This document shows positions 1 through 64,000 of a DNA stretch of 64,000 bases, one piece after another. How positions within the stretch are numbered: position 1 is the stretch's first letter; every line of letters starts with the position of its first letter. Position numbers and translations under genes: made by a program. The stretch spans positions 164,685 through 228,684 of the forward strand of contig NZ_KE383829.1 of NCBI RefSeq assembly GCF_000422425.1. The letters are read 5' to 3'. The notes below the pieces were generated by a model. That model had not been told where the DNA came from. It did not search any database and saw only the letters and a program-made list of their open reading frames with translations. Source of the DNA: Oceanospirillum beijerinckii DSM 7166 (GTDB lineage: Bacteria; Pseudomonadota; Gammaproteobacteria; Pseudomonadales; Halomonadaceae).

Positions 1-615
1 CAATGGCTTACAAGCCGGAATATTCGCCGCAACGATCTGGGTTATAGCTTTGAGCTATGTTTTTCCGGTAGTGAAGTCACGGTTAATCTGCAGGTGCCGG
101 GACGGCATAATGTTTCTAACGCCTTGGCAGCTGCGGCAGCGGCTTTTGCTATTGGTCTTAAGGCGGAACAGATTGTGACTGGGTTAGAATCATTCTGTGG
201 TGTCAGCGGGCGCTTACAGACTGTTACCGGGTTAAAGGGTGCGACTGTGCTAAACGACAGTTACAATGCCAACCCCGGTTCAGTTCGGGTGGCGATAGAT
301 ACTCTGACCGATTATCCCGGTCAGCAGATTTTGGTGCTGGGTGATATTGGTGAATTAGGCGATAGCAGCTCAGAGGCTCACTATGAGCTGGGGTTGTATG
401 CCAAACGAGCCGGTGTTGATCGCTTGCTGACTTTAGGTGATGACAGTGAACAAGCCTCTTTGGCTTTTGGTGCTGGTAGCAGCCATTGGTGGGACAGAGA
501 GCGGTTAATAGAAGAATTAATGACGCAACTACAAGCGGATTGCACGGTATTAATTAAAGGCTCACGTGCAGCAGCTATGGAGCTTGTAGTGGAGGCGATC
601 AAACTTAAGCGATAA
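1..615 (+). CDS. murF: UDP-N-acetylmuramoyl-tripeptide-D-alanyl-D-alanine ligase MurF, C-terminal part
   Basis: The frame is open from the first base of the window, so only the last 204 codons are present and the start lies upstream. MurF adds the D-Ala-D-Ala dipeptide to the UDP-MurNAc tripeptide in the cytoplasm, the last soluble step of peptidoglycan precursor synthesis. The visible part holds the end of the central ATPase domain ([14 protein letters not shown]) and the C-terminal Mur ligase domain with the [10 protein letters not shown] motif that contacts nucleotide. It is followed after 28 bases by mraY, the usual order in the division and cell wall cluster. The identity rests on these motifs and on context. 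Confidence 0.95.
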
Positions 616-643
616 AAACGATAATTTAGGATTAAATCGACCC

Positions 644-1726
644 ATGCTTCTGATTATTGCGGACTGGTTTGCCCAGTACTACAGCCCATTCAGTGTATTC
701 AGTTATTTGACGTTAAGGGCTATTCTGGGGGTGCTGACCGCGTTGGCATTTTCTCTGGTTCTCGGCCCTTATATGATCCGCAAACTGGTTGAGGCTCAAA
801 TCGGTCAGGCGGTACGTAATGATGGTCCCCAAAGCCATCTGAGTAAAAATGGCACGCCAACCATGGGCGGTGCTTTGATTATCAGCGCCATTGCGATCAG
901 TACCCTGTTATGGGCTGATCTGAGTAACCGCTATGTGTGGGTGGTACTGCTGGTCACTTTGCTGTTTGCTGCGATTGGCTGGGTGGATGACTACCGCAAA
1001 GTGGTGGAGAAAAACCCCCGAGGTCTGCCTGCAAAATGGAAATATTTCTGGCAATCGGTGACCGGTGCGGGAGCGGCAATTTTTCTGTTTACTACTGCGC
1101 CAAGCCTGGCTGAGACCTCGTTGATTATCCCTTTCTTTAAAGACTTTGCCTGGGAGATGGGCATCTTCTTTGTCATTCTGACCTACTTTGTGATTGTGGG
1201 GACCAGTAATGCGGTTAATCTGACCGACGGCTTGGATGGTCTGGCAATTCTGCCAACGGTATTGGTAGGGTCGGCACTGGGTGTGTTTGCTTACTTGTCC
1301 GGTCACCTGCAGTTTGCGAGCTATCTGAATATACCTTACATCGCAGGTGCTGGTGAGTTGGTGGTGTTCTGTGCCACGATTGCCGGTGCGGGTTTAGGCT
1401 TCCTGTGGTTTAACACCTACCCTGCTCAGGTTTTTATGGGCGATGTGGGTTCTTTGGCTCTGGGTGCTGCGCTGGGTGTTGTAGCCGTGATTGTGCGTCA
1501 GGAGATCGTGCTGTTTATTATGGGCGGCGTGTTTGTGATGGAAACGGTGTCTGTAATTTTACAGGTCGGCTCTTATAAGCTGACTGGGCGTCGTATTTTT
1601 CGTATGGCACCAATACATCATCACTTTGAACTAAAGGGTTGGCCGGAGCCACGGGTGATTGTTCGCTTCTGGATTATTACGGTCATTCTGGTATTGATTG
1701 GGCTGTCTACTTTAAAACTGCGCTAA
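644..1726 (+). CDS. mraY: Phospho-N-acetylmuramoyl-pentapeptide transferase MraY
   Basis: MraY transfers phospho-MurNAc-pentapeptide from UDP to undecaprenyl phosphate, making lipid I in the inner membrane. The 360-residue product has the family's usual length and about ten hydrophobic segments. Diagnostic motifs are the acidic VDDYRK near residue 115, [10 protein letters not shown] near residue 192 and the HHHFELKG loop near residue 324, which form the Mg2+ and nucleotide site. A perfect 9-bp hairpin overlaps the stop codon. An unusually long gap then separates this gene from murD, whereas most gammaproteobacteria have only a few bases there. Confidence 0.97.
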
Positions 1727-1737
1727 TGGCGCAGTTT
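1715..1737 (+). other. Hairpin overlapping the mraY stop codon
   Basis: Arms AAACTGCGC (1715-1723) and GCGCAGTTT (1729-1737) are perfectly complementary around a 5-nt loop, and the TAA stop lies within the structure. Only three T follow the stem, so it is at best a weak terminator. It could stabilise the mraY 3' end or attenuate reading into murD. Function is inferred; the inverted repeat itself is plain. Confidence 0.6.
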
Positions 1738-1805
1738 CCGCTTGCTGGGCAGCCTGTCGCAGTTGTCGCTCAGGAAGAAAGACTGTCGAAAACAGTAGGC
1801 TGTTA

Positions 1806-1824
1806 TGAGCCTGAAATAGGCTCA
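1806..1824 (+). other. Small hairpin upstream of murD
   Basis: Arms TGAGCCT and AGGCTCA (7 bp, loop GAAAT) lie 25 bases before the murD TTG start. With the hairpin at the mraY stop it makes the mraY-murD spacer structurally unusual. No T tract follows, so a terminator is unlikely. Confidence 0.45.
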
Positions 1825-1849
1825 AGAGTATAAGTAAGAGGATAAGGTT

Positions 1850-3283
1850 TTGCCACACTCCGTCATCATAGGTTTAGGTCAGACAGGTTTGTCTTGTGCT
1901 CGTTATCTGGCAAAAAAAGGCGTGGATTTTGCGGTAGCTGATACTCGCTTTAAGCCGCCTATGTTGGAGCAGTTGGAAGATGAATTTCCTGAGCTGGAGA
2001 TCTGGTTAGGGCCTCTTGATAGTTCTCTTCTGAGAGAGGCTCAGGAACTGGTTGTCAGCCCCGGGGTTGCTATCAGTGAACCGGCTATAGCGGAAGCGAT
2101 GCACTTTGGTGTTTCTGTAGTGGGCGATGTCGAGCTGTTTGCCCGAGAACTGGCTGATAGAAAACGCTCCGAAGGCCTGAGTGCGCCGGATGTGATTGCT
2201 ATTACTGGTTCCAACGCTAAAAGTACGGTTACCTCTTTAGTCGGTTTTATGGCTGAGAAGGCAGGAATTAACGTAGGGGTCGGCGGTAATATCGGCTTGC
2301 CGGTACTGGAGTTGCTGGAGCAGGATGAGAAAGCATTATACGTACTGGAATTATCCTCTTTTCAACTGGAAACCACCCATACTTTAAATGCCAAAGTCGC
2401 AACTATTTTGAATGTCAGTCCAGACCACATGGATCGTTATCCTGGTATCGTTGAGTATGGCCTGGCAAAGCAAAGGATCTATGTGGGTTGTCAGCATGCT
2501 GTTGTTAATCGTGCAGATGAAGCGACTTTACCTGTGCATCAACGCATACCTAATGGCATCACTTTTGGTTTGGATTGTCCTGATGAAGGGCAGCTGGGTC
2601 TTCGGGATACAGATCGGGGCACAGTGCTGGCATTGGGTGAAGAGATACTACTGCCTGTTGATCAGATGACATTGACCGGTCGTCACGGCCAGGAAAATGC
2701 CTTGTCATCCCTGGCTCTGGGCTTAAGCGCCGGTTTACCCATGGATGCTATGTTGGATGCTCTGACTTGTTTTGAAAGTCTGCCTCATCGCTGTCAGCCT
2801 GTTGCTGAAATTGATGGGGTGCAATATATCAATGACTCAAAAGGCACCAGTGTCGGTGCAACGGTCGCTGCACTAAAAGGTCTGGGGCCAGGCTTGGCAA
2901 TAGATGCTGATGGTAAGGCTCAGGGTAAAATTGTTTTGATTGCGGGGGGGGATGGCAAAGGTGCAGTGTTTGATGATCTGGTTCAGCCTGTACTCGACTT
3001 TGCCCGTGCAGTGGTGCTGATTGGTCGTGATGGCCCACACATTGCGGATATTTTGCCCGATACAATCGAGATGAAGAAAGCTGGTGATATGGCCAGTGCA
3101 GTCAAAACGGCACAGACACTGGCGCGGCCAGGAGATCTGGTGCTGCTTTCTCCTGCTTGTGCCAGCTTTGATATGTTTGCCGGTTATGCCGCCCGTGGTC
3201 ATGCTTTTGCCGAAGCCGTAAAGGCATTGATGCCAAGCCTGCCAAATGTGCAAGGCGTGCAGGAGTCGACAGGTGTCCACTGA
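1850..3283 (+). CDS. murD: UDP-N-acetylmuramoylalanine-D-glutamate ligase MurD
   Basis: MurD adds D-glutamate to UDP-MurNAc-L-Ala in the cytoplasm. The product is 477 residues: an N-terminal Rossmann-like domain (VIIGLGQTGLS), a central ATPase domain with P-loop GSNAKST near residue 120, and a C-terminal ligase domain with NDSKGTSVGA. The Ala in place of the second P-loop Gly also occurs in Pseudomonas MurD, so it is not a defect. I chose the TTG start at 1850, preceded by AGAGGATAAGG, because no ATG lies close by in frame. The gene sits 123 bases after mraY and overlaps ftsW by 11 bases. Confidence 0.95.
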   Translation: MPHSVIIGLGQTGLSCARYLAKKGVDFAVADTRFKPPMLEQLEDEFPELEIWLGPLDSSLLREAQELVVSPGVAISEPAIAEAMHFGVSVVGDVELFARELADRKRSEGLSAPDVIAITGSNAKSTVTSLVGFMAEKAGINVGVGGNIGLPVLELLEQDEKALYVLELSSFQLETTHTLNAKVATILNVSPDHMDRYPGIVEYGLAKQRIYVGCQHAVVNRADEATLPVHQRIPNGITFGLDCPDEGQLGLRDTDRGTVLALGEEILLPVDQMTLTGRHGQENALSSLALGLSAGLPMDAMLDALTCFESLPHRCQPVAEIDGVQYINDSKGTSVGATVAALKGLGPGLAIDADGKAQGKIVLIAGGDGKGAVFDDLVQPVLDFARAVVLIGRDGPHIADILPDTIEMKKAGDMASAVKTAQTLARPGDLVLLSPACASFDMFAGYAARGHAFAEAVKALMPSLPNVQGVQESTGVH

Positions 3284-4700
3284 GCATCCTTCCTATCAGA
3301 GTGATTCCTTGCATTCGTCTCAGTCTGCTCAACGTAGGCCCGGTGCGTCGTACGATAACGGCGGGCCCGCTTTTAGTGATACCTCAGCGTCTATTGATGA
3401 GCTGACGGCAGCCTATGATGAGTCGAATCGTCCTTATTATGATGAGCCTGATTTTTCAGCGAGTTGGAAGCAGACTCTGGCAGAGAAATTATCGCCAATC
3501 TCATCGGCGTTAAACCTGCCTTATGTCAACCGGGAGATGACCCGGCGCTTGGATGGTTGGTTGCTGTTTTCGGCGATCTTTCTGTTGTTCCTGGGCTGGT
3601 TGATGGTGACCTCTGCTTCAATGGAAGTGGCGGGTAGCCGCTATGGCAATCCGTTCTTTTTCAGTTTACGTCATGGTATTTATCTGATCATGGGGTTGGG
3701 TTTAGGCCTGATGATCATGTTGGTGCCCATGCGTTGGTGGTATGACAATAGTTTCGTACTCCTTCTATTGGCCTTTTTGCTGTTGATTGCAGTGTTGGTG
3801 CCCGGGATCGGTAAAGAGGTGAATGGTAGCTCCCGTTGGATCTCTTTGGGGGTTGTTAACCTGCAGGCCTCCGAGTTGGCCAAGCTGTTTATGATGGTCT
3901 ATTTGGCGGGGTATCTGGTGCGTCGCCTGAATGAAGTACGTGAGCAGTGGTCCGGTTTTATTAAGCCATTGGCGGTTATGGTTTTTATGGGCCTGCTGTT
4001 GATTATGGAGCCTGATTACGGGGCAACGGTGGTCATTCTGGGCAGTATGTTGGGTGTGCTGTTTCTGTCTGGTGTGGGCATGAAACGCTTCCTGATGCTG
4101 TTAATAGCAACGGTTGGTTTGGCAGGCTCTATTGCTTTGATGCAGCCTTACCGTCTGAAGCGCCTGACCACCTATTTTGATCCTTGGGCCGCTCAGTTTG
4201 ATTCCGGTTATCAGTTGACTCAGGCATTGATTGCTTTTGGTCGCGGTGGTTGGAATGGCTTGGGACTAGGCAATAGTGTTCAGAAGCTGTTTTATCTGCC
4301 TGAGGCCCATACTGACTTTGTGTTTGCAATTCTGGCCGAAGAACTGGGACTAATAGGTGCTCTGCTGACTCTGTTTATATATGGGGTGCTGGTTTATCGC
4401 ATGGTATCTATTGCCAAACGTGCCGGTGAAACCGGTTTACTGTTCCACTGCTACACCTGTTTTGGTCTGGCTCTGGTTATTTCGGCTCAGGTGTTTATCA
4501 ATATCGGTGTAAATACCGGTTTATTACCCACTAAAGGCCTGACGCTACCCTTTATGAGTTACGGTGGCAGTAGCTTATTGATTAGTTGTGTTATGGTGGC
4601 TATCGCGTTACGGGTTGATCTGGAAGCCCGCTATACCCTGGAAGAAAAAGCCAACGAGATTGAAAAGAAGCGAGAGCACTATGCCCGTCGACGCAAATAA
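3273..4700 (+). CDS. ftsW: Septal peptidoglycan polymerase FtsW (SEDS family)
   Basis: FtsW polymerises lipid II at the septum together with the transpeptidase FtsI. The GTG at 3273 is preferred as start because AGGAG (3261-3265) lies 7 bases before it; an upstream ATG at 3246 lacks such a site. This gives 475 residues. An acidic, Ser/Tyr-rich cytoplasmic tail of about 90 residues precedes the first of about ten membrane segments, near residue 95. SEDS motifs include NGSSRWI and, near the end, GLTLPFMSYGGSS. It overlaps murD at its start and murG at its end, so translational coupling is likely. Confidence 0.95.
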   Translation: MSTEHPSYQSDSLHSSQSAQRRPGASYDNGGPAFSDTSASIDELTAAYDESNRPYYDEPDFSASWKQTLAEKLSPISSALNLPYVNREMTRRLDGWLLFSAIFLLFLGWLMVTSASMEVAGSRYGNPFFFSLRHGIYLIMGLGLGLMIMLVPMRWWYDNSFVLLLLAFLLLIAVLVPGIGKEVNGSSRWISLGVVNLQASELAKLFMMVYLAGYLVRRLNEVREQWSGFIKPLAVMVFMGLLLIMEPDYGATVVILGSMLGVLFLSGVGMKRFLMLLIATVGLAGSIALMQPYRLKRLTTYFDPWAAQFDSGYQLTQALIAFGRGGWNGLGLGNSVQKLFYLPEAHTDFVFAILAEELGLIGALLTLFIYGVLVYRMVSIAKRAGETGLLFHCYTCFGLALVISAQVFINIGVNTGLLPTKGLTLPFMSYGGSSLLISCVMVAIALRVDLEARYTLEEKANEIEKKREHYARRRK

Positions 4701-5820
4701 GGATATCCCTACTACAGCTGGTGGTTATAACGCTGTCCCACAAGAGAGAAACCTAACCGGTAAGAAAGTTCTGATAATGGCTGGTGGTACTGGTGGTCAT
4801 GTGATTCCGGCGTTGTCCCTGGCAAAAGACTTTCAGAGTAAGGGCTTAACCGTTGAATGGTTAGGTGGGCACCAGGGAATTGAAAACCGATTGGTTCCTG
4901 AGGCTGGAATTAAGCTGAATCAGGTGGATGTTGTAGGGCTGCGCGGCAAGGGACTAGTGCGTAAACTGGTTGCTCCTTGGTTGATTCTTAAGACTGTATT
5001 ACAGGCCAGAAACATCTTAAAGCGTTATCAACCCGATCTGGTAGTTGGTCTGGGTGGTTTTGCCAGTGGGCCTGGTGGTTTAGCCTCTAAGCTGCTGGGT
5101 ATTCCTCTGTTTATTCATGAACAAAATGCTGTAGCGGGGATGACCAACCGTTGGTTAAGTAAGTTTGCCCGTATCACTTTCGCAGCCTTTCCTGGGGCTT
5201 TTCAACAAGTGGATGCAGTGGTGACAGGCAACCCAGTACGAGAGCCGCTGTTTACCATTGAGGCAAAGTCGACGATTACAGCGCCATTTAAGCTATTGGT
5301 AGTGGGCGGTAGCCTGGGTGCTCAGGCGATTAATGAATGCTTGCCGGGTGCTTTGGCAAAAATACCAGTAGAGTTAAGGCCTGAAGTGCGTCATCAATCT
5401 GGTAAGGGCAAATTGGACAGTACTCAGGAGTACTACCGCCAGGCTGGTAGTGAAGCTCAGGTGATTGAGTTTATCGATGATATGCATGAAGCCTTTGCAT
5501 GGGCCGATGTTGTGCTTTGCCGTGCCGGAGCGTTAACGGTATCGGAGCTGGCAGCCGCAGGGCGAGCTTCCATTCTGGTGCCCTTACCGACTGCTGTCGA
5601 TGATCATCAAACGGCTAATGCGCGTTTTTTGGTGAATGAAGAGGCGGGTATTTTATTGCCGCAAAAAGAGATGACTCAGGAAACTTTGGCTCAGCAGTTG
5701 GTCGAACTGTCCCGAGAGCCGCAAAGAATAATACAGATGGGTAGCAATGCCCGCAGAGTTGCACGGCCACAAGCAACCCAAGAGGTTGTTGTGCAGTGTT
5801 TGGAGAGTAGTTTTGGCTGA
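4681..5820 (+). CDS. murG: UDP-N-acetylglucosamine-N-acetylmuramyl-pentapeptide transferase MurG
   Basis: MurG is a peripheral inner-membrane GT-B glycosyltransferase that converts lipid I to lipid II. The glycine-rich loop [13 protein letters not shown] near residue 33 and the HEQNAVAG and [10 protein letters not shown] segments are typical. The ATG at 4681 overlaps the end of ftsW by 20 bases and gives 379 residues. The start is slightly uncertain because the first 30 residues are not conserved; an internal ATG at 4777 would begin at the glycine loop. It overlaps murC by 8 bases. Confidence 0.95.
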
Positions 5821-7255
5821 AGAAAAATTAGGTTTTCAGGTGCCTGAGATGCGCCGCATTCGTCGTATTCACTTTGTGGGTATTGGCGGCGTAGGTATGT
5901 GTGGTATTGCTGAGGTGCTGCTGAATCAGGGGTATCAGATTTCTGGCTCAGATCTAAAGAACTCGGCTGCTGTACAACGTTTGACTGCTCTGGGTGCTGA
6001 AGTATTTATCGGTCATACAGAAGGCAATGTGATTGGGGCTAACGTGGTTGTGGTATCAACCGCGATCAATACCGATAACCCTGAGGTGTCTTATGCTTTG
6101 GAGCACCGCATCCCTATCGTTCGCCGGGCTGAGATGTTAGCTGAGCTGATGCGTTTCCGTCATGGTATTGCTGTGGCTGGAACTCATGGTAAAACAACGA
6201 CAACCAGTTTGATGGCGACGGTTCTGGCTGAAGACGAGCTGGATCCGACCTTTGTTATCGGTGGTCGTTTGAACAGTGCCGGTGCCAATGCCCGTTTGGG
6301 AGAGAGTCGTTATCTGGTGGCCGAGGCAGATGAAAGCGATGCCTCCTTCCTGCACTTACAGCCGATGGTCGCTATTGTTACTAATATCGATGCGGATCAT
6401 ATGTCCACCTATGGCGGTGATTTCAGTAAGCTGAAGCAGACCTTTATCGACTTTCTGCACAACCTGCCTTTCTACGGTCTGGCTGTAGTTTGCATCGATG
6501 ATCCTGTGGTACGTGAGTTATTGCCTCTGATCAGTCGCCCTGTCATCACCTACGGTTTCAGTGAAGATGCCGACTACCGTGTAGATAATTTCCAGCAGGA
6601 TGGTCAGCAAATTTGTTTTACAGCGCGTCGTCCTGAAGGTATGGCTGATCTGAATATCAAGCTAAATATGCCGGGTCAGCATAACGCCTTGAATGCTTTG
6701 GCGACTATTGTGGTGGCCAGTGATGAAGGTGTGACTGATCAGGCTATCTGCAATGGTTTAGCGCGTTTTGATGGTGTTGGGCGCCGTTTCCAGATACTGG
6801 GGCAGCTAGAACACGATAAGGGTAGCGCTATGCTGGTGGATGATTATGGTCATCACCCGCGAGAAGTCGAAGTAACGATCCAGGCGGTACGTTGTGGTTG
6901 GCCTGATCGTCGTCTGGTGATGGTGTATCAGCCTCACCGCTTTAGCCGTACCCGTGATCTATATGAAGATTTTGTCCAGGTTTTATCTGGGGTGGATAAG
7001 TTACTCTTGATGGAAGTATTTGCGGCGGGAGAGGAAGTGATTCCTGGTGCCGATGGGCGTGCATTAAGTCGAAGTATCCGTGAGCGTGGCCAGGTTGAAC
7101 CTATCTTTATTCCAGAAAAAACTGAACTGAAAAAAGTGCTGCGTTCTGTATTGCAGGATGGTGATATTCTGTTGTTGCAAGGTGCCGGTGATATTGGTGG
7201 TTTAGCTGTGGATTTAGCTGCCCAGGGCTTAGGTAAGCAGGATGGAGAGCAATAA
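5813..7255 (+). CDS. murC: UDP-N-acetylmuramate-L-alanine ligase MurC
   Basis: MurC adds the first amino acid (L-Ala) to UDP-MurNAc. The TTG at 5813, with GGAG 7 bases upstream inside the end of murG, gives 480 residues, the usual length. The N-terminal domain starts with [18 protein letters not shown], which binds the UDP substrate. The P-loop is [12 protein letters not shown] near residue 122, and [10 protein letters not shown] marks the C-terminal domain. The ATG at 5849 is a weaker alternative start. The gene overlaps murG upstream, and ddl begins one base after its stop. Confidence 0.95.
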
Positions 7256-7256
7256 G

Positions 7257-8168
7257 ATGCGTGTGGCTGTGTTATATGGCGGTACTTCCGCAGAAAGAGA
7301 TGTCTCTTTAAAAAGTGGGCGGGCGGTTATTGCGGCACTGGAAAGTGTTAATACAGATGTCATCGCTATTGATGTACAACATAACTGGCTGGAGCAGTTG
7401 CTGGACAGTCAGTTTGATATTGCTTTTTTGGCGCTGCATGGTCGTGGCGGGGAAGATGGCACCATTCAGGGTCTGTTAGATAGTCTGGAAATCCCTTATA
7501 CCGGTAGTGGGGTTCTGGGCTCAGCTCTGGCGATGGATAAGCTGAAAACTAAACAAATTTGGCAAACCCTGGGATTACCAACACCTGCTTATGAGATTAT
7601 TACGCCTGATAGTGATCCGGAAGTGATTTGGCAGCAACTTTCAGTACCTATGATGGTGAAACCGGTACATGAAGGCTCCAGTATTGGTTTATCCAAAGTT
7701 GAGCAGCTTTCAGAGCTGAAGGAAGCGATTGATAAAGCGGCTGAGCTGGATAGTCAGGTGATGGCTGAAGAGTGGGTGACCGGGCGGGAGTACACTATCT
7801 CGATTCTTGATGGTAAGGCGCTGCCGGTCATTGGTCTGGAAACCCATCATCAGTTTTATGATTATGAAGCTAAATACCTGGTAAATGACACCCGTTATCT
7901 ATTGCCATGTGGTTTAAATCAAACAGAAGAAGAGGCTTTACAAACTCTGGCTTTGGAAGCTTTTAATGCCGTGGGTTGTCGCGACTGGGGGCGTGTTGAT
8001 GTGATGGTTGATCAAGAGGGTAAACCTCAGTTGCTGGAAGTCAATACCTTGCCAGGTATGACTGATCATAGCCTGGTGCCTATGGCCGCAAAAGCGGCAG
8101 GCTATAGTTTTGCTGAACTTATTTTGGCAATTATCGATGCCGCTCAAAAGCGTTATCACAACGGCTAA
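7257..8168 (+). CDS. ddl: D-alanine-D-alanine ligase
   Basis: Ddl makes the D-Ala-D-Ala dipeptide used by MurF. It is an ATP-grasp enzyme: the N-terminus carries LYGGTSAERDVSLKSG, the central part MVKPVHEGSSIGLSKV, and the end LLEVNTLPGMTDHSLVP, with the metal-binding Glu and Asn. The ATG at 7257 has GGAG 9 bases upstream and gives 303 residues. An earlier ATG at 7242 overlaps murC and has poorer spacing. Its place between murC and ftsQ matches ddlB of Escherichia coli. Confidence 0.95.
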   Translation: MRVAVLYGGTSAERDVSLKSGRAVIAALESVNTDVIAIDVQHNWLEQLLDSQFDIAFLALHGRGGEDGTIQGLLDSLEIPYTGSGVLGSALAMDKLKTKQIWQTLGLPTPAYEIITPDSDPEVIWQQLSVPMMVKPVHEGSSIGLSKVEQLSELKEAIDKAAELDSQVMAEEWVTGREYTISILDGKALPVIGLETHHQFYDYEAKYLVNDTRYLLPCGLNQTEEEALQTLALEAFNAVGCRDWGRVDVMVDQEGKPQLLEVNTLPGMTDHSLVPMAAKAAGYSFAELILAIIDAAQKRYHNG

Positions 8169-8186
8169 GTCAGAGGCTGATGTAAG

Positions 8187-8894
8187 TTGAGCAGACGTCT
8201 GATTAGGCTGGATTGGTTGAACCCCATTGTATTAACCCTTCTGTTTGTTGCTCTTGCGGGGGGGTACAAATTTGTCCAGCCGTTGCTCGAGTGGCCGGTT
8301 AGTGACGTGAGAGTGCAAGGCAAGCTGGAGCATACGGATACGCGAGCGTTACAATATGTATTGGCCAAAACATTGGCTCCAGGTTTTCTGGCCGCTGATC
8401 TGGGTGAAGTAGAGAGATCGGTAGAACGACTACCCTGGGTACACTCAGCTCAGGCCAGCCGGATCTGGCCGGAGCAGTTAGAATTAAGGATAACCGAGAA
8501 GAGAGCTATCGCAAATTGGTTGCAAAATGGCCTTTTGGATTCTAATCTAGTGCCCTTTTTCCCGAAATCATCGCCTGACTTTGATGATTTGCCAAAGTTA
8601 GCAGGCCCTGTGGGTAGCGAAAAGCGGGTTTGGCGTTTATATCGTGAGCTTCATAAAGAGCTGTCAGGGCAAGGGTTAGAGCCCGATGTACTCTCTATGG
8701 CCAGCCACGGTGCATGGTCATTGCATATTAAAGATGGACCTTGGGTTTTGCTTGGTAAGGATCACAGGGAACAGAAAATTGCACGCCTGACGTCGGTGTA
8801 TAAAAATCTGGCCGATCGATGGCATCAAATCCGTTTGATAGATATGCGCTATCCGAACGGTTTTGCTGTTGAATGGCAGCAAGAGAATTTATAA
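8187..8894 (+). CDS. ftsQ: Cell division protein FtsQ
   Basis: FtsQ is a bitopic inner-membrane protein that links early and late divisome proteins through FtsB and FtsL. The 235-residue product has a short cytoplasmic end, one membrane segment at about 14-30, a POTRA domain (about 36-105, including VSDVRVQGKLEHTD) and the FtsQ beta domain, ending with IDMRYPNGFAVEW. A stop in the same frame lies three codons upstream, so the TTG at 8187 is the first possible start; AGAGG lies about 10 bases before it. Confidence 0.93.
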   Translation: MSRRLIRLDWLNPIVLTLLFVALAGGYKFVQPLLEWPVSDVRVQGKLEHTDTRALQYVLAKTLAPGFLAADLGEVERSVERLPWVHSAQASRIWPEQLELRITEKRAIANWLQNGLLDSNLVPFFPKSSPDFDDLPKLAGPVGSEKRVWRLYRELHKELSGQGLEPDVLSMASHGAWSLHIKDGPWVLLGKDHREQKIARLTSVYKNLADRWHQIRLIDMRYPNGFAVEWQQENL

Positions 8895-8960
8895 TCTAGC
8901 GGCAAGGTTTGGTTTTTCTTTAGTTTTTATCGGCATTGTTTTGAGGAGTATGCCCGGCTT

Positions 8961-10250
8961 ATGGCAACAGAGATGACAAATAACAATATGGTTGTCGGGC
9001 TTGATATCGGAACATCAAAAGTGGTTGCCATTGTCGGTCATCGTTTGGCTGATGGTGATATTGAGATTGTCGGTATCGGTTCCCACCCATCCCGAGGTTT
9101 GAAAAAAGGGGTGGTGATCAATATTGAGTCCACAGTGCAATCGATTAAACGTGCAGTGGAAGAAGCTGAATTAATGGCCGGGTGTAATATTCACTCGGTT
9201 TTTGTCGGTATTGCGGGTAGTCATATTAAGAGTCAGAACTCTCATGGTGTAGTGGGTACCACTAACCGTGAAGTGACACAGTCAGATATTGATCGGGTAA
9301 TTGAAACAGCACAAGCTGTTACTTTCCCTGGGGATCAGAAAATTATTCATCTGTTGCCACAGGAGTATGCCATTGATGATCATGAAGGTATTAAAGAACC
9401 TTTGGGTATGTCAGGGGTACGACTGGAAGCAAAAGTCCATTTGGTAACCGCTGCTGTGAACGCGATCCAGAATATTGCCAAGTGTGTGAACCGCTGCAAT
9501 TTAGCTGTCGATGGCATTATTTTAGAGCAATTAGCATCCAGTTATGCTGTGCTGAGTGAGGATGAGAAGGATCTTGGCGTCTGTTTGGTTGATATAGGTG
9601 GTGGTACGACAGATATTGCCATTTTCACTGAAGGCGCTATCAAGCATACAGCGGTCATTCCTATTGCAGGGGATCAGGTGACCAATGATATTGCGATGGC
9701 TTTGAGAACTCCTACTCAGAATGCTGAAGAAATTAAGATAAAATATGCTTGTGCCCTGACACAGTTAGCGAGTGAAGAGCATGTGTTTCAGGTGCCAAGT
9801 GTAGGGGATCGTGAACCTCAGGAATTGTCTCGCCAGAGACTGGCTGAAGTGGTTGAACCTCGTTATGATGAACTGTTCACTTTGGTGCGTGATGAGATTC
9901 GCCGAAGCGGCTATGAAGATTTAATACCAGCAGGTGTCGTATTAACCGGTGGTACATCCAAAATGGAAGGTGTACCCCAGTTAGCGGAAGAGATCTTCCA
10001 TATGCAGGTGCGAATTGCTTCGCCAAGTAATATTAAGGGATTATCCGATGTGGTTGGAAATCCTATATACTCTACAGGTGTAGGTCTTTTGGTATACGGT
10101 TTAGCAAACAGTGATGCGGTTTCGACAGCAGGTCGTTATGTCGAAGAGCAACCTGTTACGACTGTAAAAAGTCATAATACACCTCATCAGGTTGATGACG
10201 ATTCCGGTGTGATTGATAAAATCAAGAGCTGGTTTAAGGGTAACTTCTGA
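8961..10250 (+). CDS. ftsA: Cell division protein FtsA
   Basis: FtsA is an actin-like ATPase that anchors FtsZ to the membrane and recruits later divisome proteins. The product is 429 residues. It starts with the phosphate-1 motif GLDIGTSKVVAIVG and has VDIGGGTTDIAIF (phosphate-2) and VLTGGTSKMEGV (adenosine loop). The C-terminus IDKIKSWFKGNF is the amphipathic membrane-targeting helix. GAGGAG lies 12 bases before the ATG, a somewhat long spacing; ATG 8973 is a minor alternative. ftsZ follows after 36 bases. Confidence 0.97.
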   Translation: MATEMTNNNMVVGLDIGTSKVVAIVGHRLADGDIEIVGIGSHPSRGLKKGVVINIESTVQSIKRAVEEAELMAGCNIHSVFVGIAGSHIKSQNSHGVVGTTNREVTQSDIDRVIETAQAVTFPGDQKIIHLLPQEYAIDDHEGIKEPLGMSGVRLEAKVHLVTAAVNAIQNIAKCVNRCNLAVDGIILEQLASSYAVLSEDEKDLGVCLVDIGGGTTDIAIFTEGAIKHTAVIPIAGDQVTNDIAMALRTPTQNAEEIKIKYACALTQLASEEHVFQVPSVGDREPQELSRQRLAEVVEPRYDELFTLVRDEIRRSGYEDLIPAGVVLTGGTSKMEGVPQLAEEIFHMQVRIASPSNIKGLSDVVGNPIYSTGVGLLVYGLANSDAVSTAGRYVEEQPVTTVKSHNTPHQVDDDSGVIDKIKSWFKGNF

Positions 10251-10286
10251 CAGAGCTGCGTTTTGTGAGTTTGAGGAGACTGGATA

Positions 10287-11540
10287 ATGTTTGAAATTTT
10301 AGATAATGCAGCAAATGCCAATGCTGTCATCAAAGTTGTCGGTGTCGGCGGCGGTGGCGGTAATGCGGTTACCCACATGCTTCGACACAATGTAGATGGT
10401 GTCGATTTTATTGTGGCTAACACAGATGCCCAGGCGCTAAAAAAAGTAGAAGCGAAAAGCATTCTGCAACTGGGTAGTGAGCTGACTAAAGGTTTGGGTG
10501 CTGGTGCTAACCCAGAAGTGGGGCGTCAGGCTGCACTGGAAGATCGTGAGCGTATTGCAGAGCTTCTGTCAGGTTCTGATATGGTATTTATCGCAGCAGG
10601 CATGGGCGGTGGTACAGGCACAGGTGGTGCACCTGTTATTGCTGAAGTGGCTCGTGAGCTGGGTATTCTAACCGTTGCCGTTGTAACTAAGCCGTTTCCG
10701 TTTGAAGGCCGTAAGCGTATGGCCATTGCAGAAGCAGGGATTAAAGCCCTGTTTGAGCATGTTGATTCTCTGATCACCATCCCTAATGAAAAACTGCTGA
10801 CCGCGCTTGGTAAAAATACCAGTCTTCTCCAAGCGTTTGGCGCAGCAAATGATGTGCTGCTGGGCGCAGTACAGGGTATTGCCGATCTGATCACTCGTCC
10901 TGGTATGATTAACGTTGACTTTGCAGACGTCCGTACGGTGATGTCTGAAAAAGGCATGGCAATGATGGGGTCGGGTTCTGCCAGTGGTGAGAATCGCGCA
11001 CTTGAAGCGACGGAGAAAGCAATTCGCAGTCCTCTGTTGGAAGATATTGATCTGCGTGATGCCCGTGGCATTCTGGTTAATATTTCTGCTGGTTCTGATT
11101 TCTCTATCGGTGAATTCACCGCAGTGGGTGATCTGCTGGATGAGTTCTCGTCTGAACGTTCAACTGTCGTAATCGGTACCTCCATTGATCCTGAGATGAA
11201 TGACAACGATGAGGTTAAAGTGACTGTTGTGGCAGCGGGCCTTGGACCTGATATGGGGCGTGCTGAGAGACCTGAAGAGCAGGTTGTTGTTCCTGTAGAA
11301 GAAAAGAAACCAGAGCCACGTGCTACAGCTGTTGCACCAGATACCGTTCCGGTTGAAGCCCGGCAGCCCGCTACAGCGGCTGGTTCCAGCTCAGCTCCGA
11401 CTGACTATACTAAGCTGGACCGTCAGCCTGCTATTAATCGCAAAGCTCAGGAAGCTGCAGCGATGAAAAAACAAGCCGAAAGTAAATCTGATATGGATTA
11501 TCTGGATATCCCGGCATTTTTACGTCGCCAAGCTGATTAA
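10287..11540 (+). CDS. ftsZ: Cell division GTPase FtsZ
   Basis: FtsZ polymerises into the Z ring. The tubulin signature [10 protein letters not shown] is present, with the T7-loop region [11 protein letters not shown] that completes the catalytic site of the neighbouring subunit. A 417-residue length includes a variable linker rich in Pro, Ala and Glu. The C-terminal peptide [14 protein letters not shown] binds FtsA and ZipA. GAGGAG stands 9 bases before the ATG. It is in the classical ftsQ-ftsA-ftsZ-lpxC order. Confidence 0.98.
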
Positions 11541-11648
11541 ATAAGTGTTTTCGGCGTAAGTTATACAAAAGGTGCTCGAACCTGATAGCTGTTAGGGGCG
11601 GGTTTTTGTTAATATTAGGGTAATCCATCTAAGACGAAAGAAGCAGGC

Positions 11649-12560
11649 ATGATTAAACAGCGGACACTAAAGAATACCATTCGTGCAACAGGCGTAGGCC
11701 TTCACTCCGGTGAGAAAGTATATTTAACCCTGCGTCCAGCCGCTGTTGATACTGGTATCGTTTTCCGCCGTACGGATCTTGATCCGGTCGTGGAGATAAA
11801 AGCGACGGCCACTAATGTCGGCGAGACAACTCTATCCACTACCATTAGCAGAGGCTCCGTTAAAGTAGGGACCATCGAGCATTTGCTGTCTGCTTTGGCG
11901 GGTTTGGGTATTGATAACTTGTATGTTGAAGTCAGTGCAGCAGAAGTACCTATTATGGACGGCAGCTCGGGACCTTTTGTTTTCCTGATTCAGTCAGCAG
12001 GGATCTGTGAGCAGGATAAGGCTAAGCGTTTTATCCGTATTAAAGAGAAACTGGAAGTTTCTGAGGGAGATAAGCAGGCTTGTTTTCTGCCTTATGATGG
12101 TTTCAAGGTATCTTTTGGTATTAATTTCGATCATCCGGTGTTCAGTAACCAAAAGCAGGATATCACAATCGATTTTTCCAGCACTTCTTTTGTAAAAGAA
12201 GTGAGCCGTGCCCGTACCTTTGGCTTTATGCAGGATATAGAGTTTCTGCGTTCCAAGAATTTAGCGTTGGGCGGCAGTATGGATAATGCCATCGTTGTTG
12301 ATGAGTATAGTATTCTGAATGAAGACGGTCTGCGCTATGAAGATGAGTTTGTACGCCACAAGGTCTTGGATGCTATAGGTGATTTTTATCTGCTGGGGCA
12401 TGGCTTGATTGGTGAGTTCCGCGGTTATAAATCTGGCCATGGCTTAAATAACAAGCTGTTGCGTGAACTGCTGGCGCATCCAGAGTGCTACGAGTTGATT
12501 ACATTTGAAGAAGCAGAGTCTTCCCCAATCTCTTATATGAAACCTGCCGCCGCAGTGTAG
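11649..12560 (+). CDS. lpxC: UDP-3-O-acyl-N-acetylglucosamine deacetylase LpxC
   Basis: LpxC is the zinc enzyme that commits the cell to lipid A synthesis. Zinc ligands are visible in [13 protein letters not shown] (His about 79) and HKVLDAIGD (His about 237, Asp about 241), and the catalytic His is in KSGHGLNNK. The 303-residue length is normal. It starts 108 bases after ftsZ and ends at a strong terminator. The C-terminus ([13 protein letters not shown]) may be the tail read by FtsH proteolysis; that is inferred from E. coli. Confidence 0.97.
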
Positions 12561-12616
12561 TATTTGACTGGCTACAGGTCATGAGTTCAATGGCGTGTTG
12601 AAAACACAATCGGATA

Positions 12617-12650
12617 AATAATAAAGCCTCCTGTCGGAGGCTTTATTATT
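12617..12650 (+). terminator. Intrinsic terminator between lpxC and dciA
   Basis: A perfect 15-bp stem (arms AATAATAAAGCCTCC and GGAGGCTTTATTATT) with a 4-nt loop stands between two converging genes. The A and T runs on both sides let it work for lpxC and, in reverse, for dciA. Confidence 0.9.
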
Positions 12651-12670
12651 TATACACTGTCTTTGTTCTA

Positions 12671-13156
12671 TTACCCGTCTCTTTCTGGATGTGTGATATG
12701 ACGAGCAAGACTATGCAAAGCATCTTGCAGCCCCTTATCGTGGCAATGACTGGCCGTTTCCTCTATGGTGTCGGCAATAAATTGATTGCGTTGTAAGTGA
12801 TGACTTGCCATTGTCGCGTTTTTTTTTCGTTCAGGCCTTACTTTTACGGTTAATTTGCTGATATTAGCCCATGAGTGATATTGGTTTATCTGATTCAATA
12901 ATGGCTTTTGGATCAGTCGTAAGCGGGTTAGCAGGGTAGCCGACCGTACATGCAGAGTTAATTCTGTACGGGAGATATTGGCAACTTGGCACTGATCTTG
13001 AAGGCTGGTGGGTAGAAAAACACTAATCTCAGCATTGAGCTGGCGTAAGAAAGCGCTTTTACGAAATAGTTTGCATAACAGGGTGTTTTCTTTGTGAATT
13101 ATCTCATTCAGCCGTTTTGTCGAGCGCGATGTTCGCATATACTGTGCCTGGCCCAT
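12671..13156 (-). CDS. dciA: DciA-like protein (DUF721), probable replicative helicase loading factor
   Basis: The product of about 161 residues has the DUF721 pattern: a basic N-terminal region (LNEIIHKENTLLCKLFRKSA), then an alpha/beta segment with LTLHVRSATLLTRLRLIQKPLLNQIN. DUF721 proteins, now called DciA, help load DnaB at the origin in most bacteria lacking phage-derived DnaC. Its place between lpxC and secA next to an M23 peptidase matches the Pseudomonas DUF721 gene. The start is ambiguous between TTG 13162, ATG 13156 and ATG 13138, none with a strong ribosome site. The C-terminal tail is variable. Family assignment is confident; the loading role is inferred from the family. Confidence 0.8.
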   Translation of the reverse strand: MGQAQYMRTSRSTKRLNEIIHKENTLLCKLFRKSAFLRQLNAEISVFLPTSLQDQCQVANISRTELTLHVRSATLLTRLRLIQKPLLNQINQYHSWANISKLTVKVRPERKKNATMASHHLQRNQFIADTIEETASHCHDKGLQDALHSLARHITHPERDG

Positions 13157-13207
13157 GGTCAAGTTAAATAAGTATTTAATATACGGAAATAATTTAAGGT
13201 CAACTTG

Positions 13208-14137
13208 ATGAATATCGTTATTGTAAATAATAAAAATACAGAATCAAAACACCTGAAAATTTCGGGAGTTATGATCGTATTTTTACTCTCGATATTTATC
13301 GTGATGCCTCTGACGCTTGGTGGTGGCGCGCTTTATTATATGATGAATCAAGAGCCCCAGGTGCTCAGTGAAGAATCAACGCGTCAATTGCTAGACGATA
13401 TGCGTAGTCAGAAAGCTGAAGTAGAAAAAATCCGTAAACATTCCCAGGATCAGTTGGATGCCTTGACCGTCCGTATGGCTGAGCTGCAAGCTCGCTTAGT
13501 CCGTCTGGATGCGCTGGGTAAGCGCTTGACTCATATTGCGGATCTGGATGAAGGCGAGTTTGATTTTGACCGCACTCCGCCAGTAGGTGGCCCGGAAGCG
13601 AATGAACTGGGGGTTGAAGTCGAGCTGGATGACTTCATCACCACCATTGATGAACTCGCACGGACTATTGATGACCGTGAACAGCAACTGGAAGTAATAG
13701 AAGCTTTACTGGGTAACCGAAAAATACAGGATGATGTCTTTATTGCTGGCCGCCCTATTCGCAAAGGGTGGCTCTCTTCTAAGTATGGCAAGCGTACAGA
13801 CCCCTTTACTGGTCGTGTAGCGTGGCATGAAGGTGTCGACTTCGCTGGTAAAGATGGCTCTGATATTATCGCAGTTGCTGCAGGTGTTGTTACTTGGGCA
13901 GGACCGCGATACGGCTATGGGCTGCTGGTTGAAGTAGACCATGGTGGTGGTTATACCACTCGTTATGCTCACAATAAAAAAGCTTTGGTAAAACCGGGTG
14001 ATATTGTCGGTAAGGGGCAAACACTGGCCCTGATGGGAAGTAGTGGGCGATCAACCGGGCCTCACGTTCACTATGAGGTCAGGCATAAAGGCCGGGCGGT
14101 GAACCCATCAAAATTCATTTACCGAGCTAGCCGCTGA
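13208..14137 (+). CDS. Membrane-anchored M23 (LytM) peptidoglycan endopeptidase
   Basis: The 309-residue product has one membrane segment at about 20-45, a coiled coil at about 55-110 (EEVEKIR and MAELQARLVRLDALGK-like heptads) and an M23 domain from about 195 to the end. The zinc ligands are intact: HEGVDFAG gives His and Asp, and HVHYEV near residue 287 gives the H-x-H pair. It should therefore be an active periplasmic D,D-endopeptidase rather than an EnvC-like activator. ATG 13208 has AAGG 8 bases upstream. It is divergent from dciA and lies before secA, as in Pseudomonas. The exact substrate cannot be read from sequence. Confidence 0.88.
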   Translation: MNIVIVNNKNTESKHLKISGVMIVFLLSIFIVMPLTLGGGALYYMMNQEPQVLSEESTRQLLDDMRSQKAEVEKIRKHSQDQLDALTVRMAELQARLVRLDALGKRLTHIADLDEGEFDFDRTPPVGGPEANELGVEVELDDFITTIDELARTIDDREQQLEVIEALLGNRKIQDDVFIAGRPIRKGWLSSKYGKRTDPFTGRVAWHEGVDFAGKDGSDIIAVAAGVVTWAGPRYGYGLLVEVDHGGGYTTRYAHNKKALVKPGDIVGKGQTLALMGSSGRSTGPHVHYEVRHKGRAVNPSKFIYRASR

Positions 14138-14156
14138 AATCCCTCTATAGAATCAT

Positions 14157-14194
14157 TTCTGCCCGCATCAGTACGTGTTACTATGCGGGCAGAA
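14157..14194 (+). terminator. Intrinsic terminator after the M23 peptidase gene
   Basis: Arms TTCTGCCCGCAT and ATGCGGGCAGAA form a perfect 12-bp stem around a 14-nt loop, followed by TTTTATTTA. It separates the peptidase gene from secA. Confidence 0.85.
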
Positions 14195-14254
14195 TTTTAT
14201 TTACTTTCCAAGCCTTAACGCCGCAAAGGCGTTTCTCATTGCTGAAGAAATACC

Positions 14255-16978
14255 ATGGTTGCATCTCTATTAAAAAAAATAATCGGTAGTAAAAACGACC
14301 GTGAACTGAAACGGTTAAGGAAGATTGTCCGCAAGGTTAATGGCTTAGAAGATCAAATTAAGGCGTTATCCGATCAGGAACTGCAGGCTAAAACACCAGA
14401 GTTCCGTGAGCGACTGAATGAAGGGGCGACCCTGGATAGCCTGTTGCCAGAAGCATTTGCGGTATGTCGCGAAGCCAGTAGCCGTGTCATGGGCATGCGT
14501 CATTTTGATGTCCAGTTAATCGGCGGTATGGCCCTGAACAGTGGCAAAATTGCAGAGATGCGCACCGGTGAGGGTAAAACCTTGGTAGCGACTCTGGCAG
14601 TTTATCTGAATGCTCTGACAGGCAAAGGCGTACACGTTGTTACTGTGAACGACTATCTGGCTCGTCGTGATGCTGAATGGATGCGTCCTCTGTATGAGTT
14701 CCTGGGGTTATCCGTTGGTGTCACTGTCTCTGGCATGATGCCCGAGCAGAAACGTGCGGCTTACAACAGTGATATCACCTACGGCACCAATAATGAATTT
14801 GGTTTTGACTATCTGCGCGACAATATGGCGTTTAGTCTTGAAGATCGTGTACAGCGCGGACTGAATTTTGCTGTAGTGGATGAGGTGGACTCCATTCTGA
14901 TTGATGAAGCCCGGACTCCACTGATTATCTCTGGTGCTGTCGAAGATAACACCGATATGTATCGTACAGTGAATCGTCTGATCCCTATGTTAGAACAAGG
15001 GGAAGAGGGTGAAGAGGGCGCGACCACAGGCCACTTTATCAAAGATGAAAAACAGCGCACTGTTGAGTTGACAGAAGAAGGCCATCAGTTTGTTGAGGAT
15101 TTGCTCAACAAAGAGGGCTTGCTACCGGAAGGTGAGAGTCTGTATTCGCCGTCTAATCTGAACCTGCTGCATCATATTAACGCGGGGTTGCGTGCTCACA
15201 ACCTGTTCCAGCGTGATGTACATTATCTGGTGCAAGACAACGAGATTGTTATCGTTGATGAGCACACAGGTCGTTCCATGCCGGGACGCCGTTGGTCTGA
15301 AGGCCTGCATCAAGCGGTGGAAGCAAAAGAAGGTGTAGCAATTCAGAACGAAAGCCAGACTATGGCTTCGACCACCTTCCAGAACTATTTCCGTTTGTAT
15401 GACAAGCTGTCAGGTATGACAGGTACGGCAGATACGGAAGCATTTGAGTTTCGCCAGATCTATGCACTGGATGTGGTGGTAATTCCAACCAACAAACCGG
15501 TTCAGCGTGAAGATCGTAACGACCTGGTCTATCTGACCATGGAAGAGAAATTTGAAGCGGTGATCAAGGATGTAAAGTATGAGATCGAACAGGGGCGCCC
15601 TGTATTGGTTGGTACTGCATCCATTGAGGCTTCGGAATACGTTAGTGGTTTGCTGAAGAAAGCCGGTGTTAAGCACAACGTACTGAATGCGAAACAGCAT
15701 GCCAGTGAAGCAGGTGTGATTGCGCAGGCAGGCCGTCCGGGGGCAGTAACCATTGCTACCAATATGGCGGGTCGTGGTACCGATATCGTTTTAGGCGGTA
15801 AGTGGGAAGCGGATGTTGAAGCGCTGGATAATCCTACCGAAGAGCAAATCGCCAAGATCAAAGCAGAGTGGAAAGAACGCCATGATGCGGTACTGGCAGC
15901 AGGTGGTCTGCACGTAGTAGGTTCCGAGCGTCACGAATCCCGTCGTATCGATAACCAGCTACGTGGTCGTTCTGGCCGTCAGGGTGATCCGGGTTCTACC
16001 CGTTTCTTCCTGTCCCTGGAAGATGATCTGATGCGACTGTTTGCCTCTGACCGTGTGCGTGGCTTTATGCAGGCGCTGGGCATGGAGAAGGGTGAAGCGA
16101 TTGAACACCGCATGGTGAGCAATGCGATTGAGAAGGCCCGGCGCAAGGTTGAGGGGCGTAACTTCGATATTCGTAAGCAGCTACTGGAATACGATGATGT
16201 GTCTAACGATCAGCGTACCGTAGTTTATCAGCAGCGTGATGAAGTGCTGAAAGCCGAGTCGTTGGCGGATATGATCGATTCTATCCGCGCTGATGTATTG
16301 AACGATGCCATTGATACTTATATTCCACCGCAAAGCATGCCCGAGCAGTGGAATATATCTGGTCTGGAACAGAATCTGGAAGCAGAGTTCGCTCTGCGTC
16401 TGCCTGTTCAGCAATGGCTGGATGAAGATCAGGGGCTGTATGAAGAAACCCTGCGTGAGAAGATTCTGGCAGAGTTGACTCAGGTTTACCGTGCTAAAGA
16501 AGAGCATGTGGGTGAAGAAACTATCCGCCAGTTTGAGAAACAGGTGCTGTTGCAGGTACTGGATCAGCGCTGGAAAGAACACCTGGCTGCGATGGATCAT
16601 CTGCGTCAGGGCATTCATCTGCGTGGTTACGCTCAGAAGAACCCGAAACAGGAATATAAGCGCGAGTCGTTTGAGCTGTTCCAGTCCATGCTGTCCAACA
16701 TCAAGCATGATGTGATTCGTATCCTGAGTCATGTACAGGTGCAGCAGGAAGCTGATGTTGAGGAGATGGAGCGTCGTCGTCGTGAGGCGGAGGCCGCTCA
16801 GCAGTACAGCTATCAACATGCACAAAGCTCAGGTATGTCCGAAGAGGAACAAGCGGAAGGCCAGAGTGATGAAAATGGTCAACCTTTTGTACGTGAAGGT
16901 CGTAAGGTAGGCCGTAACGAACCTTGTCCTTGTGGTTCAGGTAAGAAGTACAAACAGTGTCACGGTAAGCTAAGCTAA
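14255..16978 (+). CDS. secA: Preprotein translocase ATPase SecA
   Basis: SecA drives post-translational export through SecYEG. The 907-residue product has the Walker A motif MRTGEGKTL near residue 103, the Walker B region [17 protein letters not shown] near 208, the second helicase domain with [10 protein letters not shown] and [14 protein letters not shown], and the helical scaffold and wing domains. It ends in a zinc-binding SEC-C tail, [16 protein letters not shown], which binds SecB and ribosomes. Length and domain order are standard. It is a single-gene unit between two strong terminators. Confidence 0.98.
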
Positions 16979-16996
16979 ACCACACTGTGTGATCTT

Positions 16997-17045
16997 AGGC
17001 CTTAATACACCAGCCTGTGTTTTTCAGTGCTGGTGATTAAGGCCT
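16997..17045 (+). terminator. Intrinsic terminator after secA
   Basis: A long stem is made of AGGCCTTAAT/ATTAAGGCCT plus CACCAGC/GCTGGTG with one bulged A, and it is followed by TATTTTATTA. It ends the secA transcript. Confidence 0.88.
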
Positions 17046-17155
17046 TATTTTATTAGGATCTTCGGTTTTGTGGCATCAAGCCCTAAAAGTTTGTAAATCT
17101 GAATTTTTCCTGCCCGTTTTGACGTTGTGTCCGGGTGTGTTGTAAGGAGTTGATC

Positions 17156-18370
17156 ATGGCGGTTGGCCCATCTGAGTTACCTGTTTTTAATGTGATTGAA
17201 GGCGTTCGTTTAGGGGTTGCCTGTGCTGGCATCAAAAAACCGAATCGAAAAGATGTGGTAGTGATTGAGTGCCCGGAAGATGCCAGTATTGCTGGTGTTT
17301 TCACTAAGAATGCTTTTTGTGCTGCTCCTGTTATTGTGGCAAAAGAGCATATTGCACAAACATCACCGCGTTACTTATTGATCAACACTGGTAATGCGAA
17401 TGCCGGTACAGGTGAGCAGGGTTATCAGGCTGCGCAGCAATGTTGCCAGGCTCTGGCCCAGGCGACAGGTACTCAGGCTGAAGAGATTTTGCCATTTTCC
17501 ACTGGTGTTATCGGTGAGCCTCTGCCTGTCGATAAGATCAAAGCGGTACTGGATCAGGCGGTGGCTAATCTGGCTGTGGATAACTGGGTGGGTGCTGCTG
17601 AAGGTATTTTAACCACAGACACTCGTCCAAAAGGTGCGGTGGCTCAGGTTGAGATTAACGGTCAAACGGTTTCTATCAGTGGTATCTCCAAAGGCTCGGG
17701 CATGATTAAGCCTAATATGGCGACAATGCTGGGCTTTATTGCCACTGATGCGACTATTGAAAAAGAACTGCTGCAGGAGATGCTGGCGGCAGGGTCCAAT
17801 CGTTCCTTTAACCGTATTACGGTCGATAGCGATACCTCCACTAATGATGCTTGTATGCTGATCGCCACCGGCAAATCCGCAGCCATCAGTCGTGATGACG
17901 CCGCCGCAGTCACGGCTTTCCAGCAAGCGCTGGATGATGTAATGCGTGTACTTGCACATGAGATCGTAAAAGACGGTGAGGGTGCGACCAAGTTTGTTGA
18001 GATTAGTGTTGAGCAAGCAGCCAGCGCAGACGATGCGTTGGAGATCGCTTTTACCGTTGCACATTCACCTTTGGTTAAAACCGCACTGTTTGCCAGTGAT
18101 GCCAACTGGGGACGTATTTTGGCTGCGGTAGGCCGCGCGAATATTGCTGAGCTGGATGTCAGCAAGATTAATATCTGGCTGGGTGATGTGCAGATTGTTA
18201 CTAATGGTGGCCGTAACCCTGAGTACACTGAAGAAGCGGGCGCTGCGGTCATGGCTCAGGAAAATATCCGTATTCTGATCACGCTCTCTGCAGGTGATGA
18301 AAGTGAAACTGTCTGGACAACGGATCTGTCACACGATTACGTCACGATAAATGCGGACTATCGGAGCTAA
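17156..18370 (+). CDS. argJ: Bifunctional ornithine acetyltransferase / N-acetylglutamate synthase ArgJ
   Basis: ArgJ moves the acetyl group from N-acetylornithine to glutamate, recycling acetyl in arginine synthesis. The precursor cleaves itself at an Ala-Thr bond: KPNMATMLGF is present, with the nucleophilic Thr at about residue 190. The C-terminal half has ASDANWGRILAAVGRA. The ATG at 17156 is chosen because AAGGAG ends 6 bases before it, giving 404 residues. Whether it also accepts acetyl-CoA (true bifunctionality) cannot be decided from sequence alone. The secA-argJ-mutT order matches Pseudomonas. Confidence 0.95.
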   Translation: MAVGPSELPVFNVIEGVRLGVACAGIKKPNRKDVVVIECPEDASIAGVFTKNAFCAAPVIVAKEHIAQTSPRYLLINTGNANAGTGEQGYQAAQQCCQALAQATGTQAEEILPFSTGVIGEPLPVDKIKAVLDQAVANLAVDNWVGAAEGILTTDTRPKGAVAQVEINGQTVSISGISKGSGMIKPNMATMLGFIATDATIEKELLQEMLAAGSNRSFNRITVDSDTSTNDACMLIATGKSAAISRDDAAAVTAFQQALDDVMRVLAHEIVKDGEGATKFVEISVEQAASADDALEIAFTVAHSPLVKTALFASDANWGRILAAVGRANIAELDVSKINIWLGDVQIVTNGGRNPEYTEEAGAAVMAQENIRILITLSAGDESETVWTTDLSHDYVTINADYRS

Positions 18371-18536
18371 GATCAGTCGCGAAGCCTTATTTCGTTATAT
18401 CTAGATCTTAGTGTTGTGTATACCCAGGCAGAAATCAGTGAAGTTTATTCATTCATCTACCATGATTTGACCGGTGGACTGTTCAAGCTATTTTTGTCTG
18501 GGAGCTTATTTGTGTTTGTGAGTCAGGTGTTTTTGC

Positions 18537-19487
18537 ATGCCTAAACTGCTTCATGTTGCCGCTGCGGTAGTCACTAATGAAAAGGGTGAAATCCTTATCG
18601 CCCGTCGTCCAGCCACTGTCGATCAGGGCGGTTTATGGGAGTTTCCCGGTGGAAAACTGGCCCCTTATGAAACGGCGCGTCAGGCACTGTTCCGTGAACT
18701 GAATGAAGAGATTGGCATTGATGCACAATCTGCTTCCCCTTTGATTCGTGTGCACCACCAATATCCAGAGCGCCATGTCCTGTTGGATGTCTGGAGTGTG
18801 GAGCATTTTACTGGTGACGCCTATGGTCGTGAAGGTCAGGCAGTACGCTGGGTGAAACCTGAGGAGTTGAATCAGTACAGCTTTCCGGAAGCCAATAAGC
18901 CGATCCTGAAAGCGTTAAGCTTGCCAGATTACTATATGATCACTGGCGAGGCGGCTGATGAGCAGGCCTGGATAAATAAGCTGTCTAAGGCACTGGAGTC
19001 TGGTGTCCAACTGGTACAGCTTAGAGCCCATGAACTGGATGAAGAGGCCTTTGTTCAGCGTGCCCAACAGGCATTAGAGCTGACACGAGAGGCGGGTGCG
19101 CGTTTGATCCTGAATGCTGATCCATCTGTACTGGAGCGAGTGGATGCTGATGGTATTCATCTGACAACTGAGCGTCTGTCTCATTACTCCCAGCGTCCGG
19201 TCAGTAAGCAGAAATTACTATCATGTGCGTGTCATAATACATCACAGCTGGAAGAGGCTGCGGCTCTGCAGGCCGATCTGGTGACATTAAGTCCTGTCCA
19301 GGAAACGGAAAGTCACCCTGGTGTTGAGGCGATTGGTTGGCAGAAATTTAATGAGCTGATCGAAAAGCTACCTGTACCCGTTTATGCATTGGGTGGTCTG
19401 GGGCGTGCAGATATTCGTCGGGCTAAAGGTCTGGGTGGTCAGGGGGTTGCGGGTATTCGTGCCTTCTGGCCCCAGGAAAAAGCCTGA
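18537..19487 (+). CDS. mutT: Fusion of MutT Nudix hydrolase and ThiE-like domain
   Basis: The 316-residue product joins two domains. Residues 1-130 are a Nudix hydrolase; the Nudix box GX5EX7REUXEEXGU is complete (box residues run from GGKLAPYE to RELNEEIGI, about 37-59), as in the 8-oxo-dGTP pyrophosphatase MutT. Residues 130-316 resemble thiamine-phosphate synthase ThiE (VQLVQLRAHELDEEAF, LILNADPSVLE, VYALGGLGRADIRRAKGLG). The same fusion is known in Pseudomonas downstream of argJ. The ThiE half looks divergent and its activity is uncertain. The gene ends at a terminator. Confidence 0.92.
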   Translation: MPKLLHVAAAVVTNEKGEILIARRPATVDQGGLWEFPGGKLAPYETARQALFRELNEEIGIDAQSASPLIRVHHQYPERHVLLDVWSVEHFTGDAYGREGQAVRWVKPEELNQYSFPEANKPILKALSLPDYYMITGEAADEQAWINKLSKALESGVQLVQLRAHELDEEAFVQRAQQALELTREAGARLILNADPSVLERVDADGIHLTTERLSHYSQRPVSKQKLLSCACHNTSQLEEAAALQADLVTLSPVQETESHPGVEAIGWQKFNELIEKLPVPVYALGGLGRADIRRAKGLGGQGVAGIRAFWPQEKA

Positions 19488-19550
19488 TATCAATTTCCAG
19501 ATAGCGCCTCCTGATATTTTTTCCTAATTGGACTGGCCTGATTCTGGAGC

Positions 19551-19587
19551 GATAAAAAACCGGTGTTTTTAGCACTGGTTTTTTATC
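19551..19587 (+). terminator. Intrinsic terminator after mutT-thiE
   Basis: Arms GATAAAAAACCGGTG and CACTGGTTTTTTATC pair over 15 positions with one G-T wobble and a 7-nt loop. The long T run on the 3' side fits a terminator for the upstream gene. Confidence 0.85.
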
Positions 19588-19701
19588 GGCTGTTTATTAT
19601 CGGATTGGCCTCTGGATAGAGTCGGCAGATAATGATATCGGGTCGCTTTTCTCTCTGACTATTTCCACTTAAGGTTTTTTCTCAAGAGGAAAGAGTTGGA
19701 C

Positions 19702-19845
19702 TTATACCAAACCAGATAAGTTGTTGTAGGTCGGAAAAGCCGCAAGGCGCCTTCCGACAATCATCCGGTATCGGAATCCGTGTCGGATGGCGCTTCGCTT
19801 ATCCAACCTACTCTAATATCAAGAAACTTATCGGGAATGGTATTA
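19702..19845. repeat. Nested inverted-repeat (REP/BIME or MITE-like) element
   Basis: Two REP-like hairpins lie in opposite orientation. 19726-19759 reads GTAGGTCGGAAAAGC...TTCCGACA. The reverse complement of 19781-19811 reads GTAGGTTGGATAAGC...ATCCGACA. Outside them is a second pair of inverted ends: 19702-19722 (TTATACCAAACCAGATAAGTT) matches the reverse complement of 19825-19845 at 17 of 21 bases. The right end contains the yacG stop codon. There is no coding capacity. This explains most of the gap between mutT and yacG. It looks like a small non-autonomous mobile repeat; transposition is inferred. Confidence 0.75.
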
Positions 19846-20052
19846 GTAATCTTTGGGATACTGTTCCATTAGATCGCTACTGGCTTCATCAAAGGCCGAC
19901 TCACCTGCAATTTTATGATTTTCACTGGCCCATTCACCTAAATCGATCAGGCGGCAGCGGTCGCTGCAAAAGGGGCGATGGATATTATCCTGATTCCACT
20001 GAACCTTCTTTTTACAGGTTGGGCAGTCTACGGTCAGTATTTTCTCTGTCAT
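19843..20052 (-). CDS. yacG: DNA gyrase inhibitor YacG (zinc-binding)
   Basis: YacG is a small protein that binds GyrB and blocks DNA binding by gyrase. The 69-residue product has the four-cysteine zinc site CPTC...CSDRCR and then [15 protein letters not shown], the conserved segment of the family. It lies 37 bases after coaE in the pilBCD-coaE-yacG order. Its stop codon (19843-19845) belongs to the inverted end of the neighbouring repeat element, so the C-terminal residues may have been reset by insertion. Confidence 0.93.
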
Positions 20053-20089
20053 AGTTTTGGTCTTTTAAATTCGGCTAACAGTGATCTGG

Positions 20090-20706
20090 TTATGATACCA
20101 GAGTCAGGTATGTTTTATGGAGATCATCACAGGCGTGTTGCAGGGCTGATAGGTCCTGATCATTGACGATAATATCATCTGCTCGTGCCCTGCGTTCCTC
20201 CCGGCTCATTTGAGCAGCAATAATCGCTTTAACCTGATCTTCGTTATTATTGTCTCGGGCACAGGTACGACTCAACTGTAGCTCGACTGGTACATCAATC
20301 AACAGATTTCTTTGGGTCATATCGGATTGCCCACTTTCAAACAGTAGTGGAGAGACCAGCATCGCGTAGTGCTCAGTGGGCTGTTGTAGCTGCTGGATAA
20401 TCTCTTCCCGAATAGCAGGGTGAGTGACCGATTCCAGCCATTGGCGCTCTTCAGGTTGCTGAAACACTGTTTGACGTAGCCAGGGCCTGTTCAGGCTTTG
20501 GTCTTCATTGATGGCCTCTGAACCAAAGTGGTTAACGATCTGCTGCCAGACCGGTTTATGAGGTTCAACAATCTCTCTGGCGACAACATCAGCATCGACA
20601 ATGAGGACGCCCAGACTGGTGAAGTAATCAGATGCGGCAGTTTTACCTGAGCCGATACCACCGGTCAGTCCGATGATTAGTGATGCTTTTTTTTTGTTTG
20701 AGTCAT
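20090..20706 (-). CDS. coaE: Dephospho-CoA kinase CoaE, expressed only through a frameshift near its start
   Basis: CoaE phosphorylates dephospho-CoA, the last step of coenzyme A synthesis, and is normally essential. The P-loop GLTGGIGSGKT, VDADVVAREIV, HPAIREEI and SPLLFE are all present, and the main frame is intact to the stop. That frame has no ATG, GTG or TTG between its upstream stop (20759-20761) and the P-loop. The only good ATG (20706) is one frame off: it reads MTQTKKKHH and then TAA. Between them lie nine A residues on the coding strand (20687-20695), ending in A-AAA-AAG. A -1 ribosomal shift or one extra transcribed A joins MTQTKKK to ASLIIGLTGG, giving 205 residues, the normal CoaE length. 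Alternatives are a CTG or AUA start, or a sequencing error in the homopolymer. The ribosome site before 20706 is weak. Confidence 0.88.
20686..20695 (-). promoter_or_regulatory. A9-G slippery site at the start of coaE
   Basis: On the minus strand the sequence is nine A followed by G. In the frame of ATG 20706 it is read as ACA-AAA-AAA-AAG, so the heptamer A-AAA-AAG is in the correct phase for -1 slippage, as in E. coli dnaX. After slippage the next codon is GCA, which is the CoaE frame. A possible stem (20647-20668, 7 bp with one bulge) lies 17 nt downstream, farther than usual for a stimulatory structure. An A9 run can also promote polymerase slippage. Confidence 0.6.
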
Positions 20707-20738
20707 AGTCAAATATCAGTCTATCTACAACCAGGCCA

Positions 20739-21668
20739 TTAAATAAACAGTGACTGCATCAGTCTCTGTATCGTGTCGGGAAAATATAGCACTAACCAAC
20801 CGGCAATAGCTAAAGCGGGGCCAAAGGGGATAGCGCTGCCAGGAGGTGATTTTTTAGTCAGGCGGAGTAGCAGTGCCATAACCAATCCTGACAAAGCGCT
20901 GATTAGCATAATCGGAGGTAAAGCAATCCATCCGGCCCAAGCGCCTATAGCCGCTAATAACTTAAAGTCACCATAACCCATACCCTCTTTTCCAGTCAGT
21001 AGTTTAAATAGCCAGTACACACTCCATAGCACCAGATAACCGGCCACGGCTCCCCATAAATAAAGATCCAACTGACTCTTATTGGTTACGCTATGGAAAA
21101 GTAAGCCTGCCCAGAGCAGTGGTATTGTCAGTGTATCGGGCAGTAGTTGGGTATTCAGATCTATCGTTAGAAGAGCCAACAGGCAGAGACTGACAGAGAA
21201 ATAGACGATAGCCTCCAAGGTAAAGCCAAACTGGACAGTACTAACCAGCGCCAGTGAACCTGCTAAGAGTTCTATCAGGGGATAACGCAAAGAGATGGTT
21301 GTTTTACAGTGGCGGCAACGACCTTTCAGCAGAAGAAAACTGATCAAGGGTATATTGTCATAAGGAGCAATCTTATGCAGACAATGGGGGCAATGAGATC
21401 CGGGCCAGGCAACATTGTAGCTTTCAGGTAGCGCTTCAGGTTCGGTTTGCTGCACATGTTTTTGGTTGAGTTGAGGCTGTGCGGACGTATTTGCCTGCAA
21501 GCTGTTATCAGCGAAAAGCATGCTCTCGCTTTGCCAGGCAGAGAGCTCATCCTGCCACTGTCGTTGCAGTATAATGGGTAGCCGGTGAATGACTACATTT
21601 ATAAAACTGCCCAGCGACAGGCCGAAGAGAAAAATAAATGGGTAAAGCAGGTTGAGATTTTCGCGCAT
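20739..21668 (-). CDS. pilD: Type IV prepilin peptidase / N-methyltransferase PilD
   Basis: PilD cleaves the leader of prepilins and N-methylates the new Phe1 in the inner membrane. The 309-residue product has the N-terminal segment GLSLGSFINVVIHRLP and a cytoplasmic zinc loop with Cys93, Cys96, Cys118 and Cys121 (CPHC, CRHC). The two catalytic aspartates are Asp170 in TIDLNTQLLPD and Asp234 in the GYGD motif, and several membrane segments are present. The variable loop (about 38-85) is longer than in some homologues. It follows pilC after 82 bases and precedes coaE. Confidence 0.95.
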   Translation of the reverse strand: MRENLNLLYPFIFLFGLSLGSFINVVIHRLPIILQRQWQDELSAWQSESMLFADNSLQANTSAQPQLNQKHVQQTEPEALPESYNVAWPGSHCPHCLHKIAPYDNIPLISFLLLKGRCRHCKTTISLRYPLIELLAGSLALVSTVQFGFTLEAIVYFSVSLCLLALLTIDLNTQLLPDTLTIPLLWAGLLFHSVTNKSQLDLYLWGAVAGYLVLWSVYWLFKLLTGKEGMGYGDFKLLAAIGAWAGWIALPPIMLISALSGLVMALLLRLTKKSPPGSAIPFGPALAIAGWLVLYFPDTIQRLMQSLFI

Positions 21669-21750
21669 GAAGGTCTCTTATCTTGTCCCGATCTGATTGT
21701 TCAATAGGCATGGGGACAGTGTTAATTGGTTGAGTACACTGGGTTTTCAA

Positions 21751-22983
21751 TTAAAAAAGACTACCCATTTTGAACATTGGCAGATACATGGCGAGTACCA
21801 TACCACTGACGAGTACACCTAAGAAACTGATTACCATAGGCTCTAACAAGGTGGTCATATTCTCCACCGCATCATCGACTTCCTGTTCATACAAATCGGC
21901 AACCTTATCCAGCATGCAGTCAAGTGAGCCAGACTCTTCACCAATCAAAACCATCTGAGTGACCACTGCTGGAAAACGATGGCTGGCTTTGAGAGCAAAG
22001 TTCAGCTGTTGGCCTGTGGCTATGCTGTCCCGGGCCTGAAAGATCACTTTTCGGTAAACCCGATTATCGGCAGCGCCTGCCGAAGATGTCATGGATTCAA
22101 CCAGAGGGACACCGGCAGAAAAGGTGGTTGATAGAGTGCGGCTAAAACGGGCGATAGTGGATTTTTTTAGAATATTACCAATGATGGGGAGTTTAAGGCT
22201 CAGGGCATCAAGCTTATAGGCAAAATCTTCAGATTTTTTATAACTGCTGACCAGTATAAGAGAAACTGACATCAGTGCGATTATAATAGACCACCAATAG
22301 TGTTCGACAAAAACTGAAGTATTGATAACGACTTGAGTTATCCAGGGGAGTTCTGCATTAAAGCCTTTGAACAGGGACTCAAACTGAGGCACTACCTTAA
22401 GTAGCAGGATCAGGGTAACGATTATACCAACAGTTAAAACCGCTATTGGATAATACAATGCCTTTTTAACCTTGGCCTGTAAACGCTCAGTTTTTTCTTG
22501 ATATAGTGCAACTCGATCCAGCATGGTTTCTAATGCTCCGGCCTGTTCTCCGGCTTCAATCAGGTTGCAAAACAGTTTGTCGAAATGCTTACCTTGTTTG
22601 CGCAGTCCAGAGCTGAGCATATTGCCATCGGCCACTTCGTTGCGAATTGTGACAACGATTCTTTGCATTGCAGGATTTTCCAAACCTTCTGCGACAATGT
22701 TCAGGGATTGAATCAGAGGGATGCCTGCACGAATCATAGTCGATAATTGGCGGGTAAATAGCATAATATCTTTGCTGGTGGCTTGTTTCTCACCAAGACC
22801 AAATAAGGGACGGGATTTTCGGCGTACTTTGTGAGGGGTAATGCCTTGGTGGCGTAGTTGAGCTTTGGCCAGATTCAGGCTGAGAGCACTTAGTTCACCG
22901 CTTTGTTTATTGCCTTTGTTATCGACACCTTGCCATTGAAAGGATTGAAGCTGCTGCCTATTAAGGTTCTGTTTTGTCGCCAT
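21751..22983 (-). CDS. pilC: Type IV pilus inner-membrane platform protein PilC
   Basis: PilC couples the assembly ATPase to pilin insertion. Two T2SSF domains are visible, each with a cytoplasmic helical bundle and hydrophobic segments: FTRQLSTMIRAGIPLIQSL near residue 75 and RFSRTLSTTFSAGVPLVES near residue 280. The ATG at 22983 is chosen because AAGGAG stands 8 bases upstream, giving 410 residues; an ATG at 23001 is weaker. It begins 20 bases after pilB, so the two are probably cotranscribed. Confidence 0.95.
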   Translation of the reverse strand: MATKQNLNRQQLQSFQWQGVDNKGNKQSGELSALSLNLAKAQLRHQGITPHKVRRKSRPLFGLGEKQATSKDIMLFTRQLSTMIRAGIPLIQSLNIVAEGLENPAMQRIVVTIRNEVADGNMLSSGLRKQGKHFDKLFCNLIEAGEQAGALETMLDRVALYQEKTERLQAKVKKALYYPIAVLTVGIIVTLILLLKVVPQFESLFKGFNAELPWITQVVINTSVFVEHYWWSIIIALMSVSLILVSSYKKSEDFAYKLDALSLKLPIIGNILKKSTIARFSRTLSTTFSAGVPLVESMTSSAGAADNRVYRKVIFQARDSIATGQQLNFALKASHRFPAVVTQMVLIGEESGSLDCMLDKVADLYEQEVDDAVENMTTLLEPMVISFLGVLVSGMVLAMYLPMFKMGSLF

Positions 22984-23003
22984 ATTTTCTGCTCCTTGCA
23001 TTT

Positions 23004-24698
23004 TTAGTCCTGAGTTACTCGGTTGATTTCCGTTAAGCTGGTGATCCCATTTAGCGCCTTGATTAAGCCTGAATAGCGTAGGCTGATAGAGCCTTCTTTA
23101 CGTGCTTGTTCTGCCAGCTCAATGGAGTTGGCGTGATTGATGATCAACCGTGATATTTCAGTGCTAATTGGCATCACTTCGTAGATCCCGACCCGTCCTT
23201 TATAACCTTGATGGCACGCTTCGCACCCGACGGCATCAAATAACGTGGCTTGTTTGATCTCCTGCTCTGATAGGCCTTCAGAGAGCAGCATTTCGATGGG
23301 GATCTCTATTGATACTTTGCAGATTGGACATAGCTTTCTGGCCAGTCGTTGCGCAATAATCAGATTGACTGAGGTCGCAATGTTATAGGCGGGTATACCC
23401 ATATTGCTCAAGCGGGTCAGCGTTTCAGCAGCACTATTCGTATGCAGAGTGGATAATACCAAGTGACCGGTTTGGGCTGCTTTAATGGCAATCTCGGCAG
23501 TTTCCAGGTCACGAATCTCGCCGACCATCACCACATCTGGATCCTGACGTAAAAAGGCCCTGAGTGCAGTGGCAAAATCCAGCCCTACTTTGGTATTTAC
23601 ATTAACCTGATTGATACCCTCAAGGTTGATCTCTACCGGGTCTTCTGCAGATGAGATATTGCGTTCTGGGGTATTTAGAATATTTAAACCGGTATAGAGC
23701 GTGACCGTTTTGCCACTCCCCGTAGGGCCCGTTACCAGTATCATTCCCTGAGGTTGAAGCAGCGTTTTTTGGTAGTGACTCTGTTGTGCTTCGATAAAAC
23801 CGAGTTCATCAATGTTGATCCGGGAGGCACTGGAGTCTAATACCCTAAGTACTACTTTTTCTCCCCAGATTGTCGGTAGGGTATTGACCCGGAAATCAAT
23901 GGTACGGCTTTTAGATACTTTCAGCTTTATACTACCATCCTGCGGTATGCGGCGTTCTGAGATGTCCAAATGAGCCATTACTTTGATACGGCTGGTAATA
24001 CGGTGCCTAAGATTAAATGGTGGGATAAGTGCTTCATGTAGTAAGCCATCGGTGCGATAGCGAATCCGAAATTTACGTTCATAGGGCTCAAGGTGAATAT
24101 CGGATGAGCCAAGCTTTATAGCGTCCAGTAGAATCTTATTCACAAATTTAACGATAGGTGCGTCGTTGGTATTTGAGGTGCTTTCGGCTACTAATGTTGT
24201 GTTGTTATCTTCTTCACTGGTTTTCAGGCTATTGAGCTCATCTTCTTCCAGCTTGGCTAAAGCTTCTTCATCGCCTTCCAGATAAGCGTCAATCATCACT
24301 TTCAGTTGATCATAGGCCACTAGGATCGCTTCTATATTTAAATTTGTTTGGAACTGAATTTCATCAACGGCAGCTAGATTGGTTGGGTTCGCAATAGCCA
24401 GAAATAATTTGTTACCCCGGAGGTAAAGGGGGAGCACCATATGGTGTCGAATTGAGCTATCTTTGACGAGGTTTCTCGGGAGATGTTTGCGGTCAAATGC
24501 CGTTAGGTCAATAAATGGCATACCAAACTCTCTGGCTGCAGCCAGTGCCAGAGCGTTATTAGATACTTTGTTACGGCTTGCTGCATATTGTAAAAATGAT
24601 TGCCTATGTTGGCTGGCTTCTTCCTGCAATGTTAATGCGGTTTGTGTATCCAGCACTTTTTCCTGTGTTAGCCGTCGTGCAATGCCCTCTAAATTCAC
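23004..24698 (-). CDS. pilB: Type IV pilus assembly ATPase PilB
   Basis: PilB is the hexameric cytoplasmic ATPase that powers pilus extension. The N-terminal MshEN-type region includes FGMPFIDLTAFDRKHLPR. Then come the Walker A GPTGSGKT near residue 323, the Asp box and Walker B region DPDVVMVGEIRDLETAE, the His box STLHTNSAAETLTRL, and a tetracysteine zinc site (CPIC near 453, CEAC near 493). Length 564 is typical. It heads the minus-strand pilBCD group, divergent from pilA. Confidence 0.96.
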   Translation of the reverse strand: MNLEGIARRLTQEKVLDTQTALTLQEEASQHRQSFLQYAASRNKVSNNALALAAAREFGMPFIDLTAFDRKHLPRNLVKDSSIRHHMVLPLYLRGNKLFLAIANPTNLAAVDEIQFQTNLNIEAILVAYDQLKVMIDAYLEGDEEALAKLEEDELNSLKTSEEDNNTTLVAESTSNTNDAPIVKFVNKILLDAIKLGSSDIHLEPYERKFRIRYRTDGLLHEALIPPFNLRHRITSRIKVMAHLDISERRIPQDGSIKLKVSKSRTIDFRVNTLPTIWGEKVVLRVLDSSASRINIDELGFIEAQQSHYQKTLLQPQGMILVTGPTGSGKTVTLYTGLNILNTPERNISSAEDPVEINLEGINQVNVNTKVGLDFATALRAFLRQDPDVVMVGEIRDLETAEIAIKAAQTGHLVLSTLHTNSAAETLTRLSNMGIPAYNIATSVNLIIAQRLARKLCPICKVSIEIPIEMLLSEGLSEQEIKQATLFDAVGCEACHQGYKGRVGIYEVMPISTEISRLIINHANSIELAEQARKEGSISLRYSGLIKALNGITSLTEINRVTQD

Positions 24699-25281
24699 GG
24701 ATCCATCCTTATCAGCAATAGCATTAATGTTTTGTAATTATTCAGGAGAGGCAGACTAATAAAATCAATATGTTACGTTTTCTCCGCAAGCTTTTCGGTT
24801 GCACCAATAATCCATGTGTTATAGAGGTAAATAAAACTTCCCAAAAGCTAACACACTGATAATAAAAGGCTTTTAATTTCCTGGGCAGTTAAATTGTTTT
24901 TAATAAGTACCCAAACATAAATATTCCGATATTTTCCGACCGAAGCGGCCGGAAAATACGGGCTTTATACGGGAAAAAGTACTGTGTACTTACTTAATTA
25001 AGCACACCAAAATAGATTTTTCTATCCTCTTTGGACCTTGGTCGGAGAGGATGAGTGTATGCGTGTCGAAAAATCTTTGTTCCGGTAATTGATACTATTC
25101 ATTATGGGACAGAGATCAGGTTTTAGTTATTTTTTGTAGCGTATTTCTTTAAATGGATTGTAAAAGAAATGTCCATGCCTAAACTCTTTGAGGAAGCAAT
25201 ATTCAATAAAAAATACGCTTATTCCTGAGAATAATCATGCTTTTCTGCTCGTTAAATGAATCAATTTCAAGGAGTATAGAA
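24699..25281. other. Long pilB-pilA divergent intergenic region with several dyads
   Basis: This 583-base AT-rich region holds no credible gene. It contains three inverted repeats: a 13-bp stem with one mismatch at 24930-24958 (TATTTTCCG...CGGAAAATA), a perfect 6-bp stem AAGTAC-TGT-GTACTT at 24977-24991, and the quasi-palindrome CCTCTTTGG...AGAGG at 25026-25050. They may be operators or transcript ends for the two divergent units. I looked for an RpoN site (TGGCAC-N5-TTGC), typical of pilA in Pseudomonas, and found none. Confidence 0.6.
24930..24958. repeat. 13-bp inverted repeat upstream of pilB
   Basis: The arms TATTTTCCGACCG and CGGCCGGAAAATA pair with one mismatch around an AAG loop. It lies 231 bases upstream of the pilB start and 323 bases upstream of pilA. 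Long symmetric arms with a short loop suggest either a protein-binding operator or a strong hairpin. There is no long T tract. Confidence 0.55.
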
Positions 25282-25701
25282 ATGAAAAAAATGAAGTCAA
25301 TTCTCACGCAGCATCAGAAAGGCTTTACTCTTGTCGAGCTTATGATTGTTGTCGCGATTGTTGGTATTCTTGCTGCTGTGGCGGTGCCCCAGTATCAGGA
25401 TTATACCCGTAAGGCTAAATTGGCTGAGCTGGATTCATTTGCGGCTAAATATAAAGCTGAGGTTGCGGTTTGCTATATGGCTGAAGGCAAGCTGGATGAT
25501 TGTGATAATGGCAGTAAGGGCGTATCAGCAACAGTAAAGGTGGGTCGTATTGCTTCAGTGACAGTGACCAATGGTATAATTGCAGTGAAGAGTGTTGATG
25601 GTTTGGCCAGTGATGGCAACAAGGCTGTGAAGAGAACATTTACACCTACAGTTGATATAGCCAAGGGAGTTACCTGGGATTCGGCAGATGTTGAGGAATA
25701 A
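25282..25701 (+). CDS. pilA: Type IV major pilin PilA (prepilin)
   Basis: This is a type IVa prepilin of 139 residues. ATG 25282 has AAGGAG 7 bases upstream; an upstream ATG at 25237 in the same frame would give an unnatural leader. The leader [14 protein letters not shown] ends at the PilD cleavage site before [20 protein letters not shown], with the conserved Glu5. The globular part has two Cys ([13 protein letters not shown]), probably a disulfide in the alpha-beta loop. The C-terminus [11 protein letters not shown] lacks the usual C-terminal disulfide. It is divergent from pilBCD. It could be a minor pilin, but position favours PilA. Confidence 0.93.
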
Positions 25702-25724
25702 TCTAGAGTGTTAAGGGGTTAGAA

Positions 25725-26213
25725 ATGCAGCAATATTTAGCGAAACTATCACGTTATCATTGTTGGGCAACAGAAAAATTGTTTGATTCTGTTGCCTTGC
25801 TCTCGGAAGAACAGTATCGATCGAATGAAGGGCTATTCTTTGGTAGTGTGCACGGTACATTAAATCATTTGTTGCTGGTCGACCAGTTATGGTTATCCCG
25901 TATCAATGGAGAGCCTTACCCTGTTAGTGACCTCAGCCATGAAATTGAAACCGATGCTAAGATGCTTGAGGCAGCACTGCTCAATCAATGTGATCTTTGG
26001 TTCAGAACCTGTGCTGCAATGACTGAACGGCGATTGGCACAAGATATAAAGTTTCGTAATTTGGCAGGTGAAGAAGGCAGGATTAATGCTGCAGATCTTT
26101 TAATCCATGTGTTTAATCACGGTACCCATCATAGAGGCCAGATTTCTGCCGTTCTGGCTGAGCTCGGTGTGTCTGTACCTGAAATGGATTATTACTACTT
26201 TGTAAAAAAATAA
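25725..26213 (+). CDS. DinB-fold putative metal-dependent protein
   Basis: The 162-residue product is a four-helix DinB/YfiT-like protein. The metal-binding triad is visible: His48 in TLNHLLLVDQLW and the pair His132/His136 in HVFNHGTHHRGQIS. Members of this superfamily include thiol-dependent transferases and maleylpyruvate isomerases, but most are uncharacterised, and DinB itself is named only for DNA-damage induction in Bacillus. It begins 23 bases after pilA and may be cotranscribed with it, although no functional link to pili is known. Substrate unknown. Confidence 0.85.
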   Translation: MQQYLAKLSRYHCWATEKLFDSVALLSEEQYRSNEGLFFGSVHGTLNHLLLVDQLWLSRINGEPYPVSDLSHEIETDAKMLEAALLNQCDLWFRTCAAMTERRLAQDIKFRNLAGEEGRINAADLLIHVFNHGTHHRGQISAVLAELGVSVPEMDYYYFVKK

Positions 26214-26278
26214 TATTGTTGCTTGTAGATGAGAGTATGTTTTTATTTTTTAGTTGTTTTGTGTTGTTCGCTGAATAA

Positions 26279-26304
26279 AAAGCAAGGCTGTCGCGCCTTG
26301 CTTT
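26279..26304 (+). terminator. Terminator after the DinB-fold gene
   Basis: Perfect 10-bp arms AAAGCAAGGC and GCCTTGCTTT enclose a 6-nt loop, followed by CTTATG. It lies between converging genes and the A-rich 5' flank suggests it also works in reverse. Confidence 0.8.
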
Positions 26305-26366
26305 CTTATGCTGTATTAATAAGAGTGAGTAAATACTCTACTTTTATTGGTGAGCAATGGGACTTA

Positions 26367-26642
26367 TTAGTATAAGGCCTGCTCTTCATCCATCACTTCT
26401 TTTAATACTTCCAGAAATAAGCGGTCTGCATCAGAAAAGTCTTCTGGGTCATCTGGAATTTTCACACTGGTTAAACTGCTGATTTCCTGAGCCATTGCCA
26501 CGGCGGCATCCTGAGTGCCGTAGTGTTTACGGGCGACCTCTAAAGCAGCAGGAACAATCTGCGGATCTTGCAGCAGCTTTTTGATGAAGTGGCGCAGTTC
26601 ATTGATAATTCGCGTTTGGTTCATCTCGTTAGCGGTGCTCAT
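26367..26642 (-). CDS. Conserved-looking small acidic hypothetical protein
   Basis: A 91-residue acidic, helical protein starting MSTANEMNQTRIINELRHF and ending KEVMDEEQALY. I do not recognise a family. It is a convincing gene because a strong ribosome site (AAGGAGG) lies directly before the ATG and codon use resembles its neighbours. It has no membrane segment, signal peptide or cysteine. It stands alone between a terminator and a 282-base region without clear features. Function unknown. Confidence 0.75.
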   Translation of the reverse strand: MSTANEMNQTRIINELRHFIKKLLQDPQIVPAALEVARKHYGTQDAAVAMAQEISSLTSVKIPDDPEDFSDADRLFLEVLKEVMDEEQALY

Positions 26643-26924
26643 GGCGCCTCCTTATAGAAACTTACTCATTGTTGTAGTTTTTCTATCAGATCCTCGGCGG
26701 CTGCAATTGATCGTTGCAACTTTTCTGCTCGCTTATGGCGACCTGTGCCGGGAGATATGTGTTATGTCAAAATTATATAAGCTAAATGGCTGATGAAATA
26801 GAACTTTTTTCAGCTCTGACGCTTTTTTACATCTTCTTAAAAACCATGTTTTTTTTGTGGATTGGCTTTTCTGTCCTATTGCTATAGGACTCATACTGGT
26901 TTGATACTTCTTTGTATTTTGACC

Positions 26925-28061
26925 TTATGGATCAGTGTGATAGCGCTTCCATAGCCTAAGCTCTCCTAACCATGTGTATTGAGTAAGCGGCTGGACTAAG
27001 TCTGTCTGGTTAATGTCTTCCGGTAGCGTCGAGTTCAGGTAAAGATCGATATCGACTTTGTGGTTGAGATAGTGCAATACCAGCTGTGAGGGGTCTGGAA
27101 CAAAGCCCAGAGGTTGCCAGGCTTGCTGTAAATTCAGCAGTAACTCCTGTCGTAACGGCAGCGCAGGGTGATCATGATAACTGCGGCGCGAGTCGTCTTC
27201 CGCATCAATATGAAAGGTAATATCGTAGCTCAGATCATGTTGGTGCAGTAGGGTGATCACCTTCATACCGATCTGATGCCCTTCAGACACGCTGATAGTG
27301 GGATTTACCTGCAGGTGGATATCCAGAAAGACCAGGGCTCCAATCTTGCGGCTGCGCAGGCTATGTACGCCTTTGACCTCTTTAATCTGGCTGGCTAGTT
27401 CAATGATACTTCGGGTTTCCTCTTCAGGCAGTGCGGTATCCAGCAGATCTTTCAGGCTATCACTCATCAGTTTCCAACCGATATGGGCTATCATCAAGCC
27501 CACGATGAAGGCTGCGATCTGATCAAGCCATTGAATGCCCAGCATACTGCCACCAATACCGATAAATACCACAATAGAAGACAAGGCATCACTGCGGCTA
27601 TGCCAGGCGTTAGCCTTCAGAAGGTCCGATTTCATCTTATTCGCGATATGAAGGGTATACCGGAAAATCCACTCCTTACTCACAATAGATATGGCTGCGA
27701 CGACCAGAGCTGGCCAAGTCGGAATCTGTAAATTTTCGGCGTTAAGCAGTCTCAACAAACTGTCGTAAGCGATTGCTCCGGCAACGGCGATCAGAATACT
27801 GCTGAGTATCAGTGTGCCCAGAGTCTCAAAGCGGGCATGTCCGTATGGGTGCTCTTTATCGGGAGCCTGGCGGCCATAATGAGTGGCTATGATCACCAAA
27901 GCATCGGTTAGCAGATCAGATAGGGAATGAATACCGTCAGCGATCAGTGCGTGGGACTGGCTAAACCAGCCCACGATAATTTTGGCAACCCCCAGCAGAG
28001 TATCCAGTGCGGCACCGATGAGAGTAACTTTATGGGCTTCACGGGTATGCTGATGTGGCAT
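26925..28061 (-). CDS. Cation diffusion facilitator (CDF) metal exporter
   Basis: This inner-membrane metal/proton antiporter has six predicted membrane segments. The binding residues are His45-x3-Asp49 (ADGIHSLSD) and His154-x3-Asp158 (AWHSRSD), the HxxxD pattern often found in zinc-transporting members, plus HPYGHARFETLG after segment 2. A cytoplasmic dimerisation domain follows from about residue 205. The 378-residue length exceeds E. coli FieF by about 80 residues: an extra C-terminal region of unknown role (about 290-378) begins near the DDSRRSYHDHPAL segment. The metal cannot be fixed from sequence. Confidence 0.88.
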   Translation of the reverse strand: MPHQHTREAHKVTLIGAALDTLLGVAKIIVGWFSQSHALIADGIHSLSDLLTDALVIIATHYGRQAPDKEHPYGHARFETLGTLILSSILIAVAGAIAYDSLLRLLNAENLQIPTWPALVVAAISIVSKEWIFRYTLHIANKMKSDLLKANAWHSRSDALSSIVVFIGIGGSMLGIQWLDQIAAFIVGLMIAHIGWKLMSDSLKDLLDTALPEEETRSIIELASQIKEVKGVHSLRSRKIGALVFLDIHLQVNPTISVSEGHQIGMKVITLLHQHDLSYDITFHIDAEDDSRRSYHDHPALPLRQELLLNLQQAWQPLGFVPDPSQLVLHYLNHKVDIDLYLNSTLPEDINQTDLVQPLTQYTWLGELRLWKRYHTDP

Positions 28062-28145
28062 GGTGCCCTCGCAAACAGGTTGTATTGAATGGCTATTGGG
28101 CGATCCTTTTCTTTACAAAGTGATCGCCTGAGCTGTGGTTACTGA

Positions 28146-29300
28146 TTAATCTTTCAACAGGCCACGACTATTCAGAACAGGGTTTGCATACATGCGCAGG
28201 ATATATGCTTGGTATGCTTCTGGTTGTGCGTTTACACGTTGTTCAAAGGCCTGGCGCTTAGCGGGATCAATCCGTGGCTTGCCGCTGATATGTTCATAGC
28301 CACCCAGCATTTCCAGTGCTATCCAGTTGGCATCAAAGAACTGGTAGTTATCCAGAATAGCCTGGTCTATTTGACGGGCTACCTCTTCGGCACTGTCCAG
28401 GTCACCTGAAAGCGGTTCATCAAAGTGCACATGAACCTGCCCTTTATTACCTGAGATACCGTTAACGATGCTTTGGATATCTTCAAACTCTGCCTTATTG
28501 TAGCGGCCTTCTGTTGCAACGCTGTGAAGCTCTTTTGCTTTCAGTGCATCGCAGGGGTCATATTCGTAAGAGATGGTGACCGGTACAATATTCAGCTGGT
28601 TGATCACATCAGAAAAAGACAGGCCTTCTGTGTTTTTTCTGCGACTCATATAGAACATCTTAATAATAGCCGGGTCTGTCCGGTCGATACCATCTTTTGC
28701 CCGGCCCTCTTTCTGGGCGATCCATACGGAGTGCTGATCTTCCAGCAGGGAGTGATTGATATAAGCGGACAGTTCGGTAATGGCTCTCATCATCTCACGA
28801 CCTTTGGCTGAGCGATTGACGATAAAGCTCTTATTCAGGCGCATCAGGTCACTGACATATGGTTTTTTCAGCAGATTATCACCAATGGCGATACGCACGG
28901 TGTTATTGCCATTCAGATACAGCGCATAATTCACAAATGCAGGGTCCATGGCGATATCCCTGTGATTGGCGACAAACAGATAGGCCTTGTTCGGATCAAG
29001 CTTGTCCAACCCTGAGACAGTAAAACCCTCGGTGGTGGTTTTGATCATACGGGCCATATAACCGGCAACTTGCATCTGAAACTCATGCACAGTATTGATT
29101 TTGGCAAACTGGCTGGCCAGTTTACGGCGAATCAAAGGGCGCAGGATAAAGCCGAGGCTTTTATGGACCTGAGGAAAACGAAACTGGCAAATCGCATCAA
29201 TCAGTTCGGGGTGATTGATAATACGCTGGATCACGTCATGGGCTTCGTGATCGTAATAAGGGCGAATCTCGTGAAACTGATCGGTATCCGTGGTGGTCAT
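28146..29300 (-). CDS. PlsC-like 1-acylglycerol-phosphate acyltransferase family protein
   Basis: The 384-residue product carries a glycerolipid acyltransferase core: the catalytic block VANHRDIAMDPAF, then NKSFIVNRSAKGREMM and WIAQKEGRAKDG, corresponding to blocks I to III. Block I spacing is His-x5-Asp rather than the classic His-x4-Asp, so the catalytic pair should be checked. It lacks an obvious membrane segment and has C-terminal YEYDPCDALKAKEL and YQAYILRMYANPVLNSRG segments. It may make or remodel phosphatidic acid; the true acceptor is not known. Confidence 0.8.
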   Translation of the reverse strand: MTTTDTDQFHEIRPYYDHEAHDVIQRIINHPELIDAICQFRFPQVHKSLGFILRPLIRRKLASQFAKINTVHEFQMQVAGYMARMIKTTTEGFTVSGLDKLDPNKAYLFVANHRDIAMDPAFVNYALYLNGNNTVRIAIGDNLLKKPYVSDLMRLNKSFIVNRSAKGREMMRAITELSAYINHSLLEDQHSVWIAQKEGRAKDGIDRTDPAIIKMFYMSRRKNTEGLSFSDVINQLNIVPVTISYEYDPCDALKAKELHSVATEGRYNKAEFEDIQSIVNGISGNKGQVHVHFDEPLSGDLDSAEEVARQIDQAILDNYQFFDANWIALEMLGGYEHISGKPRIDPAKRQAFEQRVNAQPEAYQAYILRMYANPVLNSRGLLKD

Positions 29301-29352
29301 CTCGTGTCTTATCCGGTTTATGTCTAGTGCGTCTGCTTGGGGCCATCTGGGC

Positions 29353-29388
29353 TATGTATTAGCTCAAGGTTATGTATTAGCTCAAGGC
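29353..29388. repeat. Two tandem copies of an 18-bp unit
   Basis: The unit TATGTATTAGCTCAAGGY occurs twice in a row and is followed by a partial third copy (TATGGG). It lies between rdgC and the acyltransferase gene, just upstream of the latter. It may vary in copy number by slippage. Confidence 0.7.
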
Positions 29389-29406
29389 TATGGGTTTTTA
29401 AGAACA

Positions 29407-30321
29407 TTAATGGCTTTGATGCTCACCACCGAGCCATTCAATCAGTTCGTGTAGAAAGCGTTGCAGTTCCAAAGTCATCAGGGTGAAGTCAGCATCCAGG
29501 CGGGTCATCGGATCTTCGTCGGCATAGCTGTCCTGGGCTTCTTCCAACAGATCATCACCAAAACGCAGGCGCTTGATGCTCAGATCTTCGTTCAGAATAC
29601 ACTGCACTCGTTCCTGCCAATCGATAGCCAGTTTGGTGACCTGTTTGCCTGCTTGCAGGTGAGCCAGGACATCTTCCGCATCCAGCTCCTGTTGCTTGCA
29701 ACGGATTACACTGCCTTCATCTAGATCGGATCTGAGTTCGCATTGACCGTTCAGTGCCAGGCCTGCCGGACGACTACTGATATCGTTTAGCCAATGGGTC
29801 ATCAGTGTCGTCGGCGTGACTTCGGTATTCAGAGGGATAACGGGTAGGGAGCCGATGGTCTGACGCAGCAGATCCAGAAACTCTTCTGCTTTTTTGCTAC
29901 TGGCGGCATCAACGATCACCCATTGATTAGCCAGATCCACATAACCCCAGGTATAGCTGGATTTGGCGAAGGCTTTAGGGGTCATTTCGGTCAGAATATC
30001 TTCTTTGATATTCAGTTTTTCCTTACGGCCTACCTTGCGATGATCTTTCAGCTCCAGCTCTTCAACCCGTTCTTTCAGGATCTCATTGACCACGGCTGCT
30101 GGAATCACTTTCTCCTGGCGACGCAGGCAAAGCAGAATCTTTTTATTGCTGGCATGGAGCAGTTGATCTGACGTGGCAGCAGGAAATACCCAGCCCAGGC
30201 GATAGGTTTCAATACTCTTACAAGGCTGAAAGCGATGTTCGTTAAGCTGTTCCTGCAGTTGTTCAGTGTTCAGTGCCAGAGGTGAACTGCATTTAAACAC
30301 CTGAATGTTTTTAAACCACAT
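29407..30321 (-). CDS. rdgC: Recombination-associated protein RdgC
   Basis: RdgC is a ring-shaped DNA-binding protein associated with the nucleoid that limits RecA activity. The 304-residue length is standard and the N-terminus MWFKNIQVFKC is characteristic. Other family segments are YRLGWVFPAA and SSYTWGYVDLANQWVIVDA, and the C-terminus FLHELIEWLGGE. It appears monocistronic. Confidence 0.95.
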   Translation of the reverse strand: MWFKNIQVFKCSSPLALNTEQLQEQLNEHRFQPCKSIETYRLGWVFPAATSDQLLHASNKKILLCLRRQEKVIPAAVVNEILKERVEELELKDHRKVGRKEKLNIKEDILTEMTPKAFAKSSYTWGYVDLANQWVIVDAASSKKAEEFLDLLRQTIGSLPVIPLNTEVTPTTLMTHWLNDISSRPAGLALNGQCELRSDLDEGSVIRCKQQELDAEDVLAHLQAGKQVTKLAIDWQERVQCILNEDLSIKRLRFGDDLLEEAQDSYADEDPMTRLDADFTLMTLELQRFLHELIEWLGGEHQSH

Positions 30322-30703
30322 GCATCAAATATCCGTAACAATTGGGTGGCATATTATCTAACAAAGGATCCCGACTGACCAGTTGTAGCGGCAATTGGTG
30401 AATAAGCTCTGAAATAAAAGTCATTCTGTAGGTTTGTTTGTCAGCTGTGTTTTGAGTGAAGAGTAACGGAGTGATCCAGTAAAGTGCTTTTATTTTACTG
30501 GGCTTACAAAGAGTAACAAAAAGATAAACATCGAGTGCCGTAGAAGTATTCTGCTCTTGGGGCGAGTTCGTTGTTGGTGAAACATTCTTGTCATATTAAT
30601 GAAAAGAAAGTGTCATTTTGCTTTGGCAAGGTGCCCCGCAAATCAATAATTATTTCGCTCACGGTTTCCATGCTGTGTAGGTATTTTAAAGGCTCACTCA
30701 ACT
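30322..30703. other. rdgC-chemoreceptor divergent intergenic region
   Basis: This 382-base region lies between divergent genes and has no credible ORF. It contains one 8-bp inverted repeat, CCAGTAAA (30476-30483) and TTTACTGG (30494-30501), without a T tract on the plus side; it may be an operator. Promoters must be present for both flanking genes, but I could not assign -35/-10 pairs with confidence. No flagellar sigma-28 site was found. Confidence 0.5.
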
Positions 30704-32686
30704 ATGAAAATTGCTACGGTCACACGCGCAACCTCTGTTGTTCTGGTGTTGATTGCGGTTTCTCTTGCTGCGACTCTGTTGTGGGGATTGGAGCGCTTAA
30801 ATAGCGCATTTTCCGCCACACAGGCTTATAGCCAGCTCAAGGAAGAGGTGTCTATTGATTTACGGCGGACTATTCAGAGTTATCTGGCTACCGGCAATGC
30901 ACTGGAACTCAGTTCCGCAGAACAGAAAATTTCTATTCTTTCTTCTGACAGTCTTTCCCAGTTACCAACCGATGTGGCTACGGCTATTAAACGCCCTCTT
31001 GATGCTTTGCAGGATGGTCTGACTGGGAAATTCCGTGGTGCGGGAAAACTGGCGGGTAACCAGAAAGGTTTACTGTTACAGGCTGAAAAAGAGATTGCAG
31101 ATAGTCTTGATACTATTCGTGATTATGCCAATGAGGGGCGTAGTAATAATCCCCAGGCGGCTTATCAATATCTGCAACAGCTGCATGAGGTGGCATTAGA
31201 TCTGGTGCAGATTAAATATCTGCGTGAGCAATATATGGATACCGCTAATGACAGTTATCGTAACTCTTTGCTGCAGCAGGTCAGTGATCTGGAACAGAAA
31301 GTATCAGCCTTGACTCAGCTGCCAAAACTGGGTGTTTTTGCTGAGGAAGAAGTGGACGATATGCAGGCTATGATGGGCTGGGGGAGTGATGAGGAGGTCA
31401 AGCCTAAGGTCGATAAGGCCGATGAACTCACTTCAGCTTTGGTGAGTTTGGTGCGTCGTTATCCAGGCGAGTTGGAAAATACCCTGAACAATATCGCCAG
31501 CGGCAATAACAGTCGTAAAGCCGTGAATGGTTTGATTGACGATCTGGAAAGCAGCATTGTAGCAGGTCAGATTGACGTCATCCGGCACCGGACGGCGCTG
31601 GAGGCGCAGGTGACCAATATCTTTATCGGTTATGTCGTGCTGATCGTGGTCGTGGCCTTTATCCTGCACCTGTTCCTGAATCGTGTGGTGGTGCGTTCGC
31701 TGAAACAGCTGGCTGAAGCGATCGATAAGCTGGTCAGCGAAGGTAATATGACGCAGATTGATGCGCGCAATGCTGACAGTGAAACCGGTCAGATCGCCCG
31801 TAACTTTAATCACCTGATCGAGATTATGAGCAAGCAGAAAGAAGAGAAGTATGCCCAGCTGTCTCAGATTACTGACTCGCTTGAAGTGGTGCTGTCAGAT
31901 ATTGATACCATCAGTAAAGCGGCCAATGAGACTCGCGATTATATCTCCAAATCCCATGGCTTTACCGATGAGCTGACTCGTTTGGCTAAGGATGTGGATG
32001 CCAGTTCCAGTCAGGTGGAAAGCTTCGCTCGCGAAACGGCGAGCTTTATGGAGAGCAGTCAGACCAGTGCACGTAATGTTGAACGTGCCAGTCAGCAAGC
32101 GATTGATACCCTGACGAACGGTCATAAGTCTCTGGATGAGCTGGTTGTTGCGGTAGATGAAGTGACCAGTATTCTGGATGTGATCAGTGGCATCTCTGAG
32201 CAGACTAACTTGCTGGCACTGAATGCCGCTATTGAGTCGGCCCGTGCCGGAGAGCATGGCCGAGGCTTTGCTGTGGTGGCTGACGAGGTGCGTAATCTGT
32301 CGATGGAAACTCAAAGTTCGGTATCCAAGATTGGTTCGATTCTGCAGCAGCTAAAAACGGCGTCTACCGATCTGAAAACCAATATGACCGATATCTCGGA
32401 TGCTGCACAGGAACAGAAAGAGGCGGCGACCTATCTGCTGGATATGTCCAAAACCGTTCAGGAGCACTCGGCCAAAGCGGCTGACTTTGCTCATCAAGGC
32501 GCAGAAGTAGCCCGTAATCAGGTGGGCAAAGTCGACGTCTTTATTCAATCTATGGAAGAGATGGAGCAGCAGGCCCAGCAGGCGGAAGATGTGATTCTGT
32601 CGGTGCAGACCGAAGTGCATGAGAAAGTGTTGTGGATCTCTAATGCGTTGGGTGTATCACGGGATAAAAAAGAGTTGTTGTTCTGA
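30704..32686 (+). CDS. Methyl-accepting chemotaxis protein with helical periplasmic domain
   Basis: A 660-residue chemoreceptor. Membrane segment 1 is at about 8-28, followed by a periplasmic region of about 275 residues that is almost wholly helical (no Cache pattern visible). Segment 2 is at about 305-327 ([15 protein letters not shown]), then HAMP and the signalling domain with hairpin tip [20 protein letters not shown]. It lacks a CheR-binding C-terminal pentapeptide and ends SRDKKELLF. The ligand is unknown. It ends at a terminator and is not next to che genes in this window. Confidence 0.92.
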
Positions 32687-32728
32687 TCTGCGCTTATCTT
32701 TGTTGGTTATCTCTAATAATGTGTTTTT

Positions 32729-32757
32729 AAAAGCGTCGGTTGCTCCGGCGCTTTTTT
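32729..32757 (+). terminator. Intrinsic terminator after chemoreceptor gene
   Basis: Arms AAAAGCGTCGG and CCGGCGCTTTT pair with one G-T wobble around TTGCT, followed by further T residues. Confidence 0.85.
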
Positions 32758-32923
32758 GTTGCAGGCGTTTCTGCCGTGTTGATTCTCCGCTCGATTATTT
32801 CCAAGCTTTTCCTTATGACTTTGCTATTAGGCGGATCTTTTGGCATTTGCTCTTCATTACACTGACTTCTTAATGCGATTTTTTTGCCTGAAACACGCTA
32901 ATTGATTGATGCGTGAGGCTAAA

Positions 32924-32953
32924 TTGCTGTGACGGGCCATATAAGAGTATAAT
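32924..32953 (+). promoter_or_regulatory. Probable sigma-70 promoter of gyrA
   Basis: TTGCTG (32924-32929) and a perfect TATAAT (32948-32953) are separated by 18 bases. They lie 74 bases before the gyrA ATG. The predicted transcript would start near 32960 and carry the palindrome at 32982-33001 in its leader. Confidence 0.6.
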
Positions 32954-32981
32954 CGGGTGAATTTTATAGACGAGTGTTGCG

Positions 32982-33001
32982 CACTGGGTTGCAACGCAGT
33001 G
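32982..33001 (+). promoter_or_regulatory. Palindrome in the gyrA leader
   Basis: CACTG-GG-TTGCAA-CG-CAGTG is symmetric except for the two inner base pairs. It is between the predicted gyrA promoter and the ribosome site (AAGGA at 33011). It may fold in the RNA or bind a protein; there is no known precedent that I can name. Confidence 0.4.
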
Positions 33002-33026
33002 TTGCCGAAAAAGGATTCTGTGACTC

Positions 33027-35840
33027 ATGGGTGAATTTGCCAAAGAGATCCTGCCCGTCAATATCGAAGACGAGCTGAAGCAGTCCTATCTGGATTACGC
33101 CATGAGCGTAATCGTGGGACGTGCTCTGCCGGATGTTCGTGATGGTCTGAAACCTGTACACCGCCGTGTACTGTTTGCCATGCATGAACTGGGTAATGAC
33201 TGGAATAAACCATATAAAAAATCGGCCCGTGTTGTCGGCGATGTGATCGGTAAATATCACCCTCATGGTGATAGTGCGGTGTACGATACCATCGTACGTA
33301 TGGCCCAGCCGTTTTCTATGCGTCATATGTTGGTGGATGGCCAGGGTAATTTTGGTTCCATCGATGGTGATAACGCCGCAGCGATGCGTTATACCGAGGT
33401 GCGTATGGCCCGTATCTCCCACGAGATGCTGGCTGATCTGGACAAAGAGACCGTTAATTTTGTTGATAACTACGACGGCACAGAGCGGATCCCGGAAGTG
33501 TTGCCGACCCGTGTACCTAACCTGCTGGTAAACGGCTCGTCTGGTATTGCGGTCGGTATGGCGACGAATATTCCACCTCATAACCTGACGGAAGTCATCA
33601 ATGGCTGTCTGGCTCTGCTGGATGATGGTGACCTGACCGTTGATCAGCTGATGGAGTTTATTCCCGGCCCTGATCTGCCAACTGCCGGTATTATTAATGG
33701 TCGCGCGGGTATCCTGCAGGCGTATCGTACCGGTCGTGGTCGCATCTATATGCGTGCCCGTCACCATATTGAGCGTGATGATAAGGCCAACAAAGAAACC
33801 ATTATTATCACCGAGATCCCTTATCAGCTGAACAAAGCCCGTGTGATCGAAAAGATCGCTGAGTTGGTGAAAGAGAAGAAGATCGAAGGGATTTCTGAAT
33901 TGCGCGATGAGTCCGATAAGGACGGTTTGCGTGTGGTTATTGAACTGAAACGTGGTGAGTCCGGCGAGGTGGTGATCAATAACCTGTTCGCTCAGACTCA
34001 GCTGGAAAGTGTATTTGGTATCAATATTGTTGCGCTGGAAAATGGCCAACCGAAAGTATTGAACCTGAAGCAGCTGCTGGAAGCTTTCCTGCGTCACCGT
34101 CGTGAAGTGGTGACGCGCAGAACCGTATTTGAACTGCGTAAAGCCCGTGAGCGCGGCCATATCCTGGAAGGTCTGGCTATTGCGCTGGCCAATATTGATC
34201 CTGTGATTGAGCTGATCCGCCAGTCGCCTTCTGCTGCTGAAGCGAAAGAGAAGTTGATTGAGGGTGTCTGGACGCCGGGTAATGTGGTATCCATGCTGGA
34301 GCGTGCCGGTGCCGATTCCTGTCGCCCGGATGACCTGGAAGCAGGTTTTGGCCTGAACGACGGCGTTTACCGTCTGTCTCCAGCTCAGGCTCAAGCGATT
34401 CTGGAACTGCGTCTTCACCGTCTGACCGGTCTGGAACACGAAAAGCTGCTGAAAGAGTACCAGGAGATCCTGGCTAAGATCGCGGAGCTGGCGAATATTC
34501 TGGCGGACTCCGAAAAACTGCTGCAAGTGATTCGTGAAGAGCTACAGGCGATTCGTGAACAGTACGGCGAAGAGCGTCGCACCGAGATCATCAGTAGTCG
34601 TCTGGATCTGACCATGGAAGATCTGATCAACGTTGAGGATATGGTGGTGACCATCTCCCGCAGTGGTTATGCCAAGTCACAGCCGTTGAGCGATTACCGT
34701 GCCCAGCGTCGTGGTGGCCGTGGTAAGTCTGCCACTGCCATGAAAGATGAAGATGTGATCGAGCATCTGCTGGTGGCATCAACCCACGATACCCTTCTGT
34801 TGTTCAGTAACCGAGGCAAGGTCTACTGGCTGAAGGTGTACGAATTGCCACAGGCGGGTCGTGGTTCCCGTGGTCGTCCTATGGTCAACCTGTTGCCATT
34901 GGAAGAAGGTGAGCATATCAGTGCCCTGCTGCCGATGCCTAAGCCGGATGAGAAGGTTGATACGGATGCTGATGACGCCGAAGGCACAGAAGAAGTGAAA
35001 GACAGTGCTGCGCTGAAAAACGCTGCGCCGTTTGTGTTGATGGCAACGGCCAAAGGTACGGTGAAGAAGACTTCCCTGAGTCAGTTCTCCCGTCCCCGTA
35101 GCAGTGGTCTGATTGCACTGGAAATTGAAGACGGGGACCGTCTGATTGGTGCAGCAGTAACCAATGGTGAGAACCATGTAATGCTACTGAGCAGCGCTGG
35201 TAAGATGATTCGCTTTGACGAAGAGAATATCCGTCCGATGGGACGTACTGCCCGTGGTGTGCGCGGTATGAAACTGCCGGAAGGCGCAGAAGTGATCTCG
35301 CTGATTATCCCTCAAACCAATGTGGTGGCGGATGACGACAGTGAAACTGACTCTGACAACGTTGCTGTAGCAGCGATTGAAGGTGCAGAAGCGATCGATG
35401 ATCAGGTCTATATTCTGACCGCGTCTGAAAACGGTTTCGGTAAGCGTACCTGCCTGGAAGCTTTCCCGGTGAAAGGCCGTGGTGGTCAGGGTGTAATCGC
35501 CATGCAGACCAGTGAGCGTAATGGTCAGTTGGTTTCAGCTATTCAGGTTGCGTCTCAGGATGAAATGATGCTGATCACCGACGGTGGCACCCTGGTGCGT
35601 ACCCGTGTGGCGGAAGTGTCTGTTTCTGGCCGTAATACCCAGGGTGTCACCCTGATTCGTCTGACCGAGGGTGAGCATCTGGTGACTGCAGTACGTGTAG
35701 ATGAACCGGAAGATGATGGTGAAGTAGACGACAGTGATGTGGTTGCAGAGGGTGATACCCCGGCTAATGTGGACGCAGAACAAAATCCGGCGCAAAATGA
35801 AACGCCGGACAGTACAGAACCCGAACAGGGGGCTGAATAA
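33027..35840 (+). CDS. gyrA: DNA gyrase subunit A
   Basis: GyrA breaks and rejoins DNA in the gyrase A2B2 complex. Catalytic Tyr122 lies in [10 protein letters not shown]. The quinolone region reads [13 protein letters not shown] with Ser83 and Asp87, the susceptible-type residues of E. coli. The C-terminal beta-pinwheel carries the GyrA box QRRGGRGKS. The product is 937 residues, longer than E. coli GyrA (875), because of two acidic insertions in the pinwheel (near residues 645-665 and 770-790) and a long acidic tail after about residue 890. AAGGA precedes the ATG. Confidence 0.97.
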
Positions 35841-35873
35841 TCCGAGGGTAGAATAAACCCTGGGAAATAATAA

Positions 35874-35900
35874 AAAACAGGGGCCTTAGGCCCCTGTTTT
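35874..35900 (+). terminator. Intrinsic terminator after gyrA
   Basis: Perfect 12-bp arms AAAACAGGGGCC and GGCCCCTGTTTT around TTA, then GTTTG. This is a strong terminator separating gyrA from the serC operon. Confidence 0.92.
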
Positions 35901-35964
35901 GTTTGCTATTTATTGATTATGCAACCGGCTTGGAGAACTCCAGCCGGAGAAACAGAGGACCAAT

Positions 35965-35983
35965 AAAGAAGCAGTGCTTCTTT
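35965..35983 (+). promoter_or_regulatory. Hairpin just upstream of serC
   Basis: AAAGAAGC-AGT-GCTTCTTT is a perfect 8-bp stem with a 3-nt loop. It ends 2 bases before a possible GTG start and 14 bases before the ATG of serC, where a ribosome site would be expected. It could control translation or simply be a transcript end. Confidence 0.5.
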
Positions 35984-35996
35984 TGTGAGTACATCG

Positions 35997-37082
35997 ATGA
36001 CACGTAAATACAATTTTTGCGCGGGACCTGCAGCTTTACCTGAAGCTGTATTACTAAAAGCTCAGGCAGAGATGCTGGATTGGCAGGGTCGCGGTTTATC
36101 CGTGATGGAGATGAGTCACCGCAGTGAAGCGTTTGTGGCGATTGCTGAGCAGGCAGAGCAGGATCTGCGTGATCTGTTGCAAGTGCCTGACAACTACAAG
36201 GTGCTCTTTATGCAGGGCGGTGCCAGCAGTCAGTTTGCGATGGTGCCCCTGAATCTGCTGGGTAAAGGTGGTACAGGCAACTATGTGAAAACAGGTGTCT
36301 GGTCGAAAAAAGCGATTGCTGAAGCCAAGCGTTATAACCCTATTCATCTGGCTGCCGACACCGAAGGTAACAGCTTTACCTCAGTACCTGCACAGAATGA
36401 AATTGTATTGTCCGACGATGCGTCTTATCTGCACTTTACCAGCAATGAAACCATTGGTGGTCTGCAGTTTGATTATCTGCCTGAAGCGGGTGATGTGCCG
36501 CTGGTATGTGATATGTCATCGGATATTCTGGCAGCGCCGTTGAACGTCGGTGATTACGGTGTGATCTACGCCGGTGCTCAGAAAAATATCGGCCCTGCCG
36601 GTCTGACGCTGGTGATTATCCGTGATGATCTGCTGGATCAGGCGATGGAAATCACCCCTTCCATGATGAACTATCGCATCGCGGCGGATAATGACTCCAT
36701 GTACAACACGCCACCGACCTATGCCTGGTATCTGTCCGGTCTGGTATTTGACTGGCTGAAAAATGAAGTGGGTGGCTTGGAGAAGATGGCTGAGATTAAT
36801 ACCCGTAAGGCGAACAAGCTTTACTCGGCGATTGATAACAGCAGCTTCTATGGCAATCCTATTGCTGTGGCGAATCGCTCACAGATGAATGTGCCTTTTA
36901 CCCTGGCCGATGCGGCGCTGGATAAGGTCTTCCTGCAGGAAGCGGAGCAAAACGGTTTACTGAATCTGGCCGGTCACCGCTCTGTCGGTGGCATGCGCGC
37001 CAGTATCTACAACGCTGTACCTGAACAAGCAGTGGATGCCTTAATCGCCTTTATGGCTGACTTTGAACAACGTCACGGGTAA
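35997..37082 (+). CDS. serC: Phosphoserine aminotransferase SerC
   Basis: SerC converts 3-phosphohydroxypyruvate to phosphoserine and also serves pyridoxal phosphate synthesis. It is a PLP enzyme; the Schiff-base Lys is in YAGAQKNIGPAGLT, and the N-terminus YNFCAGPAALP is typical. ATG 35997 gives 361 residues, the family length; an in-frame GTG at 35985 would add four residues. Neither has a clear ribosome site and a hairpin lies immediately upstream. It is 5 bases from pheA, in the Pseudomonas-type serC-pheA-hisC-tyrA/aroA-cmk-rpsA cluster. Confidence 0.96.
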   Translation: MTRKYNFCAGPAALPEAVLLKAQAEMLDWQGRGLSVMEMSHRSEAFVAIAEQAEQDLRDLLQVPDNYKVLFMQGGASSQFAMVPLNLLGKGGTGNYVKTGVWSKKAIAEAKRYNPIHLAADTEGNSFTSVPAQNEIVLSDDASYLHFTSNETIGGLQFDYLPEAGDVPLVCDMSSDILAAPLNVGDYGVIYAGAQKNIGPAGLTLVIIRDDLLDQAMEITPSMMNYRIAADNDSMYNTPPTYAWYLSGLVFDWLKNEVGGLEKMAEINTRKANKLYSAIDNSSFYGNPIAVANRSQMNVPFTLADAALDKVFLQEAEQNGLLNLAGHRSVGGMRASIYNAVPEQAVDALIAFMADFEQRHG

Positions 37083-37087
37083 CAGAG

Positions 37088-38179
37088 ATGTCTGAAGCAG
37101 AACAGTTAGCGGTCCTGAGAGACCAGATTGATGAGATCGATCAGACTATTCAAAAGTTGATCAATCAACGTGCCCAGTGCGCGCAAAAGGTAGCGGAAGT
37201 CAAACAAGCCTCCGGTAACGGGGATATCCAGTTCTACCGTCCTGAGCGAGAAGCCCAGGTACTGCGTCGCGTCATGGAACGTAACGACGGCCCCCTGCCT
37301 GATGAAGAGATGGCTCGTTTGTTCCGTGAGATTATGTCGGCCTGTCTGGCACTGGAAGAGCCGGTTAAAGTGGCCTTCCTGGGCCCTGAGGGGACCTTTA
37401 CCCAGGAAGCGGCTCTGAAGCACTTTGGTAACTCCGCAGTGACCAGACCAATGGCGGCCATTGATGATGTCTTCCGTGAAGTGGAAGCAGGTGCCGTGGC
37501 TTACGGCGTGGTGCCGGTTGAGAACTCTACTGAGGGCGTGATCAGTCATACGCTGGATAGCTTTATTGACTCTTCCCTGCAGATTTCCGGTGAAGTGGTA
37601 TTGCGTATCCATCAGGATCTGCTGGTGGGTGAGAATACCCGTAAGGATAAGATCTCCCGTATCTACTCCCATCCATCATCACTGGCTCAATGCCGTAAGT
37701 GGCTGGATCAGCACTACCCGACTGCAGAGCGTATTCCGGTCAGCAGTAATGCGGAAGCGGCCCGCCTGGTGAAAAGTGAATGGCACTCGGCAGCGATTGC
37801 CGGTGATATGGCTGCGAAAAAATACGGCTTGGAAAAGATCGCTGAGAAGATCGAAGATCAGCCGGATAACTCCACCCGTTTCCTGATTATTGGTACGCAG
37901 GAAGTACCGGGTAGCGGTGAGGATAAAACCTCTATCATGGCAGCAACCCGTAACCAACCGGGCGCACTGCATGACTTGCTGGAGCCGTTCCATCGTCATG
38001 GTATCGATCTGACCCGCGTAGAAACACGACCATCAAAAGTGGGTGCGTGGAACTATGTTTTCTTTATCGACTTTGCCGGTCATGCCGATGATGCCCGTGT
38101 GAAGCTGGCGCTGGAAGAGGTTGGGCAACGGGTTTCTGATATTAAGATCCTGGGTTCTTATCCAAAGGGTGTGCTGTAA
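37088..38179 (+). CDS. pheA: Chorismate mutase / prephenate dehydratase (P-protein) PheA
   Basis: This bifunctional enzyme makes phenylpyruvate from chorismate. Residues 1-90 are an AroQ chorismate mutase (LRDQIDEIDQTIQKLINQRA). Residues about 95-270 are the dehydratase (VAFLGPEGTFTQEAALKHFG, VPVENSTEGVISHTLD, DNSTRFLIIG). The rest is an ACT domain for Phe feedback (TRNQPGALHDLLEPFHRHG, TRVETRPSK). At 363 residues it is normal. It closely follows serC and ends at a terminator, so pheA closes this operon. Confidence 0.96.
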   Translation: MSEAEQLAVLRDQIDEIDQTIQKLINQRAQCAQKVAEVKQASGNGDIQFYRPEREAQVLRRVMERNDGPLPDEEMARLFREIMSACLALEEPVKVAFLGPEGTFTQEAALKHFGNSAVTRPMAAIDDVFREVEAGAVAYGVVPVENSTEGVISHTLDSFIDSSLQISGEVVLRIHQDLLVGENTRKDKISRIYSHPSSLAQCRKWLDQHYPTAERIPVSSNAEAARLVKSEWHSAAIAGDMAAKKYGLEKIAEKIEDQPDNSTRFLIIGTQEVPGSGEDKTSIMAATRNQPGALHDLLEPFHRHGIDLTRVETRPSKVGAWNYVFFIDFAGHADDARVKLALEEVGQRVSDIKILGSYPKGVL

Positions 38180-38214
38180 TCACTCCCGTTTAGCGGTACG
38201 CTCATAACAGCAAC

Positions 38215-38241
38215 AAAACGGGAGGCAGAGCCTCCCGTTTT
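38215..38241 (+). terminator. Intrinsic terminator after pheA
   Basis: Perfect 12-bp arms AAAACGGGAGGC and GCCTCCCGTTTT around AGA. It separates serC-pheA from hisC-tyrA/aroA. Confidence 0.92.
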
Positions 38242-38247
38242 GCTGTG

Positions 38248-38278
38248 TTGACGCAAGCACTGGCTTTGCAGGTATAGT
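38248..38278 (+). promoter_or_regulatory. Possible promoter of hisC
   Basis: TTGACG (38248-38253) and TATAGT (38273-38278) are separated by 19 bases, longer than optimal. They follow the pheA terminator and lie 83 bases before the hisC ATG, so a promoter is expected here. Confidence 0.4.
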
Positions 38279-38361
38279 GCTTTATCCACGAGAGCTAACA
38301 GATAGTAAGGCCGTAATATAACGGCTCATTGAAATAAGATTATTAGAAGGCGGAAATCATT

Positions 38362-39483
38362 ATGGCGTGTGACTACATTGAATTGGCCAACAAAGGTGTT
38401 CAGGGTCTGCAGCCTTATCAGCCAGGGAAGCCGGTTGAAGAGCTGGAGCGTGAGCTGGGTATTAGCGATATCGTAAAGCTGGCCAGCAATGAGAACCCAC
38501 TGGGCCCAAGCCCAAAGGCATTAGCGGCGATTCATACGGTATTGACTGAGCTGACCCGATATCCCGATGGCAATGGTTTTCGTCTAAAAGCGGCTCTGGC
38601 CGAAAAACTGGGTGTGGGTACGGATCAGATCACGTTGGGCAACGGTTCTAACGATGTACTGGAGATGATTGCCCGCTCCTATCTGACCGCGCATAGTGCT
38701 TCCATGTACTCTCAGCATGCCTTTGCGGTGTATCCGATTGTGACTCAGGCTATAGGTGCTCAGCATATTGCGGTACCGGCAAAGAACTGGGGGCATGATC
38801 TGCAGGCGATGGCGGAAGCGATTACCGATAAAACCCGAGTAATCTTTGTTGCTAATCCGAATAACCCAACGGGTACCTGGCTGACCGAAACTGAGCTGCG
38901 TGCTTTCCTGGATAAAGTACCTGAGCGTATTATTGTGGTGCTGGATGAGGCTTATACAGAGTATGTGGTCGAGGATGAGTTCCCGGACGGTATCACACTG
39001 CTGAAGGACTATCCAAGCCTGGTAGTGACCCGTACCTTCTCCAAGGCCTATGGCCTGGCGGGGCTGCGTATCGGTTATAGCGTCAGTAACCCGCAGGTGG
39101 CGGATATTCTGAACCGTATCCGTCAGCCGTTTAATGCCAATATTGCAGCCCAGGAAGCGGCGATTGCGGCACTGAATGATGAGGCTTACCTGCAACAGAG
39201 TGTTGAAGTGAATGCCGAAGGTATGAGCTATCTGGAAACTGAGTTTGCGCGCCTGGGGCTGGAATTTATACCATCGGTGGGTAACTTTATCTCCGTTGAT
39301 GTCGGTCAGCCAGCGGCACCTGTCGATAAGGCTCTGCTGAATGAAGGTGTCATCGTACGTCCAGTAGCGCCTTATCAAATGCCCAACCATCTAAGGGTTT
39401 CCATTGGCACGATGGAAGAAAACCGTCGATTTATTCAGGCGCTGGAAAAAGTGCTGGGGGCGTTAGCGGGTGAGCAACAGTAA
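38362..39483 (+). CDS. hisC: Histidinol-phosphate / aromatic aminotransferase HisC
   Basis: A fold-type I PLP aminotransferase of 373 residues. Family motifs are VKLASNENPLGPSPKA, NNPTGTW, VLDEAYTEYV and the Schiff-base Lys in TRTFSKAYGLAGLRIGYS. Sitting between pheA and tyrA, it probably also transaminates phenylpyruvate, hydroxyphenylpyruvate or prephenate, as proposed for Pseudomonas hisC2; the histidine role may belong to it or to another copy elsewhere. Its stop overlaps the start of the tyrA-aroA fusion by 14 bases, indicating translational coupling. Confidence 0.93.
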   Translation: MACDYIELANKGVQGLQPYQPGKPVEELERELGISDIVKLASNENPLGPSPKALAAIHTVLTELTRYPDGNGFRLKAALAEKLGVGTDQITLGNGSNDVLEMIARSYLTAHSASMYSQHAFAVYPIVTQAIGAQHIAVPAKNWGHDLQAMAEAITDKTRVIFVANPNNPTGTWLTETELRAFLDKVPERIIVVLDEAYTEYVVEDEFPDGITLLKDYPSLVVTRTFSKAYGLAGLRIGYSVSNPQVADILNRIRQPFNANIAAQEAAIAALNDEAYLQQSVEVNAEGMSYLETEFARLGLEFIPSVGNFISVDVGQPAAPVDKALLNEGVIVRPVAPYQMPNHLRVSIGTMEENRRFIQALEKVLGALAGEQQ

Positions 39484-41761
39484 TTTTTCTAATCAAGCGC
39501 GTGAATCTGACAAGCCGTCTTTATCGGTAGAAAGTGACTTTAGTGGTCAGGAAATTACCGCTATTAAAACCACACTGATTATCGGTCTGGGTCTCATTGG
39601 TGGCTCCCTGGCTCTGGCGCTGAAAAAAGCGGGTTTGGGCGGTACCATTATCGGTTGTGACCGGGATCAGGAAGAGGTCGATCTGGCGATTAAGATCGGT
39701 ATGATTGATCAGGGCTCAACCTGGGCAGAGGACTGGATCGCTCAGGCGGATCTGATCGTGATCTCGGTGCCTGTGATCGCTATGGAATCTGTGATGCAGC
39801 AGATTAAACCTCTGCTGCGCCCCGATACCCTGATCACAGATGTGGGTAGCAGTAAAGGCTCTGTGCTGGCGGGTGCTGAGCGGGTTTGGGGCTCTCTGCC
39901 GGATAACTTTGTTCTGGGTCACCCGATTGCCGGTTCCGAGAAAAGCGGTGTTGCCGCTGCCTTGGTGGATTTGTATCAGCATCACAAGGTGATTATTACG
40001 CCAGCGGCCAACAACCCAGACCCTGCGGTGCGCTGCATTGCCCAGATGTGGCAGGCATGTGGTGCAGACGTGCTGAGTATGGATATTCCGCGCCACGATG
40101 AAGTGTTGGCGGCGACCAGTCACTTGCCCCATATGCTGGCGTTTTCTCTGGTGGATACTCTGGCCCGTCAGGATGAGAGTCTGGAGATCTTCCGTTATGC
40201 GGCGGGTGGTTTCCGTGACTTTACCCGTATTGCTGCCAGCGATCCCGTTATGTGGCGGGATATCTATACGGCAAATAAAGATGCTGTGCTTAATGCGCTG
40301 ACCCAGTTTGAAGAGGGTTTGGCAACGTTAAGAACAGCGATCGAACAATCAGACAGTGATGCCATGCTGCGCATCTTTACCCGGGCCAAATCGGCGCGGG
40401 AACATTTTTCAAGAATTCTGGAAAACTCGGCTTATATCCCTATGGAAAACAAATTAATTCATTACCGTGCGGCACCGGCGGGTGCTCTTTCTGGTCGTTT
40501 ACGTGTACCGGGTGATAAATCTATCTCTCATCGGTCCATTATGTTGGGCTCCCTGGCGGAAGGTACCACTCATATTAAAGGCTTCCTGGAAGGTGAGGAC
40601 AGTCTGGCGACGCTGCAGGCGTTCCGCGATATGGGCGTGGTGATTGAAGGCCCGCACCAGGGTGAGGTGACGGTGCATGGTGTTGGTCTGCACGGCTTAC
40701 AGAAACCGGCTGGTCCTCTGTATCTGGGGAACTCAGGTACTTCTATGCGTCTGCTGGCAGGTCTGATGGCGGGGCAGGACTTTGACGTTGAGCTGACCGG
40801 TGATGCCTCTCTGACCAAGCGTCCTATGGAGCGTGTTGCTAAGCCGCTGCGTGATATGGGGGCTGTGGTTGAAACCGCTGAAGGCGGTCGCCCGCCGATG
40901 CTGATCAAGGGCGGTCAGCCGCTGAAGGGGATCGACTATGTGATGCCTATGGCCAGTGCTCAGGTGAAATCCTGTGTGTTGCTGGCGGGCCTGTATGCCG
41001 ACGGCGTAACTCAGACCACTGAACCGGCTCCTACCCGTGATCATACCGAGCGTATGTTGACTGGCTTTGGTTATCCTGTGGCTCGTGATGGTGCCAAGGC
41101 TTCTTTGCAAGGTGGTGGTAAGCTGACAGCGAGTGATATTGATGTACCGTCGGATATCTCTTCTGCTGCCTTCTTTATGGTGGCGGGTTCTATCGCACCG
41201 GATTCCGAGATTGTAATTGAGCATGTAGGCCTGAATCCGACCCGCGTAGGGGTGATCAATATCCTGAAGCTGATGGGTGCGGATATCACGCTGGAAAACG
41301 AAGCGGAAGTGGGTGGTGAGCCGGTTGCGGATATTCGTGTGCGTTCTGCTCAGCTGAAGGGGATCGATATTCCTCTGGATCAGGTGCCTCTGGCCATTGA
41401 TGAATTCCCTGTACTGTTTGTGGCAGCTGCTTGTGCTGAAGGCACGACCCGTCTGCGTGGTGCAGAAGAGCTGCGTGTTAAAGAGAGTGACCGTATCCAG
41501 GTGATGGCCGATGGTCTGCTGGCGTTAGGTGTGGATTGCACTGTAGTGGAAGACGGTATTGATATTGTCGGTGGCGTCATCAAAGGTGGTTCTGTGCATA
41601 GCCGTGATGATCACCGTATCGCTATGTCTTTTGCCGTGGCTTCCCTGCGCGCCGAGGGCGAAATCTTTATCGAAGATTGCGCCAATGTCGCGACTTCTTT
41701 CCCAGGCTTTGTTGAACTGGCCAATGGTGCGGGCTTCAGCCTGAGTGTGGAAGAAGAGTAA
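39470..41761 (+). CDS. tyrA-aroA: Fusion of prephenate dehydrogenase TyrA and EPSP synthase AroA
   Basis: A 763-residue two-enzyme protein. The first part (about 35-320) is a prephenate/arogenate dehydrogenase with NAD-binding LIIGLGLIGGSLALALKKAG and GHPIAGSEKSG. The second (about 335-763) is 5-enolpyruvylshikimate-3-phosphate synthase. The AroA half carries class II motifs: GDKS, GNSGTSMR, SAQVK, RDHTE and NPTR; class II enzymes are commonly glyphosate-tolerant. The same fusion is known in Pseudomonas. The GTG at 39470 overlaps hisC. A terminator follows. Confidence 0.95.
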   Translation: MSNSNFSNQARESDKPSLSVESDFSGQEITAIKTTLIIGLGLIGGSLALALKKAGLGGTIIGCDRDQEEVDLAIKIGMIDQGSTWAEDWIAQADLIVISVPVIAMESVMQQIKPLLRPDTLITDVGSSKGSVLAGAERVWGSLPDNFVLGHPIAGSEKSGVAAALVDLYQHHKVIITPAANNPDPAVRCIAQMWQACGADVLSMDIPRHDEVLAATSHLPHMLAFSLVDTLARQDESLEIFRYAAGGFRDFTRIAASDPVMWRDIYTANKDAVLNALTQFEEGLATLRTAIEQSDSDAMLRIFTRAKSAREHFSRILENSAYIPMENKLIHYRAAPAGALSGRLRVPGDKSISHRSIMLGSLAEGTTHIKGFLEGEDSLATLQAFRDMGVVIEGPHQGEVTVHGVGLHGLQKPAGPLYLGNSGTSMRLLAGLMAGQDFDVELTGDASLTKRPMERVAKPLRDMGAVVETAEGGRPPMLIKGGQPLKGIDYVMPMASAQVKSCVLLAGLYADGVTQTTEPAPTRDHTERMLTGFGYPVARDGAKASLQGGGKLTASDIDVPSDISSAAFFMVAGSIAPDSEIVIEHVGLNPTRVGVINILKLMGADITLENEAEVGGEPVADIRVRSAQLKGIDIPLDQVPLAIDEFPVLFVAAACAEGTTRLRGAEELRVKESDRIQVMADGLLALGVDCTVVEDGIDIVGGVIKGGSVHSRDDHRIAMSFAVASLRAEGEIFIEDCANVATSFPGFVELANGAGFSLSVEEE

Positions 41762-41836
41762 CCTCTATACAGTGGGACTAGGTTTTGGCTGTTAAACTGC
41801 CAAGAAACGGTTTCATTGCAGTGCATTAGATTCAAT

Positions 41837-41872
41837 AAAAGCCTTTGTCCAAATAGTGGGCAAAGGCTTTTT
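41837..41872 (+). terminator. Intrinsic terminator after tyrA-aroA
   Basis: Arms AAAAGCCTTTG (41837-41847) and CAAAGGCTTTT (41861-41871) are perfect, and T residues follow. It separates the fusion gene from cmk. Confidence 0.9.
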
Positions 41873-41908
41873 CCTAATCGGCGCTAATCTTCAAACTATA
41901 AAATAAGC

Positions 41909-41986
41909 AGCAAAACAAAAGTTTTCCGAACATGTGACATCATGTTTTGATGCCTTGTAAAAATATCGACAGACTTTTGTTTTGCT
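41909..41986. repeat. Intergenic inverted-repeat element, copy A (upstream of cmk)
   Basis: The ends are a perfect 14-bp inverted repeat, AGCAAAACAAAAGT (41909) and ACTTTTGTTTTGCT (41973-41986). The last 24 bases, ATATCGACAGACTTTTGT then TTTGCT, match copy C at 22 of 24 positions, and the first 18 match copy C at 15 of 18. It ends 22 bases before the cmk start, so it must lie in or near the cmk promoter or leader. There is no coding capacity. Confidence 0.7.
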
Positions 41987-42008
41987 CTGTCTTGGATGAG
42001 ATTTTATT

Positions 42009-42686
42009 GTGATTCCTGTTATTACACTGGATGGGCCGGGTGGTGCCGGTAAGGGAACAATCAGTCAAATTATTGCCGGTCGTTTGGGCTGGCATCTGCT
42101 GGATAGCGGTGCCCTGTATCGACTGACCGCATTGGCGGCTGAGCGTCATGGCGTGGCGTTTGATGATGAAGCGGCATTAGCGGATGTGGCGCGTCAGCTG
42201 GATGTGGCGTTTCTGCCTGGCGAAGAGAATGAGCCGGTACGTGTTATGTTGGAAGGTGAAGAAGTTTCCAAAGAAATTCGTACCGAAAGCTGTGGTAATA
42301 ATGCTTCTAAAGTGGCGGCTCTGAATGCTGTACGTGATGCCCTGTTGCAACGTCAGAGAGATTTTAAGCAGGCACCGGGTGTGGTCGCTGATGGTCGTGA
42401 TATGGGTACTGTGGTATTTACCGAAGCACCGCTGAAGATCTACCTGACAGCCAGCGCCGAAGAACGGGCTAATCGAAGAGTAAAACAGTTGCAAGATAAA
42501 GGCATTGATGTTAAATTCCAAGCCATTTTAAGCGAGATACAAACTCGCGACGAGCGTGATATGAACCGTGCTGTGGCGCCTTTAAAGCCGGCAGACGATG
42601 GAATCACGCTGGATACTACCGATATGTCGATCCCGGAAGTGGTAAACCACATCATCGATTTGGCTAGAGAACGCTCTCTGGTCTGA
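42009..42686 (+). CDS. cmk: Cytidylate kinase Cmk
   Basis: Cmk phosphorylates CMP and dCMP for nucleotide recycling. The 225-residue product has the P-loop [13 protein letters not shown] at the N-terminus, [15 protein letters not shown] and the lid segment [20 protein letters not shown]. The start is GTG 42009, with GGATGAG 8 bases upstream. It precedes rpsA, as in E. coli and Pseudomonas. An inverted-repeat element ends just before the gene. Confidence 0.96.
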
Positions 42687-42917
42687 TGGTGTTTTTTCTT
42701 TTTTCGGTACTGTGTCGGGCTGAGCGTCATAGGGAATGATCGTCCTTAATCTGATAAACGATCCTTGTCTGAACCAGTGTTAACGCTGCCCGGTACATAT
42801 TTTGAATGAAGCCCGTATTTACTGGTGATACGGAGACTGCGGAGAAGCAAAGCCATCGTGCACACTTTTGTGATGCCGGTTTTGTTATCCCTAACTGATG
42901 ATTACACAGGAAAAATA

Positions 42918-44597
42918 ATGAGCGAATTAAGCTTTGCTGAACTGTTCGAACAGAGCCTTCAAGAAGTTAACATGGAGCCAGGTTCGATCGTAGCTGCAAC
43001 TGTAGTTGATATCGATGGTGACTGGGTAACCGTACACGCGGGCCTGAAATCTGAAGGCGTTATCCCACGCTCTCAGTTTGTTAACGAAGGTGAAGAGTTT
43101 ACTCTGAGCATCGGTGACGAAGTTCAAGTAGCTCTGGAAGCTGTTGAAGACGGTTTCGGTGAGACGCGTCTGTCTCGTGAAAAAGCGAAACGCGCTGAGT
43201 CTTGGAAAGGTCTGGAAAAAGCCTTCGAAGAGAACGAAATTGTTAAAGGTATCATCAACGGTAAAGTTAAAGGTGGCTTCACTGTTGACGTACATAACAT
43301 CCGTGCGTTCCTGCCTGGTTCTCTGGTTGACGTACGTCCTGTACGTGACACCACTCACCTGGAAGGTAAAGAGCTGGACTTCCGCGTAATCAAGCTGGAT
43401 CCTAAGCGTAACAACGTTGTTGTTTCCCGTCGTTCGGTTCTGGAAGCTGAAAACTCTGCAGAGCGCGAGCAGCTGCTGGCTAACCTGCAGGAAGGTCAAG
43501 AAGTTAAAGGTATCGTTAAGAACCTGACTGACTACGGTGCATTCGTTGATCTGGGTGGTGTTGATGGCCTGCTGCACATCACTGACATGGCTTGGAAGCG
43601 CATTAAGCACCCAAGCGAGATCGTAAACGTTGGTGACGAAATCCTGGTTAAAGTACTGAAGTTCGACCGTGAGCGTAACCGTGTTTCTCTGGGTCTGAAG
43701 CAACTGGGTGAAGATCCATGGGTGAACATCATCAATCGTTACCCAGAAGGTACTAAAGTTAAGGCTCGTGTAACTAACCTGACTGACTACGGCTGCTTCG
43801 CAGAGCTGGAAGAAGGTGTTGAAGGTCTGGTACACGTGTCTGAAATGGACTGGACTAACAAGAACATCCACCCATCTAAAGTTGTTCAAGTGGGCGACGA
43901 AGTGGAAGTTATGGTACTGGATATCGACGAAGAGCGTCGTCGTATTTCTCTGGGTATCAAACAGTGCACTCCAAACCCATGGGAAGAGTTCTCTGGCAAG
44001 TTCAACAAGAACGACAAAGTTACCGGTTCTATCAAGTCTATTACTGACTTCGGTATCTTCATCGGTCTGGACGGCGGCATCGACGGTCTGGTTCACCTGT
44101 CTGACATCTCCTGGAACGAAGCAGGCGAAGAAGCAGTACGTAAGTACAAGAAAGGCGACGAGATCGAAACTATCATCCTGTCTATCGACCCAGAGCGTGA
44201 GCGTATCTCCCTGGGTATCAAGCAGCTGGATAGCGATCCATTCCAGGAATACGTAGCTGAGAACGACAAAGGCACTCTGGTAACTGGTAAAGTTATCGCT
44301 GTAGACGCTAAAGAAGCGACTATCGAGCTGGCTGGCGACGTGACTGCTACCCTGAAAGCGTCTGAAATCAGCCGCGACAAGGTTGAAGATGCACGCAACG
44401 TGCTGAACGAAGGTGATGAAGTTGAAGCTAAGATCGTTAGCATTGACCGTAAGAACCGCGTAATCAGCCTGTCTGTGAAAGCGAAAGATGCTGCTGACGA
44501 GAAAGCGGCTCTGGCTAAAGTGCGTTCACAGGAAGTTGAAGCTGCAGGTCCAACCACTATTGGTGACCTGATCAAGCAGCAGATGGAACAGAACTAA
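42918..44597 (+). CDS. rpsA: 30S ribosomal protein S1
   Basis: S1 binds mRNA leaders and starts translation on structured messages. The 559-residue product has six S1 (OB-fold) domains from about residue 20 to 520, visible as repeated blocks such as [20 protein letters not shown] and [11 protein letters not shown] 42918 (AGGA 7 bases upstream) matches the E. coli N-terminus; a longer reading from 42825 has no support. Codon use is strongly biased to highly expressed codons. It ends at a strong terminator. ihfB, which normally follows, is absent here and lies at 57.0 kb in reverse. Confidence 0.97.
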
Positions 44598-44631
44598 GAT
44601 TACTTCTTAGTCTCTGATTCAATCTGAATCG

Positions 44632-44664
44632 AAAAGCCACCGTCTTGTACGGTGGCTTTTTTTT
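44632..44664 (+). terminator. Intrinsic terminator after rpsA
   Basis: Perfect 12-bp arms AAAAGCCACCGT and ACGGTGGCTTTT around CTTGT, followed by TTTT. Very strong. Confidence 0.93.
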
Positions 44665-44866
44665 GTCGTTAGGAAAGTAAAAGAATTTATTAGCAATAGT
44701 ATTCTATTGTTCTGTTTCTCTAATAATATTCTTTCTGTATTAGGTTTTTCTGTTCTTTTGATTGGAATTATATTGTCAGGGCAGTAAGTACTTGATGTAA
44801 GTACGCGTAAGGCTGTTTCGCGACAGAATAGTGTAAGAAATACACATTGCCGTAAAATAAAAGTGC

Positions 44867-44894
44867 TTGAATGATAACTTTTAGCTGCTACATT
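44867..44894 (+). promoter_or_regulatory. Candidate promoter for the NHL-protein operon
   Basis: TTGAAT (44867-44872) and TACATT (44889-44894) are 16 bases apart, and TGC just before the -10 makes an extended -10. It lies 79 bases before the ATG at 44974. Assigned by eye only. Confidence 0.45.
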
Positions 44895-44973
44895 GCTGTG
44901 TTGTTGCGGTGCAAAGCTTAAAGAATCATCCGATATCAAGTTATATGAGCCATAAGGATACAAGGATTGGCAT

Positions 44974-47040
44974 ATGGGAATTTCTTTTCAATCATTTATC
45001 GGTAGAACAGTTGATGAGTTGCCGGAGTTACCCGCTCGTAGTGCGGGTAATATCTCACTTAACACACCAGTAGGCAGCTGTGTTGATCGCTATAAGCGGA
45101 TTTGGTTAGCGGATACGGCCCATAATCGTCTGGTGATTTTTGATCAGGATCTGGATCATATTTTAGGTGCATATGGTTCAACTGGCTCCGGCCCGGATCA
45201 GTTTAATATGCCATTCCGCTTGCTGGCTCATCCACAGAAGAACTGGATCTATGTCACGGATATCGGTAATTATCGCGTACATATTCTGGAATACGATGAA
45301 GCACTGAATATTTCACACGTCACCTGTTTTGGTAATGAGCCGGAAGTGGATCTGAAAGGTCCAAACGGTATTGTTTATTATCAAAACAAGTTATGTGTCG
45401 CTGATGAGTTTTATGAAGGTGAAGACGGGCAGAGTCGACTGGTGATTTTCACCGATGAAGGGCGGTTCGTTAAAAGTATTCATCAGATCGACTGTAGTCG
45501 CAGTGAAGACCCTTTGCATCTGCTGTGGCCCCAGGGCTTGAGTCTGGACTCAATGGGTAATATATATATTGCAAATACGGGCTTTAACACCGTTGTGCGT
45601 TGTGACTGGGATGGCAGAGGTGTTCCATTCTCAGGGACTAAAAAGTCTTATATCGATGGTTTGGAGTTGGCCCGGGATGTGTCCTGCGTGCAAGGTAAAA
45701 TTCTGATTCCGGGTGGTGAAGCTAACGCAATCTCGGTTTACGCCATGAATGGTCGTAAGCAGGGGAAGTTGGAAGGATTTTTTGCCCCGATTCAAATTAC
45801 AGATCACCCCGATCTGCACAAGCTGCTGATCACCGAGCCTATCCTGGCTAATCTGCAGTTACATAAGATTAACCTGAAATCCGTACAGCGCAATAATGCG
45901 CGCCCCACCGAAGTACTGACTTTTGTGGGTGATGAAAGGGATAATCCGGGGCAGCTGCATTTTGTCACTTCGGTCACGGGTGATATTGCGCCCGGTAATC
46001 CGGTGCAAAGTAGCTGTAAAGGCACTCATTATCTGGAGCAAATGCTGGATCAGCAGCAGGAGATGCAGGAGCAGATTATTAGGGCCATGCAGTTATCCGG
46101 CGCACCTTCCTGGCTCAGTATGGGAATCAACTTTCAGGCCGAATGGTATCAGCGTTGGCAGGAAACCTGGCTGAGAATGTTCCTGGGGGAGCGTTTTAAA
46201 GAACCTGATGAGCTGCTGTGGATGGTTGATGCGGGTAATTATCAGCTGCAGGCGACAGAAAACAGTGGTGAAGACAGCTTGCGCCCCGCCAGTATTCCTA
46301 TGTTACCGGGCTCTTTAGGTGTGGCGACATTAACACCTGATGAGCCATTGCCGGGTCAACTGGATCATTCAGTGCCTCTTCTGGTTGTCAGTAACTTTCT
46401 GAGTAGCATTGTGACTGTCTATCAATACAGCCCTATGTTAGGTCAGTTGATTCCTTATACTGTTTTTGGCTCGCAGGGGGCTGCTTCCTGGCAGCTGAAT
46501 AAGCCCCAGGGCATCGCTATCGATCCTACCAATAATGATATTTTGATTGCCGATTCAGGCAATAATCGCATTTCACGTTGGCGCTTAACCGCCGGAGGTA
46601 TTGCTGGTTTGGTGGATACTTTTGGTGAGCTGGGTGACTTACCCGGTGAGTTTCATACACCATCCGATGTAGCGGTGGATCAACAGGGGCTGTGTTACGT
46701 TACCGACCAGTTTAACAACCGTATTCAGGTATTTGATGGTAAAGGACAGTGGCTCAGGAGCTTTGGTCAGGAAGGTTATGGTGTGGATAATGCCAACTTC
46801 TTACTGCCTACCAGTATCGAGTATGAAAATGGCCATCTTTTTATTTCTGATCTGGTGAACCGTGCCATTAAGGTGTTCGATACCGATGGCAGGATTGTCG
46901 ATAGTTTCTTTGGTTTTGGTGCTGATGAAAATAAAGGTCAATTGTGGATGCCTTACCTGCTGCATGTGCGTGAGGGCAAGGTTTATCTGCCGGATTGTGC
47001 ATTAAACCGGGTCAATGTATATCACTTTGACTACTCCTAA
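44974..47040 (+). CDS. Cytoplasmic NHL-repeat beta-propeller protein
   Basis: A 688-residue protein without signal peptide or membrane segment. About four NHL repeats lie in residues 25-230 (for example RIWLADTAHNRLVIFDQD, WIYVTDIGNYRVHILEYD, NIYIANTGFNTVVR) and four near the C-terminus (DILIADSGNNRISRW, LCYVTDQFNNRIQVFDGKG, LFISDLVNRAIKVFDTDGR, KVYLPDCALNRVNVYHFD). The middle, about 300-500, is different and partly helical (YLEQMLDQQQEMQEQIIRAM). NHL propellers bind proteins or RNA. AAGGA precedes the ATG. A small gene and a chemoreceptor follow on the same strand. I do not know a named family with this layout; function unknown. Confidence 0.85.
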   Translation: MGISFQSFIGRTVDELPELPARSAGNISLNTPVGSCVDRYKRIWLADTAHNRLVIFDQDLDHILGAYGSTGSGPDQFNMPFRLLAHPQKNWIYVTDIGNYRVHILEYDEALNISHVTCFGNEPEVDLKGPNGIVYYQNKLCVADEFYEGEDGQSRLVIFTDEGRFVKSIHQIDCSRSEDPLHLLWPQGLSLDSMGNIYIANTGFNTVVRCDWDGRGVPFSGTKKSYIDGLELARDVSCVQGKILIPGGEANAISVYAMNGRKQGKLEGFFAPIQITDHPDLHKLLITEPILANLQLHKINLKSVQRNNARPTEVLTFVGDERDNPGQLHFVTSVTGDIAPGNPVQSSCKGTHYLEQMLDQQQEMQEQIIRAMQLSGAPSWLSMGINFQAEWYQRWQETWLRMFLGERFKEPDELLWMVDAGNYQLQATENSGEDSLRPASIPMLPGSLGVATLTPDEPLPGQLDHSVPLLVVSNFLSSIVTVYQYSPMLGQLIPYTVFGSQGAASWQLNKPQGIAIDPTNNDILIADSGNNRISRWRLTAGGIAGLVDTFGELGDLPGEFHTPSDVAVDQQGLCYVTDQFNNRIQVFDGKGQWLRSFGQEGYGVDNANFLLPTSIEYENGHLFISDLVNRAIKVFDTDGRIVDSFFGFGADENKGQLWMPYLLHVREGKVYLPDCALNRVNVYHFDYS

Positions 47041-47069
47041 CCAAGACAAATCAAGCAGGCAGGTGAATT

Positions 47070-47318
47070 ATGGTGAGTGTATTTAAACGTGCGGCAAGCA
47101 AGCGTTTGAAGCATAAAAAAAACGTTCAGCAGCAGCCAACTGAAGTATTGTCGGATGTCGAATCGCAAGTTTTGTTACATGAAGTGCAAGAGCTGATTGC
47201 TGAGGTTGAGAGTGCTGCTGAAGGGCAGAAAGAAGATGTCACTCAGCGTCTGAAACAAGTGCATGAACAGCATAAGGCTATTTTAGCCAAGCAGCGTATC
47301 ACCGGCCCTCTGGGCTAG
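47070..47318 (+). CDS. Small charged, probably coiled-coil hypothetical protein
   Basis: An 82-residue product with a very basic N-terminus (FKRAASKRLKHKKN) and an acidic, heptad-like helical middle (LLHEVQELIAEVESAAEG, then VTQRLKQVHEQHKAIL). It has no membrane segment. AGGCAGG lies 7 bases upstream of the ATG and it follows the NHL gene by 29 bases, so it is probably cotranslated in the same transcript. I do not recognise a family. It may be a partner of the NHL protein; that is inferred from position only. Confidence 0.75.
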   Translation: MVSVFKRAASKRLKHKKNVQQQPTEVLSDVESQVLLHEVQELIAEVESAAEGQKEDVTQRLKQVHEQHKAILAKQRITGPLG

Positions 47319-47402
47319 AGGTTGTTTTCTATATCAGGCCAGTGGATGCACCGTAGTAGCGCTGCCGTACTGGCTTAGGTTGACGTTAAATGAGAATTCA
47401 AT

Positions 47403-49046
47403 ATGGCAACCGGTTTTTCAAAAATATCCATTGCTGCACGGGTATGGATGATTTTAGGTTTATTTGCATTGGGCCTGGTGACCAATACCTTGCTGGATGC
47501 GGCCAAAACCCGTGACCACCTGAGAGAGAGTTATGAGAAAGGAGTAGTACTGCTGGTGCAAAGTGCTCAGGGCATTGTTGAGCATTATTATCAACAGAGT
47601 CAACAAGGTATATTGAGCGAAGCGGAAGCACAAAAGCAGGCGTTAGCCGCAGTATCCGCCATGCGTTTTGACACCGGAAAATTTAACTACATCTTTATCG
47701 GTGATAAAGATGGCGTGCAGTTGGCCAGTGGCGTAAAAGCGTTAATCGGAAAAAATATTATGGGGCTGAAAGACCCTATGGGTAAGCCTTTTGTACAAGA
47801 GCTATACCGCGAGGCCCGTGCAGGAGGTGGCTTTGTGGATTACCAGTGGCCTAACAGCAAAAACAAAGAGCAGCTGGACCCTAAGACCAGCTACGCAGAA
47901 GAGTTTGGGCCTTGGCAGTGGGTGTTAGGTACAGGCCTGAATATGGATGCTTTACAGGCTGATGTACGCCGTTCCGAAGCCTTATCTATGACTCATGGGG
48001 CAATTATTTTGGCTGTGTTGTGTGTATTGATGCTGTTCTTTATTCGCAGTATCACAGGGCCTATTAATAAGACTGTACAAGCGATGAAAGACCTATCCAT
48101 GGGGCAAGGTGATCTGACGCAGCGTCTGAAAGAAGAGGGTAGTATCGAGCTGGTTAGTCTGGCCCGTTACTTCAATCAGTTTGTTTCCTCTATTCAGGAT
48201 ATTATGCGTGGCGTCAGTGAGTCCGCCCACCGTCTGGCCAGTTCTTCTTCACAGATGGCTGCTTCTACTGCTGCAGTAGATGATAGCCTGCATCAGCAGA
48301 AGCAGGATGCGGAACAGCTGGCCAGTGCCATGTTGCAGGTAATGGCCAGCGTTGATGAAGTGACCAGTCAAACGGTTCAGGCGACTGAATCGACCGTTCA
48401 GGCGGCTAAAGAGTCTGAACAAAGCCAGCAGATCATTAAACGAAATATCACCGAAGCTCAGATGTTATCCCGTGATATTAACCAGGCCGGTGAAGTGATC
48501 TCCCGTCTGGCGGAAGATAGTCGTAACGTCGATACCGTACTGGAAGTGATTCGCGGTATCGCCGAGCAAACTAACCTACTGGCACTCAACGCGGCAATTG
48601 AAGCGGCCCGTGCCGGTGAGGCAGGTCGTGGTTTTGCTGTGGTAGCGGACGAGGTACGTACCCTGTCGCAGCGTACCCAGGAATCTACCACTGAAATCCA
48701 GACTATCGTAGAGAAGCTGCAGGGTGCTGCAGAAGAGGCCGTCAGTGTTATGGGGCAAGGTGCTCAGAAAGCGAATAGTGCGGCGGATACTTCCGCTTCT
48801 GCCGGTGAAGCCCTAAGCAATATCACCGAAGAAGTGCAGGCGATTCAACGTATGAATCAACAGATCGCGGCTGCTTCCGAGGAGCAGAGTACCACCGTAA
48901 ACAGTATCAATAACAATGTGATGAGCATGCGTGATTTGACTGCGGGTGTCGCGGCGGAGTCTGCTCAGATGGCTGCGGCCAGTCAGGATCTGCAGGACCT
49001 ATCCGGTGATATGATCAAGATGATTGAGCGCTTTAAGATTGGTTAA
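47403..49046 (+). CDS. Methyl-accepting chemotaxis protein with single Cache domain
   Basis: A 547-residue chemoreceptor. Membrane segment 1 lies at about 12-30. The periplasmic domain (about 35-195) is of the single-Cache type 2 kind ([45 protein letters not shown]). Segment 2 is at about 198-218, then come HAMP and a signalling domain with tip [20 protein letters not shown]. Such Cache domains often sense small organic acids; the ligand here is unknown. It lies 84 bases after the small charged gene and ends at a terminator, so it may share the NHL transcript. Confidence 0.92.
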
Positions 49047-49076
49047 GCCAAATATGAGCTAGCTGATTGAGCCAAT

Positions 49077-49108
49077 AAAAAAGGAGAAGCCGATGCTTCT
49101 CCTTTTTT
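49077..49108 (+). terminator. Intrinsic terminator between chemoreceptor and trmJ
   Basis: Perfect 14-bp arms AAAAAAGGAGAAGC and GCTTCTCCTTTTTT around CGAT. Both flanks suit bidirectional termination for the convergent genes. Confidence 0.92.
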
Positions 49109-49134
49109 CTGATCTTTTCTTAGAGTAGGCTATT

Positions 49135-49176
49135 CCAGCCTCCAGCCTCCAGCCTCCAGCCTCCAGCCTCCAGCCC
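49135..49176. repeat. Heptanucleotide tandem repeat (CCAGCCT)
   Basis: Five perfect copies of CCAGCCT are followed by a sixth ending in C. The array lies 9 bases beyond the trmJ stop codon, between that gene and the terminator. A 7-bp unit is prone to copy-number change, but here it is outside coding sequence. Confidence 0.9.
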
Positions 49177-49185
49177 AAAAAAGAG

Positions 49186-49896
49186 CTACGGATTACCTTT
49201 TAAGCGCTTAACAAGACCGTGTAACAGGCTAAGCTCAAACTTCTCCGGCAGATTGCGCTGGAAATAGGCCCTTAACTTACCAAAAGTAATATCCTGGGGT
49301 TTGCCCTTAAAGTAATCCGCATTCTCCAGTGCTTTTTCCATGCGATCAAAAAAGAAGCCCATCTCTTCGTTGTTTGGCCACTCAGATTGTCCTGGCACCG
49401 GATTAAACTCTGTCAGGCTCTTTTGGTAGAGCTCATAGGTAATAATCTGTACCGCCGAAGCCATATTCAGGATGGCATAATCTGGATTAGCCGGAATAAA
49501 TACATGGCGATTGCAGCGATGGTATTCCTCGGCCGTTAAACCACTGCGCTCGCGACCAAAGACAATGGCGATCTCGTCCTGTTCTGGTTGCTCCGCGATA
49601 AAGTTAGCACACTGTGGCGGTGTCATCGCAGGTACCTGATGGGAGCGAGGGCGCGCACTGGTAGCAACCACATAGGTACAATCCGCTACCGCTTCTTCCA
49701 ATGACGACGTTACTACGGCATTAGCAAGAATATCTTCTGCACCGGCTGCCATGGTTGAGGCTTCTTCGTGAGGGAATTCAGTTGGATTGACCAGGTAAAG
49801 GCGCTCCATACCCATCACTTTCATCGCTCTGGCAGCAGAGCCGATATTGCCGGGATGGTAGGTGTTGACTAAAACGATGCGGACTCGGTTAAGCAT
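49186..49896 (-). CDS. trmJ: tRNA (cytidine/uridine-2'-O-)-methyltransferase TrmJ
   Basis: TrmJ is a SPOUT-class enzyme that methylates the ribose at tRNA position 32. The 236-residue product has the SpoU motifs RIVLVNTYHPGNIGSAARAM, IVFGRERSGLTAEEY and NPDYAILNMASAVQIITYEL, which form the knotted AdoMet site. The C-terminal extension (about 170-236) is the TrmJ-type RNA-binding tail. It appears monocistronic. Confidence 0.93.
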   Translation of the reverse strand: MLNRVRIVLVNTYHPGNIGSAARAMKVMGMERLYLVNPTEFPHEEASTMAAGAEDILANAVVTSSLEEAVADCTYVVATSARPRSHQVPAMTPPQCANFIAEQPEQDEIAIVFGRERSGLTAEEYHRCNRHVFIPANPDYAILNMASAVQIITYELYQKSLTEFNPVPGQSEWPNNEEMGFFFDRMEKALENADYFKGKPQDITFGKLRAYFQRNLPEKFELSLLHGLVKRLKGNP

Positions 49897-50058
49897 AGTG
49901 GGCTATCAGGACGCTTCTCTAAATTGTGAACAGGGCGGCTCCGCTAAATAACAGAGCTGCTGGATGTATGCTGGTTACCTGTGGTCTATCAGGCTAATAA
50001 ATGCGGGCTAAAAGCTTTGTATCGTGTCGCAATTATATCGGTTAAATCACAGGCATAA

Positions 50059-50088
50059 AAAAGCCCCGCCATTATAGGCGGGGCTTTT
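50059..50088 (-). terminator. Intrinsic terminator after groEL
   Basis: Perfect 12-bp arms AAAAGCCCCGCC and GGCGGGGCTTTT around a 6-nt loop. On the minus strand the stem is followed by TTTTTT (with the arm), which fits termination of groESL. Confidence 0.92.
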
Positions 50089-50165
50089 GGCTTAGGGAAA
50101 TATTCAGTGCTGAATATTTCTAAAGCGGTTCGGCGCGATTAAGCAACCAAGGTGTTGGGGGATGA

Positions 50166-51836
<1,671 letters not shown>

Positions 51837-51868
51837 TTAATCAGTGTGAACTCAGTGTGAAAGACGGA

Positions 51869-52162
51869 TTAGCCTTCCAGTACTGCGTAGATTTCGCTTT
51901 CGCTCATGATCAGCAGATCTTCACCGTCGATCTTAACGGTGTTATTGCCTGCGTACTGACCGAACAGAACGGTGTCACCTACTTTTACGCTCATTGCTTG
52001 AACGTCACCATTGTTCAGTACACGGCCGTTACCTACCGCCACTACTTCACCCTGGTTTGGTTTCTCAGTAGCAGAACCTGGCAGAACAATACCGCTTGCA
52101 GTAGTGGTCTCTTCTTCCTGACGACGAATTACAACGCGGTCGTGTAAAGGACGGATGCTCAT
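51869..52162 (-). CDS. groES: 10 kDa co-chaperonin GroES
   Basis: GroES is the heptameric lid of the GroEL chamber. ATG 52162 gives 97 residues starting [14 protein letters not shown], as in E. coli; AGGAG stands 10 bases upstream. The mobile loop ([20 protein letters not shown]) and the C-terminal [17 protein letters not shown] are present. A TTG two codons earlier is not needed. Confidence 0.97.
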
Positions 52163-52284
52163 TCTCAATTTACTCCTAAAACTAAAAGCTCTTTGTCTTT
52201 CAATCTTTAAAAGAACGGGCTGGGCCCGATGTTTTTGTTATGCCCGCGATGGTTATCATCTGGGCTAAATCCTGTGTTCTGTAT

Positions 52285-52312
52285 TAGTGGGGACACAGGA
52301 TTTGAATTCAAT
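52285..52312 (-). promoter_or_regulatory. Heat-shock (sigma-32-like) promoter of groESL
   Basis: On the minus strand ATTGAAT (52312-52306) and CCCCACTA (52292-52285) are separated by exactly 13 bases, close to the sigma-32 consensus CTTGAAA-N11-16-CCCCATNT. It lies about 123 bases upstream of groES. An inverted repeat, CCTGTGT...ACACAGG (52271-52299), overlaps the -10 element. Confidence 0.75.
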
Positions 52313-52321
52313 GGCTGAAAA

Positions 52322-52840
52322 TTATTTTTTTCGTTCAAACTCGCCATCAATCACATCTCCGTTCTGGTCACCACGATGAATGGCCGTTGGGTCCACTCTG
52401 TGATGCTCATGGGGTTGCTGATGTGATTGGTATTGCTGGTGAGTGTGAAAATTTTCGTAATCAGCCGTGTTAGACCTATGGATAGGGTTCACGGAAATGT
52501 TTTTCAAGACCTTGCTCAGAAGAAAGTTACGACTTCCGGGTAATAAGCAGACAAAGCCCAGGGCATCGGTGACAAAACCTGGGGTTAATAGCAGTGCGCC
52601 GCCCACGGCGAGCACTATACCTTCAGCCATCTCTTTGGCTGGAATCTCACCCTGATTCATCTTCCAGTTGGCCCGGTTAAGCATGGCAATACCCTGTCGC
52701 TTTAGCAGGGAGATACCAATGGCTGCAGTAAGAATCACTAGGGCTATGGTGCTTAAGGCGCCAATCTGTTCGCCAACCTTGATCAATACCAGCATTTCCA
52801 CCAGAGGAACGGTAATAAACAGCAGCAGAAATTTATTCAT
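52322..52840 (-). CDS. fxsA: FxsA family membrane protein
   Basis: FxsA is a small inner-membrane protein; overproduction in E. coli relieves phage T7 exclusion by the F plasmid. The 172-residue product has the family core: hydrophobic segments at about 4-22, 28-45 and 75-95, with ITVPLVEMLVLIKVG and GALLLTPGFVTDALGFVCLLP. A variable His/Gln-rich tail follows. Its position directly upstream of groES is usual in gammaproteobacteria. Cellular role not known. Confidence 0.9.
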   Translation of the reverse strand: MNKFLLLFITVPLVEMLVLIKVGEQIGALSTIALVILTAAIGISLLKRQGIAMLNRANWKMNQGEIPAKEMAEGIVLAVGGALLLTPGFVTDALGFVCLLPGSRNFLLSKVLKNISVNPIHRSNTADYENFHTHQQYQSHQQPHEHHRVDPTAIHRGDQNGDVIDGEFERKK

Positions 52841-53034
52841 TAATTCATATTCCTGTAGTTACAGAAAGCTATATGAGGCTAAAAGTCAGTTTTTCAAGCT
52901 GAAAAAACGACAAAATTTGTTTTAAACACGGGCTTCGCATGCGCAAAAAAATGGGTTATATTGCAATGCACAAAGTTTGGGAAAACACGAAAAATAGAAC
53001 GGATTAAAACGAATATACCTAGGGGGTAATTATT

Positions 53035-53796
53035 ATGGAACTGAAAGATAAAGTAGTAGTGATCACAGGTGGCGGTCAAGGTTTGGGTCGTCAAATGGCT
53101 CTGCGTCTGGCGGCTAAAGGTGCCAAGCTGGCCCTGATCGACCTGAACCAGGAAAAACTGGATGAGACCGTAGCTCTGGTAGCGGAAGCCGGTTCTGAAG
53201 CCCGTAGCTACATCGCTAACGTAGCGGATGAAGCTCAGGTTGAAAGCACTTTTGCTCAGATTGCTGACAACTTTGGTCGTATCGATGGCCTGGTAAACAA
53301 TGCGGGTATTACCCGTGATGGTCTGTTTATCAAAGCGAAAGAAGGCAAAGTGGTTCAGAAGATGAGCCTGGAACACTGGCAGCAGGTGATCGACGTAAAC
53401 CTGACCGGTGTTTTCCTGTGTGCCCGTGAAGCTGCTGCTCATATGATTGAAGGCAATACTCAGGGTGTAATTATCAACATCTCCAGTATTTCCCGTTCCG
53501 GTAACATGGGTCAGACTAACTACACTGCTGCTAAAGCAGGTGTCGCTAACATGGCGGTAACCTGGGCGAAAGAACTGTCTCGCTACGGTATTCGTGTAGC
53601 GGCAGTTGCGCCTGGCTTTATCGAAACTGATATGACTGCTGGTATGAAACCAGAAGCGCTGGAAAAAGTATGTTCTGTTATTCCTATGAAGCGTCTGGGT
53701 CTGCCAGATGAGATTGCTCACTCTGTTGAGTACATCATGGAAAATGACTACTTTACAGGTCGTGTGATCGAGTGTGACGGTGGTCTGCGTATCTAA
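53035..53796 (+). CDS. FabG-like short-chain dehydrogenase/reductase
   Basis: A classical SDR of 253 residues. It has the cofactor motif [16 protein letters not shown] near residue 88, and the catalytic Ser...Tyr-x3-Lys ([20 protein letters not shown]). It ends with [14 protein letters not shown]. It resembles 3-oxoacyl-ACP reductase FabG but is isolated from other fatty acid genes, and a short insertion ([14 protein letters not shown]) follows the NNAG region. It may act on acyl-ACP, acetoacetyl-CoA or another keto substrate. A strong AGGGGG site precedes the ATG. It is divergent from fxsA. Confidence 0.88.
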
Positions 53797-53822
53797 GTGC
53801 TGATTTTAGCGTTTGGTATACA

Positions 53823-53856
53823 AAAAACGGGGAAAGCCAAGGCGATCCCCGTTTTT
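53823..53856 (+). terminator. Intrinsic terminator after the SDR gene
   Basis: Perfect 11-bp arms AAAAACGGGGA and TCCCCGTTTTT around a 12-nt loop, between converging genes. Confidence 0.9.
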
Positions 53857-53920
53857 ATTCACTCTCTATTTTCTCTTCTTATTTCTGGTTTTCAACCGTT
53901 TTCTTTTAAGCGTTTTTAGC

Positions 53921-54328
53921 TCAGTAAGTTAACATCCCCTTATTTATCTCAATAATTTTCAGGCTGATCCCTTTCACCTGGCTTAGGGCTTCAATGCTTT
54001 TAAATGGGCCGTGTTCCTGTCTGAATTGAATAATCCGTTCTGCTTTTTTCTGTCCTACGCCTTTAATCAGGGTGAGGGTTTGCAGATCGGCCTGATTGAT
54101 ATTGATCAGTGAGCCTGAGGTTGTATTCTGTTCGACTTGTTCGTTGGCCTGGGCACTAAGCATCGGCAGCAGGCTTAGATTGCACAGTAGAAGCATGCTA
54201 AGCAGGGCTTTCAAAAGCTTGCCCATCACGTTTTGTGATATGGCAAACCTGGGTTGGGAAGCGTTTGGTTGGAAGGTTGTTTTTGGGGGTGTAATCTTCT
54301 TTGAGCCAAGGGTTAAATAGGTGTGCAT
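53921..54328 (-). CDS. comEA: ComEA-like helix-hairpin-helix DNA-binding protein
   Basis: A small secreted or membrane-anchored protein with one HhH DNA-binding domain: ININQADLQTLTLIKGVGQKKAERIIQFR, quoted here only through its hallmark LIKGVGQKKAERII. ComEA proteins bind incoming DNA in the periplasm during natural transformation, consistent with the type IV pilus genes in this window. ATG 54328 has a strong AGGAAAGGA site and gives 135 residues, with 34 residues before the hydrophobic segment (about 37-57). ATG 54226 would give a standard signal peptide but lacks a ribosome site. Confidence 0.85.
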   Translation of the reverse strand: MHTYLTLGSKKITPPKTTFQPNASQPRFAISQNVMGKLLKALLSMLLLCNLSLLPMLSAQANEQVEQNTTSGSLININQADLQTLTLIKGVGQKKAERIIQFRQEHGPFKSIEALSQVKGISLKIIEINKGMLTY

Positions 54329-54374
54329 TGTCCTTTCCTCTTGTTATAACCATCAGTGGTTTGTTTAGTCACGA

Positions 54375-54474
54375 AGCAAAACTCTCCTGCGTATAGCAGG
54401 TCCCACTCTTCCTGCTCTTTGTGAGCTATCTCCGTATTTCGAAGAGGAGAGTATCGAGCAAATTTTGTTTCGCT
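54375..54474. repeat. Intergenic inverted-repeat element, copy B
   Basis: The left end AGCAAAAC matches copy A and is complementary (7 of 8) to the right end GTTTCGCT. The last 24 bases match copy C at 19 of 24, including TATCGA and TTTTGTTTCGCT. Inside are a second perfect pair, ACTCTCCT (54381) and AGGAGAGT (54445-54452), and a small hairpin CCTGC-GTATA-GCAGG. It is the most palindromic copy. Confidence 0.6.
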
Positions 54475-54629
54475 AAGTAATAAACTTATTTCTAATATGG
54501 TTGTTTTCCTTACGACTTTAGCTTAGAGACTCTATCTGGCCGACCTGCACTGTCTGAATAATTCATCTGTTTGAATAATTTGTCGTGATGTATGAATGAT
54601 GGTCTTGCTGTTAGCTGATGATTGAGGTG

Positions 54630-54653
54630 ATATCGAAATACTTTTGCTGCGCT
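54630..54653 (+). repeat. Shared 24-bp end, copy D (upstream of pyrF)
   Basis: ATATCGAAATACTTTTGC then TGCGCT matches copy C at 21 of 24 positions. No clear left end was found, so this may be a decayed or partial copy. It sits 7 bases before TATAAT and may overlap the -35 region of pyrF. Confidence 0.55.
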
Positions 54654-54660
54654 ATCTATG

Positions 54661-54666
54661 TATAAT
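54661..54666 (+). promoter_or_regulatory. Probable -10 box of pyrF
   Basis: A perfect TATAAT lies 28 bases before the pyrF ATG. The -35 position at the usual spacing falls in the repeat copy D (ATACTT) and is poor, so the promoter may depend on the repeat sequence or an activator. Confidence 0.5.
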
Positions 54667-54694
54667 GCCCGTGCATTAAGTTGAGGATTTTTAT

Positions 54695-55408
54695 ATGTCA
54701 CTGCTTCCAGAAAACCCGGTTATTGTTGCGCTTGATTACGCGGATGCCCAGCAGGCGCTGTCTTTTGTTGATCAGCTTGAACCTGGCCGTTGTCAGCTAA
54801 AAGTGGGTAAGGAGCTGTTTACCCGCTCCGGTCCTGCGATCGTCGAAACTCTGACGCAAAGGGGTTTTAAAGTTTTTCTGGATCTGAAGTTTCACGATAT
54901 CCCAAATACCACGGCCCAGGCGGTATTGGCCGCTGCTGATAGCGGTGCCTGGATGGTGAATGTTCACGCTTGTGGTGGTCGTCCTATGATGGAGGAGTCG
55001 ATTAAGCGTCTACGTGATAATGGCCATGACACTTTGCTGATTGCCGTAACGGTACTGACCAGTATGAATGAAGCTCAGTTGCGTGAAACCGGTGTGAATG
55101 CTACGCCAGCCGAGCAGGTGATGCATTTGGCGACTCTGACCGAGCAGGCGGGTCTGGATGGTGTGGTGTGCTCTGCTCAGGAGGCGGTAATGCTACGTGA
55201 TGCCCTGCCCCGTAACTTTAAGCTGGTGACACCGGGTATTCGTCCGTCTTTTGCTGAGAAAGGTGATCAGCAGCGTATTGTGACACCGGGTCAGGCATTG
55301 AAAGATGGCAGTGATTATCTGGTTATTGGTCGTCCTATCACCCGTGCAGAAAACCCTATGGAAGCGTTGGAGCTGATTGAGCAGGAAATTAAAGCGGCTC
55401 GTGCTTGA
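54695..55408 (+). CDS. pyrF: Orotidine 5'-phosphate decarboxylase PyrF
   Basis: PyrF makes UMP from OMP, the last step of pyrimidine synthesis. It is a TIM-barrel enzyme of 237 residues. [12 protein letters not shown] supplies the first substrate contact, and [12 protein letters not shown] contains the catalytic D-x-K-x2-D array. VTPGIRP and YLVIGRPIT close the phosphate site. It is on the plus strand, convergent with lapB. In many relatives pyrF follows lapB in the same direction, so its orientation here is unusual. Confidence 0.97.
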
Positions 55409-55446
55409 TCCTTGATCACAAAAATTAACTTGATGATGTTGGGGAG

Positions 55447-56625
55447 TTAGTTAACCGCGTCATCGGGCCGTATAGTGCCCCAGCTGCGACAGCGAGGGCA
55501 CTGCCATAATTCCGCCTGACCACTTTTGAAGCCGCATTGCAGGCAGCGTGAGACATGGCTGTCTTTTTCGTATCGGTTTAACATTTCTTCTAATGTTTCC
55601 AGACGATGCTTTAGTACACCGGGTGTCAACTGAGCCGCGATTTGTTCTAGTGATCGGGCTGCCAGGAAAGGTGCGCGTAGCGTCTTACGGTCAATGAATT
55701 GTTCCAAAAACTCAATAGCAGCCTGAATACCTGCCTCTTCTCTTAGTAAGTTCATTTTCAAACCGATAGCTGTACGGCTTGGATAGGCCTCAAGAGCGGT
55801 ATCCAATAGCTTATGTAGCTCACTCTGAGTAAGTAGAGGTGCAACTCTCGGTAGTACTAAGGAGTAGAAACGAGGGTCCTGCTCCGGAATCCGCAGTAGG
55901 ATAGAGCGGGCCTTGCGATTACTGTTGTTTTTAAATTCGATTTCAGCGCTGGTCCAGTTGGCCCGAATGCACTGAGAGTCGTTATAAAGTGCCTGCTTCA
56001 AAAGTTTTTTAGCCTGACCGTATTCCTCTTTTCCAATCAACTGCTCAGCCTGTTCACAGTAGTAGTGAGCCACAGCCGCTCTATGCTGAGGGCGCTCTTT
56101 TAGCAGGCGGCTGTCACTGATAGCGATAGCTTGCTGCCACTCTTTTTCCTGCTCGTAGATCTTAATGAGCAGAAGTTGGCTTTGCTGTTGAATATCCGGC
56201 GAAACGGCGTCAGAGAGTTCAAGTAGTAGACGCTCAGCACGGTCAAGCAAACCGGCGGCCTGAAAATCCCGGGCCAGTTCCAGTTGAACCTGTTGTGTCA
56301 GTGTTTTACTTAATGCTGGGCGGGCAAAGAGGTTTTGGTGTAGCCGGATGGCTTTTTCCGTTTCCCCTTTGCTACGGAACAGATTACCCATGGCAATATG
56401 GGTATCTATGGTTTCAGGGTTGATTTCAAGCACCCGCATGAAGGTTTCTATCGCCTGGTCCTGCTGATCGTTCAATAGATAGCTTAGGCCGGTGAAATAG
56501 TCTTTATTCAGTTGGGTGCTTTGAGAATGAAGCTGTTTTTTTTTGCTACTTCTGGAGCGTCTGCCCAGAAACCAGCCGATTGCTATTGCTATAACCAGAG
56601 TGGCCAGTAATAGCAGTTCACTCAT
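55447..56625 (-). CDS. lapB: Lipopolysaccharide assembly protein B (LapB/YciM)
   Basis: LapB is an inner-membrane anchored TPR protein that recruits FtsH to LpxC and so tunes lipid A synthesis. The 392-residue product has an N-terminal membrane helix (about 3-20), several TPR motifs (for example YLLNDQQDQAIETFMRVLEI) and a C-terminal rubredoxin-like zinc site (CLQC and CPRC). ATG 56625 overlaps the lapA stop; GTG 56631 is a possible alternative. lpxC, its regulatory target, lies at 11.6 kb in this window. Confidence 0.94.
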   Translation of the reverse strand: MSELLLLATLVIAIAIGWFLGRRSRSSKKKQLHSQSTQLNKDYFTGLSYLLNDQQDQAIETFMRVLEINPETIDTHIAMGNLFRSKGETEKAIRLHQNLFARPALSKTLTQQVQLELARDFQAAGLLDRAERLLLELSDAVSPDIQQQSQLLLIKIYEQEKEWQQAIAISDSRLLKERPQHRAAVAHYYCEQAEQLIGKEEYGQAKKLLKQALYNDSQCIRANWTSAEIEFKNNSNRKARSILLRIPEQDPRFYSLVLPRVAPLLTQSELHKLLDTALEAYPSRTAIGLKMNLLREEAGIQAAIEFLEQFIDRKTLRAPFLAARSLEQIAAQLTPGVLKHRLETLEEMLNRYEKDSHVSRCLQCGFKSGQAELWQCPRCRSWGTIRPDDAVN

Positions 56626-56929
56626 TCTCACCGCCCTTCAGTCCTGCAATACGCAGACTGTCCAGCTCTTTCTGAGCCAGTTTGCGGGAGCGTTCTGCTT
56701 TCACCTGACCGCTTTTAAGGCGTACATAGGTGCTTAAAGATAATAACCAACCCGCAATCAGACCAATGACCAAGCTTGCAAGAATCAGTAGAGCAATACT
56801 GATCTCTGGCAGCTTCACTATGATAAGGTCAATGGAGTAGGCAGCTGTGTTGCGAGAAGAGAATAGCAGGCCCACGGCCATCAGAGCCAAGACGATGACC
56901 AGAAAAATACCACCTTTAATCCAACGCAT
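56618..56929 (-). CDS. lapA: Lipopolysaccharide assembly protein A domain protein (LapA, DUF1049)
   Basis: A 103-residue inner-membrane protein with two hydrophobic segments (about 5-25 and 42-65) joined by a short loop (FSSRNTAAYSIDLIIVKLPE), and a basic cytoplasmic tail. This is the LapA/DUF1049 pattern. It overlaps lapB, its usual partner in LPS assembly, and follows ihfB by 104 bases. Its role is less well known than that of LapB. Confidence 0.9.
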   Translation of the reverse strand: MRWIKGGIFLVIVLALMAVGLLFSSRNTAAYSIDLIIVKLPEISIALLILASLVIGLIAGWLLSLSTYVRLKSGQVKAERSRKLAQKELDSLRIAGLKGGENE

Positions 56930-57033
56930 TTTATTTCCTGTTAGCTGTTACATAAGTCGGCTGATTATGCCAGTAATTGTCAGGAATCTCATCTACGGGA
57001 TAAGGGTTATGCTATATCCGTTAGGTGTAGACT

Positions 57034-57330
57034 CTAATCGCGCATGTTTTTGGCTTCATCCACCTGCTCGCGCAGTTCCTTTCCTGGTTTAAAGTGAGGG
57101 ACAAACTTGCCTGTCAGATCTACAGATTCGCCGGTTTTTGGGTTGCGGCCAGTACGTGGCTCGCGGTAATGCAGAGAGAAGCTACCAAAGCCACGAATCT
57201 CAACACGGCCACCGGTGGCCAAAGTATCAGTGATCTGTTCAAGTAAAATTCGTACTGCTGCTTCAACCTCTTTAGCAGATAACTCAGGCTGCTTCAGGGT
57301 TATTTGCTCGATTAATTCCGATTTAGTCAT
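57034..57330 (-). CDS. ihfB: Integration host factor beta subunit IhfB
   Basis: IhfB pairs with IhfA to bend DNA sharply at specific sites. The 98-residue product has the HU/IHF fold: [10 protein letters not shown] at the start, [15 protein letters not shown] leading to the DNA-bending arm, and [10 protein letters not shown] with the intercalating Pro. It normally sits directly after rpsA. Here it is about 12 kb away and on the opposite strand, followed by lapA and lapB. Confidence 0.97.
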
Positions 57331-57663
57331 ATCAACCTACCTGCTCTCGCGTTTGTTGTTTTTTTGTTGGCTGCCTACCAGCAAATAAATTTAAGGATAA
57401 ACCTGTATTAAACAAAAGGTTAGTGAAAAATCAATGGAAAAAGCCAGTTTTTTAATTTTTAATCACAGAAACGGATTTTTTTCGTTATTTTCAGAGTGAT
57501 AGCTAAATAATATGACGATCTTTCAAGAATCGTTTTTATTGCACTGCAAATCATTGGTCTAACGTTGTAGGGAAAGGAGTGGGTGAATGGCTTGGGGAAA
57601 TGTTTCGCTGCGCGGTATACTGTCACGCAACTGACTAAAACAAGCTTTGGATATATCGCCCCA
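57331..57663. other. ihfB-sdhE divergent intergenic region
   Basis: 333 bases, AT-rich. The only structure I see is an imperfect hairpin ACGATCTTTCAAGAATCGT followed by TTTTTATT (57512-57538). Promoters for the two divergent genes are expected but could not be assigned. Confidence 0.45.
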
Positions 57664-57942
57664 ATGAGTGTAGAAGAAGAAGTGAAACGCCTGCAGTGGC
57701 AGAGCCGTCGTGGCATGTGGGAATTGGACCTGATGCTGGTGCCTTTTGTGCGTGATTGCTATCGTGAATTGAGTGAGCATGATCGTATACGCTATGAAGA
57801 GCTTCTGAAGTGCGAGGATCAGGATCTGTTTGTCTGGCTGATGCAGCGTGAGGTTCCTGCAGAGTCAGAGCACAAGGATATGGTGGAAAAAATTATTGCC
57901 TATGCCGAAGATGGTGATCTGTCTAAATTTAGACATCTCTAA
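57664..57942 (+). CDS. sdhE: FAD assembly factor SdhE
   Basis: SdhE helps attach FAD covalently to succinate dehydrogenase and fumarate reductase. ATG 57664 gives 92 residues. The family motif RGMWE is at residues 16-20, with the invariant Gly and Glu, and DLFVWLM follows later. A longer reading from 57583 has no support. The ribosome site is weak. It overlaps ygfX, the usual partner, and lies beside nadB and rpoE as in Pseudomonas. Confidence 0.93.
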   Translation: MSVEEEVKRLQWQSRRGMWELDLMLVPFVRDCYRELSEHDRIRYEELLKCEDQDLFVWLMQREVPAESEHKDMVEKIIAYAEDGDLSKFRHL

Positions 57943-58324
57943 GCTTCATTGTGGCTGGCTGTTGGCCAGCCATCTCCTGCCGGTTATCGGTGTCGGCGTT
58001 GTGTACCCCTTTGTTTCGCTTTTTATTGCTCCTCTTGCCCTTATCTTGGCCTACTTCCACATTTCCCATCTATACAGTCCCAAGCGCATTGCCCGTCTGC
58101 AAGAGGTGCCCGATAAGAATCATGGCGGAAAACTGTGGCTATTAACGTCTGCTGATGGCGGTGAGCGTAGCGCCTGGTTATTTCGTTCGGGGATGTTTGG
58201 TTGTTATTGGATAAGACTGCAGTTTCTCGATAAGCAGGGCAGGAGTTATTTTGTATGGATCTTTCCTGACAGTTTGGATCAAGAAAGCCGCAGGCAGCTG
58301 CGGCTTAAATTACGTCATGGTTGA
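57911..58324 (+). CDS. ygfX: YgfX-like inner-membrane protein
   Basis: A protein of about 137 residues with two adjacent hydrophobic segments near the start (about 18-50: HLLPVIGVGVVYPF and LFIAPLALILAYFHIS), followed by a soluble domain. YgfX/CptA homologues are encoded after sdhE; they have been described as partners or toxins affecting the cytoskeleton, but this is debated. The start is uncertain: ATG 57911 and GTG 57914 both overlap the sdhE end, while an ATG at 57848 lies deep inside sdhE. Confidence 0.75.
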   Translation: MVICLNLDISKLHCGWLLASHLLPVIGVGVVYPFVSLFIAPLALILAYFHISHLYSPKRIARLQEVPDKNHGGKLWLLTSADGGERSAWLFRSGMFGCYWIRLQFLDKQGRSYFVWIFPDSLDQESRRQLRLKLRHG

Positions 58325-58355
58325 TAGGCAGATGTAGAGGCGAAGCTAAAAATAA

Positions 58356-59957
58356 TTACCACTGATCAGGGGTCAGTATGGTATTTCTGGGTTCGGCGCT
58401 GACCTGTGGATAATCCAGGGTAAAATGCAGCCCTCGGCTTTCCTTCCGCATCAGAGCAGAACGAATAATCAGATCTGCAACGACAGACAGGTTTCTCAGT
58501 TCGATCAGATCGCCGGAGATCTTGTAGTTGGAGTAATACTCACCAATCTCATTGTTTAGCAGGTCAATACGGTGCTTGGCTCGCTGTAGACGTTTATTGG
58601 TGCGCACGATGCCCACGTAGTCCCACATGAAACGACGCAGCTCATCCCAGTTGTGAGAGATCACCACATCTTCATCAGAGTCGGTTACCTGAGTTTCATC
58701 CCAGGCTGGCGCATCCGGTGGCTCGGGTGTATCGGACAGCTTTTGCATAATGTCCTGAGCGGTTGCTTCGGCATAAACCAGGCATTCCAATAGCGAGTTG
58801 CTGGCCATACGGTTAGCGCCGTGCAGGCCGGTAAAACTGGTTTCGCCAATGGCATAGAGATTGGGCAGATCAGTGCGGCCTTTGGTGTCTACCATGACAC
58901 CGCCACAAGTGTAGTGAGCGGCTGGAACGACTGGAATCGGATCTTTGGTGATATCAATGCCATAGCTTTTGCAGCGCTCATAGACAGTTGGGAAGTGCTG
59001 AATAATAAATTCAGGGTCTTTGTGGCTGATATCCAGATAGACGCAGTCACTGCCCAGGCGTTTCATTTCATGGTCGATAGCACGGGCAACCACATCCCTA
59101 GGGGCCAACTCTGCTCTTTCGTCGAAACGGGGCATAAAGCGACTGCCATCGGGTAACAGCAGGTGGGCGCCTTCACCGCGCAGGGCTTCGGTAATCAGAA
59201 ACGACTTGGCCTGGGGATGATACAGACAGGTTGGGTGAAACTGATTGAACTCCATATTCGCCACACGACAACCGGCGCGCCAGGCCATGGCAATACCGTC
59301 ACCTGAGGAGCCGTCAGGGTTGCTGGTATACAGATAAACCTTACTGGCACCGCCTGTGGCCAGAATAACGAAGCGGGCCTTAAACACATCCACGTGTTCC
59401 GTCTGGCAGTTCAAGACATAGGCACCCACGCAACCGTGTCCCGGCTCATCCAGCTTGCGGCGGGTAATCAGATCTACCGCCATGCGATGGGTGTAGATAG
59501 TGATGTTGTCCTTCTGCTGGGCTTGTTCGATCAGTGTGCTGGAAACCGCTAAGCCGGTGGCATCGGCAGCATGAATAATACGGCGATGGCTATGACCGCC
59601 TTCACGGGTCAGGTGGTAAGGCTGGTCGCTATTGTCTTCGTCATTGGGTGTAAAGGGTACACCTTGCTGAATCAGCCAGTTGATACTGTCTTTGCCGTTT
59701 TCTACGGTAAAACGTACTGCTTCTTCATCACACAGATTATTACCTGCGACCAGCGTGTCCTGTACGTGGGATTCCACACTGTCATCCGTATCCAGTACTG
59801 CAGCGATACCGCCCTGTGCCCAGCGGGTTGAACCGTCATCAAGAGTCGTTTTGCTCAACACGGCCACATTACAATGGTCTGCCAGCTTGATGGCCAGGGC
59901 CAGGCCTGCGGCACCACTACCAATAATCAGGGCGTCATGTTGAAAAACTTGGCTCAC
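58356..59957 (-). CDS. nadB: L-aspartate oxidase NadB
   Basis: NadB oxidises L-aspartate to iminoaspartate, the first step of NAD synthesis. The 533-residue flavoprotein has the FAD-binding [31 protein letters not shown], and the substrate-site segments [10 protein letters not shown] and [19 protein letters not shown]. The C-terminal helical domain has [12 protein letters not shown]. It is divergent from rpoE and convergent with ygfX, as in Pseudomonas. Confidence 0.97.
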
Positions 59958-60547
59958 AGTTGCTGTGCTTCCGGCTGATTTTTTATAAAAAACTAAATTA
60001 ATCGCTGAACTTGGCTGAACCTTTAGCCTAAGGTTGAGTCATAAGTGCAGTTGACTTTGGTATGAGATGGTAGATAAAAATCCACAAACAGACAAACCCG
60101 CATTTAGCAGGGCTTGACTATTTTGCCTGAAAAGCGGTTTTTTGTTTATTTTTAGCGGGTTAAATCTTATCTCAAGCAAAGAAGATTGATTGCAGTACCT
60201 ACCTGGGCAAAGAAAATTTGATAACCTGTAACTCATTGGCCGGTGATGCTGGCATGGAGACTCCGTGATACTCCGTCAATATCAGACGCGGTTCACAGGC
60301 TCTGTTAAGAGTATTAGGCCTTCTTGCTTCAGGGGCTAAAAACTACTTATAACTAAACGGCTAAACAAGAGTTTTCTACGCACACCAAGAGAATTTTATG
60401 GCTCTCTTGTGCAGAATATCGACATACTTTTGTTTCGCTATGATCAGCAGAAGAATACTTTTGCTTTGTGTTTTGACTCACCGTGGTGAAGGGCACGTGA
60501 TATACATGGCCGCAGCTATGAAGTTAAAGCACGTCTGAGGTTGAGAG
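59958..60547. other. nadB-rpoE divergent intergenic region
   Basis: 590 bases without a convincing gene; a 65-codon minus-strand frame at 60039-60236 looks spurious. Repeat copy C lies at 60359-60439. Promoters for nadB and rpoE must be here. I searched by eye for a sigma-E type promoter (GAACTT, then TCTGA) before rpoE and did not find a convincing one. Confidence 0.55.
60359..60439. repeat. Intergenic inverted-repeat element, copy C (upstream of rpoE)
   Basis: This 81-bp element has the same two ends as copy A: GGCTAAACAAGAGTTTTC on the left (15 of 18 matches) and ATATCGACATACTTTTGT then TTCGCT on the right (22 of 24). Inside is a further inverted pair CAAGAGA and TCTCTTG. It ends 108 bases before the rpoE start. 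Confidence 0.65.
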
Positions 60548-61138
60548 GTGACTAAGGAAACGGATCAGCAGCTGGTTGAACGTGTTCAGTCGGGTGATAA
60601 ACGTGCGTTTGATCTGCTAGTACGCAAGTATCAGCACAAGATTGCTGCTTTGGTCAGTCGGTATATTCAGGATTCACACGAGGTACTGGACGTAACTCAG
60701 GAAGCCTTTATTAAAGCTTATCGGGCAATAGGTAACTTTCGTGCCGAAAGTGCCTTTTATACGTGGCTTTACCGAATTGCGATCAATACAGCGAAGAATC
60801 ACATCGTGTCCCGAGGGCGAAGGCCTCCGGGTACCGATATTGATTACGATGATGCGGAAATTCTAAACAATGATGGCCGCCTGAATGACAATGCGTCGCC
60901 AGACAGGCGTCTTGAGCGGGATCAGCTTGAGGCGACGGTATACAGTGCTATCAGTGCGTTACCTGATGAGCTGAGAACCGCCATTACCCTTCGGGAGATG
61001 GACGGTATGAGCTATGAGGATATTGCACAGGTAATGCAGTGCCCGGTCGGTACCGTACGTTCAAGAATTTTCCGTGCCAGGGAGGCCGTAGATCGTGAGA
61101 TCAAGCGGTTGTTAGATCCCGAGTTAAGCACTCAATAA
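60548..61138 (+). CDS. rpoE: RNA polymerase sigma factor RpoE (AlgU/SigE, ECF family)
   Basis: The extracytoplasmic stress sigma factor. The 196-residue product has sigma region 2 (DLLVRKYQHKIAALVSRYI, then VLDVTQEAFIKAYRA and FYTWLYRIAINTAKN) and region 4 (TAITLREMDGMSYEDIAQVM, GTVRSRIFRAREAV). The start is GTG 60548 after TTGAGAG. The downstream order rseA-rseB-rseC-mucD matches the Pseudomonas algU-mucABCD operon, although 176 bases separate rpoE from rseA. Confidence 0.97.
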   Translation: MTKETDQQLVERVQSGDKRAFDLLVRKYQHKIAALVSRYIQDSHEVLDVTQEAFIKAYRAIGNFRAESAFYTWLYRIAINTAKNHIVSRGRRPPGTDIDYDDAEILNNDGRLNDNASPDRRLERDQLEATVYSAISALPDELRTAITLREMDGMSYEDIAQVMQCPVGTVRSRIFRAREAVDREIKRLLDPELSTQ

Positions 61139-61314
61139 TCCGGGTGGTTAACTCAGAAACCATAGTTAGTGACATAGATAATGCACTGATGCCGATTCTG
61201 TTGTTGGAGAAACCTGCTCACAGAGCACCTTCAAAGTGCGCTTGATTAGACTATCTCCGTCAGTTGATCCGTGTGAGTTGTTATTTATGACGAGTGATCA
61301 TAGCGAGGTAAGCC

Positions 61315-61950
61315 ATGAGTGATCATATTCGCCAATCGCTTTCAAACCTGATGGATAACGAAGCGGATGAGCTGGAGCTGCGCCGTGCGCTGAAAGCCTG
61401 CGATGAGCAGGAAGAAGCTGTCGAGTGCTGGCACCGTTACCATTTGATGCGAAGTGTCATGCATAAAGAACTTGAGCAAGAGACCTTGTTTGATATCTCT
61501 GCCCGGGTATCTGCGGCGATAGCCAATGAGCCTGCTCCGGAGCTTGAGCAACCCAAGGTCACATCCAGCTGGAAAGATAGGATAGCGGCTATCTCTGATG
61601 GCTGGGCAGCGAAAGGTGCGATTGCTGCATCGGTAGCTGCTGCGGTTGTGTTTCTGATGCCTACTCCTGATGCAGGGCAGCCGAGTATGCTGGCAACTCA
61701 GGAGGTCAGCAGTTATCAACAGTCCTTGCCGAGCCGGGGGCTACAGCAAAGTCCTATCGGTATTCAGCGGGTGAGTGCTGGAGCTGTACCGGCCGCGCCC
61801 CAGTATCGTATGGCTGAAAACCAGAAATATCAGCAGGAGGCCTTGATTCGGGGGTATCTGATGCAACATTCTGAGTATGTTGCCGCAAATGGCACCCATG
61901 GCATGATGCCAATGGCTCGTGTGGCCGGTTATCAGGCGGGTCAGCAGTAA
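61315..61950 (+). CDS. rseA: Anti-sigma-E factor RseA (MucA)
   Basis: RseA holds RpoE at the inner membrane and is cleaved stepwise by DegS and RseP on envelope stress. Of 211 residues, about 1-70 are the cytoplasmic sigma-binding domain (SLSNLMDNEADELELRRAL, WHRYHLMRSVMH), about 99-116 the membrane segment (AIAASVAAAVVFLMP) and the rest is periplasmic. The C-terminus AGQQ differs from the YYF-like ends that activate DegS, which would come from outer-membrane proteins. It is 176 bases after rpoE. Confidence 0.92.
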   Translation: MSDHIRQSLSNLMDNEADELELRRALKACDEQEEAVECWHRYHLMRSVMHKELEQETLFDISARVSAAIANEPAPELEQPKVTSSWKDRIAAISDGWAAKGAIAASVAAAVVFLMPTPDAGQPSMLATQEVSSYQQSLPSRGLQQSPIGIQRVSAGAVPAAPQYRMAENQKYQQEALIRGYLMQHSEYVAANGTHGMMPMARVAGYQAGQQ

Positions 61951-61980
61951 TGTTGAGAGAGAAGCAAGGTAAACAAGGTC

Positions 61981-62973
61981 ATGGTTTTCTTGAACAATAA
62001 GATTTTGACTGAACGTAGGTCTTTTTTTGCACATCGTTTTTCTATGCAAAAGAGTGTACGACAGACGTTGCTAATGGGGACGTTGCTGTTAGCAACGTTT
62101 GTATCGACAACACTGCTCTCTTCTATGAGTCAAGCTGCAACGACCGCTGATCAATGGTTGATCCGTTTTGCTGATGCGATGTATAGCTATCACTATTCTG
62201 GTGTGTTGGTGTACTCCCGCGAAGGGCAGTTGGATACGGTTGAGTTGAGCCATGATGTCAGTGAGGCGGGAGAGGAAGCCAGGTTAAGTTATCTGGATGG
62301 TATACCGAGGGAGTTTTTACAGCATGGTAATCAGATTACCCAGAAAATATCTGGAGAAACGGTAGCCAGTGATCGTATTCATGGTCGGAATCCTTCCGGT
62401 CGCTTTTCAGGTGGGCTGGAGCAAGTTAAGAAGTATTACCAGCTGCAGTTGAAAGGTCAGAGCCGCGTTGTGGGACGACCTTCTGTTGTGGTCGAGATTA
62501 TTCCTCGGGACAACCAGCGTTTGGGCTATCGTCTTTGGCTGGATAAAGAATCTGCACTGCTATTGAAATCGGTCACACTGGACCCATTATCACGTGAATT
62601 AGAAACCTTTCAGTTTACTTCGTTTGCTTTTACCCAGCGTGATAAACCGTTGAAGAAGTCAGACGATAAGGCAGCGATGCCAGCCGCATCATTGCCTTGG
62701 TTACCAGAAGGTTTTGAAGTTTATATGGTGAAGGAGTCCGTGCCGGTTTCCGAAACCCATTTGGCCAATATGTTCAGCTTATCCGATGGCATCAGCACGT
62801 TCTCAGTCTTTGTTGAACCGTTGCGGGCAGACTCCCTGAAGGAAGGTGTTCACCAGTATGGTGCTACGGTTGTCGTTGTACGCAAGGTGTTAAATGATAA
62901 TCTGGCCCAGATGGTGACTGTTGTCGGCGAGATTCCATTGCATACCGCCCGTAAAGTCGCTGATGCTTTTTAA
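61981..62973 (+). CDS. rseB: Sigma-E regulatory periplasmic protein RseB (MucB)
   Basis: RseB binds periplasmic RseA and mislocalised lipopolysaccharide or lipoproteins, protecting RseA from cleavage. The 330-residue product has a signal peptide (hydrophobic core about 28-45, probable cut after SSMSQA). A lipoprotein-receptor-like domain (SYHYSGVLVYSREGQLD, RLGYRLWLDKESALLLKSV) is followed by the smaller C-terminal domain. The ATG at 61981 has AAGG upstream; an internal ATG at 62044 would give a more standard signal peptide but lacks a ribosome site. Confidence 0.93.
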   Translation: MVFLNNKILTERRSFFAHRFSMQKSVRQTLLMGTLLLATFVSTTLLSSMSQAATTADQWLIRFADAMYSYHYSGVLVYSREGQLDTVELSHDVSEAGEEARLSYLDGIPREFLQHGNQITQKISGETVASDRIHGRNPSGRFSGGLEQVKKYYQLQLKGQSRVVGRPSVVVEIIPRDNQRLGYRLWLDKESALLLKSVTLDPLSRELETFQFTSFAFTQRDKPLKKSDDKAAMPAASLPWLPEGFEVYMVKESVPVSETHLANMFSLSDGISTFSVFVEPLRADSLKEGVHQYGATVVVVRKVLNDNLAQMVTVVGEIPLHTARKVADAF

Positions 62974-63070
62974 CAGAGCGTGAAGCGTATTATTTTCGGC
63001 AGGTTTTCAAAAGCGGAATATTGCCTGATACAGAGTGTTCATGCACTAAGCAGTTTGGAAGAGTGAAGGT

Positions 63071-63562
63071 ATGTTAGAAGAGCAGGGGCTAGTGGTCGAT
63101 GTGGATGCAGAAGGCACCTGGGTTGAGACCTGCCGTCAATCCGCCTGTCAGAGTTGTTCCGCTAAAAGTCATTGTGGGCACTCGTTGCTGGGCAAGATTG
63201 CCAAAGGGCAGACTCAGCGCTTTCTGGTACGCACCGAACTCAGTTTGAAACCCGGTGACCAAGTGATGTTGGGCTTAGGCGAGGGGGCTTTCTTACGGGG
63301 CTCGGCTCTGGTTTATCTCATGCCTTTGCTCAGTATGATGCTGTTGGCTATTGTGGGAGAGCAACTGGCAGGGCCTGATTCTCTTTATACACTGTTATTC
63401 GCATTATTGGGGCTTGGTGGTGGTTTTGCTTATGTGCGCTGGTACAGTCAGCGCCATCGTCAGAATCCAGATTATCAGCCCGTCGTATTAAGAAAGTTGG
63501 TTCAAAACTCTCCTCAGGCTGAGGAGATCAATTACATCGCCCGTTCAGGTTCTGGGCAGTAG
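63071..63562 (+). CDS. rseC: RseC/MucC family membrane protein
   Basis: A 163-residue inner-membrane protein with an N-terminal cysteine cluster (Cys21, Cys26, Cys29, Cys35; [10 protein letters not shown]) and two membrane segments at about 80-102 and 107-125. RseC acts in the SoxR-reducing system and has a mild effect on sigma-E activity; the cluster may bind metal or an iron-sulfur centre. It lies 97 bases after rseB and 22 before mucD. Confidence 0.92.
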
Positions 63563-63584
63563 TCGTGGACTTACGGAGACCTGT

Positions 63585-64000
63585 ATGAAAGTAACATACA
63601 GCAAGTTATCACACTGGTTTATTGGTGTACTTTTTCTACTGGCAGCAGGTATGGCTCAGGCAGCCAGTTTGCCAGACTTTACGGAGTTGGTAGAAGAAGC
63701 TGCGCCAGCCGTCGTCAATATCAGTACGGTAAAGAATAACACTGGCAATCATGGTCCTATGGCCGGCATTGACAGGGATGATCTACCGGAAATCTTTCGT
63801 CACTTCTTTGATGGTCGCCAGGGCGGTGGTGCGCCACGTAGTCAGCCTCAGCAGTCATTGGGTTCAGGTTTTATCATCTCCCAGGACGGTTATATTCTGA
63901 CCAATAATCACGTGGTAGAAAGTGCCGATAAGATTATTGTGCGCCTGTCGGATCGCCGTGAGATGGAAGCCCGTCTGGTCGGTGCTGATCGTCGTACAGA
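63585..64000 (+). CDS. mucD: Periplasmic serine protease MucD/DegP, N-terminal part
   Basis: The gene runs off the end of the window; 138 complete codons are visible. A signal peptide (hydrophobic core [16 protein letters not shown]) is followed by the trypsin-like domain. [20 protein letters not shown] contains the catalytic His at about residue 109; the Asp, Ser and PDZ domains would lie beyond the window. The position after rseC matches mucD in Pseudomonas, where it degrades misfolded periplasmic proteins and dampens the stress response. GGAGAC precedes the ATG. Confidence 0.92.

Follow-up and report, generated by a model that had tools for sequence, protein, structure and literature searches.

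The coaE locus and its reading frames

The window, by which we mean the whole analysed stretch of 64,000 nucleotides from Oceanospirillum beijerinckii DSM 7166, contains on its minus strand a gene for dephospho-CoA kinase, coaE. We take the gene upstream of it to be prepilin-peptidase-like from the gene order pilB-pilC-pilD-coaE-yacG, and its stop lies 32 nt before an ATG at 20706. The following features are found around the 5' end of coaE:

20739 to 21668, minus strand: prepilin-peptidase-like gene upstream, in the position of pilD (from the list of open reading frames)
20704 to 20706, minus strand: ATG out of frame with CoaE, the probable counterpart of the coaE start of relatives (from the sequence and the start context of five genus relatives)
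20677 to 20706, minus strand: nine-codon reading MTQTKKKHH followed by TAA, in the frame of that ATG (from the sequence)
20687 to 20695, minus strand: run of nine A (A9), whose zero-frame codons together with G 20686 end in A AAA AAG (from the sequence)
20090 to 20695, minus strand: CoaE coding frame, from the tract to the stop (from the open reading frame and from profile and structure matches)
20672 to 20677, minus strand: two ATC codons in the CoaE frame, possibly a weak re-initiation site (from the sequence)
20657 to 20677, minus strand: possible weak hairpin of 8 bp that starts 8 nt past the heptamer (from fold prediction)

From 20758 down to its stop at 20090 the CoaE frame stays open (222 residues), and an in-frame TGA at 20761-20759 bounds it upstream. 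The first ATG, GTG or TTG within it is a GTG at 20467, 219 nt past the A9 run and deep inside the enzyme, in a gene that is conserved. The ATG at 20706 belongs to another frame, which reads ATG ACT CAA ACA AAA AAA AAG CAT CAC TAA, crosses the nine A at 20695-20687 and the G at 20686, and stops at the TAA of 20679-20677, a codon that shares one base with the first ATC (20677) of the CoaE frame. The slippery heptamer A AAA AAG is present in the zero frame of this ATG and, counted from the coordinates, either one extra A or a -1 slip on the heptamer leads to the same CoaE of 205 residues. In all of this the original prediction was right: the frame is open without an early start codon, the ATG runs out of frame through the tract to an early stop, the coordinates are correct, and a -1 slip or an added A restores the enzyme.

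The prediction that the frame holds a complete enzyme is likewise borne out. Pfam CoaE (PF01121) matches it over profile positions 1-178 of 180 (E 1.6e-65), the NCBIfam equivalog TIGR00152 scores 187.4 bits against a cut-off of 65.55, and the best match among solved structures is a dephospho-CoA kinase, PDB 1jjv (E 3.6e-50). Judged by these matches, the frame encodes an intact dephospho-CoA kinase with the full CoaE domain and its P-loop. It is the single coaE match in the whole assembly (5.3 Mb in 99 contigs), and a search of this 99.05% complete assembly found no second coaE. In a small tree the window's gene is placed beside its genus relatives and not among them, on a branch of 0.257 compared to 0.13-0.48 for the nine other genes, and against all nine relatives the differences are fewest at codon position 2 and most at position 3. 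No decay was seen, as there are no stops in the frame, the branch length is normal and the codon-position bias is kept; together with the completeness and the single copy, this suggests that coaE was functional at least until very recently. A freshly inactivated gene, in a bacterium that a host supplies with coenzyme A or an intermediate, or that has a substitute enzyme we missed, would fit the broken frame and the lone copy, and a very fresh break would look just like what we see, but with no trace of decay we find this reading barely credible.

On the other side of coaE, at 18537-19487, a 316-codon ORF lies between argJ-like and yacG/coaE-like genes. We take it to resemble a MutT-type hydrolase fused to a thiamine-phosphate-synthase-like domain, and the names of its neighbours are likewise our assumption.

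Start codons in relatives and recoding at the tract

The 5' ends of coaE were taken from 69 loci, namely the window's gene, 57 other genomes and 11 named records, and two of these were left out (L149, which gave no motif and whose fetched stretch seems to end within it, and L036, which is cut by a contig end). The relatives were scored by the presence of an in-frame ATG, GTG or TTG near the P-loop motif LTGG, with a limit of 20 codons and on the understanding that a start in frame is no proof of its use. All 66 readable relatives have such a start 3 to 21 codons before LTGG, and in 56 of them it is ATG; in 65 it lies 3 to 20 codons before the motif, and L038 has a GTG at -21, just past the limit. 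The window's coaE is alone among the 67 readable loci in having no in-frame start. Just upstream of LTGG, an A run of eight or more occurs in one readable relative, L032, where it is in frame.

The five genus relatives all have an ATG at -9 relative to LTGG. An added A would put ATG 20706 in frame at -13, so that a start near the matching position is indeed what the relatives have, although that of the genus is four codons closer to the P-loop. The start context in the window, GACTATG, resembles those of the genus, such as CACTATG in L003, and Shine-Dalgarno pairing is weak both at ATG 20706 (-2.3 kcal/mol) and at the genus starts (-1.5 to -5.4). The in-frame starts of the relatives and the similar contexts in the genus together suggest that ATG 20706 is probably the inherited coaE start. 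Among the genomes examined, the break is private to the source genome. The original prediction had named ordinary in-frame starts in relatives as something that would refute it, and such starts are present in 66 of 66 readable relatives.

Another way to keep the enzyme without any slip would be to start it at a rare codon, CTG 20719, ATA 20716 or CTG 20734, or to re-initiate at ATC 20677 or 20674 after the TAA. In many relatives the start codon is four or five codons away from LTGG, and a short N-terminus would therefore be enough; the overlap of TAA and ATC resembles the known coupled stop-start junctions of TAATG type. CTG, ATA and ATC are however poor start codons, an ATG is present near the position where the relatives start, and the predicted ribosome binding is weak (-1.2 to -4.8 kcal/mol), even if it is no better at ATG 20706 or at the genus starts. 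Rare-codon starts are, like a dead gene, among the less likely explanations, and we think this one improbable.

The heptamer sits in the correct frame for a -1 shift, and the similarity to dnaX of E. coli that was originally pointed out holds to the extent that A AAA AAG stands in the zero frame at both sites. No Shine-Dalgarno-like stimulator is found upstream of the heptamer (-1.9 kcal/mol), and the break occurs in none of the 66 readable relatives, whose ordinary starts mean that coaE is not a conserved programmed frameshift. The downstream hairpin is predicted at -9.5 kcal/mol in a 30-nt window. A 21-nt window that was chosen post hoc and covers most of it (20678-20658; -7.6) is matched by 3.0% of 3000 synonymous recodings and ranks 6th of the 67 loci, whereas the 42-nt fold is average, with 24% of 3000 synonymous recodings as good and a rank of 29 among 67, and a 77-nt fold has a z of -1.32 and is equalled by 22 of 200 shuffles. 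The modelled evidence for a hairpin is thus weak. The coaE site further differs from that of dnaX in lying within the first seven codons, and in that the shifted frame would give the sole functional product. Programmed -1 ribosomal frameshifting that regulates CoaE in the manner of dnaX is not supported, and we regard it as very improbable.

Frame accuracy and homopolymer runs in the assembly

The frame accuracy of the assembly was checked by comparing 388 kb of the source genome with the ORFs from 400 kb of one relative, G004. Of 132 homologous places, 117 were covered to at least 80% in one frame, and the CoaE identity to G004 (64.4%) falls below the median of these 117 (78.3%), with 20% of the places lower still. 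Two of the 113 places that could be tested at their 5' end have no upstream in-frame start. One is coaE, and the other, presumably a protease-like gene, has an in-frame ATG further downstream, which leaves coaE as the sole unexplained start-less gene among the 113 tested 5' ends in 388 kb. The assembly therefore looks frame-accurate, and no widespread frameshift errors were seen in the 388-kb sample. The reverse comparison gave one start-less place out of 115 in G004, and three split matches were judged by eye to be antisense, run-on or out-of-frame readings. The feature at coaE is real in the record, and it is exceptional in the source genome.

The whole genome of 5.3 Mb has 207 runs of A8, 24 of A9 and one of A10 or longer, and the corresponding counts in five other genomes of the genus are 163-321, 20-53 and 0-7. 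A general truncation of homopolymers in the assembly was rejected on these counts, which match those of the genus. Runs of ten or more A are very rare across the six genus genomes (0-7 each) compared to exact A9 (20-53). Instability of the run through loss of mismatch repair was rejected as well, since mutL and mutS are both present, open and over the cut-off. Within the 388-kb sample there are three A9 runs besides that of coaE, each inside an intact ORF with a homologue. When all 24 A9 runs were inspected, 12 were found to lie within or to close an open frame that has an upstream start and is 100 codons or longer, and a break at the run was found in coaE and possibly in an orphan gene in L120, both with the sign of one missing A. 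The same pattern of break at runs of A6-A8 was seen for 7 of 392 runs in the sampled stretches of the source genome and for 16 of 377 in those of G004. Most of these cases have a start codon no more than 70 nt past the run, the exceptions being one in the source genome (191 nt) and three in G004 (114 nt, 328 nt and none). Further loci, namely L096, L103, L109, L110 and L123, were flagged by a looser scan of 56 tracts that covered the source genome and five relatives; their downstream frames have just 51-95 codons, and L096, L103, L110 and L123 appeared ordinary or noncoding on viewing.

In L120 (586-1967 of contig C16), a lipoprotein-like ORF of 158 codons ends at the A9 run and is followed by an ORF of 293 codons with a TTG start, in the neighbourhood of RelE-like and YafN/Phd-like ORFs. 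Neither of the two ORFs has a Pfam match up to E 1, their one NCBIfam match is far below the cut-off, and a search of 195 other genomes gave no match to the longer ORF. This is possibly one gene broken with the same sign as coaE, and it may equally be two genes.

Two runs of G were noted as well. A G8 run at 2944-2951 of the window lies in an ORF of 477 codons that aligns with its G004 homologue over 440 residues, and the run is possibly a tract of variable length; a G10 run at L062 7951-7960 (contig C2), in a 248-codon ORF for which the 400 kb of G004 offered no homologue, is a candidate phase-variable tract. A search of viral contigs for a variant of the A9 tract gave no match, and neither did a search of the assembly for 16S. 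The search for a lysine tRNA, which bears on how readily the ribosome would slip on AAG, gave a single pattern match that is not a tRNA, and none within the 20 sampled stretches.

Slippage or a missing base

If the nine A are real, CoaE could be made by slippage of the polymerase or the ribosome. Translation would start at ATG 20706, RNA polymerase would add one A in a share of the transcripts, and occasional -1 slips of the ribosome would help; the tract would then be a recent, tolerated homopolymer frameshift and no programmed switch. The sequence has what such a rescue calls for, a run of at least nine A or T at the break and a frame that is otherwise intact, and the accurate frames of the assembly and the lack of a second coaE fit with it. 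Slippage in E. coli is efficient at nine A or T, and in dnaX of Thermus a nine-base run is described as giving about 50% full-length product (PMC5009743). Homopolymer indels in runs of 3-8 bases are reported to be bypassed to functional protein, and an A8 frameshift to be tolerated under selection (PMC3812077). Insertions during transcription grow exponentially with run length in another study, which detected no frame-restoring error (PMC5574713). In Blochmannia vafer, eight genes including dnaG and pth have homopolymer frameshifts that according to the authors are maybe corrected by slippage (PMC3017870), and poly(A) tracts are stated to cluster at the 5' ends of genes and to vary in length (PMC2831843).

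These systems are similar to coaE only up to a point. In Blochmannia and Buchnera, too, a long A run has gained or lost a single base in a gene that is needed and otherwise intact, but both have small, AT-rich genomes, and those of Blochmannia have 114-153 coding poly(A) tracts of at least nine (PMC3017870), compared to 24 A9 runs in 5.3 Mb here. Thermus thermophilus dnaX has, like coaE, a nine-base A/T run, which there gives mixed transcripts and may do so here, and its full-length product comes from the unslipped frame, whereas that of coaE would come from the slipped one (PMC5009743). The poly(A) length variants are alike in that one A near the start of a gene switches the frame (PMC2831843), while coaE is a housekeeping gene. 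A GeneTack survey lists a cluster named "DNA glycosylase / Dephospho-CoA kinase", for which it considers both translational coupling and frameshifting possible; to judge by its name it joins two genes, an arrangement unlike that of coaE here (PMC3711429). Our literature search found no report of a homopolymer frameshift in coaE, and none that joins coaE, frameshift and slippage.

Slippage is disfavoured by the break being found in the source genome alone and in none of the 66 relatives, by a genome that at 5.3 Mb and 46-48% GC in the sampled stretches is not that of a reduced AT-rich symbiont, and by the two open mismatch repair genes. The essentiality of CoaE had been taken to make a dead gene unlikely, yet it is no proof of slippage, because the loss of frame could be very recent or an error in the consensus. 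What stands of the original prediction is that a rescue specific to this genome is plausible; it is not conserved, and we rank a shortfall in the record above it. We hold the slippage reading as a serious though tentative one, and its strict form, in which a large-genome gammaproteobacterium of moderate GC makes its sole CoaE by slippage and depends on infidelity for its coenzyme A, seems to us rather unlikely.

The explanation that we favour, with moderate confidence, is that one A is missing from the record and that coaE is an ordinary gene, which raises to first place a missing base that the original prediction had listed as an alternative beside a correct anatomy. The gene would start at ATG 20706 (MTQTKKKASLIIGLTGG...), close to the start of its relatives, and entry from this codon would give a peptide that spans TQTKKKASLIIG. 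The A run would have been recorded one base below its in-frame length, making the frame appear broken. The likeliest single cause would be that the assembled consensus dropped a base which all or most of the cells still have; their run would then be one A longer, and coaE would need no recoding. We infer that the record rather than the genome falls short from the in-frame start of every readable relative (66 of 66), from a coaE that is single, complete and free of decay, and from a tract that is among the longest A runs of the 5.3-Mb genome, where 24 of A9 and one longer run were found; length errors are likeliest in the longest homopolymer runs. A missing base would also agree with other surveys. 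Isolated frameshifts confirmed by BLASTp are expected in the GeneTack study to be sequencing errors and not genuine indels (PMC3711429), and in M. smegmatis sequencing errors are given as the reason for 28 of 73 interrupted genes (PMC1852416). What speaks against it is that the assembly is otherwise frame-accurate where it was sampled, and that its homopolymer counts are normal for the genus.

Either way, the case of coaE is of a known kind, a single-base frameshift in a homopolymer. Should the record lack a base, the case would serve as a warning that a single homopolymer base can make annotation miss the start of an essential gene. If the nine A are real, the range of frameshifts rescued by slippage would reach beyond endosymbionts with reduced, AT-rich genomes and take in an essential metabolic gene in a large genome of moderate GC, and gene callers may be discarding some living genes as broken.
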